This document shows positions 1 through 64,000 of a stretch of 64,000 bases of DNA, in pieces. Every line of letters begins with the position of its first letter. Within the stretch, counting starts at the first letter, position 1. A program made the translations under genes and the position numbers. The notes beneath the pieces are model-generated. The model was given only the letters and a program-made list of their open reading frames with translations, had not been told where the DNA came from and ran no database searches. This stretch comes from Paraflavitalea pollutisoli (lineage in GTDB: Bacteria > Bacteroidota > Bacteroidia > Chitinophagales > Chitinophagaceae), in the NCBI RefSeq assembly GCF_029360705.1, contig NZ_JARKMX010000005.1:1-64000 (forward strand). The letters run 5' to 3'.

Positions 1-220
1 TCCGGATAGTTTAGGACTTTAGCTTGCTTAGCAGCCTTGTCCACCTCTTGATGCCTTGTATACAGTTTCTGTTCGTCGGACCGGGACTTTGCCGCAGGCT
101 TCCTCCAGATTCCACCTCGCGGTGGACACCCTTGCCATTGGCTAACGGTTCCCACTATCAAGGCCCGTAGAGGACTCCCACCTCCAAGTTTAAGATCATG
201 CTGGGCACACTAATAAAAAA
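1..220. other. Gene-free left-edge structured element
   Basis: No credible coding sequence is seen here. A GC-rich hairpin lies at 112-125 (CCACC, loop TCGC, GGTGG). It sits in a run containing GGCTAACGGTTCCCAC and, further on, AGGACTCCCACCTCCAAG and CATGCTGGGCACAC. From memory, this order of short blocks recurs at the ends of mobile or repeated elements in many bacterial genomes, but I cannot name the family. The element is cut by the window edge. It is followed at once by a strong terminator, which fits a transcribed RNA ending at about 250. Identity is uncertain. Confidence 0.3.
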
Positions 221-251
221 GCGTGCAGGGCAATTCCTTGCACGCTTTTTT
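221..251 (+). terminator. Rho-independent terminator, probably bidirectional
   Basis: The arms GCGTGCAGGG and CCTTGCACGC form a stem at 221-245 with one mismatch. An A-tract precedes it (215-220) and a T-tract follows (246-252), so it can work on either strand. It could end a transcript from the left-edge element or read-through from the C40 peptidase gene on the minus strand. Confidence 0.75.
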
Positions 252-379
252 TATGTAGAAGGCCGATTCAAGTATTGATTAGCACTTTATCTATCTTTCC
301 AACTGTGTCCTTGACAGCTCAAGGTCTTCCTGCCTTTCCCACCGTATGGCAGGACTGCCAGAAGGTCCGCGCAGTTACC

Positions 380-521
380 TCGCTGCTTAGATGCCTTGTC
401 TCCTCGATGCCTTAGCATCCTCGCCGCCGTATAGCTGGACTGCCTCAGTGCCCCCTCAGCTGCCTAGATGTCTTGTTGCCTCGATGCCTTACTCCCTCGA
501 TGCCTTGTTCCCTAAATGCCT
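380..521. repeat. Degenerate short tandem repeat (about 16 nt)
   Basis: The block TCGATGCCTT recurs with small changes (CTTAGATGCCTTGT, CTCGATGCCTTAG, CCTAGATGTCTTGT, CCTCGATGCCTTAC, CCTCGATGCCTTGT, CCTAAATGCC). The 3'-most copies follow each other at about 16-17 nt. All reading frames are interrupted or lack a start, so it is not coding. It sits directly downstream of the C40 peptidase stop codon on the minus strand. One related copy (TTGATGCCTTGT) lies at about 48-59. Confidence 0.55.
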
Positions 522-1292
522 TTAGAAGAATCTTTTAATAATCCGCAGCTGATGGGTACGCTGCCCCGTGTCAGTGTTGATGATGCCGGCATTGTCGATC
601 TTATCGATCCTGACCTTGCCCGAAGCATGAATGATCTCCGACTCGCTCAACAGAATGCCCACATGTGTTATCCGTCCTTCAGCATTGTCGAAGAAGGCCA
701 GATCGCCGCCATGAACTTCCTGCAAAAAGCCGATATTTTCACCTTGTGTGGCCTGCAGGTACGCATCCCGTAGCAGGGGAATATTAAAGAACCGGAATAC
801 CAACTGACAAAATCCACTGCAATCGATCCCGAATACCGAACGGCCACCCCACAGGTAAGGCGTATTCAGCAATCGTACCGCACGCGCCTGCACCGCTTCC
901 GGTGTTGGCTGGGTATTGGCAGCATTCCAGGCACTACCGGTCGTGTATTGCAGCTTATAAGGTCCCGCCTGCACCACTTCCTGTGCAGGTGCCAGAATGG
1001 GCGTTCCCATCGGCACCCAGGCCGTCGTTCCATTGATCAGCACCTTGTCTGTCCAATCGCCTACCAGCATGGAAGGGGCAACCACCCCAGGCCATTGTTC
1101 GAGGATCACTACCTGGCTTCGCTGGCACCAACCTTCATAACCGTCATGACTGCCACGCAGCTTGACAAAATATTCCGCCTCGTCCAGCAGCTCGCCGCCT
1201 TCACCCAACAAAAGCTGGCTGATCATCTCACTTTTATGACTCGATTCTGCCCGCATGGGACTTACCGGTACACAGCATACGACAAATGGCAT
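522..1292 (-). CDS. C40 family (NlpC/P60) peptidase
   Basis: This 256-aa protein is probably a cell-wall hydrolase that cleaves peptide bonds in peptidoglycan stems. The first 80-100 residues look like an SH3-type binding region. The NlpC/P60 domain follows from about residue 133, with the catalytic motif DCSGFC (Cys about 158), then THVGILL (His about 210) and a later His in IIHASGK. The spacing fits the Cys-His-His/polar triad of the family. I see no clear signal peptide, so export from the given start is uncertain. The ATG at 1292 is used; the region to 1418 is shared with the divergent sigma-factor gene. The stop codon abuts the short tandem repeat. Confidence 0.85.
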   Translation of the reverse strand: MPFVVCCVPVSPMRAESSHKSEMISQLLLGEGGELLDEAEYFVKLRGSHDGYEGWCQRSQVVILEQWPGVVAPSMLVGDWTDKVLINGTTAWVPMGTPILAPAQEVVQAGPYKLQYTTGSAWNAANTQPTPEAVQARAVRLLNTPYLWGGRSVFGIDCSGFCQLVFRFFNIPLLRDAYLQATQGENIGFLQEVHGGDLAFFDNAEGRITHVGILLSESEIIHASGKVRIDKIDNAGIINTDTGQRTHQLRIIKRFF

Positions 1293-1417
1293 AATCAGTT
1301 ATTATTTAAGAACAAAGAAAGAAAAAGGGAAACGATTTGTGAAAAATATTCGTTCTTGCATCCATAGAATAGAAAAGAGCTAAATTACCCTGAGTGAAAC
1401 CTGATCAGCATGAACAT

Positions 1418-1966
1418 ATGACCGACATGGAGTTATTGGATCGCTTCAAGATCGATCGCAATAACCAATGGCTCGGAATACTACTGAAGAGATATACACT
1501 TCTGCTGCTCGGTATCTGCATGAAATACCTCAAAAACGAAGAAGAAGCCAAAGATGCCGTGCAACAGGTCTTTGTAAAAGTACTTACAGACCCCACCACC
1601 GCCAACATCCAAACCTTTCGTCCCTGGGTAGGCACTGTCGCCCGAAACCATTGCCTCATGAAGCTGCGGGCAAAACCCAACCGGATCGTCGAGATACAAG
1701 AAAAAATGATCCACACACGCGGCGAAGAATCGGAAGAAAGACTGGCACACCTGGAAAAAGACCGGAAACTGGAATTAATGGAAGAAAGCATGCGGGAACT
1801 CAGCAAGGAGCAGGAACAGTGCTTAACTTTGTTTTACCTGGAGAAACGGTCGTACCAGGAGATCACCGACCAAACCGGATATTCCATTCAGCAGGTTAAG
1901 AGTTATATTCAGAACGGCAAACGAAACCTGAAGATCGCGATCGACAAAAAAATCAATGCCTCCTGA
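1418..1966 (+). CDS. ECF RNA polymerase sigma factor
   Basis: This 182-aa protein has sigma region 2 (the KYLKNEEEAKDAVQQVF stretch, residues about 40-60) and region 4 with a helix-turn-helix near the C-terminus (YQEITDQTGYSIQQVKSYI). It lacks the long region 1 and region 3, so it belongs to the ECF group. The open frame extends to a GTG at 1394 that directly follows a TGA. I prefer the ATG at 1418 because the resulting start, MTDMELLDRF, matches the usual ECF beginning. The next gene, 27 nt downstream, encodes a small single-pass membrane protein that probably acts as its anti-sigma partner. No FecR or TonB receptor follows, so it is not a complete iron-type FecI/FecR system. Confidence 0.88.
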   Translation: MTDMELLDRFKIDRNNQWLGILLKRYTLLLLGICMKYLKNEEEAKDAVQQVFVKVLTDPTTANIQTFRPWVGTVARNHCLMKLRAKPNRIVEIQEKMIHTRGEESEERLAHLEKDRKLELMEESMRELSKEQEQCLTLFYLEKRSYQEITDQTGYSIQQVKSYIQNGKRNLKIAIDKKINAS

Positions 1967-1993
1967 TACCATGCTACCGGCCATCAAATCAAC

Positions 1994-2356
1994 ATGAACC
2001 ACGATTTATTAAACATATTATCGAACAGCAACAAGGACATCGACAACCAGAAGTTGATGGACTACCTCGCGGGCAAACTGTCCGAAGCGGAAAAGCACGA
2101 GGTAGAACGCTGGATGGCAGATAACGACTTTGCCGATGAGGCCATGGAAGGACTGGAGCAGTTCTCTAATAAGAAAGACCTCACCGGTTATGTGGATCAA
2201 CTGAACAAGGAGCTGAACCAATACATCCAACAAAAGAAGCAACGGCGCGAAAAGCGCAGGATCCCGGAGCAACCCTGGACCTACCTGGCCATATTCCTCG
2301 TGCTGGCCCTGATCGTACTGGCCTGGTTCATCATCAAAAAACTACAACACGGATAA
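1994..2356 (+). CDS. Small membrane protein, putative anti-sigma partner
   Basis: This 120-aa protein has a soluble N-terminal half, a strongly basic KKQRREKRR patch and one C-terminal membrane helix (about residues 95-114), followed by a short lysine-rich tail. The N-terminal part contains LMDYLAGKLSEAEKHEVERWM, the short helical layout seen in anti-sigma domains of Bacteroidota. It starts 27 nt after the ECF sigma gene on the same strand, so the two are probably cotranscribed and the protein probably holds the sigma factor at the inner membrane. There is no periplasmic sensor domain, so any signal would have to be sensed within the membrane or by another protein. The role is inferred from layout and neighbour only. 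Confidence 0.75.
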   Translation: MNHDLLNILSNSNKDIDNQKLMDYLAGKLSEAEKHEVERWMADNDFADEAMEGLEQFSNKKDLTGYVDQLNKELNQYIQQKKQRREKRRIPEQPWTYLAIFLVLALIVLAWFIIKKLQHG

Positions 2357-2360
2357 GCGC

Positions 2361-2837
2361 CTAGTAGGTGATCTTATCCGGCTTGGCAACCCATTCTGCA
2401 AATACCTGAACAGCCCCCGGCCGCCCGAGGTTGACCAAGGGTATTTTTCGATCACCCACTGGCGCAGCAATCTCCTCATAGATGAAAGAATCATCGAACC
2501 CGGCCGCGGAAGCATCCGTTCTCGTGCCGGCAAAAAACACCTTGTCGGGCCTGGCCCAATAAATGGCTCCCATACACATCGGACAAGGTTCACAGGAAGT
2601 ATACAACTCACACCCCGTCAGTTGGTGCGTATGCAATTGTAGACAGGCATCCCGGATGGCCACCACCTCGGCATGCGCCGTAGGATCATTGCTCGATGTC
2701 ACCGAATTACACCCCTGTCCTACGATCTCATCACCTTTCACGATCACACAACCGAAAGGGCCACCCTTGCCGGCGTTCATACCCTGGCGGGCCAGATCGA
2801 TAGCCGCCTGCATAAAATGCTGTTCCCGTTCCGTCAT
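2361..2837 (-). CDS. guaD: Guanine deaminase-like nucleoside deaminase
   Basis: This 158-aa cytidine-deaminase-fold enzyme has zinc ligands His55 (in TAHAE), Cys85 and Cys88 (in SCEPCPMC) and proton shuttle Glu57. The blocks GGPFG, SNDPTAHAEV, GAIYWAR and AGFDDSFIYEEI, and a C-terminal Tyr, match the small bacterial guanine deaminase (GuaD) more closely than TadA, which lacks the FDDSF block. The likely reaction is guanine to xanthine plus ammonia in purine salvage. It converges with the anti-sigma-like gene, with only 4 nt between stop codons and no room for a terminator. It is probably monocistronic. Confidence 0.85.
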   Translation of the reverse strand: MTEREQHFMQAAIDLARQGMNAGKGGPFGCVIVKGDEIVGQGCNSVTSSNDPTAHAEVVAIRDACLQLHTHQLTGCELYTSCEPCPMCMGAIYWARPDKVFFAGTRTDASAAGFDDSFIYEEIAAPVGDRKIPLVNLGRPGAVQVFAEWVAKPDKITY

Positions 2838-2927
2838 AACACTTTATTTTAACCGCTAAATTACAAAATACCTGAAGGCCGGCTGGCCCCAATAATTGTT
2901 TACATTGTTATACCATAATTGCATAAA

Positions 2928-4751
2928 ATGAAGAAACTGTTGTTGTTTTCGCTCTGTTCCGCATTTGGCCTCCTTGGCTTCGCACAAAAGCTAAGCTATG
3001 TGGTCGCTTTCCCCAATATCGTTCACCACGAAGCAAAGATCACGGTGGTTGCCTCCGATATCCCCCAACGCACGGCCCTGTTCCGGATGAGCCGCTCCTC
3101 CCCGGGCCGATATGCTACCCACGAATTTGGCAAAAATGTGTACGACGTAAAGGCATTTGACCGCGCCGGCAAATCGCTTGTCGTCAATCGTACAGAGGGA
3201 GACGTGTATGAGATTCGCAACGACGGGTATGTGAAACTGGAATATACCCTGTATGCCAATCATCCTGACGGCACTTATGCCGGCATCGATGAAACCAATA
3301 TCCACTTCAATATGCCAGCCGTATTTATGTGGGTAAAAGGCATGGAGGAAGCGCCGATCGATATCAACTTCCAGCTGCCGGAAGGAAAAAAGTGGACCAT
3401 TGCCACCCAATTAAAACCTGTGCAAGGCAATCCTACCCTTTTTACCGCTCCCGGGCTGCAGTATTTTATGGACAGCCCCACCAAGATCGGCGAGCTGATC
3501 TGGAAGACCTGGACCCTCAAAAACCCCGATGGAAAATCATACCAGTTCAGACTGGCCATGGAAGCGAAAGCCAGCGAAGCGCTTGCCGACAGCTTCGCCC
3601 GGAAAGTACATACCATCACAGAAGAAGCCCAGGCGGTGTTTGGCGAAGTGCCTGCCTACGATTACGGCACCTACACCTTTATCGCCAGTATCAATCCTTA
3701 TGTAAAAGGAGATGGTATGGAGCACCGTAACTCGACCATGATTGCCCTGCCAACCCAATTCGATGGCAACAATTACCTGCTCGATGTATTCTCCCACGAA
3801 TTCTTCCATTGCTGGAATGTAGAGCGCATCCGCCCGAAAACGCTGGAACCCTTCAATTTCGAAAAGAGCAATATGAGCAATGAGCTCTGGTGCGCCGAAG
3901 GCTTTACGCAGTACTACGGCGACCTGCTCATGACCCGGGGCAAATTCCAGACAGTAGACGAATACATGCCCTCCCTGGCCGGCCTCATCAATACCAAAGA
4001 AAATACTGCCGGCGCCAAAAGGTTTTCGCCTGCCGAAGTAAGTCGTCATGCCGTCTTTGTGGACGCCGGCGTAGCTATTGACAAGAGCAACTATGTCAAT
4101 ATGTATACTTCGTATTACCCTTATGGCGGTGCCATTGCCCTCGCACTCGACCTGGAATTACGTACACGCTATAAAGGCCTGACCCTCGACAGTTATATGA
4201 CCACACTCTGGAAAAAGTTTGGCAAACCAGAGAAGGCCTATACCATTCCCGGGCTTGAAGCTGCCCTGGTTGAACTTACCGGCGACAAATCATTTGCGAC
4301 CAGCTTTTTCAGCAAATACATTACCGGCCACGAATCTTTCAATTATGCCCCCCTTGTAGAAAAAGCAGGACTGGTACTCAAAAGAGCCAATGAGCAAAAG
4401 GCATGGATGGGTTCGGTTCAATACCGGGAAGGCAATAACCTGACCATTGCCAGCAATACGGTTATCGGCACCCCGCTGTACATGGCAGGCCTCGATGTAG
4501 ATGACCAACTCATCAGTCTCGATGGCAAACCCGTCAAAAAGCAAAGCGACCTGGAACCAATCCTCAAAGAACACAAACCAGGTGACAACATCGTCGTTGA
4601 ATATCAGCACAGGGGTAATACCAAAACCGCCACGATCATACTGGCCGGCAACCCGCAATACAGCCTGGTGACTTTTGAGCAGGAAGGAAAAACGCCTACT
4701 GCCGACATGCTCGCTTTCAGGAACAGTTGGTTTGGCAACAAAGCCAAGTAG
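2928..4751 (+). CDS. M61 family metallopeptidase with PDZ domain
   Basis: This 607-aa exported zinc peptidase belongs to the M61 (glycyl aminopeptidase) family. A signal peptide covers about residues 1-19, ending in GFAQ. The zinc site is HEFFH (His290, Glu291, His294), with the third ligand probably Glu324 in CAEGFTQYY. A PDZ domain spans about residues 500-585 (ASNTVIGTPLYMAGLDVDDQ). I chose the ATG at 2928 because it begins a perfect signal peptide; the upstream TTG at 2919 adds only three residues. It probably trims peptides in the periplasm. A pair of hairpins follows the stop codon, the second being a good bidirectional terminator. Confidence 0.9.
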   Translation: MKKLLLFSLCSAFGLLGFAQKLSYVVAFPNIVHHEAKITVVASDIPQRTALFRMSRSSPGRYATHEFGKNVYDVKAFDRAGKSLVVNRTEGDVYEIRNDGYVKLEYTLYANHPDGTYAGIDETNIHFNMPAVFMWVKGMEEAPIDINFQLPEGKKWTIATQLKPVQGNPTLFTAPGLQYFMDSPTKIGELIWKTWTLKNPDGKSYQFRLAMEAKASEALADSFARKVHTITEEAQAVFGEVPAYDYGTYTFIASINPYVKGDGMEHRNSTMIALPTQFDGNNYLLDVFSHEFFHCWNVERIRPKTLEPFNFEKSNMSNELWCAEGFTQYYGDLLMTRGKFQTVDEYMPSLAGLINTKENTAGAKRFSPAEVSRHAVFVDAGVAIDKSNYVNMYTSYYPYGGAIALALDLELRTRYKGLTLDSYMTTLWKKFGKPEKAYTIPGLEAALVELTGDKSFATSFFSKYITGHESFNYAPLVEKAGLVLKRANEQKAWMGSVQYREGNNLTIASNTVIGTPLYMAGLDVDDQLISLDGKPVKKQSDLEPILKEHKPGDNIVVEYQHRGNTKTATIILAGNPQYSLVTFEQEGKTPTADMLAFRNSWFGNKAK

Positions 4752-4846
4752 TGAACCGGGCCAACGCAGCTTTCCGCAAGCCAGCCATGCCAGACACAAT
4801 ACAAAATACTCAACCCATAGCCAGGAAATAAAGCCTGGCCAACAGT

Positions 4847-4886
4847 AAAAGGGCCTTGCCGGTATTCACCAGCAAGGCCCTTTAAA
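4847..4886. terminator. Bidirectional terminator between convergent genes
   Basis: Perfect 12-bp arms AAAGGGCCTTGC (4848-4859) and GCAAGGCCCTTT (4872-4883) lie between the M61 peptidase gene and the convergent lipoprotein gene. A weaker CCAGG/CCTGG hairpin lies just before it. T/A-rich flanks on both sides allow it to serve both strands. Confidence 0.75.
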
Positions 4887-4906
4887 TGATAGGTTATTGA
4901 TGTAGC

Positions 4907-5968
4907 TTATTGATACTGAATATACATCGGCCTTGGCTTCAGGCTCAGCACCTCTTCAGGTGTCATGATGCGGCTGCCGGGCTCACGGAAATCGTTCTTA
5001 TAAAACAGCTTAAAGCCGGTGTACTGAACCGGTTCGCGATGGATGAAAGACCGGTACGTACTGATCTTCCGGGCCTTCGCTCCCCAACCGTCCATATCCA
5101 TCACGATCTGCACTTCTGGTTGCAGCTTAATATTCTTATAGTTAGTAACCATCGCTTGCGTAAAGCGGTGTACCACCAGGATCTTGGGAGGCAGGTTGTT
5201 TTCTTTCACGATCTTGGCCAGGTAGTTGGACACGTAATTGATATCGGCAGCATCGAAGCTTCCGATCACCGAACCAGGCCTGGCGCCAGTTTTCATAGAG
5301 AACTCCGGATCGACACCGAAGTGAACATGCGGCATTTTGAAGTACTTTTCAAATTGCGGCACCTCTTCCTGAACAGAACCTGTACCTACCTGTATATCGA
5401 TGAAAACCAAAGCATTGATCTTCGCCGCCATGGCGATTACCTTGTCGAGCTCTTTGAACGGCATACGCAGGCGGTATTTACCACCGGCACCGGGGCTACC
5501 CTGAGCAGTGACTGCGATATAATGCAGTGCGGGCACTACTTCTACCGCCGTATCGGCTGCCTGCCAGCGTTTTACCTCTCCTTGCAGCTTTTCCAGCATC
5601 TGCTGTTCGGGCAGTTCGCCAAGGATGCCCATCTTCGTAGAATACAGGTTGCCATAATAGGCCAATACCCGCTTCATAGGTAGTATGGCGCCCGGTAACG
5701 GGTAGTCACCTTTTACAGGCCATTTGCCGGTAGAGTCGCCGTTGACCATCAATCGGGTACTTTCATTGTACCAGGCGGTATCCAGGAATGCCGTAGGAGC
5801 CACTACTGGCGCAGGTTCTGTCGCCTGCGTTTTTTTGTCCGTAGTATCAGCCGACTTGACGGCGGCCATAGCTTCAGCAGAAGTCGATTGACAATTACTC
5901 AATAAAGAGATACACATAGTCGCTGTAACACACAGCGAGGAGGCCTGATACCAGGTCTTTTTGTTCAT
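4907..5968 (-). CDS. Lipoprotein of unknown function
   Basis: This 353-aa protein has a signal sequence ending in LLSNC, a permissive SPII lipobox with Cys at about residue 26. A Ser/Ala/Thr-rich linker follows, then a compact domain from about residue 60. Alternating hydrophobic strands and helices (ALVFIDIQVGTG, HVHFGVDPEFSM, KILVVHRFT, VQIVMDMDGWG) resemble a TIM-barrel enzyme, possibly glycoside-hydrolase-like, with Asp/Glu residues at strand ends. I do not recognise a named family. It is probably anchored in the outer or inner membrane facing the periplasm. It stands alone, convergent with the M61 gene and divergent from the DoxX gene. Confidence 0.7.
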   Translation of the reverse strand: MNKKTWYQASSLCVTATMCISLLSNCQSTSAEAMAAVKSADTTDKKTQATEPAPVVAPTAFLDTAWYNESTRLMVNGDSTGKWPVKGDYPLPGAILPMKRVLAYYGNLYSTKMGILGELPEQQMLEKLQGEVKRWQAADTAVEVVPALHYIAVTAQGSPGAGGKYRLRMPFKELDKVIAMAAKINALVFIDIQVGTGSVQEEVPQFEKYFKMPHVHFGVDPEFSMKTGARPGSVIGSFDAADINYVSNYLAKIVKENNLPPKILVVHRFTQAMVTNYKNIKLQPEVQIVMDMDGWGAKARKISTYRSFIHREPVQYTGFKLFYKNDFREPGSRIMTPEEVLSLKPRPMYIQYQ

Positions 5969-6238
5969 AGTGAATGATGTTTAAACAGAGCGTAGCCTAC
6001 TACGGCAACTCGGGTTTCGTTCAAAGAGGTTTGCAAATATAGGTAACACTAAAAACGTACCATTAATAAAAAAAGTATGTATCAAAAAGAAGGTTTTCGG
6101 ATAAGGTGTACGTTGGTAACGGTTTGCTAAAACACGCTGGGCAAGGCACCCCAAATTTAATCCCGGATTCAATACCCGCCCAGGGAATAGCTGTAACTTT
6201 AGGTACACAAACATCATCGTTCTTTAAAACATCTCGCC

Positions 6239-6673
6239 ATGGGTACGCTTCAACAGATCCACAACTGGAGCCTGATGCATCACCCCCGCTGGCTGGTAGT
6301 GCCCCGGGTAGCATTAGGTCTCTGCCTCTTTATCAAAGGCATTTCCTTCATGGTCAATTCCGTTCAGGCTCACCAATTATTGTACAACACCGCCTTTGCA
6401 GCCTCCGCCGACGGAATCATCATTGGCATCACCTGGGCCCACTTGCTGGGAGGCTTCCTGATCATCATCGGCCTGCTCACACGCTGGGCCATCCTGCTGC
6501 AAATGCCGATCCTGCTGGCAGCCATCATGATCATGGCCAACCAGTACGGCCTCTTCGCCTCAGGCGCAGCCTTACCACTGACGGTCATCATTTTTTTGTT
6601 GCTGGTATTCTTCCTCGTAGAAGGAGGAGGACCTCTTTCGCTCGATAATTACTTCCGGCTCAACCCCAAATGA
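6239..6673 (+). CDS. DoxX-like membrane protein
   Basis: This 144-aa protein has four predicted membrane helices. The arrangement (ARG-containing first helix VPRVALGLCLFIKGI, then AHLLGGFLIIIGLLTRWA and a glycine-rich fourth helix) fits the DoxX/DUF4870-like superfamily, whose members are often linked to redox or quinone processes without a settled function. The ATG at 6239 starts a short soluble lead of about 17 residues. A TAACTTTA box about 40 nt upstream may be its -7 element. It converges with queD, with 15 nt between stop codons. Confidence 0.75.
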   Translation: MGTLQQIHNWSLMHHPRWLVVPRVALGLCLFIKGISFMVNSVQAHQLLYNTAFAASADGIIIGITWAHLLGGFLIIIGLLTRWAILLQMPILLAAIMIMANQYGLFASGAALPLTVIIFLLLVFFLVEGGGPLSLDNYFRLNPK

Positions 6674-6688
6674 GAAAGGCCTTACGGC

Positions 6689-7045
6689 TTATGCTCCATT
6701 GTAAACAACGCCCGAAGTAGGCGTTTCATGCAGCTCCAGGTGGTCCATAGCGGGCAACAGGGGCTTCAGCCTGTTCCATATCCATACCGCAATGAGCTCA
6801 CAGGTAGGGTTCTCCAGACCGGGCACATTGTTCATGCACTTATGGTCCAGCTCAGCCACTACCGGCTTTACCAGCCCTTTCAATACCGCAAAATCCATGA
6901 CCCAGCCCAACTGGGGGTCGGGTTGCCCCTTGATCCAGATACGCAAACGGTAAGTATGCCCGTGCATTTCCTTGCACTTATGGCCATCCGGAACATTGGG
7001 CAGAAAATGAGCCGAATCGAATGTAAATTCCTTATAGATCAGCAT
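6689..7045 (-). CDS. queD: 6-carboxy-5,6,7,8-tetrahydropterin synthase (QueD/PTPS family)
   Basis: This 118-aa enzyme of the PTPS fold has zinc ligands His13, His28 and His30 and catalytic Cys24 in HKCKEMHGH, with a late Glu (LHETPTSGV). It converts dihydroneopterin triphosphate to 6-carboxytetrahydropterin in queuosine synthesis. The Cys-x3-HGH spacing favours QueD over eukaryote-type PTPS. The reading frame stays open to 7123, but the ATG at 7045 gives the normal start MLIYKEFTFDSAHFLP. It is preceded by a good ribosome-binding site (AAGGAG) and by a TACCTTTG -7 box at 7065-7072 that would lie inside the longer form. No other queuosine genes are adjacent. Confidence 0.88.
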   Translation of the reverse strand: MLIYKEFTFDSAHFLPNVPDGHKCKEMHGHTYRLRIWIKGQPDPQLGWVMDFAVLKGLVKPVVAELDHKCMNNVPGLENPTCELIAVWIWNRLKPLLPAMDHLELHETPTSGVVYNGA

Positions 7046-7064
7046 AGCACTCCTTGTGAGGGCA

Positions 7065-7072
7065 CAAAGGTA
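7065..7072 (-). promoter_or_regulatory. -7 promoter box for queD
   Basis: On the minus strand this reads TACCTTTG, an exact match to the Bacteroidota TAnnTTTG consensus. It implies a leader of about 15-20 nt, and it excludes the upstream in-frame starts of queD. Confidence 0.65.
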
Positions 7073-7083
7073 CGGGCTATTGC

Positions 7084-7115
7084 ACAAAAAAAGTGGAGTT
7101 GAGAACAACTCCACT
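7084..7115 (-). terminator. Terminator of the DUF4382 lipoprotein gene
   Basis: A perfect 10-bp stem (AGTGGAGTTG, loop AGAA, CAACTCCACT; 7092-7115) is followed on the minus strand by TTTTTTT. It separates the DUF4382 gene from queD, so the two are separate transcripts. Confidence 0.85.
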
Positions 7116-7146
7116 GTCTTCACTTGGCGTATGATCTAATGGAAAA

Positions 7147-8031
7147 TCATTTATGCAGGGTGATCCTGGGCAGGTCCGTTTCCCGGCCACGACTGATTTT
7201 TACCCCTGTAATGGTGGTGTCCTGGTAGCCGTTGGAGGCATTGATGAAGACATTATAGGTGCCTTCCTGCAGACCTCTTACTTTGAACTCCCCATTCCGC
7301 CAGGGTATAGCATAACCTGTATCCTGGGCATTGTAAACACTTACTACCGGAACAGCCTCTTTGGGTAATACCTGGCCCTCCAGGCTACCGGTCGCTTTCA
7401 CGGTGAATATTTTAATGATCGGTAACAACAGGAATTTGCCCCGCACGGTAATGATCGATCTGGATATATCGAAATCCAACCAGAGGCGATTGCGGCCTGG
7501 TCTCCATTCGTCCCAGTCCTTGCTCTTCAACTTAAGCACGATAGTCGCCTGGGCACCGGGAAACAGGTCCAGGGGGTAAGTGACACTGTCTTTGACGAGG
7601 GAGTTGTTGCTACCCAGTACAATTTTGATCTTTCGGATATTCCCCTTCGGTATAATGCCACTGGCCAGCAAGGTGTCGACCCCGTTGCGCAGGCCCAGCA
7701 GATCGTACACGCCGGGCGCAATGTTGAGGTTATCCCAGATCACACAACGATCTTCATGATCATCATCACCGTGACCACGGCCACGATCATCGTCATCATC
7801 GTCATCCTGTTTGTTCTTATCGCAGGTATCGGTCAATACCTGAACGCTTTTGATGTCGATCAGTACTTTGTCGAATAATGCAGGATCATCGGTGAGATAC
7901 AACTGAACCTCTTGCTTACCGTCGGGTAGTGGTTCATCTTGAGAAGAGGCATCTTTTTTACAGGCATGGAGAACAAAAGCAATGGCAAGCACCATTGAGC
8001 CTAAGCCCAATAGCTTTCCTTTTGTGGTCAT
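7147..8031 (-). CDS. DUF4382 domain-containing lipoprotein
   Basis: This 294-aa protein has an SPII signal ending in LHAC (Cys24). The DUF4382 beta-sandwich runs from about residue 40 to 215 (VQLYLTDDPA, FDKVLIDIKSVQV, IAPGVYDLLGLRNG, IRKIKIVLG). A C-terminal carboxypeptidase-regulatory-like fold follows, from about 216 to the end (GSLEGQVLPKEAVPVVSVY). An unusual acidic loop at residues 76-95, almost all Asp with some His/Arg/Gly, lies between Cys70 and Cys96; it could bind metal cations. Function is unknown; surface-exposed or periplasmic location is likely. Its own terminator and start region make it monocistronic. Confidence 0.82.
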   Translation of the reverse strand: MTTKGKLLGLGSMVLAIAFVLHACKKDASSQDEPLPDGKQEVQLYLTDDPALFDKVLIDIKSVQVLTDTCDKNKQDDDDDDDRGRGHGDDDHEDRCVIWDNLNIAPGVYDLLGLRNGVDTLLASGIIPKGNIRKIKIVLGSNNSLVKDSVTYPLDLFPGAQATIVLKLKSKDWDEWRPGRNRLWLDFDISRSIITVRGKFLLLPIIKIFTVKATGSLEGQVLPKEAVPVVSVYNAQDTGYAIPWRNGEFKVRGLQEGTYNVFINASNGYQDTTITGVKISRGRETDLPRITLHK

Positions 8032-8344
8032 ATTAGTAGTGTTTTAAAGAGGTAAAAGAAACCCTTACACAGCAGGTATTACAAGTTCTATGCCTAGGCG
8101 TTGAAAAGTGGATAAAAAATGGCGACACCATTGCAAATGGGTTGGTTTTAACAATTTGGCTGAAGGAGTCCATCACCCTGGTACCCCATCTCCCATGGAT
8201 ACACACTACAGGATACAACATAAAAAAAGGCCCTGTAGTCCCATCTGTCTCCATCACAATTACGTATATAATTAACTTCCCGCCAAGCACCCTCTGCTAT
8301 GAATTTTCCTCTTTTACTAGGCCCGGTGCAAAAAACTCCAAATT
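8032..8344. other. Gene-free divergent intergenic region
   Basis: This stretch separates the DUF4382 gene (minus) from the small exported protein gene (plus). I see no credible ORF and no clear RNA structure. The only recognisable signal lies just beyond its right end (8345-8391). Confidence 0.5.
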
Positions 8345-8391
8345 AAAATAGTCCACTATTTTGGTAGACTTAATAGTTATTCCTATACTTG
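8345..8391 (+). promoter_or_regulatory. Putative promoter with operator-like palindrome
   Basis: TTTTG (8359-8363) and TATACTTG (8384-8391) are separated by 20 nt and fit the Bacteroidota -33/-7 layout, with one mismatch in the -7 box. A perfect palindrome AAAATAGT-CC-ACTATTTT (8345-8362) overlaps the -33 element, where a dimeric repressor could bind. The next start codon is about 100 nt downstream. Confidence 0.45.
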
Positions 8392-8494
8392 CACTCAGAA
8401 CAGACATTCATGCAATCACAGAACTCAATAGCACGATGTAGTTGATGATTCCTAACAGGAATACGCACCTATTTGTTCATCTAAAAAGATACAC

Positions 8495-8815
8495 ATGAAA
8501 CCTGCATCGGCTTACAGTTGGCTCATCGCTGTACCAGCCTTCATCACGAGCCCTTCGGCCATCTATCCATCCAGGCCGGTAAAGATTGAAGGGAATATCG
8601 TTCATAACCTAAACGGTAAACAGGTCGAGAATGCCTATGTCTACATCGTGTCGGGAGAAGAAGAGGCCCTGAGCGGCAAAGATGGCATATTCACCATATC
8701 CACCTGGCAGCAATTGCCGGTAACCCTGGTAGTAGAACATCCTAAATACAAATCCAAGCAGATCAGCATTAAAGACCCTGCCCAAAAAACTACGATCAGG
8801 CTGGATCTTAAATAA
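8495..8815 (+). CDS. Small exported protein with carboxypeptidase-regulatory-like fold
   Basis: This 106-aa protein has a hydrophobic N-terminal segment (signal peptide or anchor, to about residue 25). A single beta-sandwich domain follows, with the pattern KIEGNIVHNLNGKQVENAYVYI, then GKDGIFTIS and a final TIRLDL strand, as in CarbopepD_reg_2 modules. Such modules normally sit at the N-terminus of TonB receptors or peptidases, so a free-standing copy is unusual. The ATG at 8495 is the first good start downstream of the promoter/operator at 8345-8391. It is followed 32 nt later by the sterol-desaturase-like gene and may share its transcript. Confidence 0.65.
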   Translation: MKPASAYSWLIAVPAFITSPSAIYPSRPVKIEGNIVHNLNGKQVENAYVYIVSGEEEALSGKDGIFTISTWQQLPVTLVVEHPKYKSKQISIKDPAQKTTIRLDLK

Positions 8816-8847
8816 TAGCAAGTACCCATCATTCAACGTTGCTCACT

Positions 8848-10074
8848 ATGAAGCTTAACATACTGGCCTTTGCAGTACCGCTTTTCGTTTCCTTTATGAT
8901 ATTGGAGTATGTTGTTGCCAGGCGAAAAAGATTGCCCTATTTCAACCTGCACAACTCCATAACCAATGTCGCCGTGGGCATAGCAGAACGCCTGATGGAT
9001 GTATGGGTTGTAGGCTTGTTCTATTTTGTGTACGACTACCTGCAAAAGAACTATGGCTTGTTTGACATTAAACCGAACCTGCTGCTTTGGCTATTACTGC
9101 TGCTGTGTACCGACTTCATGTGGTACTGGTACCATCGCCTGGCACATGAGATCAATATATTCTGGGCAGCGCACATCGTGCACCACCAGAGTGAGGACTT
9201 TAACTATACCGTATCGGCAAGAATAACCGTGCTGCAGGCTTTCCTACGAACCGGATTCTGGGCCATACTGCCCGTGCTGGGTTTTCCGGCTTCGATGATC
9301 ACCAGCATTTTACTGGTACACGGATTATACCCGTTTTTTATCCATACCCGGCTCATTGGCAAATTGGGCATACTGGAGTACATACTAGTAACCCCTTCCC
9401 ATCACCGGGTACACCATGCCAGCAATGAACAATACCTCGACAAGAACTATGGCGATGTATTTATTATCTGGGACAAGCTCTTTGGCACTTTTCAAAAAGA
9501 AGAAGAGGATGTAGCCATCAAATATGGATTGACGCATCCCTTGAAAAGCTATAGCTTCCTGTGGCAGCACTTTCACTTCATCGCGGAACTGACCTATGCA
9601 GTCAGACGTACACCCGGTACCTGGAACAAAGTGAAGCTGCTCTTCAGCAAGCCGGAACAGGTAGATCCTGCGGTACGGGAAATAGCAGAAGAAAGATTCA
9701 GGATCAAACAGAACGACGCCGCCTTCGACGCCCCGCTCAACCGGTACGTTGTATGGCAGATCGGGCTCACCATGGGACTACTGTTCATCTTTATCCTGTT
9801 TGAGCATTATTTACCGCTCTCGCAACAGGTACTGATCTCACTGGCTATATTGCTGACGCTGATCAACTGTGGAGCCATCATGGAACAGAAACAATGGGTC
9901 TACTACCTGGAATTCTTACGGCTATTAACGCTGACAATAGGTTTCATACTGGCTTACCCAGCTATTTGGCTCAACATCATACTGCTTTTTGTAGCCATCC
10001 TGCTGATAGCCTATTTCGATACCATCCGAGTGTATTACCTGGAGTGGGTATATGACCGGCACAGAAGATCTTAA
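8848..10074 (+). CDS. Sterol desaturase / fatty acid hydroxylase superfamily membrane protein
   Basis: This 408-aa integral membrane di-iron enzyme has the three histidine clusters of the superfamily: HRLAH (His96, His100), HIVHH (His109, His112, His113) and HHRVHH (His185-His190), plus a later HFHF. It has about eight to nine membrane helices, four of them in a C-terminal extension after residue 300. Length and layout resemble the alkylglycerol-monooxygenase-like branch more than classical C5 sterol desaturases. The substrate is probably a lipid acyl or alkyl chain. The ATG at 8848 is chosen over a TTG three codons earlier. The tRNA-like element begins 11 nt after the stop codon. Confidence 0.85.
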   Translation: MKLNILAFAVPLFVSFMILEYVVARRKRLPYFNLHNSITNVAVGIAERLMDVWVVGLFYFVYDYLQKNYGLFDIKPNLLLWLLLLLCTDFMWYWYHRLAHEINIFWAAHIVHHQSEDFNYTVSARITVLQAFLRTGFWAILPVLGFPASMITSILLVHGLYPFFIHTRLIGKLGILEYILVTPSHHRVHHASNEQYLDKNYGDVFIIWDKLFGTFQKEEEDVAIKYGLTHPLKSYSFLWQHFHFIAELTYAVRRTPGTWNKVKLLFSKPEQVDPAVREIAEERFRIKQNDAAFDAPLNRYVVWQIGLTMGLLFIFILFEHYLPLSQQVLISLAILLTLINCGAIMEQKQWVYYLEFLRLLTLTIGFILAYPAIWLNIILLFVAILLIAYFDTIRVYYLEWVYDRHRRS

Positions 10075-10084
10075 CATAAACACG

Positions 10085-10155
10085 AGTTACGTGGCCGAGG
10101 GGAGAGGCGAAGGTTGGCAAGACCTTCTACGGTGGTTCGACTCCACCCGTAACTG
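10085..10155 (+). tRNA. tRNA-like cloverleaf with GCA (Cys) anticodon, atypical
   Basis: A complete cloverleaf can be drawn. The acceptor AGTTACG/CGTAACT has 7 bp (10085-10091, 10148-10154). The D stem is GCC/GGC with GG in the loop. The anticodon stem is AAGGT/ACCTT with loop TGGCAAG (10115-10121, anticodon GCA at 10117-10119). The variable loop has 4 nt. The T arm is GGTGG-TTCGACT-CCACC (10131-10147). Oddities are G instead of U at position 33, discriminator G155 where tRNA-Cys normally has U73, an A-U first pair, and no encoded CCA. It may be a specialised tRNA, a decaying tRNA-Cys or a tRNA mimic at the 5' end of a longer RNA. Confidence 0.6.
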
Positions 10156-10295
10156 CATTGCATCGGTTCAACTTTCATACCTGAACCTCCGGGTGATGTG
10201 TCTACATCGCCTTCAAATTATTAGCCGACGGCATGCCCCGGCGGGTCGCAAGACCAAACCTTCTTTTTCGTATGGCAAGCAATCGTTGATGAACG
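10156..10295 (+). ncRNA. Hairpin array downstream of the tRNA-like element
   Basis: Between the cloverleaf and a terminator lie successive local hairpins: GGTTCA/TGAACC (10165-10187), GGTGATGT-GTCT-ACATCGCC (10192-10211, one G-U pair), and GGTC-GCAA-GACC with a GNRA tetraloop (10244-10255). The possible stem GCCG/CGGC lies in the GC-rich stretch before the last one. Reading frames across it are not protein-like. With the cloverleaf it would make a transcript of about 240 nt. No known RNA class is recognised. Confidence 0.45.
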
Positions 10296-10322
10296 GGCGG
10301 TGTTTCTACACTGCCTTTTTTT
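10296..10322 (+). terminator. Rho-independent terminator of the tRNA-like transcript
   Basis: An 8-bp stem GGCGGTGT-TTCT-ACACTGCC (one G-U pair) is followed by seven T. It closes the transcript that contains the tRNA-like cloverleaf and possibly the sterol-desaturase-like gene. Confidence 0.85.
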
Positions 10323-10435
10323 ATTCTCCAAACGGTAATGGCATAGTGCCTGATGTTACACCAGCCGGTATCTCTGTATGCTCCCATTGCCACACAAAAA
10401 CACCACACAAGAAGACGCCTGGATAATAGCTATCC

Positions 10436-12331
10436 TTAGTTAGCCAAGATCAACTCTGGTCGCTTGATGAACTGGCGATTGTACTTAAACTTGACATTCG
10501 TATTGAATTCGAACCGCCACCGGTCGCCGAAGTAATTCTGTCGGGGAAAGAAAAAGGCCTTGAACTCCAGGGTACCGAAAATAAGACTCTCATTACGGCT
10601 ACGCAAGCCACCGCCAATACTACTATACAGATCACTTTTCTTCAACTCCTGTTTTTCCGGAGTCAGCAACGTCAGGTTGCCGAAGATGAAAGGAGCAAAA
10701 CGAAAGTTCAGGAACATCCAGGGGCTGAAAAACACCGACTCTCCTTTGAGCGTACTGCGGATCTCCCCATATACCCGTTTATTGTTGCGCAGCTCTGGCA
10801 GACCGAAAGGACTTTCCAGGAATAAGGGCTCATTCAATTCCTTATTCGCCTGCAAGGTAAAACCGGCACTAATGAAGGTGCGCTGCTTCCAGTTTTTACT
10901 CAGCGTCTTAAGATTGGAGAAATAGTCCAGGTTAAAAAGCACGTCCACATCCTCGATCACTTTTTTATTGAAGTAACCACCCACCCGCGCAGTATAGTTG
11001 AAATAATGCTCCTTCTCGGTAAAGAAGAAACGCTGAAAATCAATGCCTGCATAGGGCCGGTCGCGCCCCTGCGTTTGCGTATACCCAGCCGTAAACGACA
11101 AATCCATACCTTCGGGCACATCCTCATTACGCCCAAAACCGTAAACATACCTTACTTTATAAAAGTCCTGGCGGAAGATCGACAGCGCAGCCAGCGCGGC
11201 CGTCCGGTCGATATAATCATAATAATACTCCTGAGAAAACACATCCGGTACTTGCTGGAATTGCTTACGGAAAAACCGCATGCTTAATAAGGTCCGCAAA
11301 CGGTCGTTTTCGTTTTGCACATTACCCACTTTATAGGCGCCCGTATTCCAGCCTATCCAGGTATCGTAATTATAATATTCATATTGCGCATCGGTCTTGT
11401 ATACCGAGTCGCCGAGGTACATGTTTTCTGTCCGGTGATAAGCCACCTCCCCTGCGTAGGTAAATCGCAGATAGGGATGTACCAGCGGCCTGATCAATCG
11501 TGCATAATAGGTCATCTCTTCATTGCGGCCACTGTTGAACGCCCTATTAAAATTATCAAAGCCAATATAACCGTCGATAAAAGAACCCCCAATATTCCGT
11601 TTAATATACTCCGCACCGTAACCTACCCGCTCTTTTCGGCGCTGATCGTACAACAAGCTTCCCTGCAAACGGTCTCCCCATCCCCCAAGGTTGTCTTCCC
11701 GCAAGGTGCCGCTCACACTCGTAGAATTCCGCATCCTGAACGAGCCGCCGATCGACAATACATCTTTGGTAAAAATGGTAACATCCACCGAATCGAAACT
11801 TCTGTCGGAAGAGCGGATAACAATCCTTGCGTCCTGCATATAAGGTTGGTCACGCAAATGCCGCTCATTATCCGCCAGGAGGTAAGGAGAAACCTTATCA
11901 CCCACCTGGAAAAAAAGGTTATTCCGGATCACGTGGTTACGCGTCTTATGGTGAAAGCTATTTGCCAGGTTGGTCAGCTTGCTTTTAAACCGTCGGCTGG
12001 TATCCGCAATGGCAGTACCGAAATCGAGGACCTCTACATTTATGCTCCGGATCACCCGGCCATTGTAGATACTAAATAACAGGTCATTTCGGATGGGACC
12101 GGTAACCGGGTCTCCGGTAGGATTGTTCGATAGGAGGTTGCGGGCCAGCTTTCCAAATAAACCACGCTGCCGGAGAATAAAACTATCGAGCGAGGCCCGG
12201 CGGGCGGTATCCGTCTTTTTCAGCGATGCTTTATTGATGGTCGTATCAGGCTCCACCTGGGCCGGCAGTTCTATGACCAGCAGAAAACACAAAACACTCA
12301 GTAAAAAAAGGGACGACCGCATACACCGCAT
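10436..12331 (-). CDS. Outer-membrane beta-barrel protein with POTRA-like region
   Basis: This protein of about 631 aa has a signal peptide (MRCMRSSLFLLSVLCFLLV, cleaved near PAQ). A helical or disordered stretch comes next, then a POTRA-like segment near residues 140-205 (NNLFFQVGDKVSPYLLADNE, DARIVIRS, VDVTIFTKD). About 400 residues of amphipathic, aromatic-rich strands follow, typical of a 16-strand barrel. The layout resembles BamA/TamA-family or ShlB-like proteins of Bacteroidota, but I cannot assign a named member. The frame is open to 12358; starts at 12331 or 12322 both give a signal peptide, and 12331 is used. The C-terminus does not end in an aromatic residue as classical BamA does. 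Confidence 0.75.
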   Translation of the reverse strand: MRCMRSSLFLLSVLCFLLVIELPAQVEPDTTINKASLKKTDTARRASLDSFILRQRGLFGKLARNLLSNNPTGDPVTGPIRNDLLFSIYNGRVIRSINVEVLDFGTAIADTSRRFKSKLTNLANSFHHKTRNHVIRNNLFFQVGDKVSPYLLADNERHLRDQPYMQDARIVIRSSDRSFDSVDVTIFTKDVLSIGGSFRMRNSTSVSGTLREDNLGGWGDRLQGSLLYDQRRKERVGYGAEYIKRNIGGSFIDGYIGFDNFNRAFNSGRNEEMTYYARLIRPLVHPYLRFTYAGEVAYHRTENMYLGDSVYKTDAQYEYYNYDTWIGWNTGAYKVGNVQNENDRLRTLLSMRFFRKQFQQVPDVFSQEYYYDYIDRTAALAALSIFRQDFYKVRYVYGFGRNEDVPEGMDLSFTAGYTQTQGRDRPYAGIDFQRFFFTEKEHYFNYTARVGGYFNKKVIEDVDVLFNLDYFSNLKTLSKNWKQRTFISAGFTLQANKELNEPLFLESPFGLPELRNNKRVYGEIRSTLKGESVFFSPWMFLNFRFAPFIFGNLTLLTPEKQELKKSDLYSSIGGGLRSRNESLIFGTLEFKAFFFPRQNYFGDRWRFEFNTNVKFKYNRQFIKRPELILAN

Positions 12332-12638
12332 AGCTTTCCGCCTGATTATGAATAGCAAAATAAGCTTTTACCAAGAATACTTTGCAAAAGAGGTACCTCA
12401 CCCAAAACTACCTGAAACGCCCGCCAGGCACCACACTACCCATAAACCCCTAAAACGCAGGCCAGGCCTCGATCAGGCTATACAGTCAGCCCGGTTGCCG
12501 ACCCTTAACATCCGGTAAATGAAATGTTAAGTTTCCACCCATCCGATGTCCAAAACAGTTTATAGGCCGTTTGCCCCCATTCATTAAACAAATAGCACAG
12601 TTTACTCAATAGCACTTTTCAGCAGCCGCCAGCCACAT
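12332..12638. other. Gene-free region upstream of the candidate RNA
   Basis: No credible gene is seen. It holds the upstream region of the barrel gene (minus strand) and leads into the promoter of the candidate structured RNA (plus strand). Confidence 0.5.
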
Positions 12639-12646
12639 TAGTTTTG
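12639..12646 (+). promoter_or_regulatory. -7 promoter box of the candidate structured RNA
   Basis: TAGTTTTG matches TAnnTTTG exactly. The predicted transcription start, a few nt downstream (about 12650-12653), coincides with the first nucleotide of the 5' helix of the candidate RNA. The -33 region has only a weak TTTTC at 12616-12620. Confidence 0.5.
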
Positions 12647-12650
12647 TGTC

Positions 12651-13048
12651 ATCAAAGGAGCAAACGACCAGCAGACCTTATCGTAATTGAACCTTGAGAC
12701 TATGAATTTGATCCTTTGATTGGGAAGGCGTACCGTAGCTTATCACAAAGAGCAAAGCGTACCCCCACAAAAGAAAGATGTTGTAACGACCCTTACAACA
12801 ACCAATCAACAACCGGGACGGTGTGTAGCAGGTATGTGAACAGTATGGCCAGTAGACAACAAATTATTTAGGATTGCCGGAAAGCAGCGTGTGAAGGATG
12901 ACAGGTTCCAGGCAGTCGCTGAAAAAAAGCAAAGCAGTGTGTTGACGTCCCGGTTTCTTTAAACTTCGGTTACAGTTTTTCAAAGGAATATACATATTGG
13001 ATGGTTTACCCAACTCCCTTTTTGTCTAAAAAGGGAGTCGTTGTTTTT
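12651..13048 (+). ncRNA. Candidate structured non-coding RNA, about 400 nt
   Basis: No ORF of note lies here, but several perfect helices do. ATCAAAGGA (12651-12659) pairs with TCCTTTGAT (12712-12720). TTGATTGG (12716-12723) pairs with CCAATCAA (12802-12809). TGTTGTAA-CGACCC-TTACAACA (12779-12800) is a local hairpin inside the latter. AACCGGGACG (12811-12820) pairs with CGTCCCGGTT (12946-12955) and encloses CAGCG/CGCTG (12885-12889, 12917-12921). The first two helices share five bases, so they compete. A consensus -7 box precedes it and a strong terminator ends it. I looked for the conserved cores of RNase P RNA, tmRNA and SRP RNA and did not see them. Confidence 0.6.
13013..13048 (+). terminator. 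Rho-independent terminator of the candidate RNA
   Basis: A perfect 11-bp stem ACTCCCTTTTT-GTCT-AAAAAGGGAGT (13013-13038) is followed by a T-rich tract to 13048. It lies 100 nt before the yihY-like gene, which therefore needs its own promoter. Confidence 0.9.
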
Positions 13049-13147
13049 AGACCATTCTAATCCGCACAAACAATCCCCTTCGGGCAATTTGAGTACCTTC
13101 AGGCTGGCTTTGGATCGCAAAATCGCCAGGCCCAAAAACTATAGCCC

Positions 13148-14029
13148 ATGCCTTCGTACAAGGGAGCCATTACTTTGGCGGGATTGATGAGAGCAGCTTT
13201 CCGGGAGTTCCAAAAGAACGATCCGTTGCGGATAGCTGCGGCCACTGCCTTTTTCACCACTTTTGCCTTGCCGGCCATCGTCATTATTCTCATCCAGATC
13301 TTTGGCCTGATAGCAGGTCGCAGAGCCATCGGGCAGCAGCTATTTACCGGTCTCACCGATATTTTAGGGCCCAATGCCGTGGAAGAAATGCGGGCTACCC
13401 TCCGCAATGTGCGGCAGCTGGCGCAGGCCTGGTACATCGCCGCAGGCGTATTCCTGTTCCTGATATTCGTATCTACGACCCTGTTCAAAGTGATCCGCGA
13501 CACACTCAACCAGCTTTGGGACATCCGGTTAAAAGACAGTACAGGATTTCTTTTCCAGTTGCGCCAAAGGGGCCGCTCCTTCCTCATCATTTTACTGGCC
13601 GGAATGTTGTTCCTCACTGTCCTCCTGGCGGAAGGATTACTAACCTTGCTGCCTGAAAAAGCCGATCTGCTCAACCGCCTGCTCAAGCAGATCATTTCCG
13701 TCATTGCTGCCACAGCCTGGTTTACCCTGGTATTCAAATACATTTCCGACGGCTATACCAACTGGCGAACCACCCTCGCAGGCGCCTTCTTTACCGGTCT
13801 GTTGTTTACAATTGGGAAAATGATCCTGGGTGTACTACTGTCCTACAGCACGATTAAGAATATCTATGCCACCTCTACGTCTTTCGTATTGTTACTGTTA
13901 TTCGTCTTCTACTGTTCGTTTATGTTCTATTATGGCGCCTGCTTTTTGAAAGTATGGGCATCGCACAAACAGCATCCCATAACACCGCACCGGCATGCAA
14001 TCAGGTACAAATTGTCGATGGTGGACTAA
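13148..14029 (+). CDS. YihY/BrkB family membrane protein
   Basis: This 293-aa protein of the YihY (formerly ribonuclease BN) family has six membrane helices. The N-terminal AAATAFFTTFALPAIVIILI block and the later ISDGYTNWRTTLAGAFFTG loop are family hallmarks. It acts in the inner membrane; the old RNase BN assignment is not supported for this family, and transport or envelope roles have been proposed. The start ATG at 13148 gives the normal short cytoplasmic N-terminus. It converges with the bestrophin gene, 27 nt between stop codons, without an obvious strong terminator. Confidence 0.85.
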   Translation: MPSYKGAITLAGLMRAAFREFQKNDPLRIAAATAFFTTFALPAIVIILIQIFGLIAGRRAIGQQLFTGLTDILGPNAVEEMRATLRNVRQLAQAWYIAAGVFLFLIFVSTTLFKVIRDTLNQLWDIRLKDSTGFLFQLRQRGRSFLIILLAGMLFLTVLLAEGLLTLLPEKADLLNRLLKQIISVIAATAWFTLVFKYISDGYTNWRTTLAGAFFTGLLFTIGKMILGVLLSYSTIKNIYATSTSFVLLLLFVFYCSFMFYYGACFLKVWASHKQHPITPHRHAIRYKLSMVD

Positions 14030-14056
14030 TGGGCAACAGGCGCCAGACCTCGCCTG

Positions 14057-14935
14057 TTATAATATCTCCGCGATATGCTTTTTGATATTGCTGGCAATCT
14101 TTTGCGTGGGCAGGTCATTGGCATCACTGCCAAAAGGATCTTCGATCTCTTCGGCGATCAGCTCCAGACTTGCGAGCACGTAGAATATAAACGCGACCAC
14201 AGGAACCGCAATATAGCCCAGGCTGAATACGAAGCTAACAGGCAGGGTCATTACATAGAAGAAAATGAATTTCTTGAGGAAGACACTATAAGAAAAAGGA
14301 ATGGGCGTATTCTTGATCCGCTCGCAGGCACCGCAGGTGTCGGTAAAAGCAATCAACTCGCCATTCAGCACGATCAGCTGATCACCGGTGATCACTTTCT
14401 CCTGGTACAATCGGTTTACCCGCTTTACCAACAAGGCGGCCACCTGGTTGGGTATATGCTTGGCATGATCCAGCTCACCCAGTTCCGGATGCTCTTGCTC
14501 GTCCAGCGCCAGCCGGGTGCTTTCTTCACCAAGATGCCTCGACAGGACGTTCGCATACATGGGTATCACCCGCCTGAAAAAAGAACGGTTACCCTCATCA
14601 CCCGGCTCCAGCATGGCGTTCATCTTGATGGCCAGGTTACGACTGTTGTTCACCAGCGCTCCCCACAATTTACGCCCCTCCCACCAACGATCGTACGCCG
14701 TATTGGTGCGAAATACCAGCAGCATCGAGATCACGAAACTCAGCAAGTTGTTCATTATCGAAATATTCTTCAGGTAGTTATTCTGACTCAGTTGAAAAAC
14801 CTCCAGTTCGAGAAAAGCGATCAAACCGGTATATAGAGAGATACCCACGATCAGTGGTACCAGTTTACGCAACGTATCAGCTTTGTGAAAACGGAAAACA
14901 AAAGTGAACCAGTCTTTGGGATTGTAAGTGATCAT
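14057..14935 (-). CDS. Bestrophin family ion channel
   Basis: This 292-aa membrane protein matches the bacterial bestrophin family (anion/cation channels forming pentamers). Hallmarks are the NTAYDRWWEGRKLWGALVN block near residue 80, several membrane helices, and a C-terminal IEDPFGSDANDLP segment that corresponds to the conserved Asp/Glu-rich calcium-clasp region in eukaryotic relatives. Ion selectivity cannot be told from sequence. It is monocistronic, with a 580-bp gene-free region upstream. Confidence 0.88.
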   Translation of the reverse strand: MITYNPKDWFTFVFRFHKADTLRKLVPLIVGISLYTGLIAFLELEVFQLSQNNYLKNISIMNNLLSFVISMLLVFRTNTAYDRWWEGRKLWGALVNNSRNLAIKMNAMLEPGDEGNRSFFRRVIPMYANVLSRHLGEESTRLALDEQEHPELGELDHAKHIPNQVAALLVKRVNRLYQEKVITGDQLIVLNGELIAFTDTCGACERIKNTPIPFSYSVFLKKFIFFYVMTLPVSFVFSLGYIAVPVVAFIFYVLASLELIAEEIEDPFGSDANDLPTQKIASNIKKHIAEIL

Positions 14936-15519
14936 ACCACAAAAATAATCGCCGGCGGGATATGAAAAAGAGGTTGTACAAAAGACAGCTTTAAGAATTT
15001 CGCGCTCCTAAGAGCACCGCCTCACGACGGATAAACCAAAGAACGCAAGGTAATCATTCATGTTTTTCATCATTGCGTTTTCCCCCTTTGTTTTACAAGC
15101 GAAACCAGACCGCTTTGACAACCTCTGTTATTTTAACGAATTACTGTAAATGGATTGGACAGATTAAAGGTATTCATTGGTAGTGCGGGCTGTACGGATG
15201 GTAAACGGACGGTTGACCTGCTCCAAAATTAAACCCCTTTTCCATAAACACCAATACCCAGTAACCAGATATCCAACATTTTAAGCATACTCAGACCGAT
15301 GGATACGTACAAGTACAAGTAAATTCCGGTATTTTTCACATATACGTATTTACCGATTTCATAGATTTGGGAGCTGTTTTTTTATCAAATCCCGCTACCT
15401 ACCCAAAGATCCTTACCGCTTTTTATTCCTCCCCTAAGGCATTGAATTTGTACCTGCGCCGTTAAGACCGTCCGGTCCCTGTCAGAACTGATATTACCTG
15501 CTTATTTCAAGTAAATATC
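14936..15519. other. Gene-free intergenic region
   Basis: No credible ORF is seen on either strand. The only structure noted is AACGCAA (15042-15048) against TTGCGTT (15073-15079), a 7-bp inverted repeat with a 24-nt loop followed by TTCCCCC rather than a T-tract, so it is a poor terminator. The region must hold promoters for both divergent neighbours, but no convincing -33/-7 pair was found. Confidence 0.5.
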
Positions 15520-17226
15520 ATGTATATGACCAATTTTACACTTCCCCGGTTGCTGCCCATATTCACTTTGCTCTTGGGGCTGATGCCATTACCTCGCCTG
15601 CAGGCACAACCCATGCTGTCGTTAAATCCGGTCGTACCTACCGGCCTCAGCGCTCCACTCGATGTGGTCAATGCTGGCGACGGTACCAACCGCCTATTCG
15701 TGGTAGAACGTGGTGGTACGATCAAAGTATTTGACGCCAACTACAACACGTTGGGGAATTTTCTCACCGTAACGGGTATTACTTCCGGGGGTGAGCAGGG
15801 GCTGCTTAGCCTTGCTTTTCATCCCAATTTCAACACCAACGGTTTCTTTTTCGTCTATTATACCAATACTGCCGGTGATGTTGAAATTGCCCGTTACCAT
15901 GTTCAGTCGGGCAATCCCAACCAGGGAGATCCTGCCACCAAAACCGTCCTGCTGACAATCCCCAAATCGGAAACCAACCACAATGGGGGCAAACTCAATT
16001 TCGGCACAGACGGCTATCTCTATTTTGCGGTCGGGGATGGCGGCGGTACGGGCGATCCCGACAACAATGCGCAAAACGGCAATACCCTGCTGGGGAAAAT
16101 GGTCCGTATCGATGTCAACAACTTCACTACCCCACCCTACTACAGTGTTCCGCCCACAAATCCCTATGTAAATGCCACCGACACCCTGCATAGCATCTAT
16201 GCCTTCGGCCTGCGCAACCCCTGGCGCTGGAGCTTTGACCGCAGCAATGGTGACCTTTGGCTGGCAGACGTAGGACAGGACGCAGCAGAGGAGATCAACT
16301 ACCGCCCCGCCAATGCGACCGGCAACATCAATTATGGCTGGCGTTGCTACGAAGGAACAGCTACCTACAATACAAGTGGCTGCCTGCCAGCATCCCAATA
16401 CGTCAATCCCATCTTCACCTATCCGCACAACAATACAACGGGAGGATTTTCCGTAACCGGAGGATATGTATACCGCGGTACACAATTCCCGACACTGTCA
16501 GGCTACTACGTTTGCGCCGACTATCTCTCCGACAATTTTTGGTTGATCAAGCCCAATGGGGCTACCTGGGAGGTAACCCAACAAGGTGGTTTGCCAGGCG
16601 GTATTGCAGGATTCGGAGAAACGGAAAGCGGGGAACTTTTGGCCGTATCATTAACCGGCATGCTGTACCAGGTCGCTGTTGCCAGTGCTTTACCCGTCAC
16701 CATGATCTCCTTTACAGCAGCCTCACAAGCAGGATACAATGAACTTCGCTGGACCACAGCACGCGAGATCGACCTGCAATCATTCTTTATTGAATTCAGC
16801 ACCGATGGCACTACCTGGACCGGCGCCGGTACCGTACTGGCCACCCGGAAGAACACCGACGCCGATTATTATTACAAACACCCGACCAACTACTACGGCA
16901 CTGTTTTCTATCGCCTTAAACTGATCGATCTCGATAGCAGCTTTACCTATAGTCGCGTCATCAGCGTAGATACCGATCCGGGTAGAGGAAAAGAAATGCA
17001 GTTATTCCCCACCGCCGTTTCCTACGGGCAACTTCAGGTACAGCTGAACGAACCATTTATGAATATGCAGGTATTCAATATGCAGGGACAGATCCTGATG
17101 GTCAAGAACCTGCAAAACCAGACCGGTGTCATACGACTGGATGTCAGTAACTTCAGCAAAGGGATGTATACCGTCGTGGTTAGCCGCGCCGATAAAACCA
17201 TCAGTAAAACCTTTATGGTACAATAA
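15520..17226 (+). CDS. Secreted PQQ-dependent sugar dehydrogenase-like protein with T9SS sorting domain
   Basis: This 568-aa protein has a signal peptide (to about residue 29) and a six-bladed beta-propeller of the glucose/sorbosone dehydrogenase family (about 35-390). Typical blocks are GEQGLLSLAFHPNF, ETNHNGGKLNFG, DGYLYFAVGDGG and GLRNPWRWSFD. A linker domain follows at about 400-490, then a type A type-IX-secretion C-terminal sorting domain at about 495-568 (LFPTAVSYGQLQV, FNMQGQI, FSKGMYTVVV). It is probably exported to the cell surface and oxidises sugars using PQQ taken from outside. Two ATGs, 15520 and 15526, are equally usable. A good terminator follows. Confidence 0.88.
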   Translation: MYMTNFTLPRLLPIFTLLLGLMPLPRLQAQPMLSLNPVVPTGLSAPLDVVNAGDGTNRLFVVERGGTIKVFDANYNTLGNFLTVTGITSGGEQGLLSLAFHPNFNTNGFFFVYYTNTAGDVEIARYHVQSGNPNQGDPATKTVLLTIPKSETNHNGGKLNFGTDGYLYFAVGDGGGTGDPDNNAQNGNTLLGKMVRIDVNNFTTPPYYSVPPTNPYVNATDTLHSIYAFGLRNPWRWSFDRSNGDLWLADVGQDAAEEINYRPANATGNINYGWRCYEGTATYNTSGCLPASQYVNPIFTYPHNNTTGGFSVTGGYVYRGTQFPTLSGYYVCADYLSDNFWLIKPNGATWEVTQQGGLPGGIAGFGETESGELLAVSLTGMLYQVAVASALPVTMISFTAASQAGYNELRWTTAREIDLQSFFIEFSTDGTTWTGAGTVLATRKNTDADYYYKHPTNYYGTVFYRLKLIDLDSSFTYSRVISVDTDPGRGKEMQLFPTAVSYGQLQVQLNEPFMNMQVFNMQGQILMVKNLQNQTGVIRLDVSNFSKGMYTVVVSRADKTISKTFMVQ

Positions 17227-17248
17227 CCATTGTCAATATCATCATCCG

Positions 17249-17275
17249 AAAACCCGGCTGAAAGGCCGGGTTTTT
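17249..17275 (+). terminator. Terminator of the PQQ-type dehydrogenase gene
   Basis: A perfect stem AAAACCCGGC-TGAAAG-GCCGGGTTTT ends in five T (17271-17275), 22 nt after the stop codon. Confidence 0.85.
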
Positions 17276-17381
17276 AATTACCTCCTGCTGCACCCAAAAA
17301 ATATTTCGCACATTTGTCCTGCCCGATGTCCTTCATTCGTCCTGTGCACGGTAATCCTATTATTTATCTCAAAACGATGTT

Positions 17382-17735
17382 ATGAAAGAGTTTATGTTCA
17401 TCTTCAAAGGCCCCCATGTCGAAGACATGAATATGAGCGCCGATGAATTCCAGACCTATATGTACAAATGGATCAGCTGGGTCAATCAGCTAAAAGCTGA
17501 GGGCATTTACATCGAAGGACGCCCGCTCACCAAAGCCGGTAAAGTGATCGCGGGAAAATCACCCGTAGTAACAGACGGACCTTTCACCGAAAGCAAGGAG
17601 CTGGTAGGTGGCTATTTTATCATCAGGGCGAAGGACATCGATGAAGCCGTGCAGCACGCCCAGGGATTCCCCGACTTTGGTATGGAGGGCAGTGTGGAGA
17701 TCAGAGAAGTACAGGAAGTACCCGGCGAAGACTAA
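17382..17735 (+). CDS. YCII-related (DGPF) protein
   Basis: This 117-aa single-domain YCII-fold protein carries the diagnostic VVTDGPFTESKELVGGYFII segment around residues 67-86. The biochemical role is unknown. DGPF proteins are the standard genetic partners of ECF42 sigma factors, and indeed an ECF42 gene begins 73 nt downstream on the same strand. Between the two lies a perfect 15-bp hairpin. It probably forms a cotranscribed module with the sigma factor. Confidence 0.88.
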   Translation: MKEFMFIFKGPHVEDMNMSADEFQTYMYKWISWVNQLKAEGIYIEGRPLTKAGKVIAGKSPVVTDGPFTESKELVGGYFIIRAKDIDEAVQHAQGFPDFGMEGSVEIREVQEVPGED

Positions 17736-17760
17736 CCAACCGTCAACCTTTTTATTCCTT

Positions 17761-17795
17761 GCAGGCAGTTGTCGCAGCCCGCGACAACTGCCTGC
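17761..17795 (+). promoter_or_regulatory. Perfect 15-bp hairpin between DGPF and ECF42 genes
   Basis: GCAGGCAGTTGTCGC pairs perfectly with GCGACAACTGCCTGC around loop AGCCC. No T-tract follows on the plus strand. The hairpin ends 13 nt before the ECF42 ATG, so it could act on translation, as an RNA-processing site, or as a partial attenuator. Confidence 0.6.
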
Positions 17796-17808
17796 ATAAC
17801 ACTCCGCA

Positions 17809-19086
17809 ATGACATCTAACTCCTCTCAGCAGCTGGTAGATCATCTTTTCAGGCACGAATCCGGCCGGATGATTGCCGTATTGACCCGGGTGTTCGGTAC
17901 CCACAACCTCGCTATGGTGGAAGATGTAGTGCAGGAAGCATTTTTCAAAGCTGTACAGACCTGGCGGTTTGGCCAATTACCGGACAATCCCGGGGCCTGG
18001 CTGATGCGCGTCGCGAGGAACAAAGCCATCGATATAATCCGGCGCGAAAGGCATCAACGAAAATATTCACAAGAGCTCGAACACCTGCTACAAAAAGACA
18101 CGGATGAAACCGTTGGGCAATTCTTTCTCGACACAGAGATGGCAGATAGCCAACTGCGCATGATCTTCGCGTGCTGCCACCCTGCATTGAAAGAAGAAGA
18201 CCAGATTGCCCTTACCCTTAAAACCGTATCCGGATTCAGTGCCGCCGAGATTGCGCGGGCATTGGTGACCAACGAAGCCACGATCCAGAAACGCCTGTAC
18301 CGCGCCAGGCAGTTCCTGCAGGAAGAGCATATTCCCCTGGAAATACCAACAGGAACACAACTTCAATCCAGGATCGACATGGTATATGCCACCCTATACC
18401 TACTCTTCAATGAAGGATATAATTCTGGCAAAGAACATGAACTGATTCGTCGCGACCTGTGCGTAGAAGCCATGCGCCTGGGGCTGCTGCTTTCTCAACA
18501 TCCGGCAGGCGCCCGTCCCGCCACCTTTGCGTTGCTGGCCCTCATGTGTTTTCAGGCCTCCCGCTTCGAAAGCCGGATAGGAAGCGATAATAATATTATT
18601 CTGCTGCAGCACCAGGACCGCAGCACCTGGGATAAGAATCTGATACAACAGGGCTTTCATTTTCTCAATCACTCCTCGCAGGGAAATACCCTGACCGTTT
18701 ACCATGTTGAATCAGCCATCGCGGCAGAACATTGCATGGCCAACAGTTTTGTGGCCACCAACTGGCAGCACATGCGGCACCTTTACGACCTGCTACTGGA
18801 CCTGAAACCATCACCCACGGTACAACTGAACCGTGCCATTGTACTCGCGCAAACCGATGGCGCCTCAACTGCTCTGCGGGAGATATGGCTTATAGAAGGG
18901 ATTGAAAAGCTACTGGCCAGCCAATACCTCTACAATGCTGTCATGGGCGATCTTTATAGGCAACTTCTTGACAGTAACAACGCCTGTAAATACCTCCAAA
19001 GGGCCCTTACACTTACCACCTCATCGGCTGAGAAAAAACTCATCCTGGAAAAGATCAAACTGGCTGAACACGCAAAACTGAATTGA
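17809..19086 (+). CDS. ECF42-type RNA polymerase sigma factor
   Basis: This 425-aa protein has N-terminal sigma regions 2 and 4 (GTHNLAMVEDVVQEAFFKAV near residue 25; helix-turn-helix FSAAEIARALVTNEATIQKRL near 145). A long C-terminal extension of about 235 residues of helical, TPR-like sequence follows (ALLALMCFQASR, PTVQLNRAIVLAQT), typical of ECF42. In this group the extension is needed for activity and no anti-sigma factor is used. The partner DGPF protein lies upstream. It probably controls its own module. The ATG at 17809 follows the hairpin. Confidence 0.9.
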   Translation: MTSNSSQQLVDHLFRHESGRMIAVLTRVFGTHNLAMVEDVVQEAFFKAVQTWRFGQLPDNPGAWLMRVARNKAIDIIRRERHQRKYSQELEHLLQKDTDETVGQFFLDTEMADSQLRMIFACCHPALKEEDQIALTLKTVSGFSAAEIARALVTNEATIQKRLYRARQFLQEEHIPLEIPTGTQLQSRIDMVYATLYLLFNEGYNSGKEHELIRRDLCVEAMRLGLLLSQHPAGARPATFALLALMCFQASRFESRIGSDNNIILLQHQDRSTWDKNLIQQGFHFLNHSSQGNTLTVYHVESAIAAEHCMANSFVATNWQHMRHLYDLLLDLKPSPTVQLNRAIVLAQTDGASTALREIWLIEGIEKLLASQYLYNAVMGDLYRQLLDSNNACKYLQRALTLTTSSAEKKLILEKIKLAEHAKLN

Positions 19087-19220
19087 TCACCTATTGCCAA
19101 AACCCACTACTACATCCATTCCCTCTAACTTCGCCAACCGCCCTACAGGCAATAGCATGGAGCCATAATGGCTGAATCAGCCTATACCGACAAGCCTGCT
19201 CAAATTTGCCACCAGGCCAG

Positions 19221-19228
19221 TACATTTG
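19221..19228 (+). promoter_or_regulatory. -7 box directly before an L,D-transpeptidase-like gene
   Basis: TACATTTG is an exact TAnnTTTG match that ends 5 nt before the ATG at 19233, so the transcript would begin at or next to the start codon. No clear -33 element is visible at the usual distance. Confidence 0.45.
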
Positions 19229-19232
19229 TAAC

Positions 19233-20534
19233 ATGAAGATATGGACGGTAGGCTTGCTGAGTTTGCTCGGGATACAATTGACCATGCAGGCACAGACGCG
19301 CAGAGAAGATATTTATTCCAATTTCGTATTGTATGAGAAAAGAGCCTGGCTCGCAAAAGACCTGCGTGATAACGTCGTTGGGTATACCTTCACGCAAGCT
19401 ATCGACAGCAATACCGAATACCGGTTCGAATCGGCCTGCCTGGCCATCGCTCAATACCAGTTTGCCGGTGAAGATGTAGCCAACGGGTTCAACAAACTCT
19501 TTCTCGCCTACGACTCACTGGAATACGATACCCGGAGAGCCTTGCTGGAAGCGGTGTATGCCATATACCCCAGCACCTATGTACAACAGCTAACACGGGT
19601 ATTGCAGCAGGAAACACATCCGAAGCTTTTTGCGATGGCAGCTAGCTACCTGTTTCGCCACGATCGTTCTACCGCCAATACTAACGACATCAAGATCAGG
19701 ATGGTAGAACAGTTCAGTAATTACGATTCTATTCCTTTGTTACTGGCACTTGAACAACACCTCAATAGTTACACCGCGGCTGTTGCACGCAAAACACCCG
19801 ACCTTTCCACCCTTTTCAAGTACCAGTCAGATCGTAAACAAAAAACGGTATACTCCCTGCAGCGTTGGAACCGTGACTACCCCGGCATCGCCATCGTACA
19901 GGATGCGGGCGGCAAGTTCATGCGTCATCCGGACGGGCGCCTCATGATCTTCGAGCAACTGGCCCGTTCTGCCTCCGACCTACCCTGGTTCATTACGAAT
20001 GGTAGCACACCCCAGGGAGTATACAGCTTGCAGGGTACCGCCGTTTCGAGAAATGCGCTGATTGGTCCTACCCCTAACCTGCAATTGATCATGCCCAATG
20101 AAAACAGCTGGGACAAATACTTTCAGCTGCCCCCCTGGGAACATTGGGACAGCACCCGTGATTCCCTGGTCACTTACCTCGAGTTATTGCCACCCTCCTG
20201 GCGCCAATATGCACCCATGAAAGAAGCCTTCCAGGCCGGCAAGATAGGCCGGTCGGAGATCATTGCCCATGGCACCGCCATTGATCCCAAATACTTCAGC
20301 AATAAACTCTGGTACCCGCTTTCCCCCACCAACGGCTGCCTATGCGCCAAAGAACTCTGGAACGAATCGAATGGCCGGTTGCTGGTCAGCGAGCAATACA
20401 ATCTCGTCAGCGCGTTTAATGCCACCAAAGGCGGCAAGGGATATCTTTATGTCATCAATCTCGATAACCAGCAGGCGCCCGTTAGCCGGGCAGAGGTAGA
20501 GCGTTTGGTAAAGGCTTATGAAAAAGGCCGCTGA
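19233..20534 (+). CDS. Divergent L,D-transpeptidase-like exported protein
   Basis: This 433-aa protein has a signal peptide of about 20 residues (to MQAQ). An alpha-helical N-terminal half follows (about 25-190), then a C-terminal half with YkuD-like signatures: STPQGVYSLQGT (compare the TPxGxY block), AHGTAIDP (His346) and SPTNGCLCAKE (Cys369). A His and a Gly-Cys about 23 residues apart fit the catalytic pair of L,D-transpeptidases, though the usual SHGC is here TNGC. If active it would cross-link or modify peptidoglycan in the periplasm. The ATG at 19233 starts the signal peptide; the open frame begins at 19206. Assignment to the family is inference from motifs. Confidence 0.65.
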   Translation: MKIWTVGLLSLLGIQLTMQAQTRREDIYSNFVLYEKRAWLAKDLRDNVVGYTFTQAIDSNTEYRFESACLAIAQYQFAGEDVANGFNKLFLAYDSLEYDTRRALLEAVYAIYPSTYVQQLTRVLQQETHPKLFAMAASYLFRHDRSTANTNDIKIRMVEQFSNYDSIPLLLALEQHLNSYTAAVARKTPDLSTLFKYQSDRKQKTVYSLQRWNRDYPGIAIVQDAGGKFMRHPDGRLMIFEQLARSASDLPWFITNGSTPQGVYSLQGTAVSRNALIGPTPNLQLIMPNENSWDKYFQLPPWEHWDSTRDSLVTYLELLPPSWRQYAPMKEAFQAGKIGRSEIIAHGTAIDPKYFSNKLWYPLSPTNGCLCAKELWNESNGRLLVSEQYNLVSAFNATKGGKGYLYVINLDNQQAPVSRAEVERLVKAYEKGR

Positions 20535-20580
20535 ACAGTTGCTTGTTCAATACGGCACTCATTAGCTCTTTCCAGTCAAT

Positions 20581-20609
20581 AAAAAAACTGCCTCCCTTGC
20601 GGGAGGCAG
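20581..20609 (-). terminator. Terminator of the LamG lipoprotein gene
   Basis: A 9-bp perfect stem CTGCCTCCC-TTGC-GGGAGGCAG (20588-20609) is followed on the minus strand by seven T. It lies 28 nt beyond the stop codon of the LamG gene. Confidence 0.88.
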
Positions 20610-20637
20610 CCTATAGTTTAAGAGGTATTAAAGTAAA

Positions 20638-21510
20638 TTAGTCTTTAACCCGGTTCAATTGCTTTACTTCACCGGAGCACAATGCCCTGTTGTAAATGCG
20701 AATATCATCCACAACCCCATTCAGGAAATAAGGATATTGCGTATTGTTCGTCTTTCCTATATATACATCAGAACTGTTTGGTGTGAATACAGCAGGATCG
20801 ACGCTTTTTTTGATCAGTACTCCATCTACATATATTCGTGATTCATTGTCGCCGTAGGTATATACAACATTGTACCAGGTGCTTTTCTTAACGAAGAAGC
20901 TATCGGTTACTGCAGCAGTACCGCCACTTCCGTAATTATTTCCGTAGGCACCGGAGAACCTCATCCTTGTAGTATCCCTTGGGGTATAGCAGTCTCCGAG
21001 ATAATCAGCAAACCGAAGTGCATAATAGCCATCTGTATAATCGTCATAGCCCTGCTTGCCTATGATTTGGTTGCCTTTGCAGAACCCAGCGTAAAAACCA
21101 TTCACCTTAACAATAGCTGAAATGGTGATGGCAGTTTGCGGATTTAGACTGGTACTGTTGGCTACACGCATGTAACTGTTGGTGCCGTCGAACAAATAAG
21201 CACCATTTGCCTTCCCATTACGATCGGTCGTCTTCGTGGCATTATTGAACACGATATGGTTACCTTTACCGCTGCTATCATTCAGGTTACCGCCATTGAA
21301 ATTATACCAGGCTACCAGTCCGTCTTTCAGGTCATAACAATTACAATCGACAGTATCCCGGATTGTCAGGGTATCTCTTATAGTCAAAGTGTCTTTGACG
21401 TAAATCGTATCGAATATTGGATCAGGTGTACAAGACACCAATTGAGTTCCAGTGGAGAAAAAGAGGAAGTATAAGAACAAACTTCCTGAAAACAGCTTTA
21501 ACAGTTTCAT
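20638..21510 (-). CDS. LamG-like (concanavalin A fold) lipoprotein
   Basis: This 290-aa protein has an SPII signal with QLVSC (Cys27). A short stalk carries the near-perfect internal repeat DTLTIRDTLTIRDTVD. A LamG/jelly-roll domain follows from about residue 63 to the end: LVAWYNFNGGNLNDSSGKGN, TAITISAIVKV, WYNVVYTYGDNESRIYVDG, VYIGKTNN, VVDDIRIYNRAL. It probably binds carbohydrate or protein at the cell surface. It is monocistronic, with its own -7 box (21537-21544), three direct repeats upstream and a terminator. Confidence 0.85.
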   Translation of the reverse strand: MKLLKLFSGSLFLYFLFFSTGTQLVSCTPDPIFDTIYVKDTLTIRDTLTIRDTVDCNCYDLKDGLVAWYNFNGGNLNDSSGKGNHIVFNNATKTTDRNGKANGAYLFDGTNSYMRVANSTSLNPQTAITISAIVKVNGFYAGFCKGNQIIGKQGYDDYTDGYYALRFADYLGDCYTPRDTTRMRFSGAYGNNYGSGGTAAVTDSFFVKKSTWYNVVYTYGDNESRIYVDGVLIKKSVDPAVFTPNSSDVYIGKTNNTQYPYFLNGVVDDIRIYNRALCSGEVKQLNRVKD

Positions 21511-21536
21511 AAATAGAGTTTTAAGGTCTTGAAGGT

Positions 21537-21544
21537 CAAAAATA
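21537..21544 (-). promoter_or_regulatory. -7 promoter box of the LamG lipoprotein gene
   Basis: The minus strand reads TATTTTTG, an exact TAnnTTTG match, giving a leader of about 20-25 nt. Direct repeats lie about 35 nt further upstream. Confidence 0.55.
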
Positions 21545-21578
21545 CCAATCCCAAGCTAATTCCGTGGGGAAGTTCGTA

Positions 21579-21637
21579 TTCGTGCAGATTTAGGCCATAA
21601 GTGTGCAGATTTGGCGGATAAGTGTGCAGGCAGGTCC
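21579..21637. repeat. Three 21-nt direct repeats upstream of the LamG promoter
   Basis: The copies start with TTCGTGCAGATTTAGGC (21579), AGTGTGCAGATTTGGCG (21600) and AGTGTGCAGGCAGG (21621), spaced 21 nt apart, about two turns of DNA. Their position just upstream of a promoter suggests tandem binding sites for a regulator. Confidence 0.5.
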
Positions 21638-21650
21638 GTTAAAATTCGGC

Positions 21651-22469
21651 TTATTGGCCTTTGCCCACCGCCTGCAAAAAGGCCTCCTGGTAATCGGGTC
21701 GGTCGCTCAAATTGTTGTGGCCAGCCTCCTGCAAGGTGATCAGCGTATCGCCAGGTTTGAACAGGGTGCTCAACTTTTGTGAAGATCCATAGTAGATCAC
21801 TTCATCAGCATCTCCATGGAAAATGGTGACCGGCATTTTACACTGCGGCAGAAACCGGAAAGTCTCAAATCGATATTTCAATACAAAGGTGGGCAGTACG
21901 GGATAGTAGTGTTGCATCATATCCGTCAGGCTATAATAAGGAGCTTGCAGGATCAACATGCGGGCATCATTGTGCGCCGCCAACCAGGTAGCCGCCCCCG
22001 TGCCGATCGAATAACCCAGAATGATGGTTTCCCTGACAGCATACCGTGCTGAAAGGCTATCATACACAGATTGCACGTCGTCAAAAAAACGCTGCTGACC
22101 ATTGATCTTCCCTTCACTTTTTCCATAACCCCGGTAATCGAGCATAAATACATCATACCCACTGGCTGTATAGAAGTCCGCTGCCTCACCCCAACCGGCC
22201 AGGCTACCGGCATTTCCATGCAGGTAAAAAATAAGCCGCCGGCTACTGTCTGCCTTGAAGAGCACACCATGAAGCTGCACGCCATCGGCCATGGTAAATT
22301 GTAGCTCTTCATGGGCAGCAGGAAACCGGAACCGATAATCATCCGGTAACTTTTCAGGGTAGAAGATCAGTTTCTCCTGCAGGAAGTAAGCAAGGCAACA
22401 TATAAGCAGGTATCCGGCAGTAACGATGAGGAAAAATCGTAGCAGCAGGCGCTTGGTACGAGGCGACAT
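21651..22469 (-). CDS. Membrane-anchored alpha/beta hydrolase
   Basis: This 272-aa protein has an N-terminal membrane anchor (about residues 8-30). The alpha/beta hydrolase domain has an oxyanion region LHGNAGS, nucleophile motif GYSIGTG (Ser), acid in HGDADEVI (Asp) and terminal His in EAGHNNLSD. The anchor plus HGN-type core resembles the BEM46/ABHD13 family. The substrate is unknown, probably a small ester or lipid. It is encoded alone, downstream of ssb on the same strand but separated by the ssb terminator. Confidence 0.85.
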   Translation of the reverse strand: MSPRTKRLLLRFFLIVTAGYLLICCLAYFLQEKLIFYPEKLPDDYRFRFPAAHEELQFTMADGVQLHGVLFKADSSRRLIFYLHGNAGSLAGWGEAADFYTASGYDVFMLDYRGYGKSEGKINGQQRFFDDVQSVYDSLSARYAVRETIILGYSIGTGAATWLAAHNDARMLILQAPYYSLTDMMQHYYPVLPTFVLKYRFETFRFLPQCKMPVTIFHGDADEVIYYGSSQKLSTLFKPGDTLITLQEAGHNNLSDRPDYQEAFLQAVGKGQ

Positions 22470-22490
22470 AGCATTTCTTTAGGATCACAA

Positions 22491-22521
22491 TATAAAGAAA
22501 TGCCCCGCTATTGCGGGGCAT
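22491..22521 (-). terminator. Terminator of ssb
   Basis: A perfect 9-bp stem ATGCCCCGC-TATT-GCGGGGCAT (22500-22521) is followed on the minus strand by TTTCTTTATA. It lies 38 nt beyond the ssb stop codon. Confidence 0.75.
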
Positions 22522-22559
22522 CCTTACTTAAACTATAAAACAGTGGGTTAGTAACCAAT

Positions 22560-23006
22560 TTAAAACGGCAGGTCATCCATGGGTTCAGCAAAATTGCCAC
22601 CAACGGATGATGCAGGTGCCGTAGTGTTGACAGGAGCCGTATAGCTGTTGTTGCCATACCCACTACTTGGATTGTCTCCACCGCCTTCACCGCGGCTGCC
22701 CAGCAATTGAATATTCTGTACGCGCAACGTCAGTGATACTCCAGTTGTTCCATCATTTTTGGAGTAGGTCCTGATGTCGGGTGTTCCTTCCACATACACT
22801 TGTGTACCTTTTTTCAGGTAAGGAGCAATACCGGTACGATCTGTCCAGTAAGCACACTCTACCCAAATCGTTTTATCTTTTTGGTTGCCCTGTGCATCAC
22901 GGAACTTTTCAGTATGAGCAACATTGAAGTTGATCACATTTTTTCCATTCACGGTGTTGGTAACACAATCCTTGCCCAGGTTACCGATTGCTTGTAGTTT
23001 GATCAT
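22560..23006 (-). CDS. ssb: Single-stranded DNA-binding protein
   Basis: This 148-aa OB-fold protein covers residues 1-105 (IGNLGKDCVTNTVNGKNVINFNVA, TIWVECAYW, YVEGTPDIRTY). A Gly/Ser/Asn-rich tail follows and ends in the acidic tip MDDLPF that recruits replication and repair partners. The length and tail are normal for SSB. A -33/-7 promoter with 19-nt spacing lies at 23014-23044 and a terminator follows the gene, so it is monocistronic. Bacteroidota often carry several SSB copies, and this could be a secondary one. Confidence 0.93.
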   Translation of the reverse strand: MIKLQAIGNLGKDCVTNTVNGKNVINFNVAHTEKFRDAQGNQKDKTIWVECAYWTDRTGIAPYLKKGTQVYVEGTPDIRTYSKNDGTTGVSLTLRVQNIQLLGSRGEGGGDNPSSGYGNNSYTAPVNTTAPASSVGGNFAEPMDDLPF

Positions 23007-23013
23007 ACTTAAT

Positions 23014-23044
23014 AAAATTTAGCTTCGTACTAATAGTTTTCAAA
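23014..23044 (-). promoter_or_regulatory. ssb promoter (-33/-7)
   Basis: On the minus strand TTTG (23044-23041) is followed after 19 nt by TAAATTTT (23021-23014), seven of eight positions of TAnnTTTG. The predicted start lies just before the ssb ATG at 23006. Confidence 0.6.
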
Positions 23045-23608
23045 CGGCAATTTACAGTTTCCATCAACAGAAACCATAAATAGAATCCCGATGTTGATAT
23101 CGTGTGGGTAGCTGGCCAACGCTGCATACATTCGTCTACAGCCACGCTGAAAATAAAAGCAACTTCAGCGAGATCGCCGATATCGTTTATCCATTATTGG
23201 TACCTATCTCAAGCTATCATCGAATCATGCACAGGGAACAATCAAACGGGTGTACAACACCTCCCTCGCAACAGAAGATGTTCAACCTTCCCATCGGCTC
23301 TATAGAAATGCTGATTTCAGCAATGAGCGGTACCGCAACCACAACGCCCCCCCTTTGAATACATCCGATGCTGACCAGGATGGTAAACGCGAGCAGTAAG
23401 CCCTGGCACTATTTTCCGTCCATCGGTTGGCGACGATCGCAAAACCCAAGCATGATGATTGATTATAAATACATTACAACAGCCTAGCCCCTTATTTCGA
23501 GTTGGCTGCGAGTCCGTTCCGCCATTTTCACCACTGCAGGAGTAGCCTACAATACCCGAATCCGACAATTGCCTCCTCCCGCTTCTTCCGCCTCCGCCGA
23601 ACAGTTTG
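23045..23608. other. Gene-free intergenic region
   Basis: This stretch separates ssb from mnmA. Several small frames exist, but none has a good start or a recognisable product. I see no RNA element, repeat or terminator in it. Confidence 0.5.
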
Positions 23609-23616
23609 TATATTTG
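23609..23616 (+). promoter_or_regulatory. -7 promoter box of mnmA
   Basis: TATATTTG matches TAnnTTTG and lies 30 nt before the mnmA ATG. The -33 region is unclear. It argues against the long upstream extension of the reading frame. Confidence 0.5.
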
Positions 23617-23646
23617 CCTGTTATTCTCCATACTAAACAAGGAACC

Positions 23647-24741
23647 ATGAGTCGTAAAGGAAAAGTGCTGGTAGCCATGAGCGGCGGTATCGATAGTACG
23701 GTAGCCGCGCTGATGCTCAACGACCAGGGATATGAAGTGGTGGGTATTACCATGAAAACCTGGGATTATGCCGCCAGCGGAGGCAGTAAAAAAGAAACAG
23801 GCTGCTGTAATGTAGACTCTTTCAATGATGCCCGGATGGCAGCCGTACAACACGGCTTCCCCCACTATATATTGGATATCAGGGATGAATTTGGCGATTT
23901 TGTGATCGAGAACTTCGTAGACGAGTACCTCGCCGGACGCACGCCCAATCCCTGCGTTATGTGCAATACCCACATCAAATGGCGCGCGCTGCTGAAAAGA
24001 GCCGATGCCCTCGGTTGCGAATTCATTGCTACCGGGCACTACGGCAATATCCACCAGCATACCAATGGACGCCATTATATCAGCAAAGGCGTTGATGATA
24101 CCAAAGATCAGAGCTATGTGCTCTGGGGCCTCCAGCAGGATCTGCTGGCCCGCACCCTGCTCCCTCTGGGTAATTTCCGGAAAACCGAGATCCGCCAGAT
24201 GGCATTGGACTACGGTTACCCCGAACTGGCCAAAAAGAGCGAAAGTTATGAGATCTGTTTCGTGCCCGACAATGACTACCGCGGCTTTTTAAAGCGCCGG
24301 GTAGATGGCCTGGAAGAGAAAGTGGCCGGAGGCAATTTCGTCGACAAGGCGGGAAAAGTGCTGGGTAAGCACAAAGGGTATCCCTTTTACACCATCGGGC
24401 AACGCAAGGGCCTGGATATTGCTTTTGGTAAACCCGTCTATGTGACCAACATCATCCCGGAAACCAATACCGTGATGCTGGGCGACGAAGAAGACCTTAG
24501 CCGGCACGAAATGCTGGTCAGCAAGATCAACTGGCTCAAGTATGATGGAGTAACCGACGGGATGGAAGCAAACACTAAGATCCGCTACAAGGACAAAGGA
24601 ACCCTATCCAACCTGTACACCCACGAGCGTGGGGTAATGGTCAGGTTTTTCGAAGATGCCAAGGGAATCGCACCGGGTCAGAGCGCCGTCTTTTATGAAG
24701 GCAATGACGTGATCGGCGGCGGTATCATTCAACGCGGATAA
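23647..24741 (+). CDS. mnmA: tRNA-specific 2-thiouridylase MnmA
   Basis: This 364-aa enzyme thiolates U34 of tRNA-Lys, -Glu and -Gln. The ATP PP-loop SGGIDST is at residues 12-18. The catalytic Cys pair is Cys103 (in NPCVMC, with Cys106 beside it) and Cys204 (in YEICFVPD). The central TGHY and DQSYVLWGL blocks and the C-terminal beta-barrel are present. The open frame extends to 23569, but the ATG at 23647 gives the canonical start MSRKGKVLVAMSGG and follows a -7 box. A terminator follows. Confidence 0.95.
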   Translation: MSRKGKVLVAMSGGIDSTVAALMLNDQGYEVVGITMKTWDYAASGGSKKETGCCNVDSFNDARMAAVQHGFPHYILDIRDEFGDFVIENFVDEYLAGRTPNPCVMCNTHIKWRALLKRADALGCEFIATGHYGNIHQHTNGRHYISKGVDDTKDQSYVLWGLQQDLLARTLLPLGNFRKTEIRQMALDYGYPELAKKSESYEICFVPDNDYRGFLKRRVDGLEEKVAGGNFVDKAGKVLGKHKGYPFYTIGQRKGLDIAFGKPVYVTNIIPETNTVMLGDEEDLSRHEMLVSKINWLKYDGVTDGMEANTKIRYKDKGTLSNLYTHERGVMVRFFEDAKGIAPGQSAVFYEGNDVIGGGIIQRG

Positions 24742-24819
24742 TGACCTGCCCCAACCCGGGCAAGGCCATTCTGAACTGATTTTCAAGCAATAATTGCCCC
24801 TATAAAACGTTATCAGAAC

Positions 24820-24848
24820 CGGGAAAATACCATTTTCCCGTTTTTTTT
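24820..24848 (+). terminator. Terminator of mnmA
   Basis: A 9-bp perfect stem CGGGAAAAT-ACC-ATTTTCCCG is followed by eight T. It lies 79 nt after the stop codon. Confidence 0.9.
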
Positions 24849-24959
24849 ATTGCTGGCTGCCCCATCCAGGCATCGCTGGCCAACGTATCTAAAGAGACAA
24901 CGAAAAAAGAATTAACATTGTCCTTCAGGCAGATAAATATAGAATCTAACCGGTTTACC

Positions 24960-25733
24960 ATGAAAAGACACGTTACCCTGTATTCACTCGTAGCCATGCT
25001 GGTCCTGCTGGTCGCTATTAGTGGATGTGATAAAGAAACGGATCAGTCAACTTTTGAAACACCAGATCAATACATACCCCTGCAAGTGGGAAAATATATC
25101 AGGTACCAGGTCGATTCGCTGATCTGGCTCAATGTAGGCGACAATTACGCCATCAGGTCATACCAGGCGAAGGATGTGGTAGAAGGTACCGGGACCGACC
25201 TGCTCGGCCGCCCCTCCTGGCGGGTACAGCGCTATATGCGCTCGCTGAAAAGCACCAATGAGGCCGAATGGGCGCCAGCCTTCAACTACGAGGTGGTGCG
25301 GGCAGGTAACAACATCGAACTTGTCGAAAACAACCTGCGCTTTGTAAAAATGCAGACTCCCCTGGTGGAAGGCCGAGGATTCATGGGCAATGGCTATCTC
25401 CCCAGCAGCCTCTACTACGATCAATTTAAACTAACGATAACCGGTAATATCGGCAAATGGGAATCCACCTACGAAGAATTCGGTGCGGCCGAGATCAATG
25501 GTAAAAACTACGACAGTACCATTACCGTTACCATGGTCAACGATTCGATCGAAGTGCCCATCATCGATCGCTCACGGTCTGCTTCCAAAACAGTATGGGT
25601 GGAAAAATATGCCAAAGGAATTGGCCTCATTTACCGCGACGTGGCGCTCTGGGAATACAACCCGCCTTCACTCGGCAATGCTGCCTCCTATGCAGGTTTC
25701 GGCATCAGGTTGACGATACTCGATCACAACTAA
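24960..25733 (+). CDS. Lipoprotein of unknown function
   Basis: This 257-aa protein has an SPII signal with AISGC (Cys24). A single beta-rich domain follows, starting at YIPLQVGKYIRYQVDS, a pattern common in Bacteroidota lipoproteins of unknown role. No catalytic motif is visible. The ATG at 24960 begins the signal; a TTG 42 nt upstream also opens the frame but adds non-signal residues. The subtilase gene starts 29 nt downstream on the same strand, so the two are probably cotranscribed. Confidence 0.75.
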   Translation: MKRHVTLYSLVAMLVLLVAISGCDKETDQSTFETPDQYIPLQVGKYIRYQVDSLIWLNVGDNYAIRSYQAKDVVEGTGTDLLGRPSWRVQRYMRSLKSTNEAEWAPAFNYEVVRAGNNIELVENNLRFVKMQTPLVEGRGFMGNGYLPSSLYYDQFKLTITGNIGKWESTYEEFGAAEINGKNYDSTITVTMVNDSIEVPIIDRSRSASKTVWVEKYAKGIGLIYRDVALWEYNPPSLGNAASYAGFGIRLTILDHN

Positions 25734-25762
25734 ACAACACACAAACCGAAAAAGCTGGCTGT

Positions 25763-27736
25763 ATGAGAAACATCACCTGGTTGCTCTTGCTGACAGCTTG
25801 CTTTCATACAGCCAGGGCACAATACAGTCGCTACCTGATCCAATTCACCGATAAGAAAGGTACGGCCCACAGCCTGACCACGCCCAACACGTACCTTTCT
25901 CCCAAAGCCCTGGCGCGGCGTACTATTCAGCATATTCCTATCGACTCTACCGACCTGCCCGTTTCGGCCACCTATCTCGATAGCTTGCGTAAACTACCAC
26001 AGGTGACGGTGATCAATACCTCCAAATGGCTTAACCAGGCCCTGATACAAACCAACGATCCGGCTGCCCTGGCAAAGATCAACAGTTATCCTTTTGTACG
26101 CATGGGCGCCCCGATCGGCAAACGGGAAACTGCCGGCAACAGCACCGCCACAAAGGAAAGATTCCTGGAAACAGTGGTACCACTGGATCATCCGGCCAGT
26201 TATGTGGCAACACGGCAGCAAGGAGCAATGGGCCTCAATTACGGTAATACCTACAACCAGATACATATTCACAGGGGCGAATACCTGCACGATCGCGGAC
26301 TCACCGGCAATGGCATCACCATCGCAATACTTGATGCCGGGTTCCGTAACTACCACACCAATCCGGCACTCGACAGTGTACGGCTTCAAAACCGCCTATT
26401 GGGTACCTGGGATTATGTAGCTAACGAACCCAGTGTAACCGAAGACGACACCCATGGCCTGTATTGCTTCAGCATTCTGGCATCCAACAAACCCGGACAG
26501 CTCGTTGGCACTGCCCCACATGCGAGCTATTGGCTGTTACGAACAGAGAATCCCGCCAGTGAATATCCTGTAGAAGAACAATACTGGGCAGCCGCGGCTG
26601 AATTTGCGGATAGTGCAGGCGTCGACATGATCTCGTCTTCATTGGGCTATATCGATTTCGACGATCACAGCTTTGATCATACCTACGCCCAACGGGATGG
26701 CAATACCTCCCTCATTACCCGCGCAGCCGATTGGGCTGCCCGCAAAGGCATGATCGTAATGAACAGTGCCGGCAACAACGGCGCCCGCACCGATGACCTC
26801 AAATTCATCTCCTGCCCGGCAGATGGCGACAGCGTGGTAGCAGTAGGCGCCACCACCCCTACCGGGGCCATCGCCTCCTTCAGTAGTTGGGGGCCCAACG
26901 GTAAGGGTACGCTGAAACCCAATATCGTATCGGTAGGCCAGGGCACGGTGATCGCGAGCCTTACAGGTACGCCCTCTTCTGGTAATGGCACCTCTTTTTC
27001 CAATCCCAATATAGCCGGCCTGATCGCTTGTTTATGGCAGGCATTTCCTGAAGTGGGTAATATGAAGATCATCGATGCCGTGCAAAGAAGTGCCGATCGT
27101 TATAACAATCCCGACATACGTTTTGGCTACGGATTGCCGGACTTCAAAAAAGCCCTGGTACTGTTGACGCAACAACAGGCAAAAACATCCGCAGCCTATA
27201 ACAATTGTGTAGTGAGCCTCGATTGGACCAGCCAGGACGATACAGGCGTAGTTTATTCCATCACCCGTAAACTGCCGGGCGAAAATAACTTCTCGCTGCT
27301 CCGCACGGTAGCTGCCACTTCCACCACCTTCAAAAAGAACAGTCACACCATCAACGACACCTTAACGACAGCCGGTATCGGAACGGTCACTTACCAGCTG
27401 GTACAGCGCATCGGTACTGATACTTCGTTTCTTATCGGCACGGTACAACAGCAGGTCAGCAATACCTGCTTCCCGGCCAATACCACGCGGGTGATGCCCA
27501 ATCCCTTCAACAACGAACTGAAGATCGTCGCCAATACACCGGAGGCCATACCCGACCTCTCGATACAGGTATATGATGACCAGGGCAAACTGATCTATCA
27601 GCAGCAACAATCCAAACCTGCCGGATACAGGCAATACACGCTCTACACCGCCGGATGGCCCAACGGTCTATATAAAATAACCTTGAACAAAGGGAATAAA
27701 CGTTTCTACGATCAGAAGATCATCAAACTTCCTTAA
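25763..27736 (+). CDS. Secreted S8 subtilisin-like peptidase with T9SS sorting domain
   Basis: This 657-aa protein has a signal peptide (to about residue 20, HTARAQ) and a pro-region (about 21-150). The S8 domain has the catalytic triad Asp191 (AILDAGF), His231 (DDTHGL) and Ser411 (GTSFSNP), with the oxyanion Asn in NSAGNNGA. A beta domain follows, then a C-terminal type IX sorting domain (about 580-657: VMPNPFNNELKIV, VYDDQGKLIYQQ, WPNGLYKITL). It is probably a surface or extracellular protease. The ATG at 25763 starts the signal peptide. Its TAA overlaps the convergent methyltransferase stop codon by 4 nt. Confidence 0.9.
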   Translation: MRNITWLLLLTACFHTARAQYSRYLIQFTDKKGTAHSLTTPNTYLSPKALARRTIQHIPIDSTDLPVSATYLDSLRKLPQVTVINTSKWLNQALIQTNDPAALAKINSYPFVRMGAPIGKRETAGNSTATKERFLETVVPLDHPASYVATRQQGAMGLNYGNTYNQIHIHRGEYLHDRGLTGNGITIAILDAGFRNYHTNPALDSVRLQNRLLGTWDYVANEPSVTEDDTHGLYCFSILASNKPGQLVGTAPHASYWLLRTENPASEYPVEEQYWAAAAEFADSAGVDMISSSLGYIDFDDHSFDHTYAQRDGNTSLITRAADWAARKGMIVMNSAGNNGARTDDLKFISCPADGDSVVAVGATTPTGAIASFSSWGPNGKGTLKPNIVSVGQGTVIASLTGTPSSGNGTSFSNPNIAGLIACLWQAFPEVGNMKIIDAVQRSADRYNNPDIRFGYGLPDFKKALVLLTQQQAKTSAAYNNCVVSLDWTSQDDTGVVYSITRKLPGENNFSLLRTVAATSTTFKKNSHTINDTLTTAGIGTVTYQLVQRIGTDTSFLIGTVQQQVSNTCFPANTTRVMPNPFNNELKIVANTPEAIPDLSIQVYDDQGKLIYQQQQSKPAGYRQYTLYTAGWPNGLYKITLNKGNKRFYDQKIIKLP

Positions 27737-28908
27737 GATTTGCGCATCAATGCCGCAAACATGGTATCGGCCTGGTTGCTATATCCTTTCAGTAGCTCTA
27801 TATGTAGCGCTTCCAAGCCCTCATGCTCCTGCATGTACTGTACCACCGCTTCATTTTCATCGCGGAATACCGAACAGGTAATATACAGCAAAAGCCCCCC
27901 TGCCGGTAGCTGCGTGCCCACGCGGGCAACGATCTTCTTTTGCAAGGTTTGATATCGGAGAATCGCGGCCTGGTCGAAATAAAATAGTTGCTCCGGGGTA
28001 CGGCTCCAGGTACCCGAACCAGAACAAGGCACATCTGCCAGGATGAGGACTGGCGGTATCGCCAGGGCAAGGTTTGCCTGTGGATTGCTCAGGTCAGCCA
28101 CAAAGGAGCGGTAACGGGTTATACCGGCTTCGGCAAACCGTTTTTTCAGGTTGGCAATGATCGAGTCCCTGATATCCGATACCGTAAGGTCTATCTTACC
28201 GAACACGTCGAAGGCAAGAATTGATTTACCCCCACTGGCAGCACAACAATCCCATACCGGTAAAGCGGCTGTGTTGGTAATGCGCTCTTTGACCAGCTGC
28301 AAAAACTTACCGACCCGCTGCGAACTAAGGTCCTGCACCACCGCGTCCTGGTTCAATACAATCACCTCATCCACTTTCGAAGCATTGGGCAAGGCGATGG
28401 CATCCTCCGATGCCATGGCATACGTAATATTTGCTGCCGTCAGCTTTTGCTGCACCACCGCGCGTTTGCCAGGGCGGCATCGCAGGAACAAATGCGGCTG
28501 CACAAAAAAAGAAGTACAAAAAGCCAATGCGTCCATGCCCGTGCTCAGCTCATCTGCCCAGGGAAAGACAGCAGCCAACGATTCCTCCCCCGCTACCATC
28601 GTCCATTTATCGGCAAACGGTAATGCGGCCTGCTCATTCCATGCCGGCTTCAGTTGTGCCAGCACTTCATTGGGTGCCTGGCTACATAAAAAAAGGCCTG
28701 CTACGATCCGCTCGGGAACCGGTAGCTGCTCCAATCCTTTACCTGCCCGGAAATAACAGTAGCAAAGATGGCTAATGCTGCGGCGGTCCCGGGAGCCAAA
28801 CTTCTTATCCTTCCGGAAGAACTCTTTAATGAAGAGACCAAAAGGCTGTTGACCCTTGTATTGATCGAGAACCTGAACAGCCGTATTGAGATGCGCAAAG
28901 AATTTCAT
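27733..28908 (-). CDS. RsmB/NOP2-type RNA (cytosine-5) methyltransferase
   Basis: This 391-aa enzyme transfers a methyl group from S-adenosylmethionine to C5 of cytosine in RNA, probably rRNA. The SAM motif is CCAASGGKS. The motif IV Cys is in DVPCSGSGTWSRTPE and the catalytic motif VI Cys in ITCSVFRDENE. The N-terminal part (about 1-150) is a helical RNA-binding region like that of RsmB. The frame extends to 28971, but the ATG at 28908 (MKFFAHLNTAVQVLDQY) fits the family start better. It is divergent from the histidine-kinase gene and convergent with the subtilase gene. Confidence 0.85.
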   Translation of the reverse strand: MKFFAHLNTAVQVLDQYKGQQPFGLFIKEFFRKDKKFGSRDRRSISHLCYCYFRAGKGLEQLPVPERIVAGLFLCSQAPNEVLAQLKPAWNEQAALPFADKWTMVAGEESLAAVFPWADELSTGMDALAFCTSFFVQPHLFLRCRPGKRAVVQQKLTAANITYAMASEDAIALPNASKVDEVIVLNQDAVVQDLSSQRVGKFLQLVKERITNTAALPVWDCCAASGGKSILAFDVFGKIDLTVSDIRDSIIANLKKRFAEAGITRYRSFVADLSNPQANLALAIPPVLILADVPCSGSGTWSRTPEQLFYFDQAAILRYQTLQKKIVARVGTQLPAGGLLLYITCSVFRDENEAVVQYMQEHEGLEALHIELLKGYSNQADTMFAALMRKS

Positions 28909-28979
28909 CCGCTGCAAGATAGCAAAAACGCGGTTGGGCCAATAAAAACCATTAATTTGATGATCGATCATCCACCTTC

Positions 28980-31900
28980 ATGCGTAACTGGTTAACTATA
29001 TGGGCATTCCTCTTCCTCCCGGTTTGGGTACTGGCCCGGCAATCGCCCTTTTCCTTCAGGACGATTACTATCAACCAGGGCCTGTCACAAAACAGTGTTA
29101 TTGATATTGCCAACGATGACAAAGGTTTTCTATGGTTTGCCACACAAGACGGGCTTAACCGTTACGATGGAAAAGAAATGACCATTTTCCGTAAGACCTT
29201 CGACGATATCACCACCCGTGCGTATAGCCGTCTCGGTAAAATCATACCAGGTCAGCACCATGATCTGTGGCTGATCACCAGTGGTGGAAAGCTGGAGCGG
29301 TTCAATCTGTACAACGACTCCTTTACCCGTTACAGGACATTACCCATGATCGGCCCATTACCACCCCTCAGCTGCTTTCGCCAGGAAAAAGAAGGCCCTT
29401 GGTGGATCGGTACCCAAAAGAATGGGCTCTATTTTTTTGACTCAACCATCCGGAAAGTCATTCACTATACCAGCACCACCGGCACACTCACCAGCGACAG
29501 CGTCCAGCATTTGTATCAATGTCGCAACCAACAATACTGGGTGCTCACCAGCAATGGCATTACGGTCATCGATCCGGCAAAAGCGATCAATAGCAGACTC
29601 CTGTACAATGCGGCGGGAACACCAATTTCCTGCAGCGTCATGGCAGAAGACAACAATAACCAACGCTGGGTCGGCACCTATGCGCGCGGCCTCTATTGCA
29701 GCCAGCCCGGCGATACGGCCCTGCGGCCATTTACCGGCTTCAACGCCAACAATACCATTCCCAACGACCTGGTAGTGCAAGCAATTCGCACCGACCAGCA
29801 GGGCCGCGTTTGGATCGGTACGCTTGGCGATGGATTATACATCATCAACAACCACGATAAGACCATCCGCCACCTGTTGCCGGAAGACAACAATGCCGCT
29901 TCCCTGAGCTACATCGATGTACTCTGCCTGCAGCCCGATCAGATGGGTGGCATGTGGATCGGAACCGATGGCGGTGGGGTATCCTTTTACGACAAGCGGC
30001 TCAACTTATTCTCACTGCTATCCAGGAACACGGTACCGAAACATATACCCATCGAACAGGTGCGGTCGGTGACTACCGACGCGCTGGGCGGTCTGTGGAT
30101 CGGCACATCCTCCAGCGGGCTATCCTATTCACCCGACCATAGCAGTCGTACCCTGCGCCGGATCGATTTGTTGACTAAACGGGTGCCGGGCAATAAAGAG
30201 CGCATCGTGTCTTTATATGCCGACGAAGAAGATGTATGGGTAGGTACACAAGACAATGGCTTGCTGATACTCGATAACAGGCAGCAAAAACCCAAAGCGA
30301 GCTTCACACCACAGCAACAAGGCACACGCTATCTGGCCGATCACACGGTATGGTGTATATTACCTTCCGGGTCACAGCGTGCCTGGCTGGGCACCCGCAA
30401 TGCCGGCCTGTGCCTGCTCGATAAGCAGCAAGGGCTCATCAGTAATTATAGACACCAGCCAGGTACCACCGGCGGTATCGCCGACAACAACATCAGAGCG
30501 ATCACGAAGATCAACGATAGCCTGCTTTGCCTGGCATTCGAAAGCAAGGGCATACAATTCTTCCACATTCGTACAGGCACTTTCTCCGATCTCTCCTATA
30601 CCAAAGCATTACAACAGATCCGGGTAGAAGAACCGGTCCTTAAAAGTCTCTGCTTCCGTCCACCCTATCTCTGGATGGGTACGCTGGGGAATGGTATCCT
30701 GTTGCTCGACTCTACGACTGGCCGACTCTCCGGCATCTCAGAAAAACAGGGACTTCCCAACAACACCATCTATAGTATCATTCCGGACGATGCCGGCAAT
30801 CTGTGGATGAGCACCAATGGAGGCATCATACGGTGTACGCCACCAGCCAATCTCGCGCAGATCAACCGTTCCCATTTCAGCCTGTTCACCGTTGAAGACG
30901 GACTGCAGGGCAATGAATTCAATACCGGTGCCTTTCACGCATCGTCGGGTGGCGTACTCTATTTCGGAGGCACCAACGGGCTGAATTGGTTTGACCCTCA
31001 TAAATATACGGGGGCCGATCCCGCGGCGCCCGTCGTCATCACACAAGCCAGCATCAACAACGAACCATGGACCGGCGACACAGCCATACCCTACAAAAAC
31101 ATACTGAACCTGGCCTGGCACCAGAACTCCTTATCCTTCAGTTTCGCAGCCCTGGATTATGTAGCTCCCCGCAAGTTCAATTACTACTTCCAGCTTTATC
31201 CCTACGACAAGAACTGGATATCGGCCGGCAACCGCAATTATGCTGCCTATACCAATATCCCACCCGGGCATTATACCTTCCGGGTCAAAGCCTGGGGCCA
31301 GCCCACGGGCAGCAACGACCAGGAAGCCCTGCTCATCATCAACATACGGCCACCTTTCTGGAAAACGGGTTGGTTCATTGGCCTGCTGGTATTGGCACTC
31401 ATTTCGATTTTGTATGGCTTGTACCGTTACCGCATCAATCGCCTGATCGAATTGCAGCAGGTGCGCAACCGTATTGCGACCGACCTGCACGATGATATCG
31501 GCTCTACCCTCACCAACATCAGCATCCTGTCAGAGCTGAGCCGGCAACAGCTACACCGCGGAGAAGCGGCTGCCCCCTTCCTTGACCGCATCGCCGAGGA
31601 GGTCAACAACTCGAGCCAGGCGCTCGATGATATTGTGTGGAGTATCAATACCAACAACGATACACTCGATCAAACGGTAGCCCGCATGCGCCGGTATGCG
31701 GCAGAGATCTTCGATGGTTCCAACATTGGGTACTCCCTGCACCTCGATGAACAGTTTGCCCACCGCAAACTCAATATGGAACAACGGCGCGATTGCTTCC
31801 TGCTGTTCAAAGAAGTCATTAACAACATCTACAAACATGCAGAAGCGCGTAACGTAGTGATCAAAGTGTGGCTCGATGGCAACCAGCTGCATATGACCAT

Positions 31901-32060
31901 TGAAGACGATGGCAAGGGATTCGATACCCGTCAAACCACCCATCGCAATGGGTTGAAGAACATGCAGCAGCGGGTCAATAAATGGAAAGGACAACTCCTG
32001 ATTGCATCAGCGACGAGCAAAGGAACACGCACGTCAATTACCCTTCCCGTTAGTAGCTGA
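28980..32060 (+). CDS. Beta-propeller sensor histidine kinase
   Basis: This 1026-aa membrane kinase has a signal peptide (about 1-20). Two seven-bladed two-component-propeller units follow (about 25-690; recurring WIGTxxxGL and DNxGxLWxxT blocks), then a Y_Y_Y domain (about 690-785) and one membrane helix (about 797-817). The HisKA_3 domain has the phosphoacceptor His in TDLHDDIGST (about 836), and a HATPase domain follows (N box NNIYKHAEARN, G box DDGKGFD). Unlike hybrid two-component systems of this group, it has no fused receiver or AraC domain; the response regulator gene follows 52 nt downstream. The signal is unknown, in relatives often a glycan. Confidence 0.92.
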   Translation: MRNWLTIWAFLFLPVWVLARQSPFSFRTITINQGLSQNSVIDIANDDKGFLWFATQDGLNRYDGKEMTIFRKTFDDITTRAYSRLGKIIPGQHHDLWLITSGGKLERFNLYNDSFTRYRTLPMIGPLPPLSCFRQEKEGPWWIGTQKNGLYFFDSTIRKVIHYTSTTGTLTSDSVQHLYQCRNQQYWVLTSNGITVIDPAKAINSRLLYNAAGTPISCSVMAEDNNNQRWVGTYARGLYCSQPGDTALRPFTGFNANNTIPNDLVVQAIRTDQQGRVWIGTLGDGLYIINNHDKTIRHLLPEDNNAASLSYIDVLCLQPDQMGGMWIGTDGGGVSFYDKRLNLFSLLSRNTVPKHIPIEQVRSVTTDALGGLWIGTSSSGLSYSPDHSSRTLRRIDLLTKRVPGNKERIVSLYADEEDVWVGTQDNGLLILDNRQQKPKASFTPQQQGTRYLADHTVWCILPSGSQRAWLGTRNAGLCLLDKQQGLISNYRHQPGTTGGIADNNIRAITKINDSLLCLAFESKGIQFFHIRTGTFSDLSYTKALQQIRVEEPVLKSLCFRPPYLWMGTLGNGILLLDSTTGRLSGISEKQGLPNNTIYSIIPDDAGNLWMSTNGGIIRCTPPANLAQINRSHFSLFTVEDGLQGNEFNTGAFHASSGGVLYFGGTNGLNWFDPHKYTGADPAAPVVITQASINNEPWTGDTAIPYKNILNLAWHQNSLSFSFAALDYVAPRKFNYYFQLYPYDKNWISAGNRNYAAYTNIPPGHYTFRVKAWGQPTGSNDQEALLIINIRPPFWKTGWFIGLLVLALISILYGLYRYRINRLIELQQVRNRIATDLHDDIGSTLTNISILSELSRQQLHRGEAAAPFLDRIAEEVNNSSQALDDIVWSINTNNDTLDQTVARMRRYAAEIFDGSNIGYSLHLDEQFAHRKLNMEQRRDCFLLFKEVINNIYKHAEARNVVIKVWLDGNQLHMTIEDDGKGFDTRQTTHRNGLKNMQQRVNKWKGQLLIASATSKGTRTSITLPVSS

Positions 32061-32100
32061 TACCCCAAATGAGTGATACCAGTTAGTGGTAACCAAAGCT

Positions 32101-32108
32101 TACCTTTA
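32101..32108 (+). promoter_or_regulatory. -7-like box directly before the response regulator
   Basis: TACCTTTA differs from TAnnTTTG at the last base and ends 5 nt before the ATG at 32113. The -33 region is weak. It could give the response regulator a separate, leaderless transcript in addition to read-through from the kinase gene. Confidence 0.35.
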
Positions 32109-32112
32109 TAGC

Positions 32113-32739
32113 ATGTTAGCCAGGATCGCCATATTTGAAGACAATGACAGGCTGCGGGAGTCGCTGGCCTACCTGTTAAAAATGAACAATTACGATGTGG
32201 TAGGTGACTACAATCAATGTAATGACGCCGCCAATATTGCCCGCGTGTACAAACCCGACGTGGTGTTGATGGATATTGACATGCCGGGCGAATCAGGTAT
32301 TCGGGGTGTGCAAATGATCAAAGAAGCGCAACCGAAAACGGCGGTGATCATGTATACCGTCTTCGAAGATGATGAGAAATTGTTCAAATGCCTGTGCTCC
32401 GGCGCCAATGGCTACCTGCTCAAAAAAACGCCGCCGGCCAAACTGTTCGATGCAATCCAGGAAGTACTGGAAGGAGGAGCGCCCATGTCGCCCACCATTG
32501 CCAAGAAAGTATTGAACACCTTTCAATCGAGGCCCGACACCAACAAGTATAATCTGTCGCCCCGTGAAATAGAAGTGTTGCAATGGCTCACCAAAGGGTA
32601 TAGTATCAAATTGATCGCCTCCGAAATGGGCCTCGCCTTCGACACTGTGCGGGCACACCTCAAGAATATATACCAGAAACTACACGTCAACTGCGGGAAA
32701 GAAGCGATCGCCAAAGCGCTCAGTGAAAGGATCGTGTAA
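32113..32739 (+). CDS. NarL/LuxR-type response regulator
   Basis: This 208-aa protein has a receiver domain at residues 1-120 with the acidic pocket FEDND and the phosphorylation site VVLMDIDMPG (Asp about 53), and the conserved Lys in LLKKTPPAK. A LuxR-type helix-turn-helix covers about residues 145-205 (LSPREIEVLQWLTKGYSIK, DTVRAHLKNIYQKL). The frame opens at a GTG at 32086; the ATG at 32113 gives the normal start MLARIAIFEDND. It is the cognate regulator of the propeller kinase. Its targets are unknown. Confidence 0.92.
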   Translation: MLARIAIFEDNDRLRESLAYLLKMNNYDVVGDYNQCNDAANIARVYKPDVVLMDIDMPGESGIRGVQMIKEAQPKTAVIMYTVFEDDEKLFKCLCSGANGYLLKKTPPAKLFDAIQEVLEGGAPMSPTIAKKVLNTFQSRPDTNKYNLSPREIEVLQWLTKGYSIKLIASEMGLAFDTVRAHLKNIYQKLHVNCGKEAIAKALSERIV

Positions 32740-32912
32740 CCCATGAACTGCTCTCCGCTCCCAGCCATTCTTCCTTCCCGGTAGGGGTAGGTGCGTATTT
32801 TTCCTCACTCAAAAAGGCTATTGCAGGATTATGTTACCTGCCAGACCTTTATGTTATAACGGTTTACCCTTATACAATCCCGGTACTAATTCAAATTAAG
32901 ATATGTTTCAGC

Positions 32913-33016
32913 AGCTCCTGCATGGGCTGTTTGAGATCAAGAGCGGTGATACTAAACAGGTGGTAATAAACTATTTAATACCGCTTGCAGGGCTGGTGGT
33001 CCCACCGGCCTTTTTT
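32913..33016 (+). ncRNA. Candidate three-way-junction RNA ending in a terminator
   Basis: Helix P1 pairs AGC-CCTGCA (32913-32922, one bulged T) with TGCAGGGCT (32986-32994). Inside it, CTGTTT (32927-32932) pairs with AAACAG (32954-32959), extended by ATCA/TGAT. Directly adjoining, GTGGTA (32960-32965) pairs with TACCGC (32979-32984). A terminator stem GGCTGGTG-GTCC-CACCGGCC (32991-33010) with six T shares bases with P1, so the two compete. No gene lies downstream on this strand, so a small RNA is more likely than a riboswitch. A 60-codon frame (32903-33085) overlaps but runs through the terminator. Confidence 0.4.
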
Positions 33017-33060
33017 ATTTGCCTTTTGCCCCCCGAACTATATATGGCTACTCTCCGAAA

Positions 33061-33098
33061 CAAAAAAGGCCCATGCTGCAGATAGCAACATGGGCCTT
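33061..33098 (-). terminator. Terminator of the sucA-sucB operon
   Basis: A perfect 10-bp stem AAGGCCCATG (33066-33075) and CATGGGCCTT (33089-33098), followed on the minus strand by TTTTTT, lies 23 nt beyond the sucB stop codon. Confidence 0.85.
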
Positions 33099-33120
33099 AT
33101 GTTTAATTCCTTTAGAACTT

Positions 33121-34356
33121 TTATAATTCCAGTAGGGTCTTCACCGGATCTTTGCCAAACAGCAACAATTCGGGATTTTCCAGCAATTCTTTCACTCTTA
33201 CCAGGAAGCTGACCGACTCACGACCGTCGATGATGCGGTGATCGTAACTGAGTGCCAGGTACATCATCGGTTTGATCACTACCTGACCATTGATCGCCAT
33301 GGGGCGCTCCTGGATCTTGTGCATGCCGAGGATCGCACTCTGAGGGAGATTGATGATCGGTGTGCTCATCAACGAACCAAACACACCACCGTTGGTGATG
33401 GTGAAGGTACCGCCTTGCAGCTCATCCATCGTCAACTTATTGTCTCTCGCCTTGCCAGCCAGTTCGATCACTTTCTTCTCGATGCCTGCCATACTGAGGC
33501 TTTCTACGTTGCGGATCACCGGTACGGTAAGACCGCGGGGTGTAGAAACAGCAATGGATATATCTGCATAGTCGTGGTAAACCAGTTGATCACCATCGAT
33601 ATAAGCGTTCACAGCGGGCCAGTCTTGCAGCGCAATGGCGCAAGCCTTGGCGAAGAAACTCATGAAGCCGAGGTTCACGCCATGTGCTTCCTTGAATTTA
33701 TCCTTGAACTTGGTACGTGCTTCCATCACACGCGACATGTCCACTTCATTGAAGGTGGTCAGCATCGCCGTTGTATTCTTGGATTCTACCAGGCGGCGCG
33801 AAATGGTTTTGCGCAGCTGGCTCATCTTCTCCTGACGTTTGTCGCGGTTGAACAGGGCTTTACCGCCAGTCACCTTACCGGGGTTTTGCAAAGCAGCCAG
33901 TACATCATCCTTAACGATCTTGCCCTGGTAACCTGTAGGGGTTACCGACTTGGGATCTACTTTTTTGTCGGCAATAATAGCGGCAGCAACAGGCGTTGCT
34001 TTCACATCATTGGCAGCAGCTGCAGGCGCTTGCACAGCAGGCTTTGTGTCGGCAGCAGGAGCAGTCTTGGGTTCTTCTTTTTTCGCAGCAGCGGCGGGTG
34101 CAGCAGCACCTTCCGGCTTGGCAGCCGCATCATCAATAGTAGCCAGTACGTCACCGATGTTGAGGGTGTCGCCTTCCTGGGCGCCACGCTTCAGCACACC
34201 GGCTTTCTCGGCGTTCACTTCGAAAGTAGCTTTTTCACTTTCCAGTTCTGCAATCACTTCATCCCTTTCTACATAATCACCATCATTCTTTACCCATTTG
34301 AGCAAAGTCACTTCGCTGATTGATTCGCCTACAGTCGGAACTTTAATATCGATCAT
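33121..34356 (-). CDS. sucB: Dihydrolipoyllysine succinyltransferase (2-oxoglutarate dehydrogenase E2)
   Basis: This 411-aa E2 subunit has a lipoyl domain at residues 1-77 with the lipoylated Lys in [11 protein letters not shown]. An Ala/Pro/Lys-rich flexible linker comes next, then a peripheral subunit-binding domain near 130-165 ([24 protein letters not shown] region). The catalytic acyltransferase domain ends with [11 protein letters not shown], containing the His and Asp of the active site. It transfers the succinyl group to CoA in the TCA cycle. It lies 161 nt downstream of sucA on the same strand and shares its terminator. A single lipoyl domain is usual for SucB. Confidence 0.95.
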
Positions 34357-34517
34357 ATAGTATGTTTCTTAGTTGGGTCCGTTTGTCCGGAACCTTACAA
34401 ATATCGGCTTTGTTCTGATTCGGATATTAGTCAATTTTAGCGTGAAATTGACCCCGAATCGCACTTCCTTCTTTTATTGATTTCTTATTACCCGATGAAC
34501 CAGCTGGCTCATGAGTA

Positions 34518-37265
34518 TTAGATCGAAAACGCTGTATCGATGATCTCCGTTTGCTCCTGCGTATGCACCTTCATGTAACCGGTGGCCGTCGACGCCGAAG
34601 GCTGCCGGCTGATCACACCATAGTTGATCGACTTCAGGTTCATTTGCAGGAACGAGGCAGCGCCCATGTTCAACGGCTCTTCCTGCACCCAGAACCAGGT
34701 AGCCTTGCTGTACTTGGCATACAGGGCTTCCAGTTGCTTAAGCGGCAGCGGATACAGTTGCTCCACGCGAATGATCGCAGTGTCCTTCCTGTTCTCTTTC
34801 TGCTGACGCTCGGCCAGGTCGAAATATACTTTCCCGCTACAGAACAATACCTTCTTCACGTCATCGGCATTACCTGCAAAAACATCATCGATCACCTCTT
34901 TAAAACCACCTTGCGTAAACTCCTGCGTGGTCGAGTAAGTACCCGGGTGACGCAGGTTGGCCTTGGGGCTGAAGTTGATCCATGGCTTGCGGAAGTTCCA
35001 GGCCAACTGACGACGCAATGCATGGAAGAAGTTCGAAGCTGTCGTAATATTGGTAGCTACCATATTGAGCTCGGCACACATTTGCAGGAACCTTTCCATC
35101 CGCGCACTGCTGTGCTCGGGACCTTGTCCTTCATAACCGTGCGGCAACAACATGCCCACTCCATTCATGCGGTTCCATTTCTGTTCGCCGGCGGCGATGA
35201 ACTGATCGATCATCGTTTGCGCGCCGTTACAGAAGTCACCGAACTGTGCCTCCCACAACACCAGGGCATTGGGGTTGGCCATGGAATAACCATATTCAAA
35301 ACCCAGTACACCGTATTCGCTCAACAGCGAGTTGTAAATACGGAACTGGCCGGTAGCACCGGGAATATTGCTGAGGCGGCTATAAGCTTTGTCGGTATTC
35401 TCGTCGCGCAGTACAGCGTGACGGTGAGAGAAGGTACCACGGCGTACGTCCTGTCCGCTCATGCGCACATCCTTGCCTTCCAGCAACAGACTACCATAAG
35501 CCAGCAACTCGCCGGTAGCCCAATCTACTTTACCCTCTTCGTTGAAGAGCTTCACTTTATCCTGCAGGATCTTTTCTACTTTCTTCAAAGGTTTGAAGTC
35601 GGCAGGCCAGGTCATCAGGGCGTCGAATACTTTCTTGAAATCGTCGTTGTTGATCGCGGTAACAGGGCTGGCATCGAAATCTTCGCTGGTCGCCTTGCGT
35701 AAGCTCTTCCAGTCCAGTTCAGGCTGCTGGTAATGATAGGGAAGCGGTTTTTGCTTCACTTCATCCAAACGCTCCTGTAGATCGGCCCAGAATTTCTTCT
35801 CCATCTCCTTCGCCATTTCCTTGGCATCCACTTCACCGTTTTCCAACAGGAAGTTAGTGTATACTTCACGGGGATTGGCGTGTTTTTCGATCAGTCCATA
35901 CAACTGAGGTTGTGTGAACTTGGGGTCATCTCCTTCGTTGTGACCATGTCTGCGGTAACAAACCAGGTCAATGAATACGTCGGTGTTGAACTCCTGGCGG
36001 TAGCGGGTAGCGATCTCTACGCACTTCACCACCGCTTCGGCATCGTCACCATTCACGTGCATCACCGGAGCCTGGATCATCGCCGCTAAAGAAGTACAGT
36101 AGTCGGCGCTACGGGCATCTTCAAAATCGGTCGTGAAACCAATTTGGTTGTTGATCACAAAGTGAATGGTACCACCGGTATAATAACCATCAAGCTCACT
36201 CATTTGTACCACTTCATATACGATACCCTGACCGGCTACGGAAGCATCACCATGAATGAGGATGGGGAGGATCTTGTCAAAATCGCTGGCATACAGCACA
36301 TCGGCCTTGGCGCGGGCAAAACCTACCACCACCGGGTCCACCGCTTCGAGGTGCGAAGGGTTGGGCATCAGCTTCAGGTGAATGGTCTTGTTGTTGGGCG
36401 TTTGCACTTCGCTGCCATAACCCATATGGTATTTCACGTCACCACTACCCATGGTCTGGTCCAGCTTGGCAGTACCTTCAAACTCGCTGAAGATCTGCTC
36501 GTAGGTCTTGCCCATGATATTGGCTAGTACGTTGAGACGACCGCGGTGTGCCATACCGATCACCACTTCCTGCACGTTGTGGTCCGCAGCGGTATTGATG
36601 ATCGCGTCGAGGGCAGCAATGGTCGATTCACCTCCTTCGAGGGAGAAGCGTTTCTGACCAATGTATTTGGTATGCAGGAATTTTTCGAACAGTACGCCCT
36701 GGTTCAGCTTTTCCAGGATCCGCTTTTTCTGCGTCACAGCGATGGGCTTGCTGAAATTTCGCTCCATCTCGTTAGTCAGCCAGTCGACCTTTTTCTGGTC
36801 GCTGATGTATTTGAATTCGGTACCTACATGACCTGCATAGCAGGTTTGCAGGTGTGCGAGGATCTTGCGCAGGGTGGTAGTACCCAGGCCAATCATATTG
36901 CCGGCATGGTAGGTTTTATCGAGGTCTTCTTCGGTGAAACCAAAGAAAGCGAGGTCGAGATTCGCGCCCCGGTCCTTGCGTGGCCGGATGGGGTTTGTTT
37001 TGGCAATCAGGTGACCTTTATTGCGATATCCGAGAATGAGACGGTATGCACCTACCTCTTTTTTCCAGTCGATGCCACCGGCAACACCGGTTTCTGCAGT
37101 GGCAGTACCGTTGACGCCGGCCTTCCCTTCACCTACGGCAAAGTCAAAACCCTCAAAAAATTTCTTAAGCTCCGGATCCACCGTATTGGGGTCTTTCACA
37201 AAATCCTGGTAGAGACTCTCAATAAAAGCCGGAGATGAACTGGTGATGTACGAAAAGTCCTTCAT
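34518..37265 (-). CDS. sucA: 2-oxoglutarate dehydrogenase E1 (thiamine diphosphate-dependent)
   Basis: This 915-aa E1 subunit decarboxylates 2-oxoglutarate using thiamine diphosphate. The N-terminal segment FIESLYQDFVKDPNTVDPEL is typical. The thiamine-binding half contains GMAHRGRLNVLAN, HGDASVAGQGIVYEV and NNQIGFTT, and the transketolase-like half contains FSHRHAVLRDE and LPHGYEGQGPEHSSARMERFL. Length matches the family. It is the first gene of the sucA-sucB pair; the E3 component is not in the window. A -7 box lies at 37315-37322, about 50 nt upstream. Confidence 0.96.
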   Translation of the reverse strand: MKDFSYITSSSPAFIESLYQDFVKDPNTVDPELKKFFEGFDFAVGEGKAGVNGTATAETGVAGGIDWKKEVGAYRLILGYRNKGHLIAKTNPIRPRKDRGANLDLAFFGFTEEDLDKTYHAGNMIGLGTTTLRKILAHLQTCYAGHVGTEFKYISDQKKVDWLTNEMERNFSKPIAVTQKKRILEKLNQGVLFEKFLHTKYIGQKRFSLEGGESTIAALDAIINTAADHNVQEVVIGMAHRGRLNVLANIMGKTYEQIFSEFEGTAKLDQTMGSGDVKYHMGYGSEVQTPNNKTIHLKLMPNPSHLEAVDPVVVGFARAKADVLYASDFDKILPILIHGDASVAGQGIVYEVVQMSELDGYYTGGTIHFVINNQIGFTTDFEDARSADYCTSLAAMIQAPVMHVNGDDAEAVVKCVEIATRYRQEFNTDVFIDLVCYRRHGHNEGDDPKFTQPQLYGLIEKHANPREVYTNFLLENGEVDAKEMAKEMEKKFWADLQERLDEVKQKPLPYHYQQPELDWKSLRKATSEDFDASPVTAINNDDFKKVFDALMTWPADFKPLKKVEKILQDKVKLFNEEGKVDWATGELLAYGSLLLEGKDVRMSGQDVRRGTFSHRHAVLRDENTDKAYSRLSNIPGATGQFRIYNSLLSEYGVLGFEYGYSMANPNALVLWEAQFGDFCNGAQTMIDQFIAAGEQKWNRMNGVGMLLPHGYEGQGPEHSSARMERFLQMCAELNMVATNITTASNFFHALRRQLAWNFRKPWINFSPKANLRHPGTYSTTQEFTQGGFKEVIDDVFAGNADDVKKVLFCSGKVYFDLAERQQKENRKDTAIIRVEQLYPLPLKQLEALYAKYSKATWFWVQEEPLNMGAASFLQMNLKSINYGVISRQPSASTATGYMKVHTQEQTEIIDTAFSI

Positions 37266-37314
37266 GAAGAAGCCATTGAATGCTAAAAGAATATAGGTAT
37301 TTGAAATCGGGGTA

Positions 37315-37322
37315 CAAATATA
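37315..37322 (-). promoter_or_regulatory. -7 promoter box of sucA
   Basis: The minus strand reads TATATTTG, an exact TAnnTTTG match, giving a leader of about 45 nt before the sucA ATG. Confidence 0.6.
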
Positions 37323-37480
37323 GCCACGAATGTCTGATTAACAGAGGTTGGGGCTATTTTATTGCATTTAGATAACAGGGAATGAGGTTAGGTTGTTTGA
37401 ACACCGCAACAGTGCTAAATCCCAGGCGATGCATTAAATTCGCTTTAATTCGATCGTTTTTGGAAAATAAAGACCTTTTA

Positions 37481-37512
37481 TTTTGATAATTCCATGATGA
37501 CTCCTACCTTTG
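37481..37512 (+). promoter_or_regulatory. rpsT promoter (-33/-7)
   Basis: TTTTG (37481-37485) and TACCTTTG (37505-37512) are 19 nt apart, the clearest Bacteroidota promoter in the window. The leader to the rpsT ATG at 37537 is about 20 nt. Confidence 0.8.
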
Positions 37513-37536
37513 CCGTCCTAAATTTTTCGAAAGACA

Positions 37537-37800
37537 ATGGCAAATCATAAGGCTACCAAAAAAGATGTGCGTCAGGCTACAAAACGCAGGGAAAGAAATA
37601 AGTATTACGGAAAAACTACCCGTAATGCCATCCGTGACCTGAAAGCGCTGAAGACTGGTAAGGAAGCTGCTGACCAACTGCCTGATGTTGCCTCTATGAT
37701 CGATAAACTCGCTAAAAGAGGTATCATTCACAAGAACAAAGCAGCCAACCTGAAAAGCAAGCTCACTAAGAAAGTGAACGCACTGGCTGCAGCTAAATAG
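37537..37800 (+). CDS. rpsT: 30S ribosomal protein S20
   Basis: This 87-aa, lysine-rich, all-helical protein has the S20 start MANHKATKKDVRQATKR. It carries the conserved RNKYYGKTTRNAIRDL and GIIHKNKAANLKSKL segments, the latter binding 16S rRNA. It is expressed as a single gene between a strong promoter and a strong terminator. It is divergent from sucA. Confidence 0.97.
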   Translation: MANHKATKKDVRQATKRRERNKYYGKTTRNAIRDLKALKTGKEAADQLPDVASMIDKLAKRGIIHKNKAANLKSKLTKKVNALAAAK

Positions 37801-37830
37801 TTTTTTCCGAAACTCTTTATAAAGCAACGC

Positions 37831-37862
37831 TAGTCCCGTCCTCGTGACGGGACTATTTTTTT
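37831..37862 (+). terminator. Terminator of rpsT
   Basis: A perfect 10-bp stem TAGTCCCGTC-CTCGT-GACGGGACTA is followed by a run of T. Confidence 0.95.
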
Positions 37863-38294
37863 TGCCCAAACGTAACTAATTCATTATCAATAGAACGAGC
37901 ACCGTATTGGGTATTGATACCATTCGCCAGGTCAGCAGCCCTTCCCCGCTGCGCACCGAAACACTTCATCCAAAAGGCCATTCTCCATCGGTTACACAAC
38001 CTTCAAAATGACTTGCAGATCGTCACAAGCGGTGGCAGCCGCTTCGACGTAATGTCTATCCGGGCAGATTCATCCCCCTATCAACTCCCCGAGTTGCTCC
38101 AGCAAGCTTACTGATTACAAACTCACCACAACAGGCCACTTTTTTCGCCTGCCTGCCGCCCTTCCCCTTTCTGTGACCAATCACCCGCAAACGACTTTTC
38201 AAACCACTATCCGGGCACAATCACCTATCTGATCCGTCGTCAACCTGCGCGGCCTGTTGCGGGCTTCTTCCTCCTATCTTAAACCTCCCATCCC
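37863..38294. other. Gene-free intergenic region
   Basis: Between rpsT and the fold-back repeat, no frame has a convincing start or family. The sequence is pyrimidine-rich near its right end. No RNA element was recognised. Confidence 0.5.
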
Positions 38295-38374
38295 AGGGTC
38301 ATCCTAGGGTCATCCTAGGGTTATCCTTGGGTCATCCTTGGGTTTTATCCCTACCATGACCCTGAGATGACCCT
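38295..38374. repeat. Fold-back element built from 11-nt tandem repeats
   Basis: Five units of AGGGTCATCCT or close variants run head-to-tail at 38295-38350 (starts 38295, 38306, 38317, 38328, 38339). Inverted copies, ATGACCCTGAGATGACCCT, follow at 38356-38374. The first 19 nt (38295-38313) can pair with those 19 nt at 17 positions, leaving a 42-nt loop. The palindromic, repeat-built form resembles REP/MITE-like elements. There are no spacers, so it is not a CRISPR array. Confidence 0.65.
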
Positions 38375-38525
38375 ACCTATACCCTTGGTAAACCCTAAGA
38401 AGGCAGGACCTATCCCGAACGAACATTCCTCCTACAGGCCATCGATCGCTGCGTTTACCCAACCCATAGCCAATCCGGTACGTCAATGCAGCAACACGGT
38501 CATTTTGCCCCACAACACCATTTCT

Positions 38526-40754
38526 ATGAAATTGAATTCCCTCCGCCTGCTCGCCCTGGCCAGTTTGCTGGCAAGTTGCCATATCACCTGCGCCCAGCCC
38601 TCCCCCCTTTCCCCCGATCCCTGGAACCTGGGGTTCGAGCGATCCGCCCCCGGCAATAGCTCCTTTGCCCCCTGGACACGCACCGCCTTCCAGGACCGGC
38701 ATTACACCATTACGGTCGATAGCACGGAAGTGCAGGAAGGGAGATATGCCCTCGTCATACGCTATACACCCGAAGCTGCCAACCCTTCGGAAGGGCAGGT
38801 CACCAATACCCTTTCCATCGACGTACCCTGCGACACGCTAACCCTGTCGCTGTATGCCAAATGCACCGGTCCACTGAAGGAAGCTATAGTAGGCTTCAAC
38901 CTGTTTCAGGACCGGGGAGAAAAAAAGGTAATACAGCGAGGTTTTAAGATTGCCGAATCGGCCAACTGGGTTCACTATACGACCAAAATGCCCTTGGGTG
39001 ACCTGCGGTTCCCTACAGACCATCTGCGCATTTCAGCCTATTACATCGGAAAGGGTAGTCTGTCGCTGGATAATATTTCCATACTGGCCGATGGAAAACC
39101 CCTGTACGCCACTCGTTCGGCGTGCTCGCCCATCGGCGAAACCATCACCCCACTCACGCCTGCACAGGTCACCTACCTGGCGTTGCTGGGCAAGGCCTGG
39201 GGATACCTGAAATATTATCATCCCCTGGTCGCCAAAGGACAATTCAATTGGGATGGAGAACTGATGCGCCTGCTGCCCCGGGTAAAAGCAGCCAACAATG
39301 ACGAAACCTTCAGTGGGGAACTACTGAGCTGGATCGATGGACTGGGTCCGGTGCCACCCTGCAAAAAATGCGACGCCGCCGTACCCGATGGCTTGCAGAC
39401 CATGAATATCGACCTAAGATGGATGAAGGATTCCCACTTCAACCAGGCCCTGCAAAACAAATGGCAGGAACTGCTCATCAACCGGCACCGCGAAACCGGC
39501 GTTTACGCAACCTATGACCCAGCCAGCAATGTGTCGGTCAAAGACATGGAGTATAATTGGCGGGAAGCTGAATACCCCAGCGAAGCTTATCGCCTGCTGA
39601 GCCTCTTTCGTTACTGGAATATTATCCAATACTTTGCCCCCAACAAACACATCATCGGACGTGACTGGAATGAAGTACTCGAAGCCTTTTTGCCCCGGAT
39701 AGCAGAAGCCAGGGATTCATTGGCTTACCATACGGCATTGTTTGCCTTTATTCATAGTGTCCGGGATAACCATGCCAGTAGCTACTCGCCCGTGATCAAC
39801 AAAGCATACAACCATTATTTGCCCTACACTTTTACCATCATCAACCAGCAACTGGTGGTGAAAGGCGTTTACAACGATTCATTGGCCAGGGCCGGTGGCT
39901 TACAAAAAGGAGATATCATTGAGCAGATAGAAGGCCAATCCGTACAAGACCTGGTGGCTGCCAGAAAAGGCCTTACAGGCGGTTCCAATGAAACAGGGGA
40001 ATGGCACCTGCTGAATGCTATGAACAAGATCACCGGTGGCAACACGACGAAGATCAACGTTACTATCAGGCGTGCAGGTACCGCTGCTACTTATCAACTC
40101 ACCCGTTACCCATTCGCACAGCTTCGTTACCAACGGCCGCTGGATACGGTACTCCATAAAATATTGCCCGGCAATATTGGCTACCTCAACATGGGCCTAC
40201 TCACCGTTTCTCAAGTCGATCAGATCATGCCGCTCTTGCAAGATACCCGTGCCATTATTTTTGATATCCGCAATTACCCACGTAGTACCGCCAAACATGT
40301 CGTTGAATACCTGCTTGCTGGTGAAGTTCCGTTTGCCACCTGCACCTATCCCTCCTTTGCATACCCCGGCGCCTTTCAATCGACCTTACCGCTCAAATGC
40401 GGGCCTTCCACCCCGAACCGCCGCGGAAAGTTTCTGTACGCCGGAAAAGTGATCGTGCTGGTCAACGAAACCACCCAAAGCCATGCCGAGTGGAGTACCA
40501 TGATGTTTCAGACAGTGCCAGGCTGCCATACCATGGGCAGCCAGACGGCTGGTTCCGACGGCAACGTATCCCGAATACCGATACCCGGAGGGTACACCGC
40601 CTTTATGACCGGACTGGGCGTGTATTATCCAGACTCCACCCCTACACAAAGAGTAGGCGTCAAAATAGATCAGGTAGTAAAACCTACCCTGCAAGGCGTG
40701 ATCGATGGAAAAGATGAAGTGCTGGAAGCGGCGATACAGTATGCCGGCAATTAG
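38526..40754 (+). CDS. S41 family (tail-specific) peptidase with PDZ domain
   Basis: This 742-aa exported peptidase has a signal region with LLASCHITCAQ; it may be an SPII lipoprotein (Cys at LASC) or be cleaved after CAQ. A jelly-roll-like N-terminal domain follows (about 25-190), then a helical region and a PDZ domain (about 440-520: AGGLQKGDIIEQIEGQSVQD). The S41 core contains IGYLNMGLLTVSQVD, AIIFDIRNYPR and NETTQSHAEWSTM, with Ser652 as likely nucleophile. The frame extends upstream to 38367 through the repeat element; the ATG at 38526 starts the signal peptide. The stop codon overlaps the convergent glycosyltransferase gene by 4 nt. Confidence 0.86.
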   Translation: MKLNSLRLLALASLLASCHITCAQPSPLSPDPWNLGFERSAPGNSSFAPWTRTAFQDRHYTITVDSTEVQEGRYALVIRYTPEAANPSEGQVTNTLSIDVPCDTLTLSLYAKCTGPLKEAIVGFNLFQDRGEKKVIQRGFKIAESANWVHYTTKMPLGDLRFPTDHLRISAYYIGKGSLSLDNISILADGKPLYATRSACSPIGETITPLTPAQVTYLALLGKAWGYLKYYHPLVAKGQFNWDGELMRLLPRVKAANNDETFSGELLSWIDGLGPVPPCKKCDAAVPDGLQTMNIDLRWMKDSHFNQALQNKWQELLINRHRETGVYATYDPASNVSVKDMEYNWREAEYPSEAYRLLSLFRYWNIIQYFAPNKHIIGRDWNEVLEAFLPRIAEARDSLAYHTALFAFIHSVRDNHASSYSPVINKAYNHYLPYTFTIINQQLVVKGVYNDSLARAGGLQKGDIIEQIEGQSVQDLVAARKGLTGGSNETGEWHLLNAMNKITGGNTTKINVTIRRAGTAATYQLTRYPFAQLRYQRPLDTVLHKILPGNIGYLNMGLLTVSQVDQIMPLLQDTRAIIFDIRNYPRSTAKHVVEYLLAGEVPFATCTYPSFAYPGAFQSTLPLKCGPSTPNRRGKFLYAGKVIVLVNETTQSHAEWSTMMFQTVPGCHTMGSQTAGSDGNVSRIPIPGGYTAFMTGLGVYYPDSTPTQRVGVKIDQVVKPTLQGVIDGKDEVLEAAIQYAGN

Positions 40755-41785
40755 TCAGATTTGGTGGAAGAAGGGCTAAGAAAACGCTGGCGAAAGGCGA
40801 CGGCACGCCGGTAATGCTGTTCCATCAGTTTGAACTCCCGGTAGGATGCCAGCCGCAGGCGTAATAACATACGGTCCAGTTGCAGCGTGATGCCCCGATC
40901 CGTCGCATACGTTTTGCCCGGTGGAGAGACCATGAGGGCGGTCAATTTTCGTACGTGGTATCCAAAGCTCTTTAAAAGTTCCATGCGAAAGCTGGTCAAT
41001 GAGTTGTTACCTGTTTTAAGCAGGATTTTATAAGGCTCCAGTACAGCAAAGCAACGACTGCTTTCTTTGATATAGGTCTGGCAATACGTCTGGGTAAGTC
41101 TGCCCGAAGTAATAAAATGGTGAAACAATAGTCTATCATCGTACCAAACCTGGTAACCAGCCAGTGCGAGGGCATAACACAATTCATGATCTCCTCCAGA
41201 ACTCAGTTGATAGCCCAATCTGTCTGTCAATAATGGTTCAAATCCATGATTTAGCAGCTTTTCGTAAGCCGACCTACGAAGTACGGCTCCCGCCCCGTAT
41301 ACCAGGTGATCGGCAACCGCGCCACTTTGGGCTGCCTGAGCACCACCCGCGTAAAGATTAAAAGCTCCAAACCAGGAAGGCGGCGTTGATTCAAATGCAA
41401 AAACACCTAGACCGCCAAGGATACCGATGCGGGGATTCGCTTCCATGATCGAATAGGCATGTCGTACATAGTGTTCCGAAAGCCAGTTGTCGTCATCGCA
41501 CAAAATGATGTACTCGTAGGCTGCTTCCCGGAAACCCCGCTCGCGGGCATGGGTCAATCCCGGCCGTGGTTCATCAAACACTTTGAAAGTAAGACCGCTA
41601 TTAAAAGTCGACCATACACGTTGCGCGAAAGCAGCGCTATGATCCGTCGAAGCGTTATCAACCAGGATTACTTCACAGGATAAAAAATCAGGAAGCACCT
41701 GGGCAGCCAGGTGTTGTAGGGTTACCCGCAGCCTGTCGGCTCCGTTGTAGGTACAAATAAGGACCGTGACGCCTGCTTTTATCAA
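40751..41785 (-). CDS. Family 2 glycosyltransferase (second of two)
   Basis: This 344-aa GT-A fold enzyme has the nucleotide-sugar region VTVLICTYNGADRLRVTL at the N-terminus. A DxD-type metal site lies in ILCDDDNWLSEHY, and a GGDHELCYALALAG acceptor-side block follows. No membrane helix is seen; it probably acts at the cytoplasmic face, adding sugars to a lipid-linked glycan. Its start overlaps the preceding glycosyltransferase gene by 4 nt (ATGA-type coupling), so translation is probably coupled. It is the last gene of the export operon. Confidence 0.88.
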   Translation of the reverse strand: MIKAGVTVLICTYNGADRLRVTLQHLAAQVLPDFLSCEVILVDNASTDHSAAFAQRVWSTFNSGLTFKVFDEPRPGLTHARERGFREAAYEYIILCDDDNWLSEHYVRHAYSIMEANPRIGILGGLGVFAFESTPPSWFGAFNLYAGGAQAAQSGAVADHLVYGAGAVLRRSAYEKLLNHGFEPLLTDRLGYQLSSGGDHELCYALALAGYQVWYDDRLLFHHFITSGRLTQTYCQTYIKESSRCFAVLEPYKILLKTGNNSLTSFRMELLKSFGYHVRKLTALMVSPPGKTYATDRGITLQLDRMLLRLRLASYREFKLMEQHYRRAVAFRQRFLSPSSTKSD

Positions 41786-42801
41786 ATGTCTGATTGCTTT
41801 TTACGTGGAATAAATGAAGTAATATTCAAAGCCATCTTGGCGTACAACTTGGTGATCTTCCAGATCATCAAGGGGTCTGCATGCATCGACAAGGCTTCCC
41901 GTACCTGTACCCTCGCCCCTTGCTTATCGTGCAACCCATACCATAGGTCATTAGCGATCTTAATGCCATAATGCGCGTAAAACCTCATGGCTTCCCGATA
42001 CAACTCGTCTTGCCGCTCAACAGGCAGGTATTGCCGGATGGTCCCGATCACCCATTGCAGGTCCTGGAGATTTTTAGCACTGGCATAAGAACTCCCGGAG
42101 ATAGAATTTTTGTGGAGCCGGTACGCAGCGAGTACTGCAGGATCATAGGCTACCGGATATCGTTGCGCAATCCGCATCCACATTTCCCAATCCTCCCCAT
42201 AGTTTACTCCATAAAAGCCCCCCAGTTGTTCATAAACATGCCGTTTCACGGCCACTGTGCAAAACTGCAGCCGCTGTCGCTGGGCCAGGCGCAGGAGCCA
42301 ATCGTCCAGGACACCAGGCATGGACATTTCTTCATTCCGGTAATACAAAGGCTTGCCACTTTCACCCACATACACATAACGACAAAAAGCGGCTCCAATA
42401 CCGGGATATTTATCAAAGAGATGGTCCATTGCCTGGTAATAGCCAGGCTTTACCAGATCGTCGCCGTGTAATATATGTACGTAAATTCCCCGTGACCGAT
42501 TGATGCAGGTCTCGAAATTCCTGAGACTGCCCCGGTTTTGTGGCTGCCTGAAGTAATCCACCCTGCCTTGCCCGAGCCTGGACACGAGCGCTGCATAATC
42601 ACCATCCGAACTCCCGTCATCGATCACTTCGATCTGCATGTCCGCTGCTGCATAGCCTTGCAACAGAACTGAATTCAATGCCTCTTCCAGAAAACGATAG
42701 CAGTTGTACACGGGGATCATGACCGACCAGCGCGGACGGGTCATCCCTTCCGGCAACGGCAGTATGTGTGGTGGACGTTCTGGAATTCGGACTTCCTGCA
42801 T
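41782..42801 (-). CDS. Family 2 glycosyltransferase (first of two)
   Basis: This 339-aa GT-A enzyme has the start WSVMIPVYNCYRFLEEALNS, the motif IDDGSSDGD and the metal site LHGDDLVKPGYY. A C-terminal helical region contains RLHKNSISGSS, as in O-antigen and capsule sugar transferases. It lies 22 nt after the ABC ATPase gene and overlaps the next glycosyltransferase by 4 nt, so all four genes 44961-40751 form one operon. The sugar and acceptor are unknown. Confidence 0.88.
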   Translation of the reverse strand: MQEVRIPERPPHILPLPEGMTRPRWSVMIPVYNCYRFLEEALNSVLLQGYAAADMQIEVIDDGSSDGDYAALVSRLGQGRVDYFRQPQNRGSLRNFETCINRSRGIYVHILHGDDLVKPGYYQAMDHLFDKYPGIGAAFCRYVYVGESGKPLYYRNEEMSMPGVLDDWLLRLAQRQRLQFCTVAVKRHVYEQLGGFYGVNYGEDWEMWMRIAQRYPVAYDPAVLAAYRLHKNSISGSSYASAKNLQDLQWVIGTIRQYLPVERQDELYREAMRFYAHYGIKIANDLWYGLHDKQGARVQVREALSMHADPLMIWKITKLYAKMALNITSFIPRKKQSDI

Positions 42802-42823
42802 AGCTGCTTTTATCGTTGAAATG

Positions 42824-44101
42824 TTATATAGTTATCGATGGCGGCTGTTGTTGATTCCCAAACCGGAACGGAAAATGAGGACGCACGGCTCCTTTCCATT
42901 TACCAAACCAGCTTGTATTTTCCCGGTAATCCGCCACCTCAAAATGAATGGCCCCCTCGTGGTAATACACAGGGATCGATGTATCCCGAACAATGATCAG
43001 GGAAATATAATAAGAACCATCATTGAGGAACTGACCAGGGATCTGGCATTCACCTACCACTCGACCAGCCTCACAGATTATTGCCGTAGAAGCCACATCA
43101 AAGATGCACTCTCCTGCATAGTTATATAAGTGTAATCCGGCATTCAAGAGTGCTCCCGACATCCGGTTATCGATCAAGAACCGTACCGTCAACGGCGTGC
43201 GTATGTCGATGGTTTCCTGCCCCTCCAGAAATGCCGGGATCATTTCCACTGACAGGATACGTACAAACTCATTACCAGGCGCGGCTGCGGGATCATCCCA
43301 TTGCTGCACCAGGCGCTGTTGCTGCATGCTACCTATGTATTTGTCCACGACTTCCGTGGCAGTTCCAGATACAACCATCTGCCCTTGATGTAACCACATC
43401 GCGTGCTGGCATAAATGCCGCACGGCGGGCATTTGATGACTGACAAACAGGATGGTCCGTTCGCCATCGCGTGCCAGTTGCTGCATTTTATCGAGACATT
43501 TCTTTTGAAAGGAAGTATCACCTACCGCCAACACCTCATCCATGATCAGAATATCGGGCTCGAGGTGCGCAGCTACCGAAAATGCCAGTCGCACATACAT
43601 ACCGGAAGAGTACCGCTTTACCGGTGTATCGAGAAACTGCTCTATCCCCGAAAAGGCAACGATCTCGTCAAATCGCTGACGAATCTGCTGCTTGTCCATC
43701 CCCAACAGGTATCCGCTGATATAGATATTTTCCCTGCCCGAGAGCTCGGGATGAAATCCCGTTCCCACTTCCAATAGGCTACCAACTGTTCCCCGACCGC
43801 GAACCACGCCTTTTGTAGGTTGTATGATGCGTGTAATGATCTTAAGCAAAGTAGACTTGCCGGCGCCGTTGTCTCCCACAATACCCCAAACCTCTCCCTG
43901 GCGAATATCAAAGTTGATGTCTTTCAGGGCCCATAAATTTGGCGCATCGCCTCGTCCCCGCTCCTGAAAGAACGAGGAACGGCCAGCACGGGAAACGCTC
44001 GACCACCAGCGTTGTACATCCTGCCGCAGCGAGCCCGTACCCACGGTGCCCAGGCGGTATAATTTAGAGACCTGTGAAGCCTGAATAACGATTTTACTCA
44101 T
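42824..44101 (-). CDS. wzt: Polysaccharide ABC transporter ATP-binding protein (Wzt-like)
   Basis: This 425-aa ABC ATPase has Walker A GDNGAGKST (about residue 77), signature YSSGMYVRLAFSVAAHL and Walker B ILIMDEVLAVGD. A C-terminal beta-sandwich of about 170 residues (about 250-425: VRILSVEMIPAF, LTVRFLIDN, GLHLYNYAGECIFDV) matches the carbohydrate-binding domain of Wzt, which reads the non-reducing-end cap of the exported glycan. The N-terminal 40 residues before the ABC core are longer than in simple ATPases. It overlaps the permease gene by 4 nt. Together they export a lipid-linked O-antigen or similar polymer. Confidence 0.92.
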   Translation of the reverse strand: MSKIVIQASQVSKLYRLGTVGTGSLRQDVQRWWSSVSRAGRSSFFQERGRGDAPNLWALKDINFDIRQGEVWGIVGDNGAGKSTLLKIITRIIQPTKGVVRGRGTVGSLLEVGTGFHPELSGRENIYISGYLLGMDKQQIRQRFDEIVAFSGIEQFLDTPVKRYSSGMYVRLAFSVAAHLEPDILIMDEVLAVGDTSFQKKCLDKMQQLARDGERTILFVSHQMPAVRHLCQHAMWLHQGQMVVSGTATEVVDKYIGSMQQQRLVQQWDDPAAAPGNEFVRILSVEMIPAFLEGQETIDIRTPLTVRFLIDNRMSGALLNAGLHLYNYAGECIFDVASTAIICEAGRVVGECQIPGQFLNDGSYYISLIIVRDTSIPVYYHEGAIHFEVADYRENTSWFGKWKGAVRPHFPFRFGNQQQPPSITI

Positions 44102-44961
44102 ACCACATCGATAAGCTTTGCTGCCAGTTTATTGAACCAGGCTAATGCAAACAATAAAAACAATGTAATGAATACAACACTATAGATCAGATCGCCGGGT
44201 GTAAATAGTCCTTGCCCCAATAACCCATACCGGAATACTTCAAATACCGCGCTAAGCGGGTTGATGCGTACCAGCCAGCGCAGGCCTTCAGGCACCATCG
44301 CTGCCGGATATATTACCGGAGTTATAAACATGGCGAGCCGAATACCCAGGTGAACGATATTCGACAGATCACGATAGCGGGCCGTGGCAATGGAAAATAT
44401 AAGCCCCATAGCAAGCGAAAAGGCCGCCGTCAGCAACACAGCCGGCAATACAAAGAACAGCCAGGCATTAAACGCAAATTCGAAACGCCCGGTTATCCCG
44501 TAGAAAAAGAGAACGCCAATCAGTAAAAAAAACTGGATGGCAAACCTGGCCAGGTGCGTTCCTCCGATCGACAAAGGGATGATCACCCTGGGGAAATATA
44601 CCTTAGTGAATAGATAGCTATAGTGAGTAAAAATGAACGCTGTGCCGGTAAATAGGTCATTGCAAAGACCCCAGAGCAAGATGCCGCTTAAAAAAAACAA
44701 GACAGGGGGAACAGTACCAGTATCTACCGCCATCCACCTGCCAAACACCAGAACATATACGACCAATGTCAGTACAGGCTGCAACACTACCCAAAGTGGC
44801 CCCAGCATCGTTTGCTGATAATTGACCAGGAATTCTCGCCGGATCAATCTGCCTAATAAATGGCGGAACGACCATAACTGACGAAGATCCACAATGCCCC
44901 ATCGGGCCCGGTGGTCAATTTCCCATTCCCAGTGATCGTTGGTACCCGGATCTGCGGCCAT
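44098..44961 (-). CDS. wzm: Polysaccharide ABC transporter permease (Wzm-like)
   Basis: This 287-aa permease of the ABC-2 type has six membrane helices. The amphipathic N-terminus WSFRHLLGRLIRREFLVNYQ and the block LGPLWVVLQPVLTLVVYVLVF are characteristic of Wzm/KpsM proteins, as is the final IDVV after a helix. It is the first gene of the operon and pairs with the Wzt-like ATPase. The start ATG at 44961 lies 132 nt from the divergent M14 gene, where promoters for both must lie. Confidence 0.9.
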   Translation of the reverse strand: MAADPGTNDHWEWEIDHRARWGIVDLRQLWSFRHLLGRLIRREFLVNYQQTMLGPLWVVLQPVLTLVVYVLVFGRWMAVDTGTVPPVLFFLSGILLWGLCNDLFTGTAFIFTHYSYLFTKVYFPRVIIPLSIGGTHLARFAIQFFLLIGVLFFYGITGRFEFAFNAWLFFVLPAVLLTAAFSLAMGLIFSIATARYRDLSNIVHLGIRLAMFITPVIYPAAMVPEGLRWLVRINPLSAVFEVFRYGLLGQGLFTPGDLIYSVVFITLFLLFALAWFNKLAAKLIDVV

Positions 44962-45093
44962 GTGTTAATATTAAGGATAAAGATAATGAACGATTGCCGG
45001 TCATCCTACAACGACCGAAATAAACGGAAATAAGACCTGCACAGCGACCCCTTTCGGGAACACTGCCTTATTTTTATGCCTTAAGTCACAACA

Positions 45094-46824
45094 ATGAGAA
45101 ACGTTTTACTGATCCTTTTAGCCTTGTTCCCTGCCCTGCTACCGGCCCAGACCATCACTACCCGGTACGAACAATCCAATCACCTGGAAACGCCCACCTA
45201 CGAAGAAGCCATCAGCTGGTGGAAAATGATGGATACACGTTTTGCGAATATCAAAATGCTCACTATGGGGCCCACAGATGCCGGCTATCCCCTGCACCTG
45301 GTCATCGTGAGCGCCGATAAGGATGTAGATATCGCCAGCCTCAAAAAGAAAGACCGCCGCGTGATACTCATCAACAACGGCATTCACCCCGGCGAACCTG
45401 ATGGTATCGACGCCAGCATGCTGCTCGTACGCGATATCGTCACCAACAAGAAAACCCTGCCCGCCAATGTCGTGCTCGCGATCATCCCTGTGTACAATAT
45501 TGGCGGCTGCCTCAACCGCAGCGCTTTTTACCGCGTGGATCAAAACGGTCCGGCCGAATTCGGTTTCCGCGGCAATTCACAAAACCTCGACCTCAACCGC
45601 GACTTCATCAAGTCCGACTCGCGCGAAGCCAGGTCTTTCGCCGAGATCTTCCATCTCTGTGATCCCGATGTATTCATCGACAACCACGTGAGCAACGGCG
45701 CCGACTACCAACACGTGATGACCTTGCTGTCGTCACAGCACAGCAAACTCGGTGGCGCGATGGGCGAATACCTTCACAAACAATTTGAGCCGGGCATCTA
45801 TGGCCTTATGCAGCAAAAAGGCTATCACCTGGTTCCTTATGTAAGTTTTGGCGGCGCCACACCCGATGCAGGCCTTACCGCTTATTTCGACGGTCCCCGC
45901 TACAGCAGCGGTTACGCAACGCTCTGGCATACCTTCGCATTCGTACCTGAAACGCATATGCTGAAATCATACGAACAACGCGTGCAGTCGACCTATGCCC
46001 TGATGGAAAGCTTTATCGCCTTCACGGCTACCAACAGCAACGCCATCAAACAGCTGCGTGAGCGAACCAAAGCTGCCGTCAAACAGCAAACCGATTTCCC
46101 GGTGAGTTGGGCACTCAACCGCAACCAGATCGACACTGTCACCTTCACCGGTTATGAAGCCGGCCGTAAACCCAGTGACGTTTCGGGACTACCCCGCCTC
46201 TATTACGACCGCACAAAGCCCTATACCAAAGAGCTCAAATACTACAACTACTTCGACGCGAAAACCACCATTAAGAAGCCATCCGCGTACATTGTACCAC
46301 AAGGCTGGTGGAAAGTGATCGACCTGCTGAAGATCAATAAGGTGCAGATGAAGCCCCTGAGCAGCGACACCACCATCGAAGTAGAAGTATACCGCATAGA
46401 AGATTACAAGTCATCCCCACGCCCTTATGAGATGCACCACCTCAATAGCGATGTTAAGGTGAGCACCACACTGCAACCAGTTAAATTCCGCAAGGGTGAC
46501 TTCTACATCCCCATGAACCAGGTAGCCAACCGCTTCCTGGTGGAAGTGCTGGAGCCACAGGCAGACGACTCTTATTTTGCCTGGAATTATTTCGATGGCA
46601 TACTGGGACAGAAAGAAGGATTCAGCGGCTACGCGTTTGAGGACATTGCCGCCCAATACCTGAAAGAACATCCGGAGGTACGTACCAAACTGGAAGAACG
46701 CAAAGCAACGGATACAACCCTGGCCAAAAGCGCCAGCACTCAACTCGACTTTGTGTACAGGAACTCCCCGTATTACGAACCGGCCCACATGCGGTATCCT
46801 ATTTACAGAGTTGTTAAAAACTAA
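45094..46824 (+). CDS. M14 family zinc carboxypeptidase
   Basis: This 576-aa secreted metallocarboxypeptidase has a signal peptide to about residue 19 (LLPAQ). The M14 domain (about 30-320) has zinc ligands His98 and Glu101 (GIHPGEPDG) and His198 (DNHVSNG), substrate-binding LDLNRDF, and catalytic Glu286 (VPETHML). A C-terminal beta-rich region of about 250 residues follows. It probably removes C-terminal residues from peptides in the periplasm or outside. A TATTTTTA box about 20 nt upstream may serve as the -7 element. A strong terminator follows. Confidence 0.9.
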   Translation: MRNVLLILLALFPALLPAQTITTRYEQSNHLETPTYEEAISWWKMMDTRFANIKMLTMGPTDAGYPLHLVIVSADKDVDIASLKKKDRRVILINNGIHPGEPDGIDASMLLVRDIVTNKKTLPANVVLAIIPVYNIGGCLNRSAFYRVDQNGPAEFGFRGNSQNLDLNRDFIKSDSREARSFAEIFHLCDPDVFIDNHVSNGADYQHVMTLLSSQHSKLGGAMGEYLHKQFEPGIYGLMQQKGYHLVPYVSFGGATPDAGLTAYFDGPRYSSGYATLWHTFAFVPETHMLKSYEQRVQSTYALMESFIAFTATNSNAIKQLRERTKAAVKQQTDFPVSWALNRNQIDTVTFTGYEAGRKPSDVSGLPRLYYDRTKPYTKELKYYNYFDAKTTIKKPSAYIVPQGWWKVIDLLKINKVQMKPLSSDTTIEVEVYRIEDYKSSPRPYEMHHLNSDVKVSTTLQPVKFRKGDFYIPMNQVANRFLVEVLEPQADDSYFAWNYFDGILGQKEGFSGYAFEDIAAQYLKEHPEVRTKLEERKATDTTLAKSASTQLDFVYRNSPYYEPAHMRYPIYRVVKN

Positions 46825-46870
46825 CCGGCGCGGTTGTCCGCTACAAAATTCGATCGTACCTTAAACAGCG

Positions 46871-46906
46871 TAAACCGCGGGCAGGCCGCCCGCGGTTTAC
46901 TTTTTC
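46871..46906 (+). terminator. Terminator of the M14 peptidase gene
   Basis: A 12-bp perfect stem TAAACCGCGGGC-AGGCC-GCCCGCGGTTTA is followed by CTTTTTC. It separates the gene from the YwqK/TonB protein gene, 16 nt further on. Confidence 0.88.
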
Positions 46907-46922
46907 ATCGAACCCGATCCTT

Positions 46923-48029
46923 ATGGCCCGTTTATACACTGTCATCATTTTATTCTTCAGCTTACCCGTCGCTGCCCAGAAAAAGCAGCCAGACACGGTG
47001 CGCAAATACCTCACCAGCGACCTGCATTTTACCACCAGGGCCAATATGGACTTCCCTGCGCTCGCCATCCGGCAGCCGGAAGACCGCTGGCTGTTGGTAT
47101 CGGCTTATCGCGATACCAATGTATTGCTGCGCGCCTGGTTTCGCGATGAAGCACTGACCATTAAAGAAGGTCCATTCGTGCTGTATCATCCTAAACGCAT
47201 CAAAGCCATAGAAGGTACTTATATAGATAATGTAAGGCAGGGACTTTGGAAAGCCTGGCATCCTAACGGACAGCTGAAAGATTCCGGTGCCATACTCAAC
47301 AACTACCTGGTAGGTCGCTGGTATAGCTGGAATGACTCGGGCAAACTGCAATCCATCACCAGTTACCTGCATCCTGATAGCATACCTGGCTTAATCGTCG
47401 CTGAGTTCGATCCGAAAGACAAGTTCCGCTCCATTATGGCAGGCGATAAAACCACCAGCATCCTCGACGGCCCAACGATTACTTTTCATTCCGACGGATC
47501 GCCGAAGGATTCCGGCCAATATGTAAAAGAAAGCAAAGAAGGGATCTGGAAAACCTGGAACAAAGGTGGCACACCCGAATCGATGGGCACGTATGTTCAT
47601 AACAGCCCGCAAGGTGAATGGGAATACTATCACCCGAACGGACAGCGTAGCACCCGTGAGGTATACGCCAACGGCAAGGTCGTCAAGCTGGATTGTTACG
47701 ATGAGCAGGGCAACTTCACCGGCAATGCCTGCCCTATCCAGAAACCTCCGGTAGCTCAGGGCAGGTTCCTGGATTTTGAAAAATACATGCTGGACAACAT
47801 CTTTTGGCCGACGGAGCTTAAAAGGTCGGACATTCAGGGCGACGTAACAGTCACTTTTACCATCAGCGCTACGGGCGAAATGAAGGATTTCAGGATCATT
47901 CGGTCGCCCCATGAGGCCATGAGCCGTGAAGTAACAGAATTCTTTAAAAAACAAAAATGGTCGCCTGCGGTGTCTCATAACCGCCTAATTGAATTTACCG
48001 TCAAGTACAATATCCCATTTTATCGGTGA
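46923..48029 (+). CDS. YwqK/MORN-repeat protein fused to a TonB C-terminal domain
   Basis: This 368-aa protein has a signal peptide (about 1-19). Six or so MORN-variant/YwqK repeats follow (GPFVLYHPKR, QGLWKAWHPNGQLKDSG, VGRWYSWNDSGKLQSI, EGIWKTWNKGGTPESMG, QGEWEYYHPNGQRSTREV) over about residues 75-255. A TonB C-terminal-like domain covers about 280-368 (IQGDVTVTFTISATGEMKDFRI, FFKKQKWSPAV). TonB_C without the membrane anchor and proline linker is unlikely to energise receptors and is probably used as a peptide- or wall-binding module. YwqK-type proteins are annotated as antitoxins in databases, but no toxin gene is adjacent. Confidence 0.8.
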   Translation: MARLYTVIILFFSLPVAAQKKQPDTVRKYLTSDLHFTTRANMDFPALAIRQPEDRWLLVSAYRDTNVLLRAWFRDEALTIKEGPFVLYHPKRIKAIEGTYIDNVRQGLWKAWHPNGQLKDSGAILNNYLVGRWYSWNDSGKLQSITSYLHPDSIPGLIVAEFDPKDKFRSIMAGDKTTSILDGPTITFHSDGSPKDSGQYVKESKEGIWKTWNKGGTPESMGTYVHNSPQGEWEYYHPNGQRSTREVYANGKVVKLDCYDEQGNFTGNACPIQKPPVAQGRFLDFEKYMLDNIFWPTELKRSDIQGDVTVTFTISATGEMKDFRIIRSPHEAMSREVTEFFKKQKWSPAVSHNRLIEFTVKYNIPFYR

Positions 48030-48196
48030 GAGTAGCGGAATTTAAACACCCTGTATCGGAACTTCCTCATATGTGTGTTTAACCCATATGGCAATAAAAG
48101 CCTGCTTACCCGCGACAACAGCTCACTGTTACCTGTAACTGAATTAGAACGGTATTAATTTTTTCTACCACACGTAGCAGATAATGACAGGTGGCG

Positions 48197-48204
48197 TAAC
48201 TTTG
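48197..48204 (+). promoter_or_regulatory. -7 promoter box of the second YwqK-like gene
   Basis: TAACTTTG matches TAnnTTTG and lies 24 nt before the ATG at 48228. The -33 element is unclear. Confidence 0.5.
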
Positions 48205-48227
48205 TTGTGTACCAGCTTGTCAATGTC

Positions 48228-49142
48228 ATGAAAACCTATTTACTCATACCAATGGTATGGGCATTACTTGTTGCAGCTTCTGCAAAGGCGCAACATGGTA
48301 TCATGCCTACTACCTCCAAGTCTGTACTGATCCCGATCGGGATCCATCCTTCGGGACATGTTATCACACCTATTGTTATCGACAAGAAACACCGCCACCA
48401 ATCTGCCATCATTGGTTTTAACGCCAGTGGCGATACGCTGTTCACAGGCGGTTATAAACGCGGACAACTCCATGGTACCTGGCAAAGCTGGTACCCCACC
48501 CACCAACTGTGCGACTCCGGCCGGCTTGTACACAATGTACCGGATGGCGAATGGAAAAGCTGGTATAGCAATGGACAACCACGCTCCATACGCACCTACA
48601 ATGCCTACCTGCTGCACCGCATCAAGAATGAAATTCCCCGACGTGGTGGCCGTGCTACCTTCTTTACGGTGACGGATATCGCCAAAACAGACCTGGCTTA
48701 TGCCTGGCAATTGCTGACCCCCGTTTATTCGTATGTAACACTGGCCAGCAAAGCGGCCAACCCACATATACCGACACCTCGTGCACTGGAAGATCGCGTA
48801 GAGCAAAATGTCGATAATAGCATCTTGCCTTACCTGCCTCCCTTCACGGAATGCATACACGATGGCCTTTACATGAACTATTATACGAATGGGCATGTAA
48901 AAGATTCTGGCTACTATAATAAAGGATTGCGGGAAGGTGTATGGGAAGAATGGATCAACGACGGCGCTATGCGCTCAACAGGTGTGTATCACAAAGGAGT
49001 ACGGCAAGACACCTGGAAATACTACTCCCCCACCGGCAGGATCGTTGGCGTAAAGACTTATAACCACAAAGGCAGGGAGATCAGCAGCAAGCGTATTGGC
49101 CCGCGCAATACGACCAACAGCGAACAAGCCAGCCTGGATTAA
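48228..49142 (+). CDS. Exported YwqK/MORN-repeat protein
   Basis: This 304-aa protein has a signal peptide (about 1-21, AKAQ). Two blocks of MORN-variant repeats are split by a non-repeat insert of about 80 residues: LFTGGYKRGQLHGTWQSWYP and PDGEWKSWYSNGQPRSI, then GLYMNYYTNGHVKDSGYY, EGVWEEWINDGAMRSTG and QDTWKYYSPTGRIVG. It lacks the TonB C-terminal domain of the preceding paralogue. The frame begins at 48207, but the ATG at 48228 starts the signal peptide. It is probably a separate transcript from its paralogue. The role is unknown. Confidence 0.75.
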   Translation: MKTYLLIPMVWALLVAASAKAQHGIMPTTSKSVLIPIGIHPSGHVITPIVIDKKHRHQSAIIGFNASGDTLFTGGYKRGQLHGTWQSWYPTHQLCDSGRLVHNVPDGEWKSWYSNGQPRSIRTYNAYLLHRIKNEIPRRGGRATFFTVTDIAKTDLAYAWQLLTPVYSYVTLASKAANPHIPTPRALEDRVEQNVDNSILPYLPPFTECIHDGLYMNYYTNGHVKDSGYYNKGLREGVWEEWINDGAMRSTGVYHKGVRQDTWKYYSPTGRIVGVKTYNHKGREISSKRIGPRNTTNSEQASLD

Positions 49143-49517
49143 AGACCGCACGCATCAGGAAGTAACCTGCACCAAAAAGTCAGGCAATGATCAATAACAC
49201 CCATTATTGATCACTGGGGTACCCTGTAGGAAAAATCAGGTGAACATGAAACAGTTGTAGTGGTGTAACAATCGCACGGCTAATCAAATGAGCACTGCCG
49301 GCAAAATATCCTCTCGCAGTAGATAGTATGGCAGATGAACAGTAGAGTACAAAGATCATCCAATAAACGCAGGAAAGCAGCCGCTTTTGAGTCAACGGCT
49401 GCTGAGCAGGTATGAGTGGTAGAAAAACGGCAACGATCCGTGACTTCCCGCGCAGCAGGTCATGCCAGGCCCGTTATCAACCAAGGCGTATGGGTACCAC
49501 GGAATAAAATTCACGCT
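49143..49517. other. Gene-free region with two inverted repeats
   Basis: A perfect 10-bp inverted repeat TGATCAATAA-CACCCA-TTATTGATCA lies at 49188-49213, and a 7-bp one (GCAGCCG/CGGCTGC) at 49377-49402. Neither has a T-tract, but the first is well placed to end the YwqK-like transcript. A 63-codon minus-strand frame (49204-49395) has no recognisable domain and overlaps the first palindrome, so it is not called. Confidence 0.45.
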
Positions 49518-49988
49518 TTACTCGTGCGCACCTGATTTCTCCCGCACTTTATAATTGCCTGGTACAGACCCGAACGACCGCACCAGCCGGTTCCACGAAT
49601 TGATCTGGCAAACCACTAGCGTCAGGTTAGCAATCTCCGCTTTAGAATAGTACTTATTCAACTCATCGTGAATACCATCACTGTGCTGCTCCTGGGGCAT
49701 GTGGGTCAACAACTCGGCAAATGCGAGTGCCGCCTGCTCTTGTGGTGTATAATAGGGTGTTTCCCGCCAGGCCGATACGGAGATCATGCGTAAAGGAGTT
49801 TCGCCTTCAGCAATCGCATCTTTGTAATGCATATCGAGACAATAAGCACAATTGTTGATCTGCGATACCCGGAATTTGATCAATGCGAGAAACTTATGAT
49901 CAAGCCCGCAACTGGCGATATACGTTTCCACGTTGGCCATTGTCTGGTACAACCCTGCTGGTAATGAAGCAAATGTGATCCTTTCCAT
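49518..49988 (-). CDS. Carboxymuconolactone decarboxylase family protein (AhpD-like)
   Basis: This 156-aa all-helical protein has the redox motif CAYCLDMH (Cys47, Cys50, His54) of AhpD-like members and the downstream ALAFAELLTH and INSWNRLVRSFG segments. It probably reduces peroxides or acts as a peroxidase-type redox partner; true carboxymuconolactone decarboxylases lack the CxxC. The frame extends to 50045, but the ATG at 49988 (MERITFASLPAGLYQ) is the usual start. The ECF41 sigma gene ends 67 nt upstream on the same strand. Such CxxC proteins are the standard partners and targets of ECF41. Confidence 0.88.
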   Translation of the reverse strand: MERITFASLPAGLYQTMANVETYIASCGLDHKFLALIKFRVSQINNCAYCLDMHYKDAIAEGETPLRMISVSAWRETPYYTPQEQAALAFAELLTHMPQEQHSDGIHDELNKYYSKAEIANLTLVVCQINSWNRLVRSFGSVPGNYKVREKSGAHE

Positions 49989-50055
49989 AACTATTGTTTT
50001 ACTGTTTATAAATAGAAAACAAAGCAGGGAAAGAAAACGTGACAAAAACGGGAAA

Positions 50056-50886
50056 CTATTTTTGGAGGAGGCGCAGTTTATCCGGATTGCGCATGAAGTA
50101 AAAGTGCTCTACCCGGTCATTCTCTATGGATAGGACCATGCAGGTAACCAATTGATCGCCGTGATAATACAAAATAGCTGGCTCGTGGTTGATCTGCCGT
50201 ACTTCGGCACGCAGTACCCGATACGTTTTGTTATAAACACCCTGTAAGAAAGTAGTGACCCTGTGCATACCCAGCAGCGGGCGAGTGGTCGCCACCGCCT
50301 TACCTCCACCATCCGAGATCAGGGTGATCTCGTCATGCAGGAATTGCTCCAGCTGCTTTGCATCGCCCAGTTGAATAACGGTCAGGTATTTATTGACAAA
50401 ATCTGCTGGCACCGGATGTTTCGTGATCTTCTCGCCCTTGTGTAGCTGTTCTTTGGCACGACTGAGCAGCTTGCGGGAGTTATCGGTAGAGATGTCGAGC
50501 ACCGCGGCAATTTCCTCATGGTCATAATCGAAAGCTTCCTTCAGGATAAACACCGCCCGCTGTTTTACATTTAATTTTTCGAGCAGCACCATCAGGGAAT
50601 AGGAAAGTACTTCTTCCTGTACAATGCCCGCATCGGCACGCTCGGTGGCAACGGGCTCGGGCAACCAGGGCCCCGGGTACTCGCTGATGGTTTTCTGCTG
50701 TCGCTTCTTGGCATTGATGGCCAGGTTGATGACCGTTCGGATGAGGTAGTTCTTCTTGTCTTCAATGCGGTCACTGTCGACCGGGATGAACTTCAGGAAA
50801 GCATCCTGCACAATATCCCGAGCTTCTTCGAGCGAGCCGGTGATATTGTAGGCATACGTCGTCAACAGTGGGCGCCATTCATTCAT
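50056..50886 (-). CDS. ECF41-type RNA polymerase sigma factor
   Basis: This 276-aa protein has sigma region 2 (SLEEARDIVQDAFLKF) and region 4 (YDHEEIAAVLDISTDNSRKLLSRAKEQLHKG). A C-terminal SnoaL-like domain of about 110 residues follows (KYLTVIQLGDAKQLEQFLHD) and ends with RNPDKLRLL, the NPDKL signature of ECF41. The extension regulates activity in place of an anti-sigma factor. The frame opens at a TTG at 50910, but that codon lies inside the -7 box, so the ATG at 50886 (MNEWRPLLTTYAYN) is the start. The CMD-family gene downstream is its expected target. Confidence 0.92.
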   Translation of the reverse strand: MNEWRPLLTTYAYNITGSLEEARDIVQDAFLKFIPVDSDRIEDKKNYLIRTVINLAINAKKRQQKTISEYPGPWLPEPVATERADAGIVQEEVLSYSLMVLLEKLNVKQRAVFILKEAFDYDHEEIAAVLDISTDNSRKLLSRAKEQLHKGEKITKHPVPADFVNKYLTVIQLGDAKQLEQFLHDEITLISDGGGKAVATTRPLLGMHRVTTFLQGVYNKTYRVLRAEVRQINHEPAILYYHGDQLVTCMVLSIENDRVEHFYFMRNPDKLRLLQK

Positions 50887-50907
50887 AAACAAGACATCGA
50901 TGGGGTG

Positions 50908-50915
50908 CAAAGGTA
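50908..50915 (-). promoter_or_regulatory. -7 promoter box of the ECF41 gene
   Basis: The minus strand reads TACCTTTG, an exact TAnnTTTG match, giving a leader of about 15-20 nt. It could be the housekeeping promoter of the gene or, less likely, an ECF41 site. Confidence 0.6.
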
Positions 50916-50920
50916 AGACA

Positions 50921-50950
50921 AAGAAAAAGGCAGGGAGTCAAATCCCTGCC
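50921..50950 (-). terminator. Terminator of the unknown signal-anchored protein gene
   Basis: A perfect 8-bp stem GGCAGGGA-GTCAAA-TCCCTGCC (50929-50950) is followed on the minus strand by TTTTTCTTTG. The terminator runs directly into the promoter region of the ECF41 gene, so the two signals are nested. Confidence 0.75.
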
Positions 50951-50992
50951 TGTGTATCATTTCTAACCAAACGCAATAATAGACGCCGGCAA

Positions 50993-51595
50993 TTACGGTC
51001 GCGATAGATTGGCGTAGCTCACCTCGAAGTTCTTGAAGCTCCCCTTGACGGAGAATTTCTTGTCGGTCGCATAATCGGCCGCATTGGTACCGGTAAACTC
51101 ATACGTGCCTGTCAGTAAGGCACTATGATCGGCCGCATTGACTACAATGTTGGTTAAGGTGACGTTACCTGTTTCTGAATCGCCCGCCAGGTCTGCCGGA
51201 TTTTGTTCGCCCGGATCGTTGCCATCCTCCGCCAATGTGACGAAGCTTACCAACACACAGCCATCCTGCTGGTGCTGGTCCATTTGTTTCTCCTGCGTAG
51301 TCAATATGTATTTGCCAGGCTTGAAAGTGGCCAACGGGTGGAAGTTGAATTGCAGCCGGAAAGAACGCTTGCCCGCGAGGTGCTCGCCGGAGAAATAAAG
51401 CATGGCTTTGTTATCTGCACTGAGCATGGCAGAACCATCGCGCTTGGTGCACACATATTGCTTGCCTTTGTATTCGATGACGAATGTTCCACCCCCACGC
51501 CGGGTATGATGCCGTGGTGGGGTCAGAAAAGAAGTACCAATGACCAATATGCCAATAATGGCTACAGAGATCCTTAATAATCTTTTGGGTTTCAT
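50993..51595 (-). CDS. Signal-anchored protein of unknown function
   Basis: This 200-aa protein has an N-terminal signal or anchor (about residues 8-25), a basic segment PPRHHTRRGGG and a beta-sandwich-like domain to the end (TFVIEYKGKQYVC, FRLQFNFHPLATFKPGKYIL, NVTLTNIVVNA, LLTGTYEFTGTNA, FSVKGSFKNFEVSY). The last strands resemble the DUF6252-like lipoprotein pattern, but I do not assign a family. Probably periplasmic. It is transcribed alone and ends in its own terminator. It lies between the A2M gene and the ECF41 gene on the same strand, with no evident link to either. Confidence 0.7.
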   Translation of the reverse strand: MKPKRLLRISVAIIGILVIGTSFLTPPRHHTRRGGGTFVIEYKGKQYVCTKRDGSAMLSADNKAMLYFSGEHLAGKRSFRLQFNFHPLATFKPGKYILTTQEKQMDQHQQDGCVLVSFVTLAEDGNDPGEQNPADLAGDSETGNVTLTNIVVNAADHSALLTGTYEFTGTNAADYATDKKFSVKGSFKNFEVSYANLSRP

Positions 51596-51712
51596 GTGTT
51601 AGATTTTACTGTTTTGAATTTCGATGGCTTGGTACAGTGGTAAAGAACCGGGGCCACTTACCGCAGCGGTCAGCTGTGGAAGAGGCCCCGATAAAACAAG
51701 ATTCGGTACTAT

Positions 51713-54700
51713 TTATTGAGTTACCCGGATGGTGCCTGCGCCGTTGTACGAATGGTATTCACCATTGTACATCGCATCGGCGCTTACAGGTCCCATTTTA
51801 TAGAGACCGGGCGACACAGCCCGTACAGCGTAATAATAAGTTTGGCGGCTATTGTGCAGGTCCACAAACAGGTTGATCCGGTCGTCACGCACATCGAGGT
51901 AAGTAGGGGTAGAAGCATCCTTGATCCAGTCCATGCCCGGTATCTCTTTGGTGCGGGGGTTCTCGATCTCGAACCCGGCCGGCAGCAGATCGGTGATCAC
52001 GATATTCTCCACATCACCGTTGTACGCTTTCTCCAGCGTGAGCTGCACCACCACCAAATCATTCTGTTTGAAGGTATTGCCACTAACGGCCCTGCCATAG
52101 CGGTCAAAGAACTTGCGGCGTACCCGGATATAATTATCTTCTTCGATATACGTACCACTCACACTGATGCCTTCACTTTGCCAGAAGTAATACAGCCGGC
52201 CCTCGCCCTTAGTCGCTATCTCCACATTATTGTTACCGAGCTGCTGCGCATTTAATTTGAGGGTATTGGCTTCGGCTTTGCCAACCACCTTGCCATTTAC
52301 CTTCACTTCGGCTACCGCAGTCGACTTGTTGGCCGCACGTGCCTGTTTGCCCAGCGCCAGGAAGCTGAAGGAACACTCCTGGGTACTGTACCAGGTACGC
52401 TGCTTGAGCTTATTGGCCACATGCTGCGTCATGACCGGTATCTGGTTATTGCCAGGGTCTACATCCAACAAGGCATTCAAGGCAATCGCCTCATCCCGGA
52501 TATCGGAATAAAAGCTGCCACCAGTTTGCGTCACAGATACCTCCCCGGCAAACGAAGTCGGCAACAACTCCCTGAATTTGGCTTTGTCGCCAGCAATGGC
52601 ATAAGCTACACTCAGCAGGTATTTACCATCCAGGCTCAACAGTGAAGGATTGGCTTTGTAATAGTTCATGACCGACACATTCGGTTTGCCCGCCAGCGCC
52701 AATACATACAAACTATACGGCACTTCTTTCGGCGCAATCTTCTTCTGCTCCTTTTGGTTATAATAATAGGGGATCAGCTCACGATTCTTCAATCGGTTGT
52801 TCATAAAGCTGACCAATCCATTCAACACGGTCTTATCGACATCGAAGCCCGCTTTCTGCGCTTCCACCAGGAAGTGGGCCGCATAGACGGAGGTCCACCA
52901 CTGTTCGGTGCCCTCGCCATCCCACAAAGTAACACCGCCTGAATACAGCTGGCGCAGCTTGATCTTACGGATCGCCTCCAGCACATTGTAATTGGCGCCA
53001 GAATTAGTAGTTCTCGATTGCAGTTGTTGTACCATATCATCATAATACAACTGCGGGAAGGCAGCAGACACCGTTTGTTCGGTACAGCCATAAGGATACT
53101 GCACCAGGTAACGCAATTGCTTACCCAGCTCCAGGGCCGGACTGCGACTCACCACCAACTGGTACGAAGCACTGCCTGGCATAAAGTCATTGAGCGGGAT
53201 GGCAACACGCTGTGTGTTTCCACCGGTAATGATGCCGGAACCAGTTTGTACCTGCAACGGCGAAGCCGGCCGTACACTGATCTCCGTTTCGTCACTGAAC
53301 TTCTCGCCAAGGCCCTGCACCTCCACATTCACCTTACCTACGTTCACCTGCGGAGCAGCCACCACCTGGAAGATAGCACGGCCTTCACTGTTGGGATTGA
53401 GCGATACCGATTGACGGGCTTCGCCAATCACTTTGAGCGGACCGCTCACGTTCAACGCAGCAGTAGCAGAAGTGCTTTTAGCGGTCGTGTTGGTGATTGT
53501 CACCGGTACGGTGGCTGTATCACCCGGGCTCAGGAAGCGCGGCAGGGCCGTACTCAATACCAGCGGATCGGCTACAGTAATGGCCGACTCGCTGCTACCA
53601 AAGCTTTCATCCTTATAGGCCACGGCCATCAGGCGTACCTCGCCGCTGAATTGGGGAATATCAAATTCAAAGCTGGCCACACCGCTACCATCTGCCTTGG
53701 CGATACCGCTCCAGTAAGAAACGATCTTGATGCGTTTGGCGGGCATGGGGTTGGTGCGTTTGTTCATATCCAGGTCACCGTCACCACCCGTACTGCTCAG
53801 GCGGGCTCTCAGCTCGGGGAAGAGCAAGGGATACATATCATAGGCCTGTACTTCCAGCGCCTTGTTGGCGTAGAAGTGGCCATAAGGATCGGGCGTTTTG
53901 AAATCACTCACCTGTAATACGCCATTGTCTACCGCGGACAGGGTCACAAAGCTGCCTGGCTTGGCTTTTACTTTTACCACCTGGTGTGTACGGGAGCGTA
54001 CCGCTTTCTGTGCCTCGATGGCCACATCGATCTTGCGGTCCTTTTCTTCTACCCGGAGGTTTTGGTAACCATGTGCTACCGTAAGCGGAATCTCGCTTAC
54101 TTCATGTGGCTTGATGAGCGTTGCCGTTACAAACACGTTGGGCAGGTGTTCGGTCGTCAGCTTCAGGTCTACCGAGGCAGTCCTGTTCTCTACATTCACG
54201 TATTGATACGACACCACTTTATCGGTCTCCATCGTCACCAGCATACGGCCGCTGAAAGGCGTTTTGAACAACACCTTGGCGCTTTCGCCTGTCTGGTACG
54301 ATGACTTATCCAGTTCGATATCGATATTGCCTTCCGGGTCTACTTCAAATGAGCTGTTGTCGCCACCCCAGGCCCCATAGCTATAGAAAGTGGTACTGAC
54401 ATAGCTGGCGGCACCAGGGATCGCCACCCGCAATTCATAATTACCGGGAGAACGGGGTACAAAAGAGAAAGCAGTAGACTCACCACTGACGGTCAGCGCC
54501 TGCTGGGCCACCACGCGGTCTTCCTGTTGCGATTCGTAGCGGAAATAGCTGCCTTCTTTGCGGAGGATAGTCCGGTATTCACGTTTGATCACTTTCACCT
54601 CGGCTTTGGCGCCACTGGCCACGTTCTCGTTTTTATCGAGCGCAATGATGGGGAACTTCACCGCCTGGTTGAGTGGGTAGTACCAATAGCCATCATTGGC

Positions 54701-57112
54701 GATACCGAAGAATACATTCTGGGTATGAATATCGGCCGTCGTACTGCGGCTGACGGGGCGGCCTGTTTCATCAAATACCGTTGCAAAGAAAGTAGCCTGT
54801 AACAGGCCTTTATTAGCATAGATATCCGGTACGGAATACGATACTGTAGCATTACCATGCTCATCGGTACTACCTTCTTTTACCGAGTTATCGAAAGAGA
54901 TACCCTGGTTCTGCAGGCCGAAACTGAAGCGGTTATATTTCTTGGGACTAAAGTACCGCGTCTTGGTCTGTATCTCGATCTCGTAGTTGCGGTTGGCGGC
55001 CGGCGGACCGAAGAAATTGAGAGCATTCACACTCAGGGTAGCCGATTGACCAGGTTGCAGGGACGGCTTATCCAATTTGGCCGATACCTTGATCCTGTCG
55101 GGTACAAACTCTTCAATGCTGAAATTCTTACTGCCCAGCAATACGTCGTTGGAGGTATAAACTTCGAGTGTATAGCTGCCGGTTAATGCCGACACGGCAA
55201 TATCGACATCCCCTTCTGCTGAACCTTGTGCATTGAGGGTTTTCCGGAAAGTCTTCAACTCCTTGCCATTGGGCATCAGGAACTTCAGCTTCACGGGCAG
55301 TTCACCCGGCGACTTCCACAAACGGTCACGCAGGATCACGGAGAAATTGACTTTCTCGCCCGGCCGGTAGATATCCCGTTCTGCATAGATAAAGGCATCC
55401 AGGCCAGTACTGTTGCTGCGCTTACCCCCTACTTCAAAGCGGGAAGTATTGACGCGGGTCGTATTGAAAGGCAGGTAATTGAAATCATCGGCCGTTTTGG
55501 CGATGATCATGGCCGGACGGAAGCCTGCAAACTCTTTGCGCGTCAAGGGCAGTTCCGCCACCCCTTCCGCATTGGTCGTACCGGCGCCCAACACCTGGTT
55601 ATTATTGCCATAGGCAACGATATTGACACCACTGACAGCCTCTGCCGTTTTGATACTATTGGTAAATACGTAGATCTTGTCTTTGCCTTCTTTGGTAATC
55701 AGACCCAGGTCAGACTTTGAAATGAAGCGGCTATCGCTTACCCAGTAGTCGGAGGTAGATCGGATCTTGATATGGTAGATGCCTTTGAAATCGGGCAGGC
55801 GGTCCTCAACATTGAACGTAAACAACCGGCTATTGCCATATTTGGGCAACGACCGGGTATCTATCTCCTTTTCATACACTACATCGCCTACCGAAAGGCT
55901 ACCGCTGTTGCCGTAATCGTCATCGTAATAATCTTCACCTTCGCCGTCGTTACGGTTGTCGGTAGGATAGTATCCATACCGTTGTGCGACCAGCAGGTTG
56001 CTTTCATAGATCTTGGAAATGATCACTTTTACCTTGGGGATGTTGATGATCTTCACTTCGATGTTCTGACTGCCTTTGGACGACAGGTAAACGCCTTTGC
56101 CATTGGCAAAGCTCAGCGCTGGTTGTAGTTCACCAAAAGCCACATCAGCAGTATGGTCTTCCCGCAGGGTACCGCCGATCTTACCACGAAGGCCTTTTAA
56201 TATTTTAAGCGCGTAGGTCTTATCGGCATCGAACCCTTCGCTGTTGATGCTGAAACCGTCTTCCGTTTCCTGTACAGTAAACTTCACCGCAGGGTCAAAC
56301 TGAATACGGTCAGCAATATTCTCCATCACGATCTGCTGGCTGGTGCGTACATAGACGGTACCGCCGGTACCATCGTGTTCTGCAGTCACGTCATTGATGG
56401 TAAGGTTGAAGGGCGAGGGAATGCTCAGTTTGTTCTCGATGGCTTCCTTCGTACCATTGGTGCCCCCTTCCGGGATCAGCCCTTTATCGAGCGAGAGTGT
56501 AGCGTCGAGGTCTTTGTCTTCTGCCTTGATACCCAAAATGCGCAAGGATAACTTGCTATCGTTTGACAGGGTGATGACTTCATACGTAGCCGGTTTGCCA
56601 CCGATATTGAGTTTCAGCTTTTCCTTGATGGTGGCAGGGTTAACCGGGTAATTGAAATACAGGTCGATCTGGGGAATCGCCGTAGTGCTGCCATCGGCGA
56701 GCATCCAGGTCACGTTGGTAGCATCGAGCTGCAGGTACGGCGTAGAGAAATTCACTTCATCGGCCTTGCCGATCTTGCCATACTCACTGTATTGTAAGAT
56801 GTCTTTGTTGAGCTTGGCCTTGAAACTGGTAGCGGGTGGTAGTGGTTTCGAGGGCGAAAACACCAGTTGATCGGGTGTTTCCCATCGAAAGCGCCCCGGT
56901 ATCTTGGGTTCGAAGTCGATATAGTCGGTCGAATCCCATTGGTTGAGCAGGGAATCGTTTACCAGCGCCTGGTCGAAGCGGAATACCAGGTTGCCCAATG
57001 ATTGCACCTCGCCTTTGGCGTTGGTATAATCGAGGTTAACGAGGTTCCTGTTACAGGCGTACAAAAAAATAACAACCAGGACGGTTGTTAAGGCCAGACA
57101 TTGTTTGCGCAT
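51713..57112 (-). CDS. Bacterial alpha-2-macroglobulin family lipoprotein
   Basis: This 1799-aa protein has an SPII signal with FLYAC (Cys20). A series of MG-type beta-sandwich domains follows, including FIYAERDIYRPGEKVNFSVIL and a central A2M region (SYWSGIAKADGSGVASFEFD). A thioester region near residue 1341 has an intact YGCTEQ (Cys-x-Glu-Gln), and helical and C-terminal receptor-like domains follow (FVDLHNSRQTYYYAVRAVSPG). It probably traps foreign proteases in the periplasm. Bacterial A2Ms of this kind usually sit in an operon with PBP1C. Here pbpC lies next door but is divergent and separated by a DUF1016 gene. The start and length are normal. Confidence 0.92.
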   Translation of the reverse strand: MRKQCLALTTVLVVIFLYACNRNLVNLDYTNAKGEVQSLGNLVFRFDQALVNDSLLNQWDSTDYIDFEPKIPGRFRWETPDQLVFSPSKPLPPATSFKAKLNKDILQYSEYGKIGKADEVNFSTPYLQLDATNVTWMLADGSTTAIPQIDLYFNYPVNPATIKEKLKLNIGGKPATYEVITLSNDSKLSLRILGIKAEDKDLDATLSLDKGLIPEGGTNGTKEAIENKLSIPSPFNLTINDVTAEHDGTGGTVYVRTSQQIVMENIADRIQFDPAVKFTVQETEDGFSINSEGFDADKTYALKILKGLRGKIGGTLREDHTADVAFGELQPALSFANGKGVYLSSKGSQNIEVKIINIPKVKVIISKIYESNLLVAQRYGYYPTDNRNDGEGEDYYDDDYGNSGSLSVGDVVYEKEIDTRSLPKYGNSRLFTFNVEDRLPDFKGIYHIKIRSTSDYWVSDSRFISKSDLGLITKEGKDKIYVFTNSIKTAEAVSGVNIVAYGNNNQVLGAGTTNAEGVAELPLTRKEFAGFRPAMIIAKTADDFNYLPFNTTRVNTSRFEVGGKRSNSTGLDAFIYAERDIYRPGEKVNFSVILRDRLWKSPGELPVKLKFLMPNGKELKTFRKTLNAQGSAEGDVDIAVSALTGSYTLEVYTSNDVLLGSKNFSIEEFVPDRIKVSAKLDKPSLQPGQSATLSVNALNFFGPPAANRNYEIEIQTKTRYFSPKKYNRFSFGLQNQGISFDNSVKEGSTDEHGNATVSYSVPDIYANKGLLQATFFATVFDETGRPVSRSTTADIHTQNVFFGIANDGYWYYPLNQAVKFPIIALDKNENVASGAKAEVKVIKREYRTILRKEGSYFRYESQQEDRVVAQQALTVSGESTAFSFVPRSPGNYELRVAIPGAASYVSTTFYSYGAWGGDNSSFEVDPEGNIDIELDKSSYQTGESAKVLFKTPFSGRMLVTMETDKVVSYQYVNVENRTASVDLKLTTEHLPNVFVTATLIKPHEVSEIPLTVAHGYQNLRVEEKDRKIDVAIEAQKAVRSRTHQVVKVKAKPGSFVTLSAVDNGVLQVSDFKTPDPYGHFYANKALEVQAYDMYPLLFPELRARLSSTGGDGDLDMNKRTNPMPAKRIKIVSYWSGIAKADGSGVASFEFDIPQFSGEVRLMAVAYKDESFGSSESAITVADPLVLSTALPRFLSPGDTATVPVTITNTTAKSTSATAALNVSGPLKVIGEARQSVSLNPNSEGRAIFQVVAAPQVNVGKVNVEVQGLGEKFSDETEISVRPASPLQVQTGSGIITGGNTQRVAIPLNDFMPGSASYQLVVSRSPALELGKQLRYLVQYPYGCTEQTVSAAFPQLYYDDMVQQLQSRTTNSGANYNVLEAIRKIKLRQLYSGGVTLWDGEGTEQWWTSVYAAHFLVEAQKAGFDVDKTVLNGLVSFMNNRLKNRELIPYYYNQKEQKKIAPKEVPYSLYVLALAGKPNVSVMNYYKANPSLLSLDGKYLLSVAYAIAGDKAKFRELLPTSFAGEVSVTQTGGSFYSDIRDEAIALNALLDVDPGNNQIPVMTQHVANKLKQRTWYSTQECSFSFLALGKQARAANKSTAVAEVKVNGKVVGKAEANTLKLNAQQLGNNNVEIATKGEGRLYYFWQSEGISVSGTYIEEDNYIRVRRKFFDRYGRAVSGNTFKQNDLVVVQLTLEKAYNGDVENIVITDLLPAGFEIENPRTKEIPGMDWIKDASTPTYLDVRDDRINLFVDLHNSRQTYYYAVRAVSPGLYKMGPVSADAMYNGEYHSYNGAGTIRVTQ

Positions 57113-57398
57113 AAAGGGTTAACATTGACGTGATTGTTAAGGAAAAGCGGACGAAAAATACAAAATATCGGGAATTACCCAGCTTTCGTAGCAGGTATTA
57201 GTAAGAATATCCCGGAATACCATGAAAACCGGCCGGTAACGACGGGCGTTACGGCTGTATTTCGATGATCCATTAAAAATAAGTTAGAAAAGCTAAGGAG
57301 GGATGCTGGACGAGTCCATACAGGTGATTGTAGACGAAAGTTACATAACGCCCAACCCCATTTGCAAATCTATCCAGATAAGGATTTGTTAATTCCGT

Positions 57399-58427
57399 TT
57401 AGATGTCTAACAATTTGTTCAATGCGTGTTGCAATTGCTTTTTTTCAGGCAGGTAAAGCTGATATTTAGCCATTAATACTTTATTGGTAATTCCGGCGGT
57501 TGCATATTCCACCAACACATTGTCTTTGCAGGTTCCCAGTAAGATCCCAATTGGTTCGTTATCCCCTTCAGTTGCCTCCTCCTTTTTAAAGTAGTTGATA
57601 TATAAGTTCATTTGGCCAACGTCGGCATGATCAATTTCTCCACGCTTTAGGTCTATCAAAACAAAGCACTTCAAAATGCGGTGATAGAAAAGTAAGTCCA
57701 GGCGAAAATGACGCCCGCCGATACTCATTCTGTATTGTCGTCCAATGAAGGCAAAACCTTTGCCTAACTCCAGAAACAGTTTTTGAAGATTATCGATCAA
57801 CCTGTTTTCCAGATCGCCTTCGTGGAATTGATATTGTTCCGGAATATTGAGAAATTCGAGTACAAATGGATCCCTGAGTAGGTCCTCAGGCTGCTGTATG
57901 TCGTGTCCTTTATCAGCCAGCTTTAAGATCCCTTCTTTGTCAGTGCTGACCGCCAGGCGGTGGAAAAGCATGCATTTCATCTGGCGCTTCAGCTCTCGCA
58001 CGCTCCATTTCTCTTTTTCACATTGCCGGGTATAAAATCCAATTTCCAGCTCGGAATCTGATTTTAGGATCTCGTAGTAATGGCTCCAGGTCAATTGGTG
58101 GGACAGTGTCCCACTAATCTTGAAACTAACATACAACCTCCTCATATACATCAGATTAGATCTACCGAATCCTTTCCCGTATACCTCGGTCAAATCCCTC
58201 GATAGCCGGTCAAAAAGCTTTGTTCCATACTCTGATTTTTCATTCCCATTGAGTTCAAATTCCACAATATGACGCCCAATTTCCCAATATGTTTGGACGA
58301 GGATGCTATTCACTTGCCTGGCCGCCTTCGCGCGACCAGCAGCCAAAAGTTCGCCAATGTTCGATACTAATTCTGTGTAAGGTTGATGTAATTGCATGCC
58401 AAATGATAGTTTGTTATTAAAAATCAT
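57399..58427 (-). CDS. DUF1016 / YhcG-type PD-(D/E)XK nuclease family protein
   Basis: This protein of about 342 aa has the N-terminal DUF1016_N helical domain (about 15-160: AARQVNSILVQTYWEIGRHIVEFE, YGKGFGRSNLMYMRRLY). The C-terminal nuclease-like domain has FIGRQYRMSIGGRHFRLDLLFYH and CFVLIDLKRGEI, giving a D-x(n)-D-x-K pattern of the PD-(D/E)XK fold. The function of the family is unclear; members occur near restriction-modification and other mobile defence genes. The composition is visibly AT-richer than its neighbours, and it sits between two genes that normally form one unit, which suggests acquisition. The frame opens at 58511; the ATG at 58427 is preferred but 58397 is also possible. 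Confidence 0.85.
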   Translation of the reverse strand: MIFNNKLSFGMQLHQPYTELVSNIGELLAAGRAKAARQVNSILVQTYWEIGRHIVEFELNGNEKSEYGTKLFDRLSRDLTEVYGKGFGRSNLMYMRRLYVSFKISGTLSHQLTWSHYYEILKSDSELEIGFYTRQCEKEKWSVRELKRQMKCMLFHRLAVSTDKEGILKLADKGHDIQQPEDLLRDPFVLEFLNIPEQYQFHEGDLENRLIDNLQKLFLELGKGFAFIGRQYRMSIGGRHFRLDLLFYHRILKCFVLIDLKRGEIDHADVGQMNLYINYFKKEEATEGDNEPIGILLGTCKDNVLVEYATAGITNKVLMAKYQLYLPEKKQLQHALNKLLDI

Positions 58428-58525
58428 TTGGTTGGGTCCGATTGAAAAAGAAAAAGCGGAGTAAGTACGAGAAGGATGTTCACTTAGATTTAAATCCAAA
58501 TTAACGGTCAAAACCGGCTCACATC

Positions 58526-58557
58526 TTTTTAAAGTAATCAGTAGCGCTCTATCTTTA
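58526..58557 (+). promoter_or_regulatory. pbpC promoter (-33/-7) adjoining the start codon
   Basis: TTTTT (58526-58530) and TATCTTTA (58550-58557) are 19 nt apart. The box differs from TAnnTTTG at the last base. It ends 5 nt before the GTG start at 58562, so the transcript would have almost no leader. Confidence 0.5.
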
Positions 58558-58561
58558 GCCC

Positions 58562-60904
58562 GTGAAAAACATCCGGGGCAAATTCAAAAAGGCGGGCAAA
58601 TGGTTCCTCATCGTCAGCGGAGGCCTGTTCCTGCTTTTCCTGCTGCTGCAATGGATCTTCCCCCTGCCCGACCAGGTAGAATATTCCACCATTGTTACCG
58701 ACCACAAAGACGAAGTGATCCATGCCTACCTTACCCATGATGAGAAATGGCGGATGAAAACCACCCTGGACGAGATCTCTCCGCTGTTGCGCAAAACCAT
58801 CGTGGCCAAAGAAGACCAATACTTTTACTACCACCCCGGCGTCAACCTGCTGGCCATTGGCCGGGCCATGGTGAAAAACATATTCCGCCTGAAACGAACA
58901 TCCGGCGCCAGCACCATTACCATGCAGGTAGCCCGGGCGCTGGAACCTAAAAAACGTACCTACTACAATAAAGTCGTGGAAGTATTCCGTGCCTTTGAGC
59001 TGGAATGGAAATACAGCAAAGACGAAATCCTGCAGCTATACCTCAACCTGGTTCCGTATGGTGGCAATATAGAAGGCGTAAAAAGTGCGTCCATCCTTTA
59101 TTTCAATAAGAACCCCGATCACCTGTCGCTAGCGGAGATCACTGCCTTGTCGATCATCCCCAACCGGCCCTCTTCCCTGGTGATCGGCAAACACAATGAC
59201 CGCATCGTGCAGGAGCGCAACCGTTGGCTGAAAAAGTTTGCAGCAGACAAGGTCTTTACCGAAAAGGAGATTGAAGATGCCCTCGACGAGCCACTGAACG
59301 CTACCCGCCTGGAAGTACCCAAACTGGTGCCCCACCTGGCCTGGCGCCTCAAACGTCAGGGCGGCGATATCATCGCTACGCACATCAACATGAATGTGCA
59401 GTCGAAAGTAGAGAAACTGGTAGAAGATTATAGTCGCACCCTTCGCCTGCTGAATATCCGCAATGCCGCGGTGGTCGTCATCGACAACCAGCAGCATAAG
59501 GTAGTATCTTATATTGGCTCGGCCGGCTTCTTCGACACCCTCGATGCCGGCCAGGTGAATGGCGCCGCGGCTATCCGGCAGCCAGGCAGTACCCTCAAAC
59601 CCCTGCTTTATGGACTCTGCTTCGACGAAGGGTTGATGACGCCCAAGGCAGTGATGACCGATGTAGCTGTGAATTATGAGGGCTATGCCCCCGAAAACTA
59701 CGATAAGCAATTCAATGGCTATGTCACGGTGGAGTATGCGCTGGAACATTCCCTGAATATTCCCGCGGTGAAAGGGCTGCGCATGTTGGGAAAGGATAAG
59801 CTCGTGCAAAAACTGGCAGCCTGCGATTTCCGGCAGATCCGGAAAGACCAGCAGAAACTCGGCCTTTCGATGGTGCTGGGAGGCTGTGGTGCCACACTGG
59901 AAGAATTGACGGGTCTCTACAGCTCCTTTGCGCAGGAAGGCAGATATTTCAGACCACAATATACCCGGGCCATCGATGATACGACGGTAGTGGCCAATAC
60001 CCTCAGCCCCACCGGCTATTCGGTCATGAGCCCTGCCGCTACTTTTATGATCAACGAGATCTTATCCAAAGTAAACCGGCCTGATTTTCCACTCAACTGG
60101 CAGAGCACCGAACACATGCCCAAGATCGCCTGGAAAACAGGCACCTCCTATGGCCGCCGCGACGCCTGGAGCATCGGCTACAACAGGAACTATACCGTCG
60201 GCATTTGGGTAGGCAACTTCTCCGCACTGGGCATACCGGAACTCAGTGGCGCCAATGTGGCCACCCCGCTCCTCTTCAAAGTCTTCAACACGATCGATTA
60301 CGACAGCGACCAGGAATGGTTTACCCAACCCAGGGATTGCGATAGCCGCGTGGTTTGTTCCGAAACAGGCCTCACACCCGGCGAACATTGCCACAATACC
60401 ATTACCGACTATTTCATTCCGCTTATTTCCAGTACACAGCCCTGCAACAATATGGAAGAAGTGATGGTATCCCCCGACGAAAAACTCTCTTATTGCAAGA
60501 CCTGTATGCCGGAAGCCGGCTATAAAAAGAAATGGTACAAAACGGTGCCGGCCGATATGCAACAGTATTTTGAAGAACACCGGGTAGCTTACCAAAAGAT
60601 CCCGGTACACAATCCTGCCTGTGAAAAAGTATTTGCCGGAGGAGCCCCAGCCATCACCCATCCGCGCAATGGCGCCGAATACCTGATCAGCCGCAAGCAT
60701 CCCGAGCCTTTGCAGTTAAGCTGCCGCACTGGCAACGATGTGGGCAAAGTGTACTGGTATATCAACAACCAATTCCTGAAGACGGCAGAGGCCAGCGCCA
60801 AACAATTCTTTATGCCCGAGGAAGGCCCGGTGAAGATCTCCTGCACAGACGACAAGGGCAGGAACCGCGATATCTGGATCAAAGTGAAGTATGTGAACCT
60901 ATAA
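58562..60904 (+). CDS. pbpC: Penicillin-binding protein 1C
   Basis: This 780-aa bifunctional peptidoglycan synthase has a short cytoplasmic start and one membrane helix (about 14-34). The glycosyltransferase domain (about 55-235) has VAKEDQYFYYHPG (Glu about 84) and SGASTITMQVARAL. The transpeptidase domain (about 290-570) has the Ser343-x-x-Lys346 motif (GSTLKP), Ser-Leu-Asn near 397 and Lys525-Thr-Gly. A BiPBP_C domain lies at the end (about 690-780). The start is GTG at 58562: it alone retains the cytoplasmic tail and membrane helix. The stop codon lies in a 20-bp terminator stem. Its usual A2M partner is the divergent gene at 51713-57112. Confidence 0.93.
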   Translation: MKNIRGKFKKAGKWFLIVSGGLFLLFLLLQWIFPLPDQVEYSTIVTDHKDEVIHAYLTHDEKWRMKTTLDEISPLLRKTIVAKEDQYFYYHPGVNLLAIGRAMVKNIFRLKRTSGASTITMQVARALEPKKRTYYNKVVEVFRAFELEWKYSKDEILQLYLNLVPYGGNIEGVKSASILYFNKNPDHLSLAEITALSIIPNRPSSLVIGKHNDRIVQERNRWLKKFAADKVFTEKEIEDALDEPLNATRLEVPKLVPHLAWRLKRQGGDIIATHINMNVQSKVEKLVEDYSRTLRLLNIRNAAVVVIDNQQHKVVSYIGSAGFFDTLDAGQVNGAAAIRQPGSTLKPLLYGLCFDEGLMTPKAVMTDVAVNYEGYAPENYDKQFNGYVTVEYALEHSLNIPAVKGLRMLGKDKLVQKLAACDFRQIRKDQQKLGLSMVLGGCGATLEELTGLYSSFAQEGRYFRPQYTRAIDDTTVVANTLSPTGYSVMSPAATFMINEILSKVNRPDFPLNWQSTEHMPKIAWKTGTSYGRRDAWSIGYNRNYTVGIWVGNFSALGIPELSGANVATPLLFKVFNTIDYDSDQEWFTQPRDCDSRVVCSETGLTPGEHCHNTITDYFIPLISSTQPCNNMEEVMVSPDEKLSYCKTCMPEAGYKKKWYKTVPADMQQYFEEHRVAYQKIPVHNPACEKVFAGGAPAITHPRNGAEYLISRKHPEPLQLSCRTGNDVGKVYWYINNQFLKTAEASAKQFFMPEEGPVKISCTDDKGRNRDIWIKVKYVNL

Positions 60905-60944
60905 AATGACAAACGACGGCGCAGGCCGTCGTTTGTCATTTTAT
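60901..60944. terminator. 20-bp bidirectional terminator
   Basis: A perfect stem of 20 bp, ATAAAATGACAAACGACGGC, and its complement around loop GCAG lie between convergent pbpC and the GIN lipoprotein gene. It begins inside the last codons of pbpC (TAA at 60902-60904) and ends 12 nt before the stop codon of the opposite gene. A/T ends provide U-tracts on both strands. Confidence 0.92.
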
Positions 60945-60955
60945 GCTGTCATTGA

Positions 60956-61675
60956 CTAGTCGATCTTCTTCAGACTACCGTTGCCGGTAATGTTGGTAGT
61001 GGTTTGGGGATTGCCCTTGTAACGAACATTCCCATTACCGCCGATCCGTACATCGAGCTTTACGCTGGCATTCACATCGGCATTGCCATTGCCAAAGATC
61101 TCCACTTTAGTAGATTCCGTTTGCAGGTTCTTGGCGTCGATATGGCCGTTGCCGGTTGTTTTGGCCTGAAAGTCGCGCGTCTGTCCAATGATGTCGATAT
61201 CACCATTGCCGGTCAGTTCGGCCTCGATCGCAGGCGCATCGGCTTCGATCTTCATTTCGGCATTGCCTGTAACCCGAAGGTCGAGCTTGGTGCTATCCGT
61301 GATCTTCGTGGTGCTGCGTACATCACCATTGCCACCGGCATGGATGCTGTGCAGACGGGGAGCAGTCACAAATACCTTTACGTCACGACGGGGGCGCAGG
61401 GCAAAACCTTCGCGGTCGGTGATCTTCAGCACACCATTTTCCACGTATGTTTCGATAAAGGGAGCAATATTATCTTCCGCCTCGATACGTACTGAATAGG
61501 GGCCGATGCCTACATACGTATCAAAATTGTAGCTCGCAGAAACGGCAGAGAAACCTGTTTCGGGCCTGTCGACGGTAGTCACATTACCATTTCCCCGAAC
61601 TTTTTTACCGGAAACAAAATCGCAGGAAGTAGTCAGCAAAGCGGTGGCGGCGCATATCAATAGGATCTTTTTCAT
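60956..61675 (-). CDS. Head GIN domain (DUF2807) lipoprotein
   Basis: This 239-aa protein has an SPII signal with LTTSC (Cys18). A right-handed beta-helix-like DUF2807 domain follows, built from repeats around GNG/GNGD/GNGN (VRGNGNVTTVDR, GGNGDVRSTTK, TGNGDIDIIGQ, FGNGNADVNAS, GGNGNVRYKG, TGNGSLKKID). The FSAVSASYNFDTYVGIGPYSVRIEA segment is typical. The function of the family is unknown; it is widespread in Bacteroidota as a periplasmic or surface lipoprotein. It is monocistronic. Confidence 0.9.
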   Translation of the reverse strand: MKKILLICAATALLTTSCDFVSGKKVRGNGNVTTVDRPETGFSAVSASYNFDTYVGIGPYSVRIEAEDNIAPFIETYVENGVLKITDREGFALRPRRDVKVFVTAPRLHSIHAGGNGDVRSTTKITDSTKLDLRVTGNAEMKIEADAPAIEAELTGNGDIDIIGQTRDFQAKTTGNGHIDAKNLQTESTKVEIFGNGNADVNASVKLDVRIGGNGNVRYKGNPQTTTNITGNGSLKKID

Positions 61676-61907
61676 GTGCTTGGGTGTTTTGGCGATGACA
61701 AAAATGCTGATAAATATTGATTATATAGTGATTAGACGCAGCTTACTGAAAAAGGTTACGTAAAAAATCCCCCCAATACACAGATACCCCGCCAATACGA
61801 CCTTCCAAGCAACGAGCTGAGTGTTAGCCAGTTCTGCGGGCAACGGGGACGAATCGGGCCAAAATGGCCCGAGCAGAAAACAGAAACTTTATTACCTTCG
61901 CAGCACC

Positions 61908-63440
61908 ATGACGGAAAAGATTCTCATTCTCGATTTCGGCAGTCAGTATACTCAATTGATTGCCAGGGCCGTCCGGGAGGCCAGCGTATATTGCGAAATA
62001 GTCCCCTACCACCACAAAATTGAATTCGATCCCTCTTTAAAGGGTATTATATTGTCAGGTTCACCCTTCTCGGTGAACGATGCCAATGCACCCCTTGTCG
62101 ATGTGGATGCACTGCACCAGAAACTGCCCGTACTGGGTGTTTGCTATGGCGCGCAGCTGACTGCCAAACAATATGGCGGCCGCGTGGACAACAGCAACAA
62201 AAGGGAGTATGGCCGCGCACTCATGCACAAGCAAAAAGAGGATGTGCTGCTGAAAGATGTGACGGAATTGTCGCAGGTGTGGATGAGCCACGCAGATACG
62301 ATCCTCGAATTGCCCAAAGGATTTGACGTATTGGCCAATACCGACGCCATCCCCTACGCCGCCTTCAAAAAGAACGGCACAGAACAGCCTCTCTATTGCG
62401 TACAATTCCACCCCGAAGTGTACCACTCTATCGAAGGCAAGAAGATATTAAAGAACTTCCTCGTTAATATCTGTGGTTGCAAGCAGGACTGGACTTCTGC
62501 CCACTTCATCACCGATACCGTAGCCGCCCTGAAAAAGCAGATCGGCGACCGTAAAGTGATCATGGCCCTCAGTGGTGGTGTTGACTCTACCGTAGCAGCC
62601 ACCCTGATCCATAAAGCCATCGGCGACCGCCTGTTTGGTATCTTCGTCGACAATGGCGTATTGCGCAAAGACGAGTTCCAGCAGGTACTCGACACCTACG
62701 CCACCATCGGATTGAACGTGAAAGGCATCGACGCGAAAGAACTGTTCTATAAAGAACTGGCCGGCAAAACCGATCCTGAAGCCAAACGTAAAGTGATCGG
62801 CAGACTCTTCATCGACGTATTCCAGGAAGAAGCTAAAAAAGTAGAAGGTGTAGGCCTGCTGGGCCAGGGTACCATCTACCCCGATGTAATCGAAAGCGTA
62901 TCTGTTCACGGACCTTCAGTGACCATCAAATCACACCACAACGTAGGTGGTTTACCAGATATCATGCACCTCGAGCTCGTGGAGCCGCTGCGCGCCCTCT
63001 TCAAAGATGAGGTTCGCCGGGTAGGTGCAGAATTGGGTATCCCCGCTGCACTGCTCAATCGCCATCCTTTCCCCGGACCAGGTCTCGCCATCCGTATTCT
63101 TGGAGAGATCACCCCCGAGAAGGTGGAACTGCTGCAAAACGCAGACGACCGCTATACCAAAGGCCTCAAAGAACACAACCTGTATGATCAGGTATGGCAG
63201 GCTGGCGCTATCCTGCTCCCCGTTAAGAGCGTGGGCGTCATGGGCGACGAACGTACCTATGAATTCACAGTGGCCCTGCGCGCTGTTACGTCGGTAGACG
63301 GTATGACGGCAGACTGGGCGCATCTCCCTTACGATTTCCTGGCACATATTTCGAATGATATCATCAATAATGTGAAAGGGATCAACCGGGTGGTGTATGA
63401 TATCAGCAGCAAGCCTCCTGCAACGATTGAGTGGGAATAA
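61908..63440 (+). CDS. guaA: GMP synthase (glutamine-hydrolysing)
   Basis: This 510-aa enzyme converts XMP, ATP and glutamine to GMP. The amidotransferase domain (about 1-195) has nucleophile Cys79 (GVCYGAQ) and His168/Glu170 (QFHPEVYHS). The ATP-pyrophosphatase domain (about 200-385) has PP-loop SGGVDST at 222-228. The dimerisation domain ends with the family signature KPPATIEWE. The frame extends to 61821, but the ATG at 61908 gives the canonical start [16 protein letters not shown] and follows a TACCTTCG box at 61893-61900. The guanine deaminase near the left end is a related purine enzyme but is not linked to it. Confidence 0.97.
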
Positions 63441-63477
63441 CCGTCTTGATCATAATCCTTGTATTACAATAAAATAT

Positions 63478-63513
63478 CTGTACGGTGCAGCGCGTTATTG
63501 CCTGCACGTACAG
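63478..63513 (+). terminator. Hairpin downstream of guaA, possible terminator
   Basis: CTGTAC and GTGCAG, separated by one bulged G, pair with CTGCAC and GTACAG around an 11-nt loop. The following bases (GTATCTTTACC) are only weakly T-rich, so termination may be partial and the next gene may be read through. Confidence 0.45.
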
Positions 63514-63551
63514 GTATCTTTACCAGGGACCACTATCAACAACGCTCCAAC

Positions 63552-64000
63552 ATGAAAAAGAATAGACTTACCTTGCACCTCACGATCCTGGCCCTTTTTT
63601 GCGCCACTATTACTTTTTCACAGGTTGATTCCACCAGCACCCGCATCGATTCTACGCCCAAACGTCATCAGATAGCCGTATTTGCACCACTGTACCTGGA
63701 CTCTGCTTTTGACGCATCCGGACAGTACCGCTACGCAAAATCATTTCCCAAGTTCATCAATCCGGGCCTCGAATTCTGGGAGGGCGCCCAACTCGCCATC
63801 GACTCCATGAAGCGGGAGGGACTTCAACTGGATGTGCATGTGTACGATACCCGCTCCACCGCCAAACCGTTGATGACCGTATTGCAAAGCGAGCAGATCA
63901 AGGAGATGGACCTCCTCATCGGGCACGTGACCGTCAACGAAGCCAACCTGCTGGCACAAATGGCGGCCCGGCTCACCGTTCCCTTCATCAACGTCAACCT
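63552..64000 (+). CDS. Periplasmic-binding-like (ABC substrate-binding type) exported protein, 3'-truncated by window
   Basis: The first 149 codons are present and the frame is open at the window end. A signal peptide (MKKNRLTLHLTILALFCATITFSQ) is followed by a Ser/Thr linker and the start of a type I periplasmic-binding fold: HQIAVFAPLYLDSAFD, NPGLEFWEGAQLAIDSMKREG, LDVHVYDTRSTA, MDLLIGHVTVNEANLLAQMA. In Bacteroidota, proteins of this type downstream of guaA often carry LysM repeats as well, and none is visible in the part seen. It is probably a cell-wall-associated or ligand-binding protein and may be cotranscribed with guaA. Confidence 0.75.
   Translation, partial: MKKNRLTLHLTILALFCATITFSQVDSTSTRIDSTPKRHQIAVFAPLYLDSAFDASGQYRYAKSFPKFINPGLEFWEGAQLAIDSMKREGLQLDVHVYDTRSTAKPLMTVLQSEQIKEMDLLIGHVTVNEANLLAQMAARLTVPFINVN

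Follow-up and report, generated by a model that had tools for sequence, protein, structure and literature searches.

The closest described systems to the locus reported here are bacterial noncoding RNAs that stand free of any messenger. In Flavobacterium psychrophilum, Rfp18 is described, in the available text of PMC9723704, as an independent sRNA that is needed for precise protease expression, its pairing being predicted to involve a stem-loop, and promoters of the TAnnTTTG type are given there as the main kind in that species. For F. johnsoniae the available text of PMC6847099 gives the promoter consensus TAnnTTTG, numbered -12 to -5, and a G at -10 is almost missing from the -7 boxes that it covers. 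Bacteroidales-1, Flavo-1 and Bacteroides-1 represent a further group and are known from the same kind of evidence as is presented below, namely a conserved fold without a function (PMC2864571, in the text available). Longer established amongst the free-standing classes are the 6S and 6S-Flavo RNAs and RNase P RNA of type A (RF00010), the latter also being the product of an independent gene and, with a model of 367 positions, similar in length to the RNA described here.

Positions 12651 to 13048 (+ strand) of a 64,000-nucleotide stretch of Paraflavitalea pollutisoli DNA (contig NZ_JARKMX010000005.1; hereafter the window) very probably constitute a genuine, uncatalogued noncoding RNA gene of about 390 nt, as judged from comparison with related genomes. 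No Rfam family matched this region at its gathering score, and even at E ≤10 the interval 12350-13200 gave only five matches, all sub-threshold, the best being PyrR at 23.6 of 54 bits. The covariance models of RNase P did not match at the locus, the RNase P RNA of this genome (RF00010, 223.7 bits) being found elsewhere, nor was there a match there to tmRNA by ARAGORN or Rfam or to SRP RNA by Rfam, in agreement with a preliminary description of the window in which the cores of these three RNAs had been judged absent by eye. The 6S-Flavo (RF01685) and 6S (RF00013) models, which are 108 and 187 positions long, matched neither the RNA at E ≤10 nor the genome at E ≤1; the silence of RF01685 says little, since this model gave no match in the Bacteroides genome of the control set either. 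Those motifs of the comparative screen that have Rfam models likewise gave no match at the RNA. The resemblance to Rfp18-type sRNAs is one of kind: these also belong to Bacteroidota, are conserved within a genus and are predicted to be structured (PMC9723704, in the text available), whereas a stem-loop is the predicted pairing element of Rfp18 and the candidate active part here is a tail preceding the terminator. We found no title or abstract on this RNA in the literature, which does not disprove that one exists. The RNA is a new orphan family of a known kind, without an Rfam family. Elsewhere in the window Rfam gave a single hit, on the - strand at 1-126, where part of a group II intron (RF02001, 100.1 bits) is cut by the window edge.

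The unit that has been kept in related species spans about 500 bp and consists of 110 bp of upstream sequence followed by a putative transcript of about 390 nt, running on the + strand from 12651 to 13038 or 13048, that is, through the U-rich tract past the terminator stem. The upstream part (12541-12650), which lies between the RNA and a divergent gene encoding a 640-aa protein, shows 71.0% mean pairwise identity across five species, with 55 of 110 columns invariant, and from -300 to -110 the identity is only 29.1%. Within it, at 12639-12646, lies a -7 promoter box of the TAnnTTTG type, TAGTTTTG, which reads TAG[T/C]TTTG in all five species. Since the box occupies these positions, the F. johnsoniae numbering (PMC6847099, in the text available) would place +1 at 12651, which is the first base of helix P1; the exact -7 box noted earlier at the 5' end of the first helix is therefore present and conserved. 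Unlike the F. johnsoniae boxes covered by that text, the box has a G at -10 in 5/5 species (PMC6847099), and no clear copy of a -33 TTTG was seen at this promoter. A box kept in all five species and a conserved 110 bp upstream are what would be expected of an RNA gene with a promoter of its own. At the other end, an intrinsic terminator (13013-13048) comprises a perfect 11-bp stem (13013-13023/13028-13038), as previously reported, with the loop GTCT and a U-rich tract; the stem is retained in the relatives, and in G001 and G004 a U-A pair has become C-G, so that the terminator too appears to be the gene's own. That 12651 to 13048 is transcribed we infer from the conserved promoter box and terminator.

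The segment 12541-12620 forms a block kept in the five species that holds CTTATAG-like and CTCAATA motifs and, in three of them, the dyad GGCAATTTGCC. A regulator of the RNA, or else of the divergent gene, could bind in this block.

Helix P1 pairs the arm beginning at +1 (12651-12664) with 12707-12720, and in the window has a perfect 9-bp core, 12651-12659/12712-12720. In the hand register it is paired in 5/5 species with 7 to 13 pairs, one of which has changed on both sides (U-A in the window, A-U in G003). Hairpin P2 (12779-12800) is formed by TGTTGTAA and TTACAACA, 8 bp at 12779-12786/12793-12800; this is the local hairpin of the preliminary description, and it is kept in four of the five species, G001 having GCTATAA/TTATAGC with two pairs changed on both sides, and no equivalent being recognised in G004. 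P3 joins AACCGGGACG at 12811-12820 to CGTCCCGGTT at 12946-12955 through 10 perfect base pairs, and in the hand register all 10 are formed in every species, one pair having changed on both sides. Enclosed by P3 is P4, which was absent from the earlier list: its arms GATTGCC (12872-12878) and GGCAGTC (12911-12917) form 6 to 8 pairs in 5/5 species in the hand register while both vary in sequence (GATTGCC/GGCAGTC, GATTACGG/CCGTAATC, GGCGGA/TCCGCC), and two pairs have changed on both sides with G002, which has a different register, excluded. The three helices of 8-10 bp between distant segments that had been proposed are all present in the window, and P1 and P3 are conserved; the third, an 8-bp pairing of 12716-12723 with 12802-12809, has no counterpart in the relatives, where the longest complement is 3, 3, 0 and 4 bp (G003, G002, G001 and G004). 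We have rejected it as a real structure; it probably arose by chance, since it shares bases 12716-12720 with P1 and is absent from the other four species.

The window RNA has two copies of CGTACC at 12729-12763; in G004 the motif likewise occupies two neighbouring positions, and G002 has CGTGCC and CGTACC. These copies could pair with GGTTACAG in the tail, and a long-range pairing of CGUACC with GGUUACAG that appeared in the alifold output was left uncounted.

The statistical case for the fold rests on the relatives, since the sequence taken singly folds with unremarkable energy: z is -1.04, 11 of 100 shuffles are as good, and neither strand stands apart (-1.04 and -1.18). Perfect helices of 8 bp and longer do number six in the 398 nt, whereas 100 dinucleotide shuffles averaged 1.14 and never reached six. 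When the five RNAs were aligned block by block, alifold gave an energy of -128.8, lower than in any of 100 column shuffles (mean -104.5, sd 6.7); its covariation term, at 87.3, did not differ from the shuffled value of 88.0 (sd 3.9), and the test therefore supports shared pairing and not covariation. The preliminary description had proposed looking in relatives for conservation of the helices with compensatory changes, and both are found: the terminator stem persists, as do helices P1 to P4 (P2 in four of the five species), and of the 49 pairs that these comprise in the hand register 7 have changed on both sides amongst five sequences, a count that omits G004 from P2 and G002 from P4. The hand register was used because P4 of G001, G002 or G004 is out of place in the MAFFT and fitted alignments; since its arms were placed by choosing for pairing, the share of paired cells is on its own no evidence. 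In a formal count restricted to the P3/P4 domain, 98.8% of 80 cells were paired against 86.6% after shuffling and 5 of 17 pairs had changed on both sides against 1.4 (1 of 500 shuffles as high), with pairing collapsing once the partners were slid. The alignment used was structure-fitted and has P4 of G004 and G002 off the hand register, so that its P4 figures are to be discounted; its P3 figures match the hand register.

Conservation within the RNA is strongest outside the folded body. The stretch that follows P3, up to and including the terminator stem, has a mean pairwise identity of 85.3%, with 66 of 88 columns invariant in the five species, which makes the tail and terminator the highest of the RNA segments, against 60.3% for the P3 domain, 50.3% for the 5' domain and 36.2% for the 100 bp past the terminator. 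The tail, GGTTACAG...CAAAGGA...TATTGGATGGTTTACCCA, occupies 12968-13012 (45 nt) and is the proposed active segment; small indels occur around CAAAGGA, and its predicted accessibility is middling (mean unpaired 0.34 to 0.56). One 17-nt core of the tail, used as a probe with up to 3 mismatches in 5 genomes, has 158 near-complements, the five RNA loci counted in, against 88 for the reversed control, an excess that may be compositional since this control does not keep dinucleotides. Twenty sites were inspected, namely 12 two-mismatch sites among the matches listed and 8 chosen three-mismatch sites in the window genome: 18 lie within ORFs (11 antisense, 7 sense) and 2 between ORFs, and of the 7 on the sense strand one is near an ORF start (41 nt away). 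None of these 20 of the 158 near-complements of the one probe was convincing as an mRNA target near a start site.

The RNA is present in 5/5 genomes of the genus that were examined, including Paraflavitalea sp. CAU 1676 and a Niastella MAG. Amongst 59 genomes searched by BLASTN, the window's own included, all four others of the genus match (E ≤8.1e-22) and the 54 outside it contain no match with E under 1e-3. In G003 and G002 BLASTN covers the region from end to end; in G001 and G004 it covers only the last 70 to 90 nt or so, and the rest of the RNA was recognised there by alignment and models; a model built from two species (R2) finds the other three at E 3.4e-12, 1.2e-7 and 1.1e-5. In 394 genomes of the family, model R1 (tail and terminator) recovers the five genus members at E 6.0e-24 or better and 21 further genomes at E 4.8e-5 to 0.0099. 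These 21 we rejected as homologues, their loci being unrelated terminator hairpins by eye, judged on one locus per genome with a second match in G268 outside that judgement; three of the loci bear a different conserved element. The core model R3, made from the P3 domain of the five sequences on alignment A7, in which P4 is misplaced in two rows, matched 5 of the 394, all of them in the genus, and none of the other 389. Across 396 genomes of the order, R1 at E ≤1e-4 found two genus members and G078, the last of which was judged unrelated. Searches over more than 40 genomes used stricter filters by which weak matches are lost, so the RNA is genus-restricted within the genomes searched, with diverged forms past the filters possible. 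The plasmids searched contained no match to the RNA, and viral contigs none to one 21-nt exact pattern. Upstream of the homologue of the neighbouring gene in G006 (60% identity), GGATGG was the lone probe motif found, without TAnnTTTG; none of three probes was found at the yihY relative of Flavitalea sp. BT771, and R2 at E ≤1 matched neither of these two loci. The proposal of an independent, possibly lineage-specific noncoding RNA is supported by the conserved helices, the limitation to the genus and the lack of an Rfam match.

Directly 5' of a terminator hairpin, ACTAATCAGnnCCTTAACCnAAGTCCC was observed with at most one mismatch in 31 of 294 family genomes, representing 17 of 101 genera, and in none of the five genomes of the window's genus. 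In several of 13 loci (L048, L049, L068 and L095-L104; for example L049, on the - strand, 1547 bases from the 5' end) it lies close behind the end of an ORF for what is seemingly the same protein, which we take to be peptidase-like, and possibly it is a 3'-UTR element or a 3'-UTR-derived RNA. Three of these loci (L048, L049 and L068) gave no Rfam match. In two genomes of one genus (G197 and G350; loci L054 and L060), ATGGATGGGTTAGTAAAT stands just 5' of a terminator hairpin, and the R1 loci of these two genomes have a stretch, GGATGGGTTAGTAAAT, in common.

The divergent gene (10436-12358, - strand) adjoins the RNA in 5/5 species. Its 640-aa product has no Pfam match, a weak BamA-like stretch (E 2e-4) being far under the curated cut-off, and homologues occur in 22 of the 59 genomes (the window's own being one of the 59), the G002 copy being split in two. 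On the other side yihY, on the same strand as the RNA, adjoins it in four species and in the window begins about 100 nt past the terminator; a TA[C/T]CTTCA box kept before yihY in these four is possibly its own promoter. In G004, ORFs of 246, 272, 1057 and 273 codons stand between the RNA and yihY, the 273-codon ORF being the one that follows the RNA. The longest + strand ORFs of the five RNAs are 51, 49, 37, 38 and 50 codons, and amongst the four longest per species none shared in place, length and sequence was seen by eye, in agreement with the earlier statement that the RNA has no coding frame. On the - strand some ORFs have the start MGKPSNMY in common in three species, over near-invariant DNA, and then diverge with a frame shift.

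Our best reading is that of a genus-restricted regulatory RNA acting through its tail, presumably in trans, since the next gene on the RNA's own strand is not always the same. RNA polymerase carrying the Bacteroidota housekeeping sigma factor would start at 12651 and stop at the terminator near 13048. The folded body, made up of P1, P2 and the domain closed by P3 with P4 inside it, would be kept for its shape, and the near-invariant 45 nt before the terminator would be the acting part, most likely by base-pairing with mRNAs. That the tail and not the folded body is most conserved is as expected of a regulatory RNA acting in this way. We regard this reading, an independent gene with a body kept for shape and a tail that acts, likely through mRNA pairing, as reasonably probable on the present comparisons.

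Less probable, in our view, but the most substantial of the alternatives, is an RNA that binds and holds a protein, with the tail as the protein site and not a pairing seed. The 6S and CsrB-type RNAs act by binding and holding a protein. The tail is conserved as sequence across 45 nt, longer than the usual pairing seed, and all five species have one CAAAGG in the tail and another at the 5' end, as might befit a scaffold; the predicted folds, however, contain neither a CsrB-like array of short repeated motifs nor a long 6S-like hairpin. The lack of RF00013 and RF01685 matches in the genome, which leaves a 6S-type role not visibly filled, is a weak argument as far as RF01685 is concerned, given the silence of that model in the control genome. 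The two copies of CAAAGG also permit a two-state riboregulator, in which both would be rivals for one and the same CCUU(U) arm: with P1 formed, the near-invariant tail would be free to act, and with the tail held by the arm, the 5' end would be free instead, the state being set by a protein, by a partner RNA or by the order of transcription. In the window, 12712-12719 of the 3' arm of P1 can pair perfectly with 12980-12987 of the tail (8 bp), as an alternative to P1. Across the window, G003, G002, G001 and G004, this arm can form 9, 9, 11, 7 and 10 bp with the 5' end and 8, 7, 7, 6 and 7 bp with the tail. Ensemble folding favours P1 in G003, G002 and G004 (0.97, 0.99 and 0.88) and the tail pairing in G001 (0.95), and in the window gives P1 0.40 against 0.49 for the tail pairing, the 5' end also pairing with another CCTT (0.56). 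We consider such a switch rather unlikely.

The alternatives that deny the RNA a gene or a role of its own we hold to be far more doubtful. As a cis-acting leader of yihY, the 400 nt would sense something and the terminator would serve as an attenuator, and the shared strand, the short distance and the adjacency in 4/5 species all suit this; a leader role is nevertheless improbable, because G004 keeps the RNA and its divergent neighbour with four ORFs before yihY and a different ORF following, and the 100 bp past the terminator are poorly conserved over all five species, save for the TA[C/T]CTTCA box. Scarcely any more credible is the view that the RNA encodes a short peptide, whether as a plain messenger or in a dual function: each of the five sequences does have short ORFs, but a comparison of the four longest from each species shows them to differ in place, length and sequence, and where conservation is strongest it holds base by base, with small indels. 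The most improbable explanation is that chance inverted repeats in an ordinary intergenic region have been mistaken for a fold. The modest z of the single sequence, the unconserved helix 12716-12723/12802-12809 and a covariation term no different from that of the shuffles would all be compatible with chance, but conservation drops sharply before -110 and past the terminator while pairing is kept between, and the chance reading is largely refuted by the relatives.

As long as it has no known target, the RNA counts among the many orphan candidates. Should it prove to regulate in trans, as the tail-based reading would have it, it would be a well-delimited gene with a placed promoter box, placed helices and a 45-nt candidate active segment, and to our knowledge few such RNAs have been studied in this group of soil bacteria. 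Since the RNA is limited to one genus and its neighbouring gene is also found without it, the RNA gene may have been gained recently, or else lost elsewhere.
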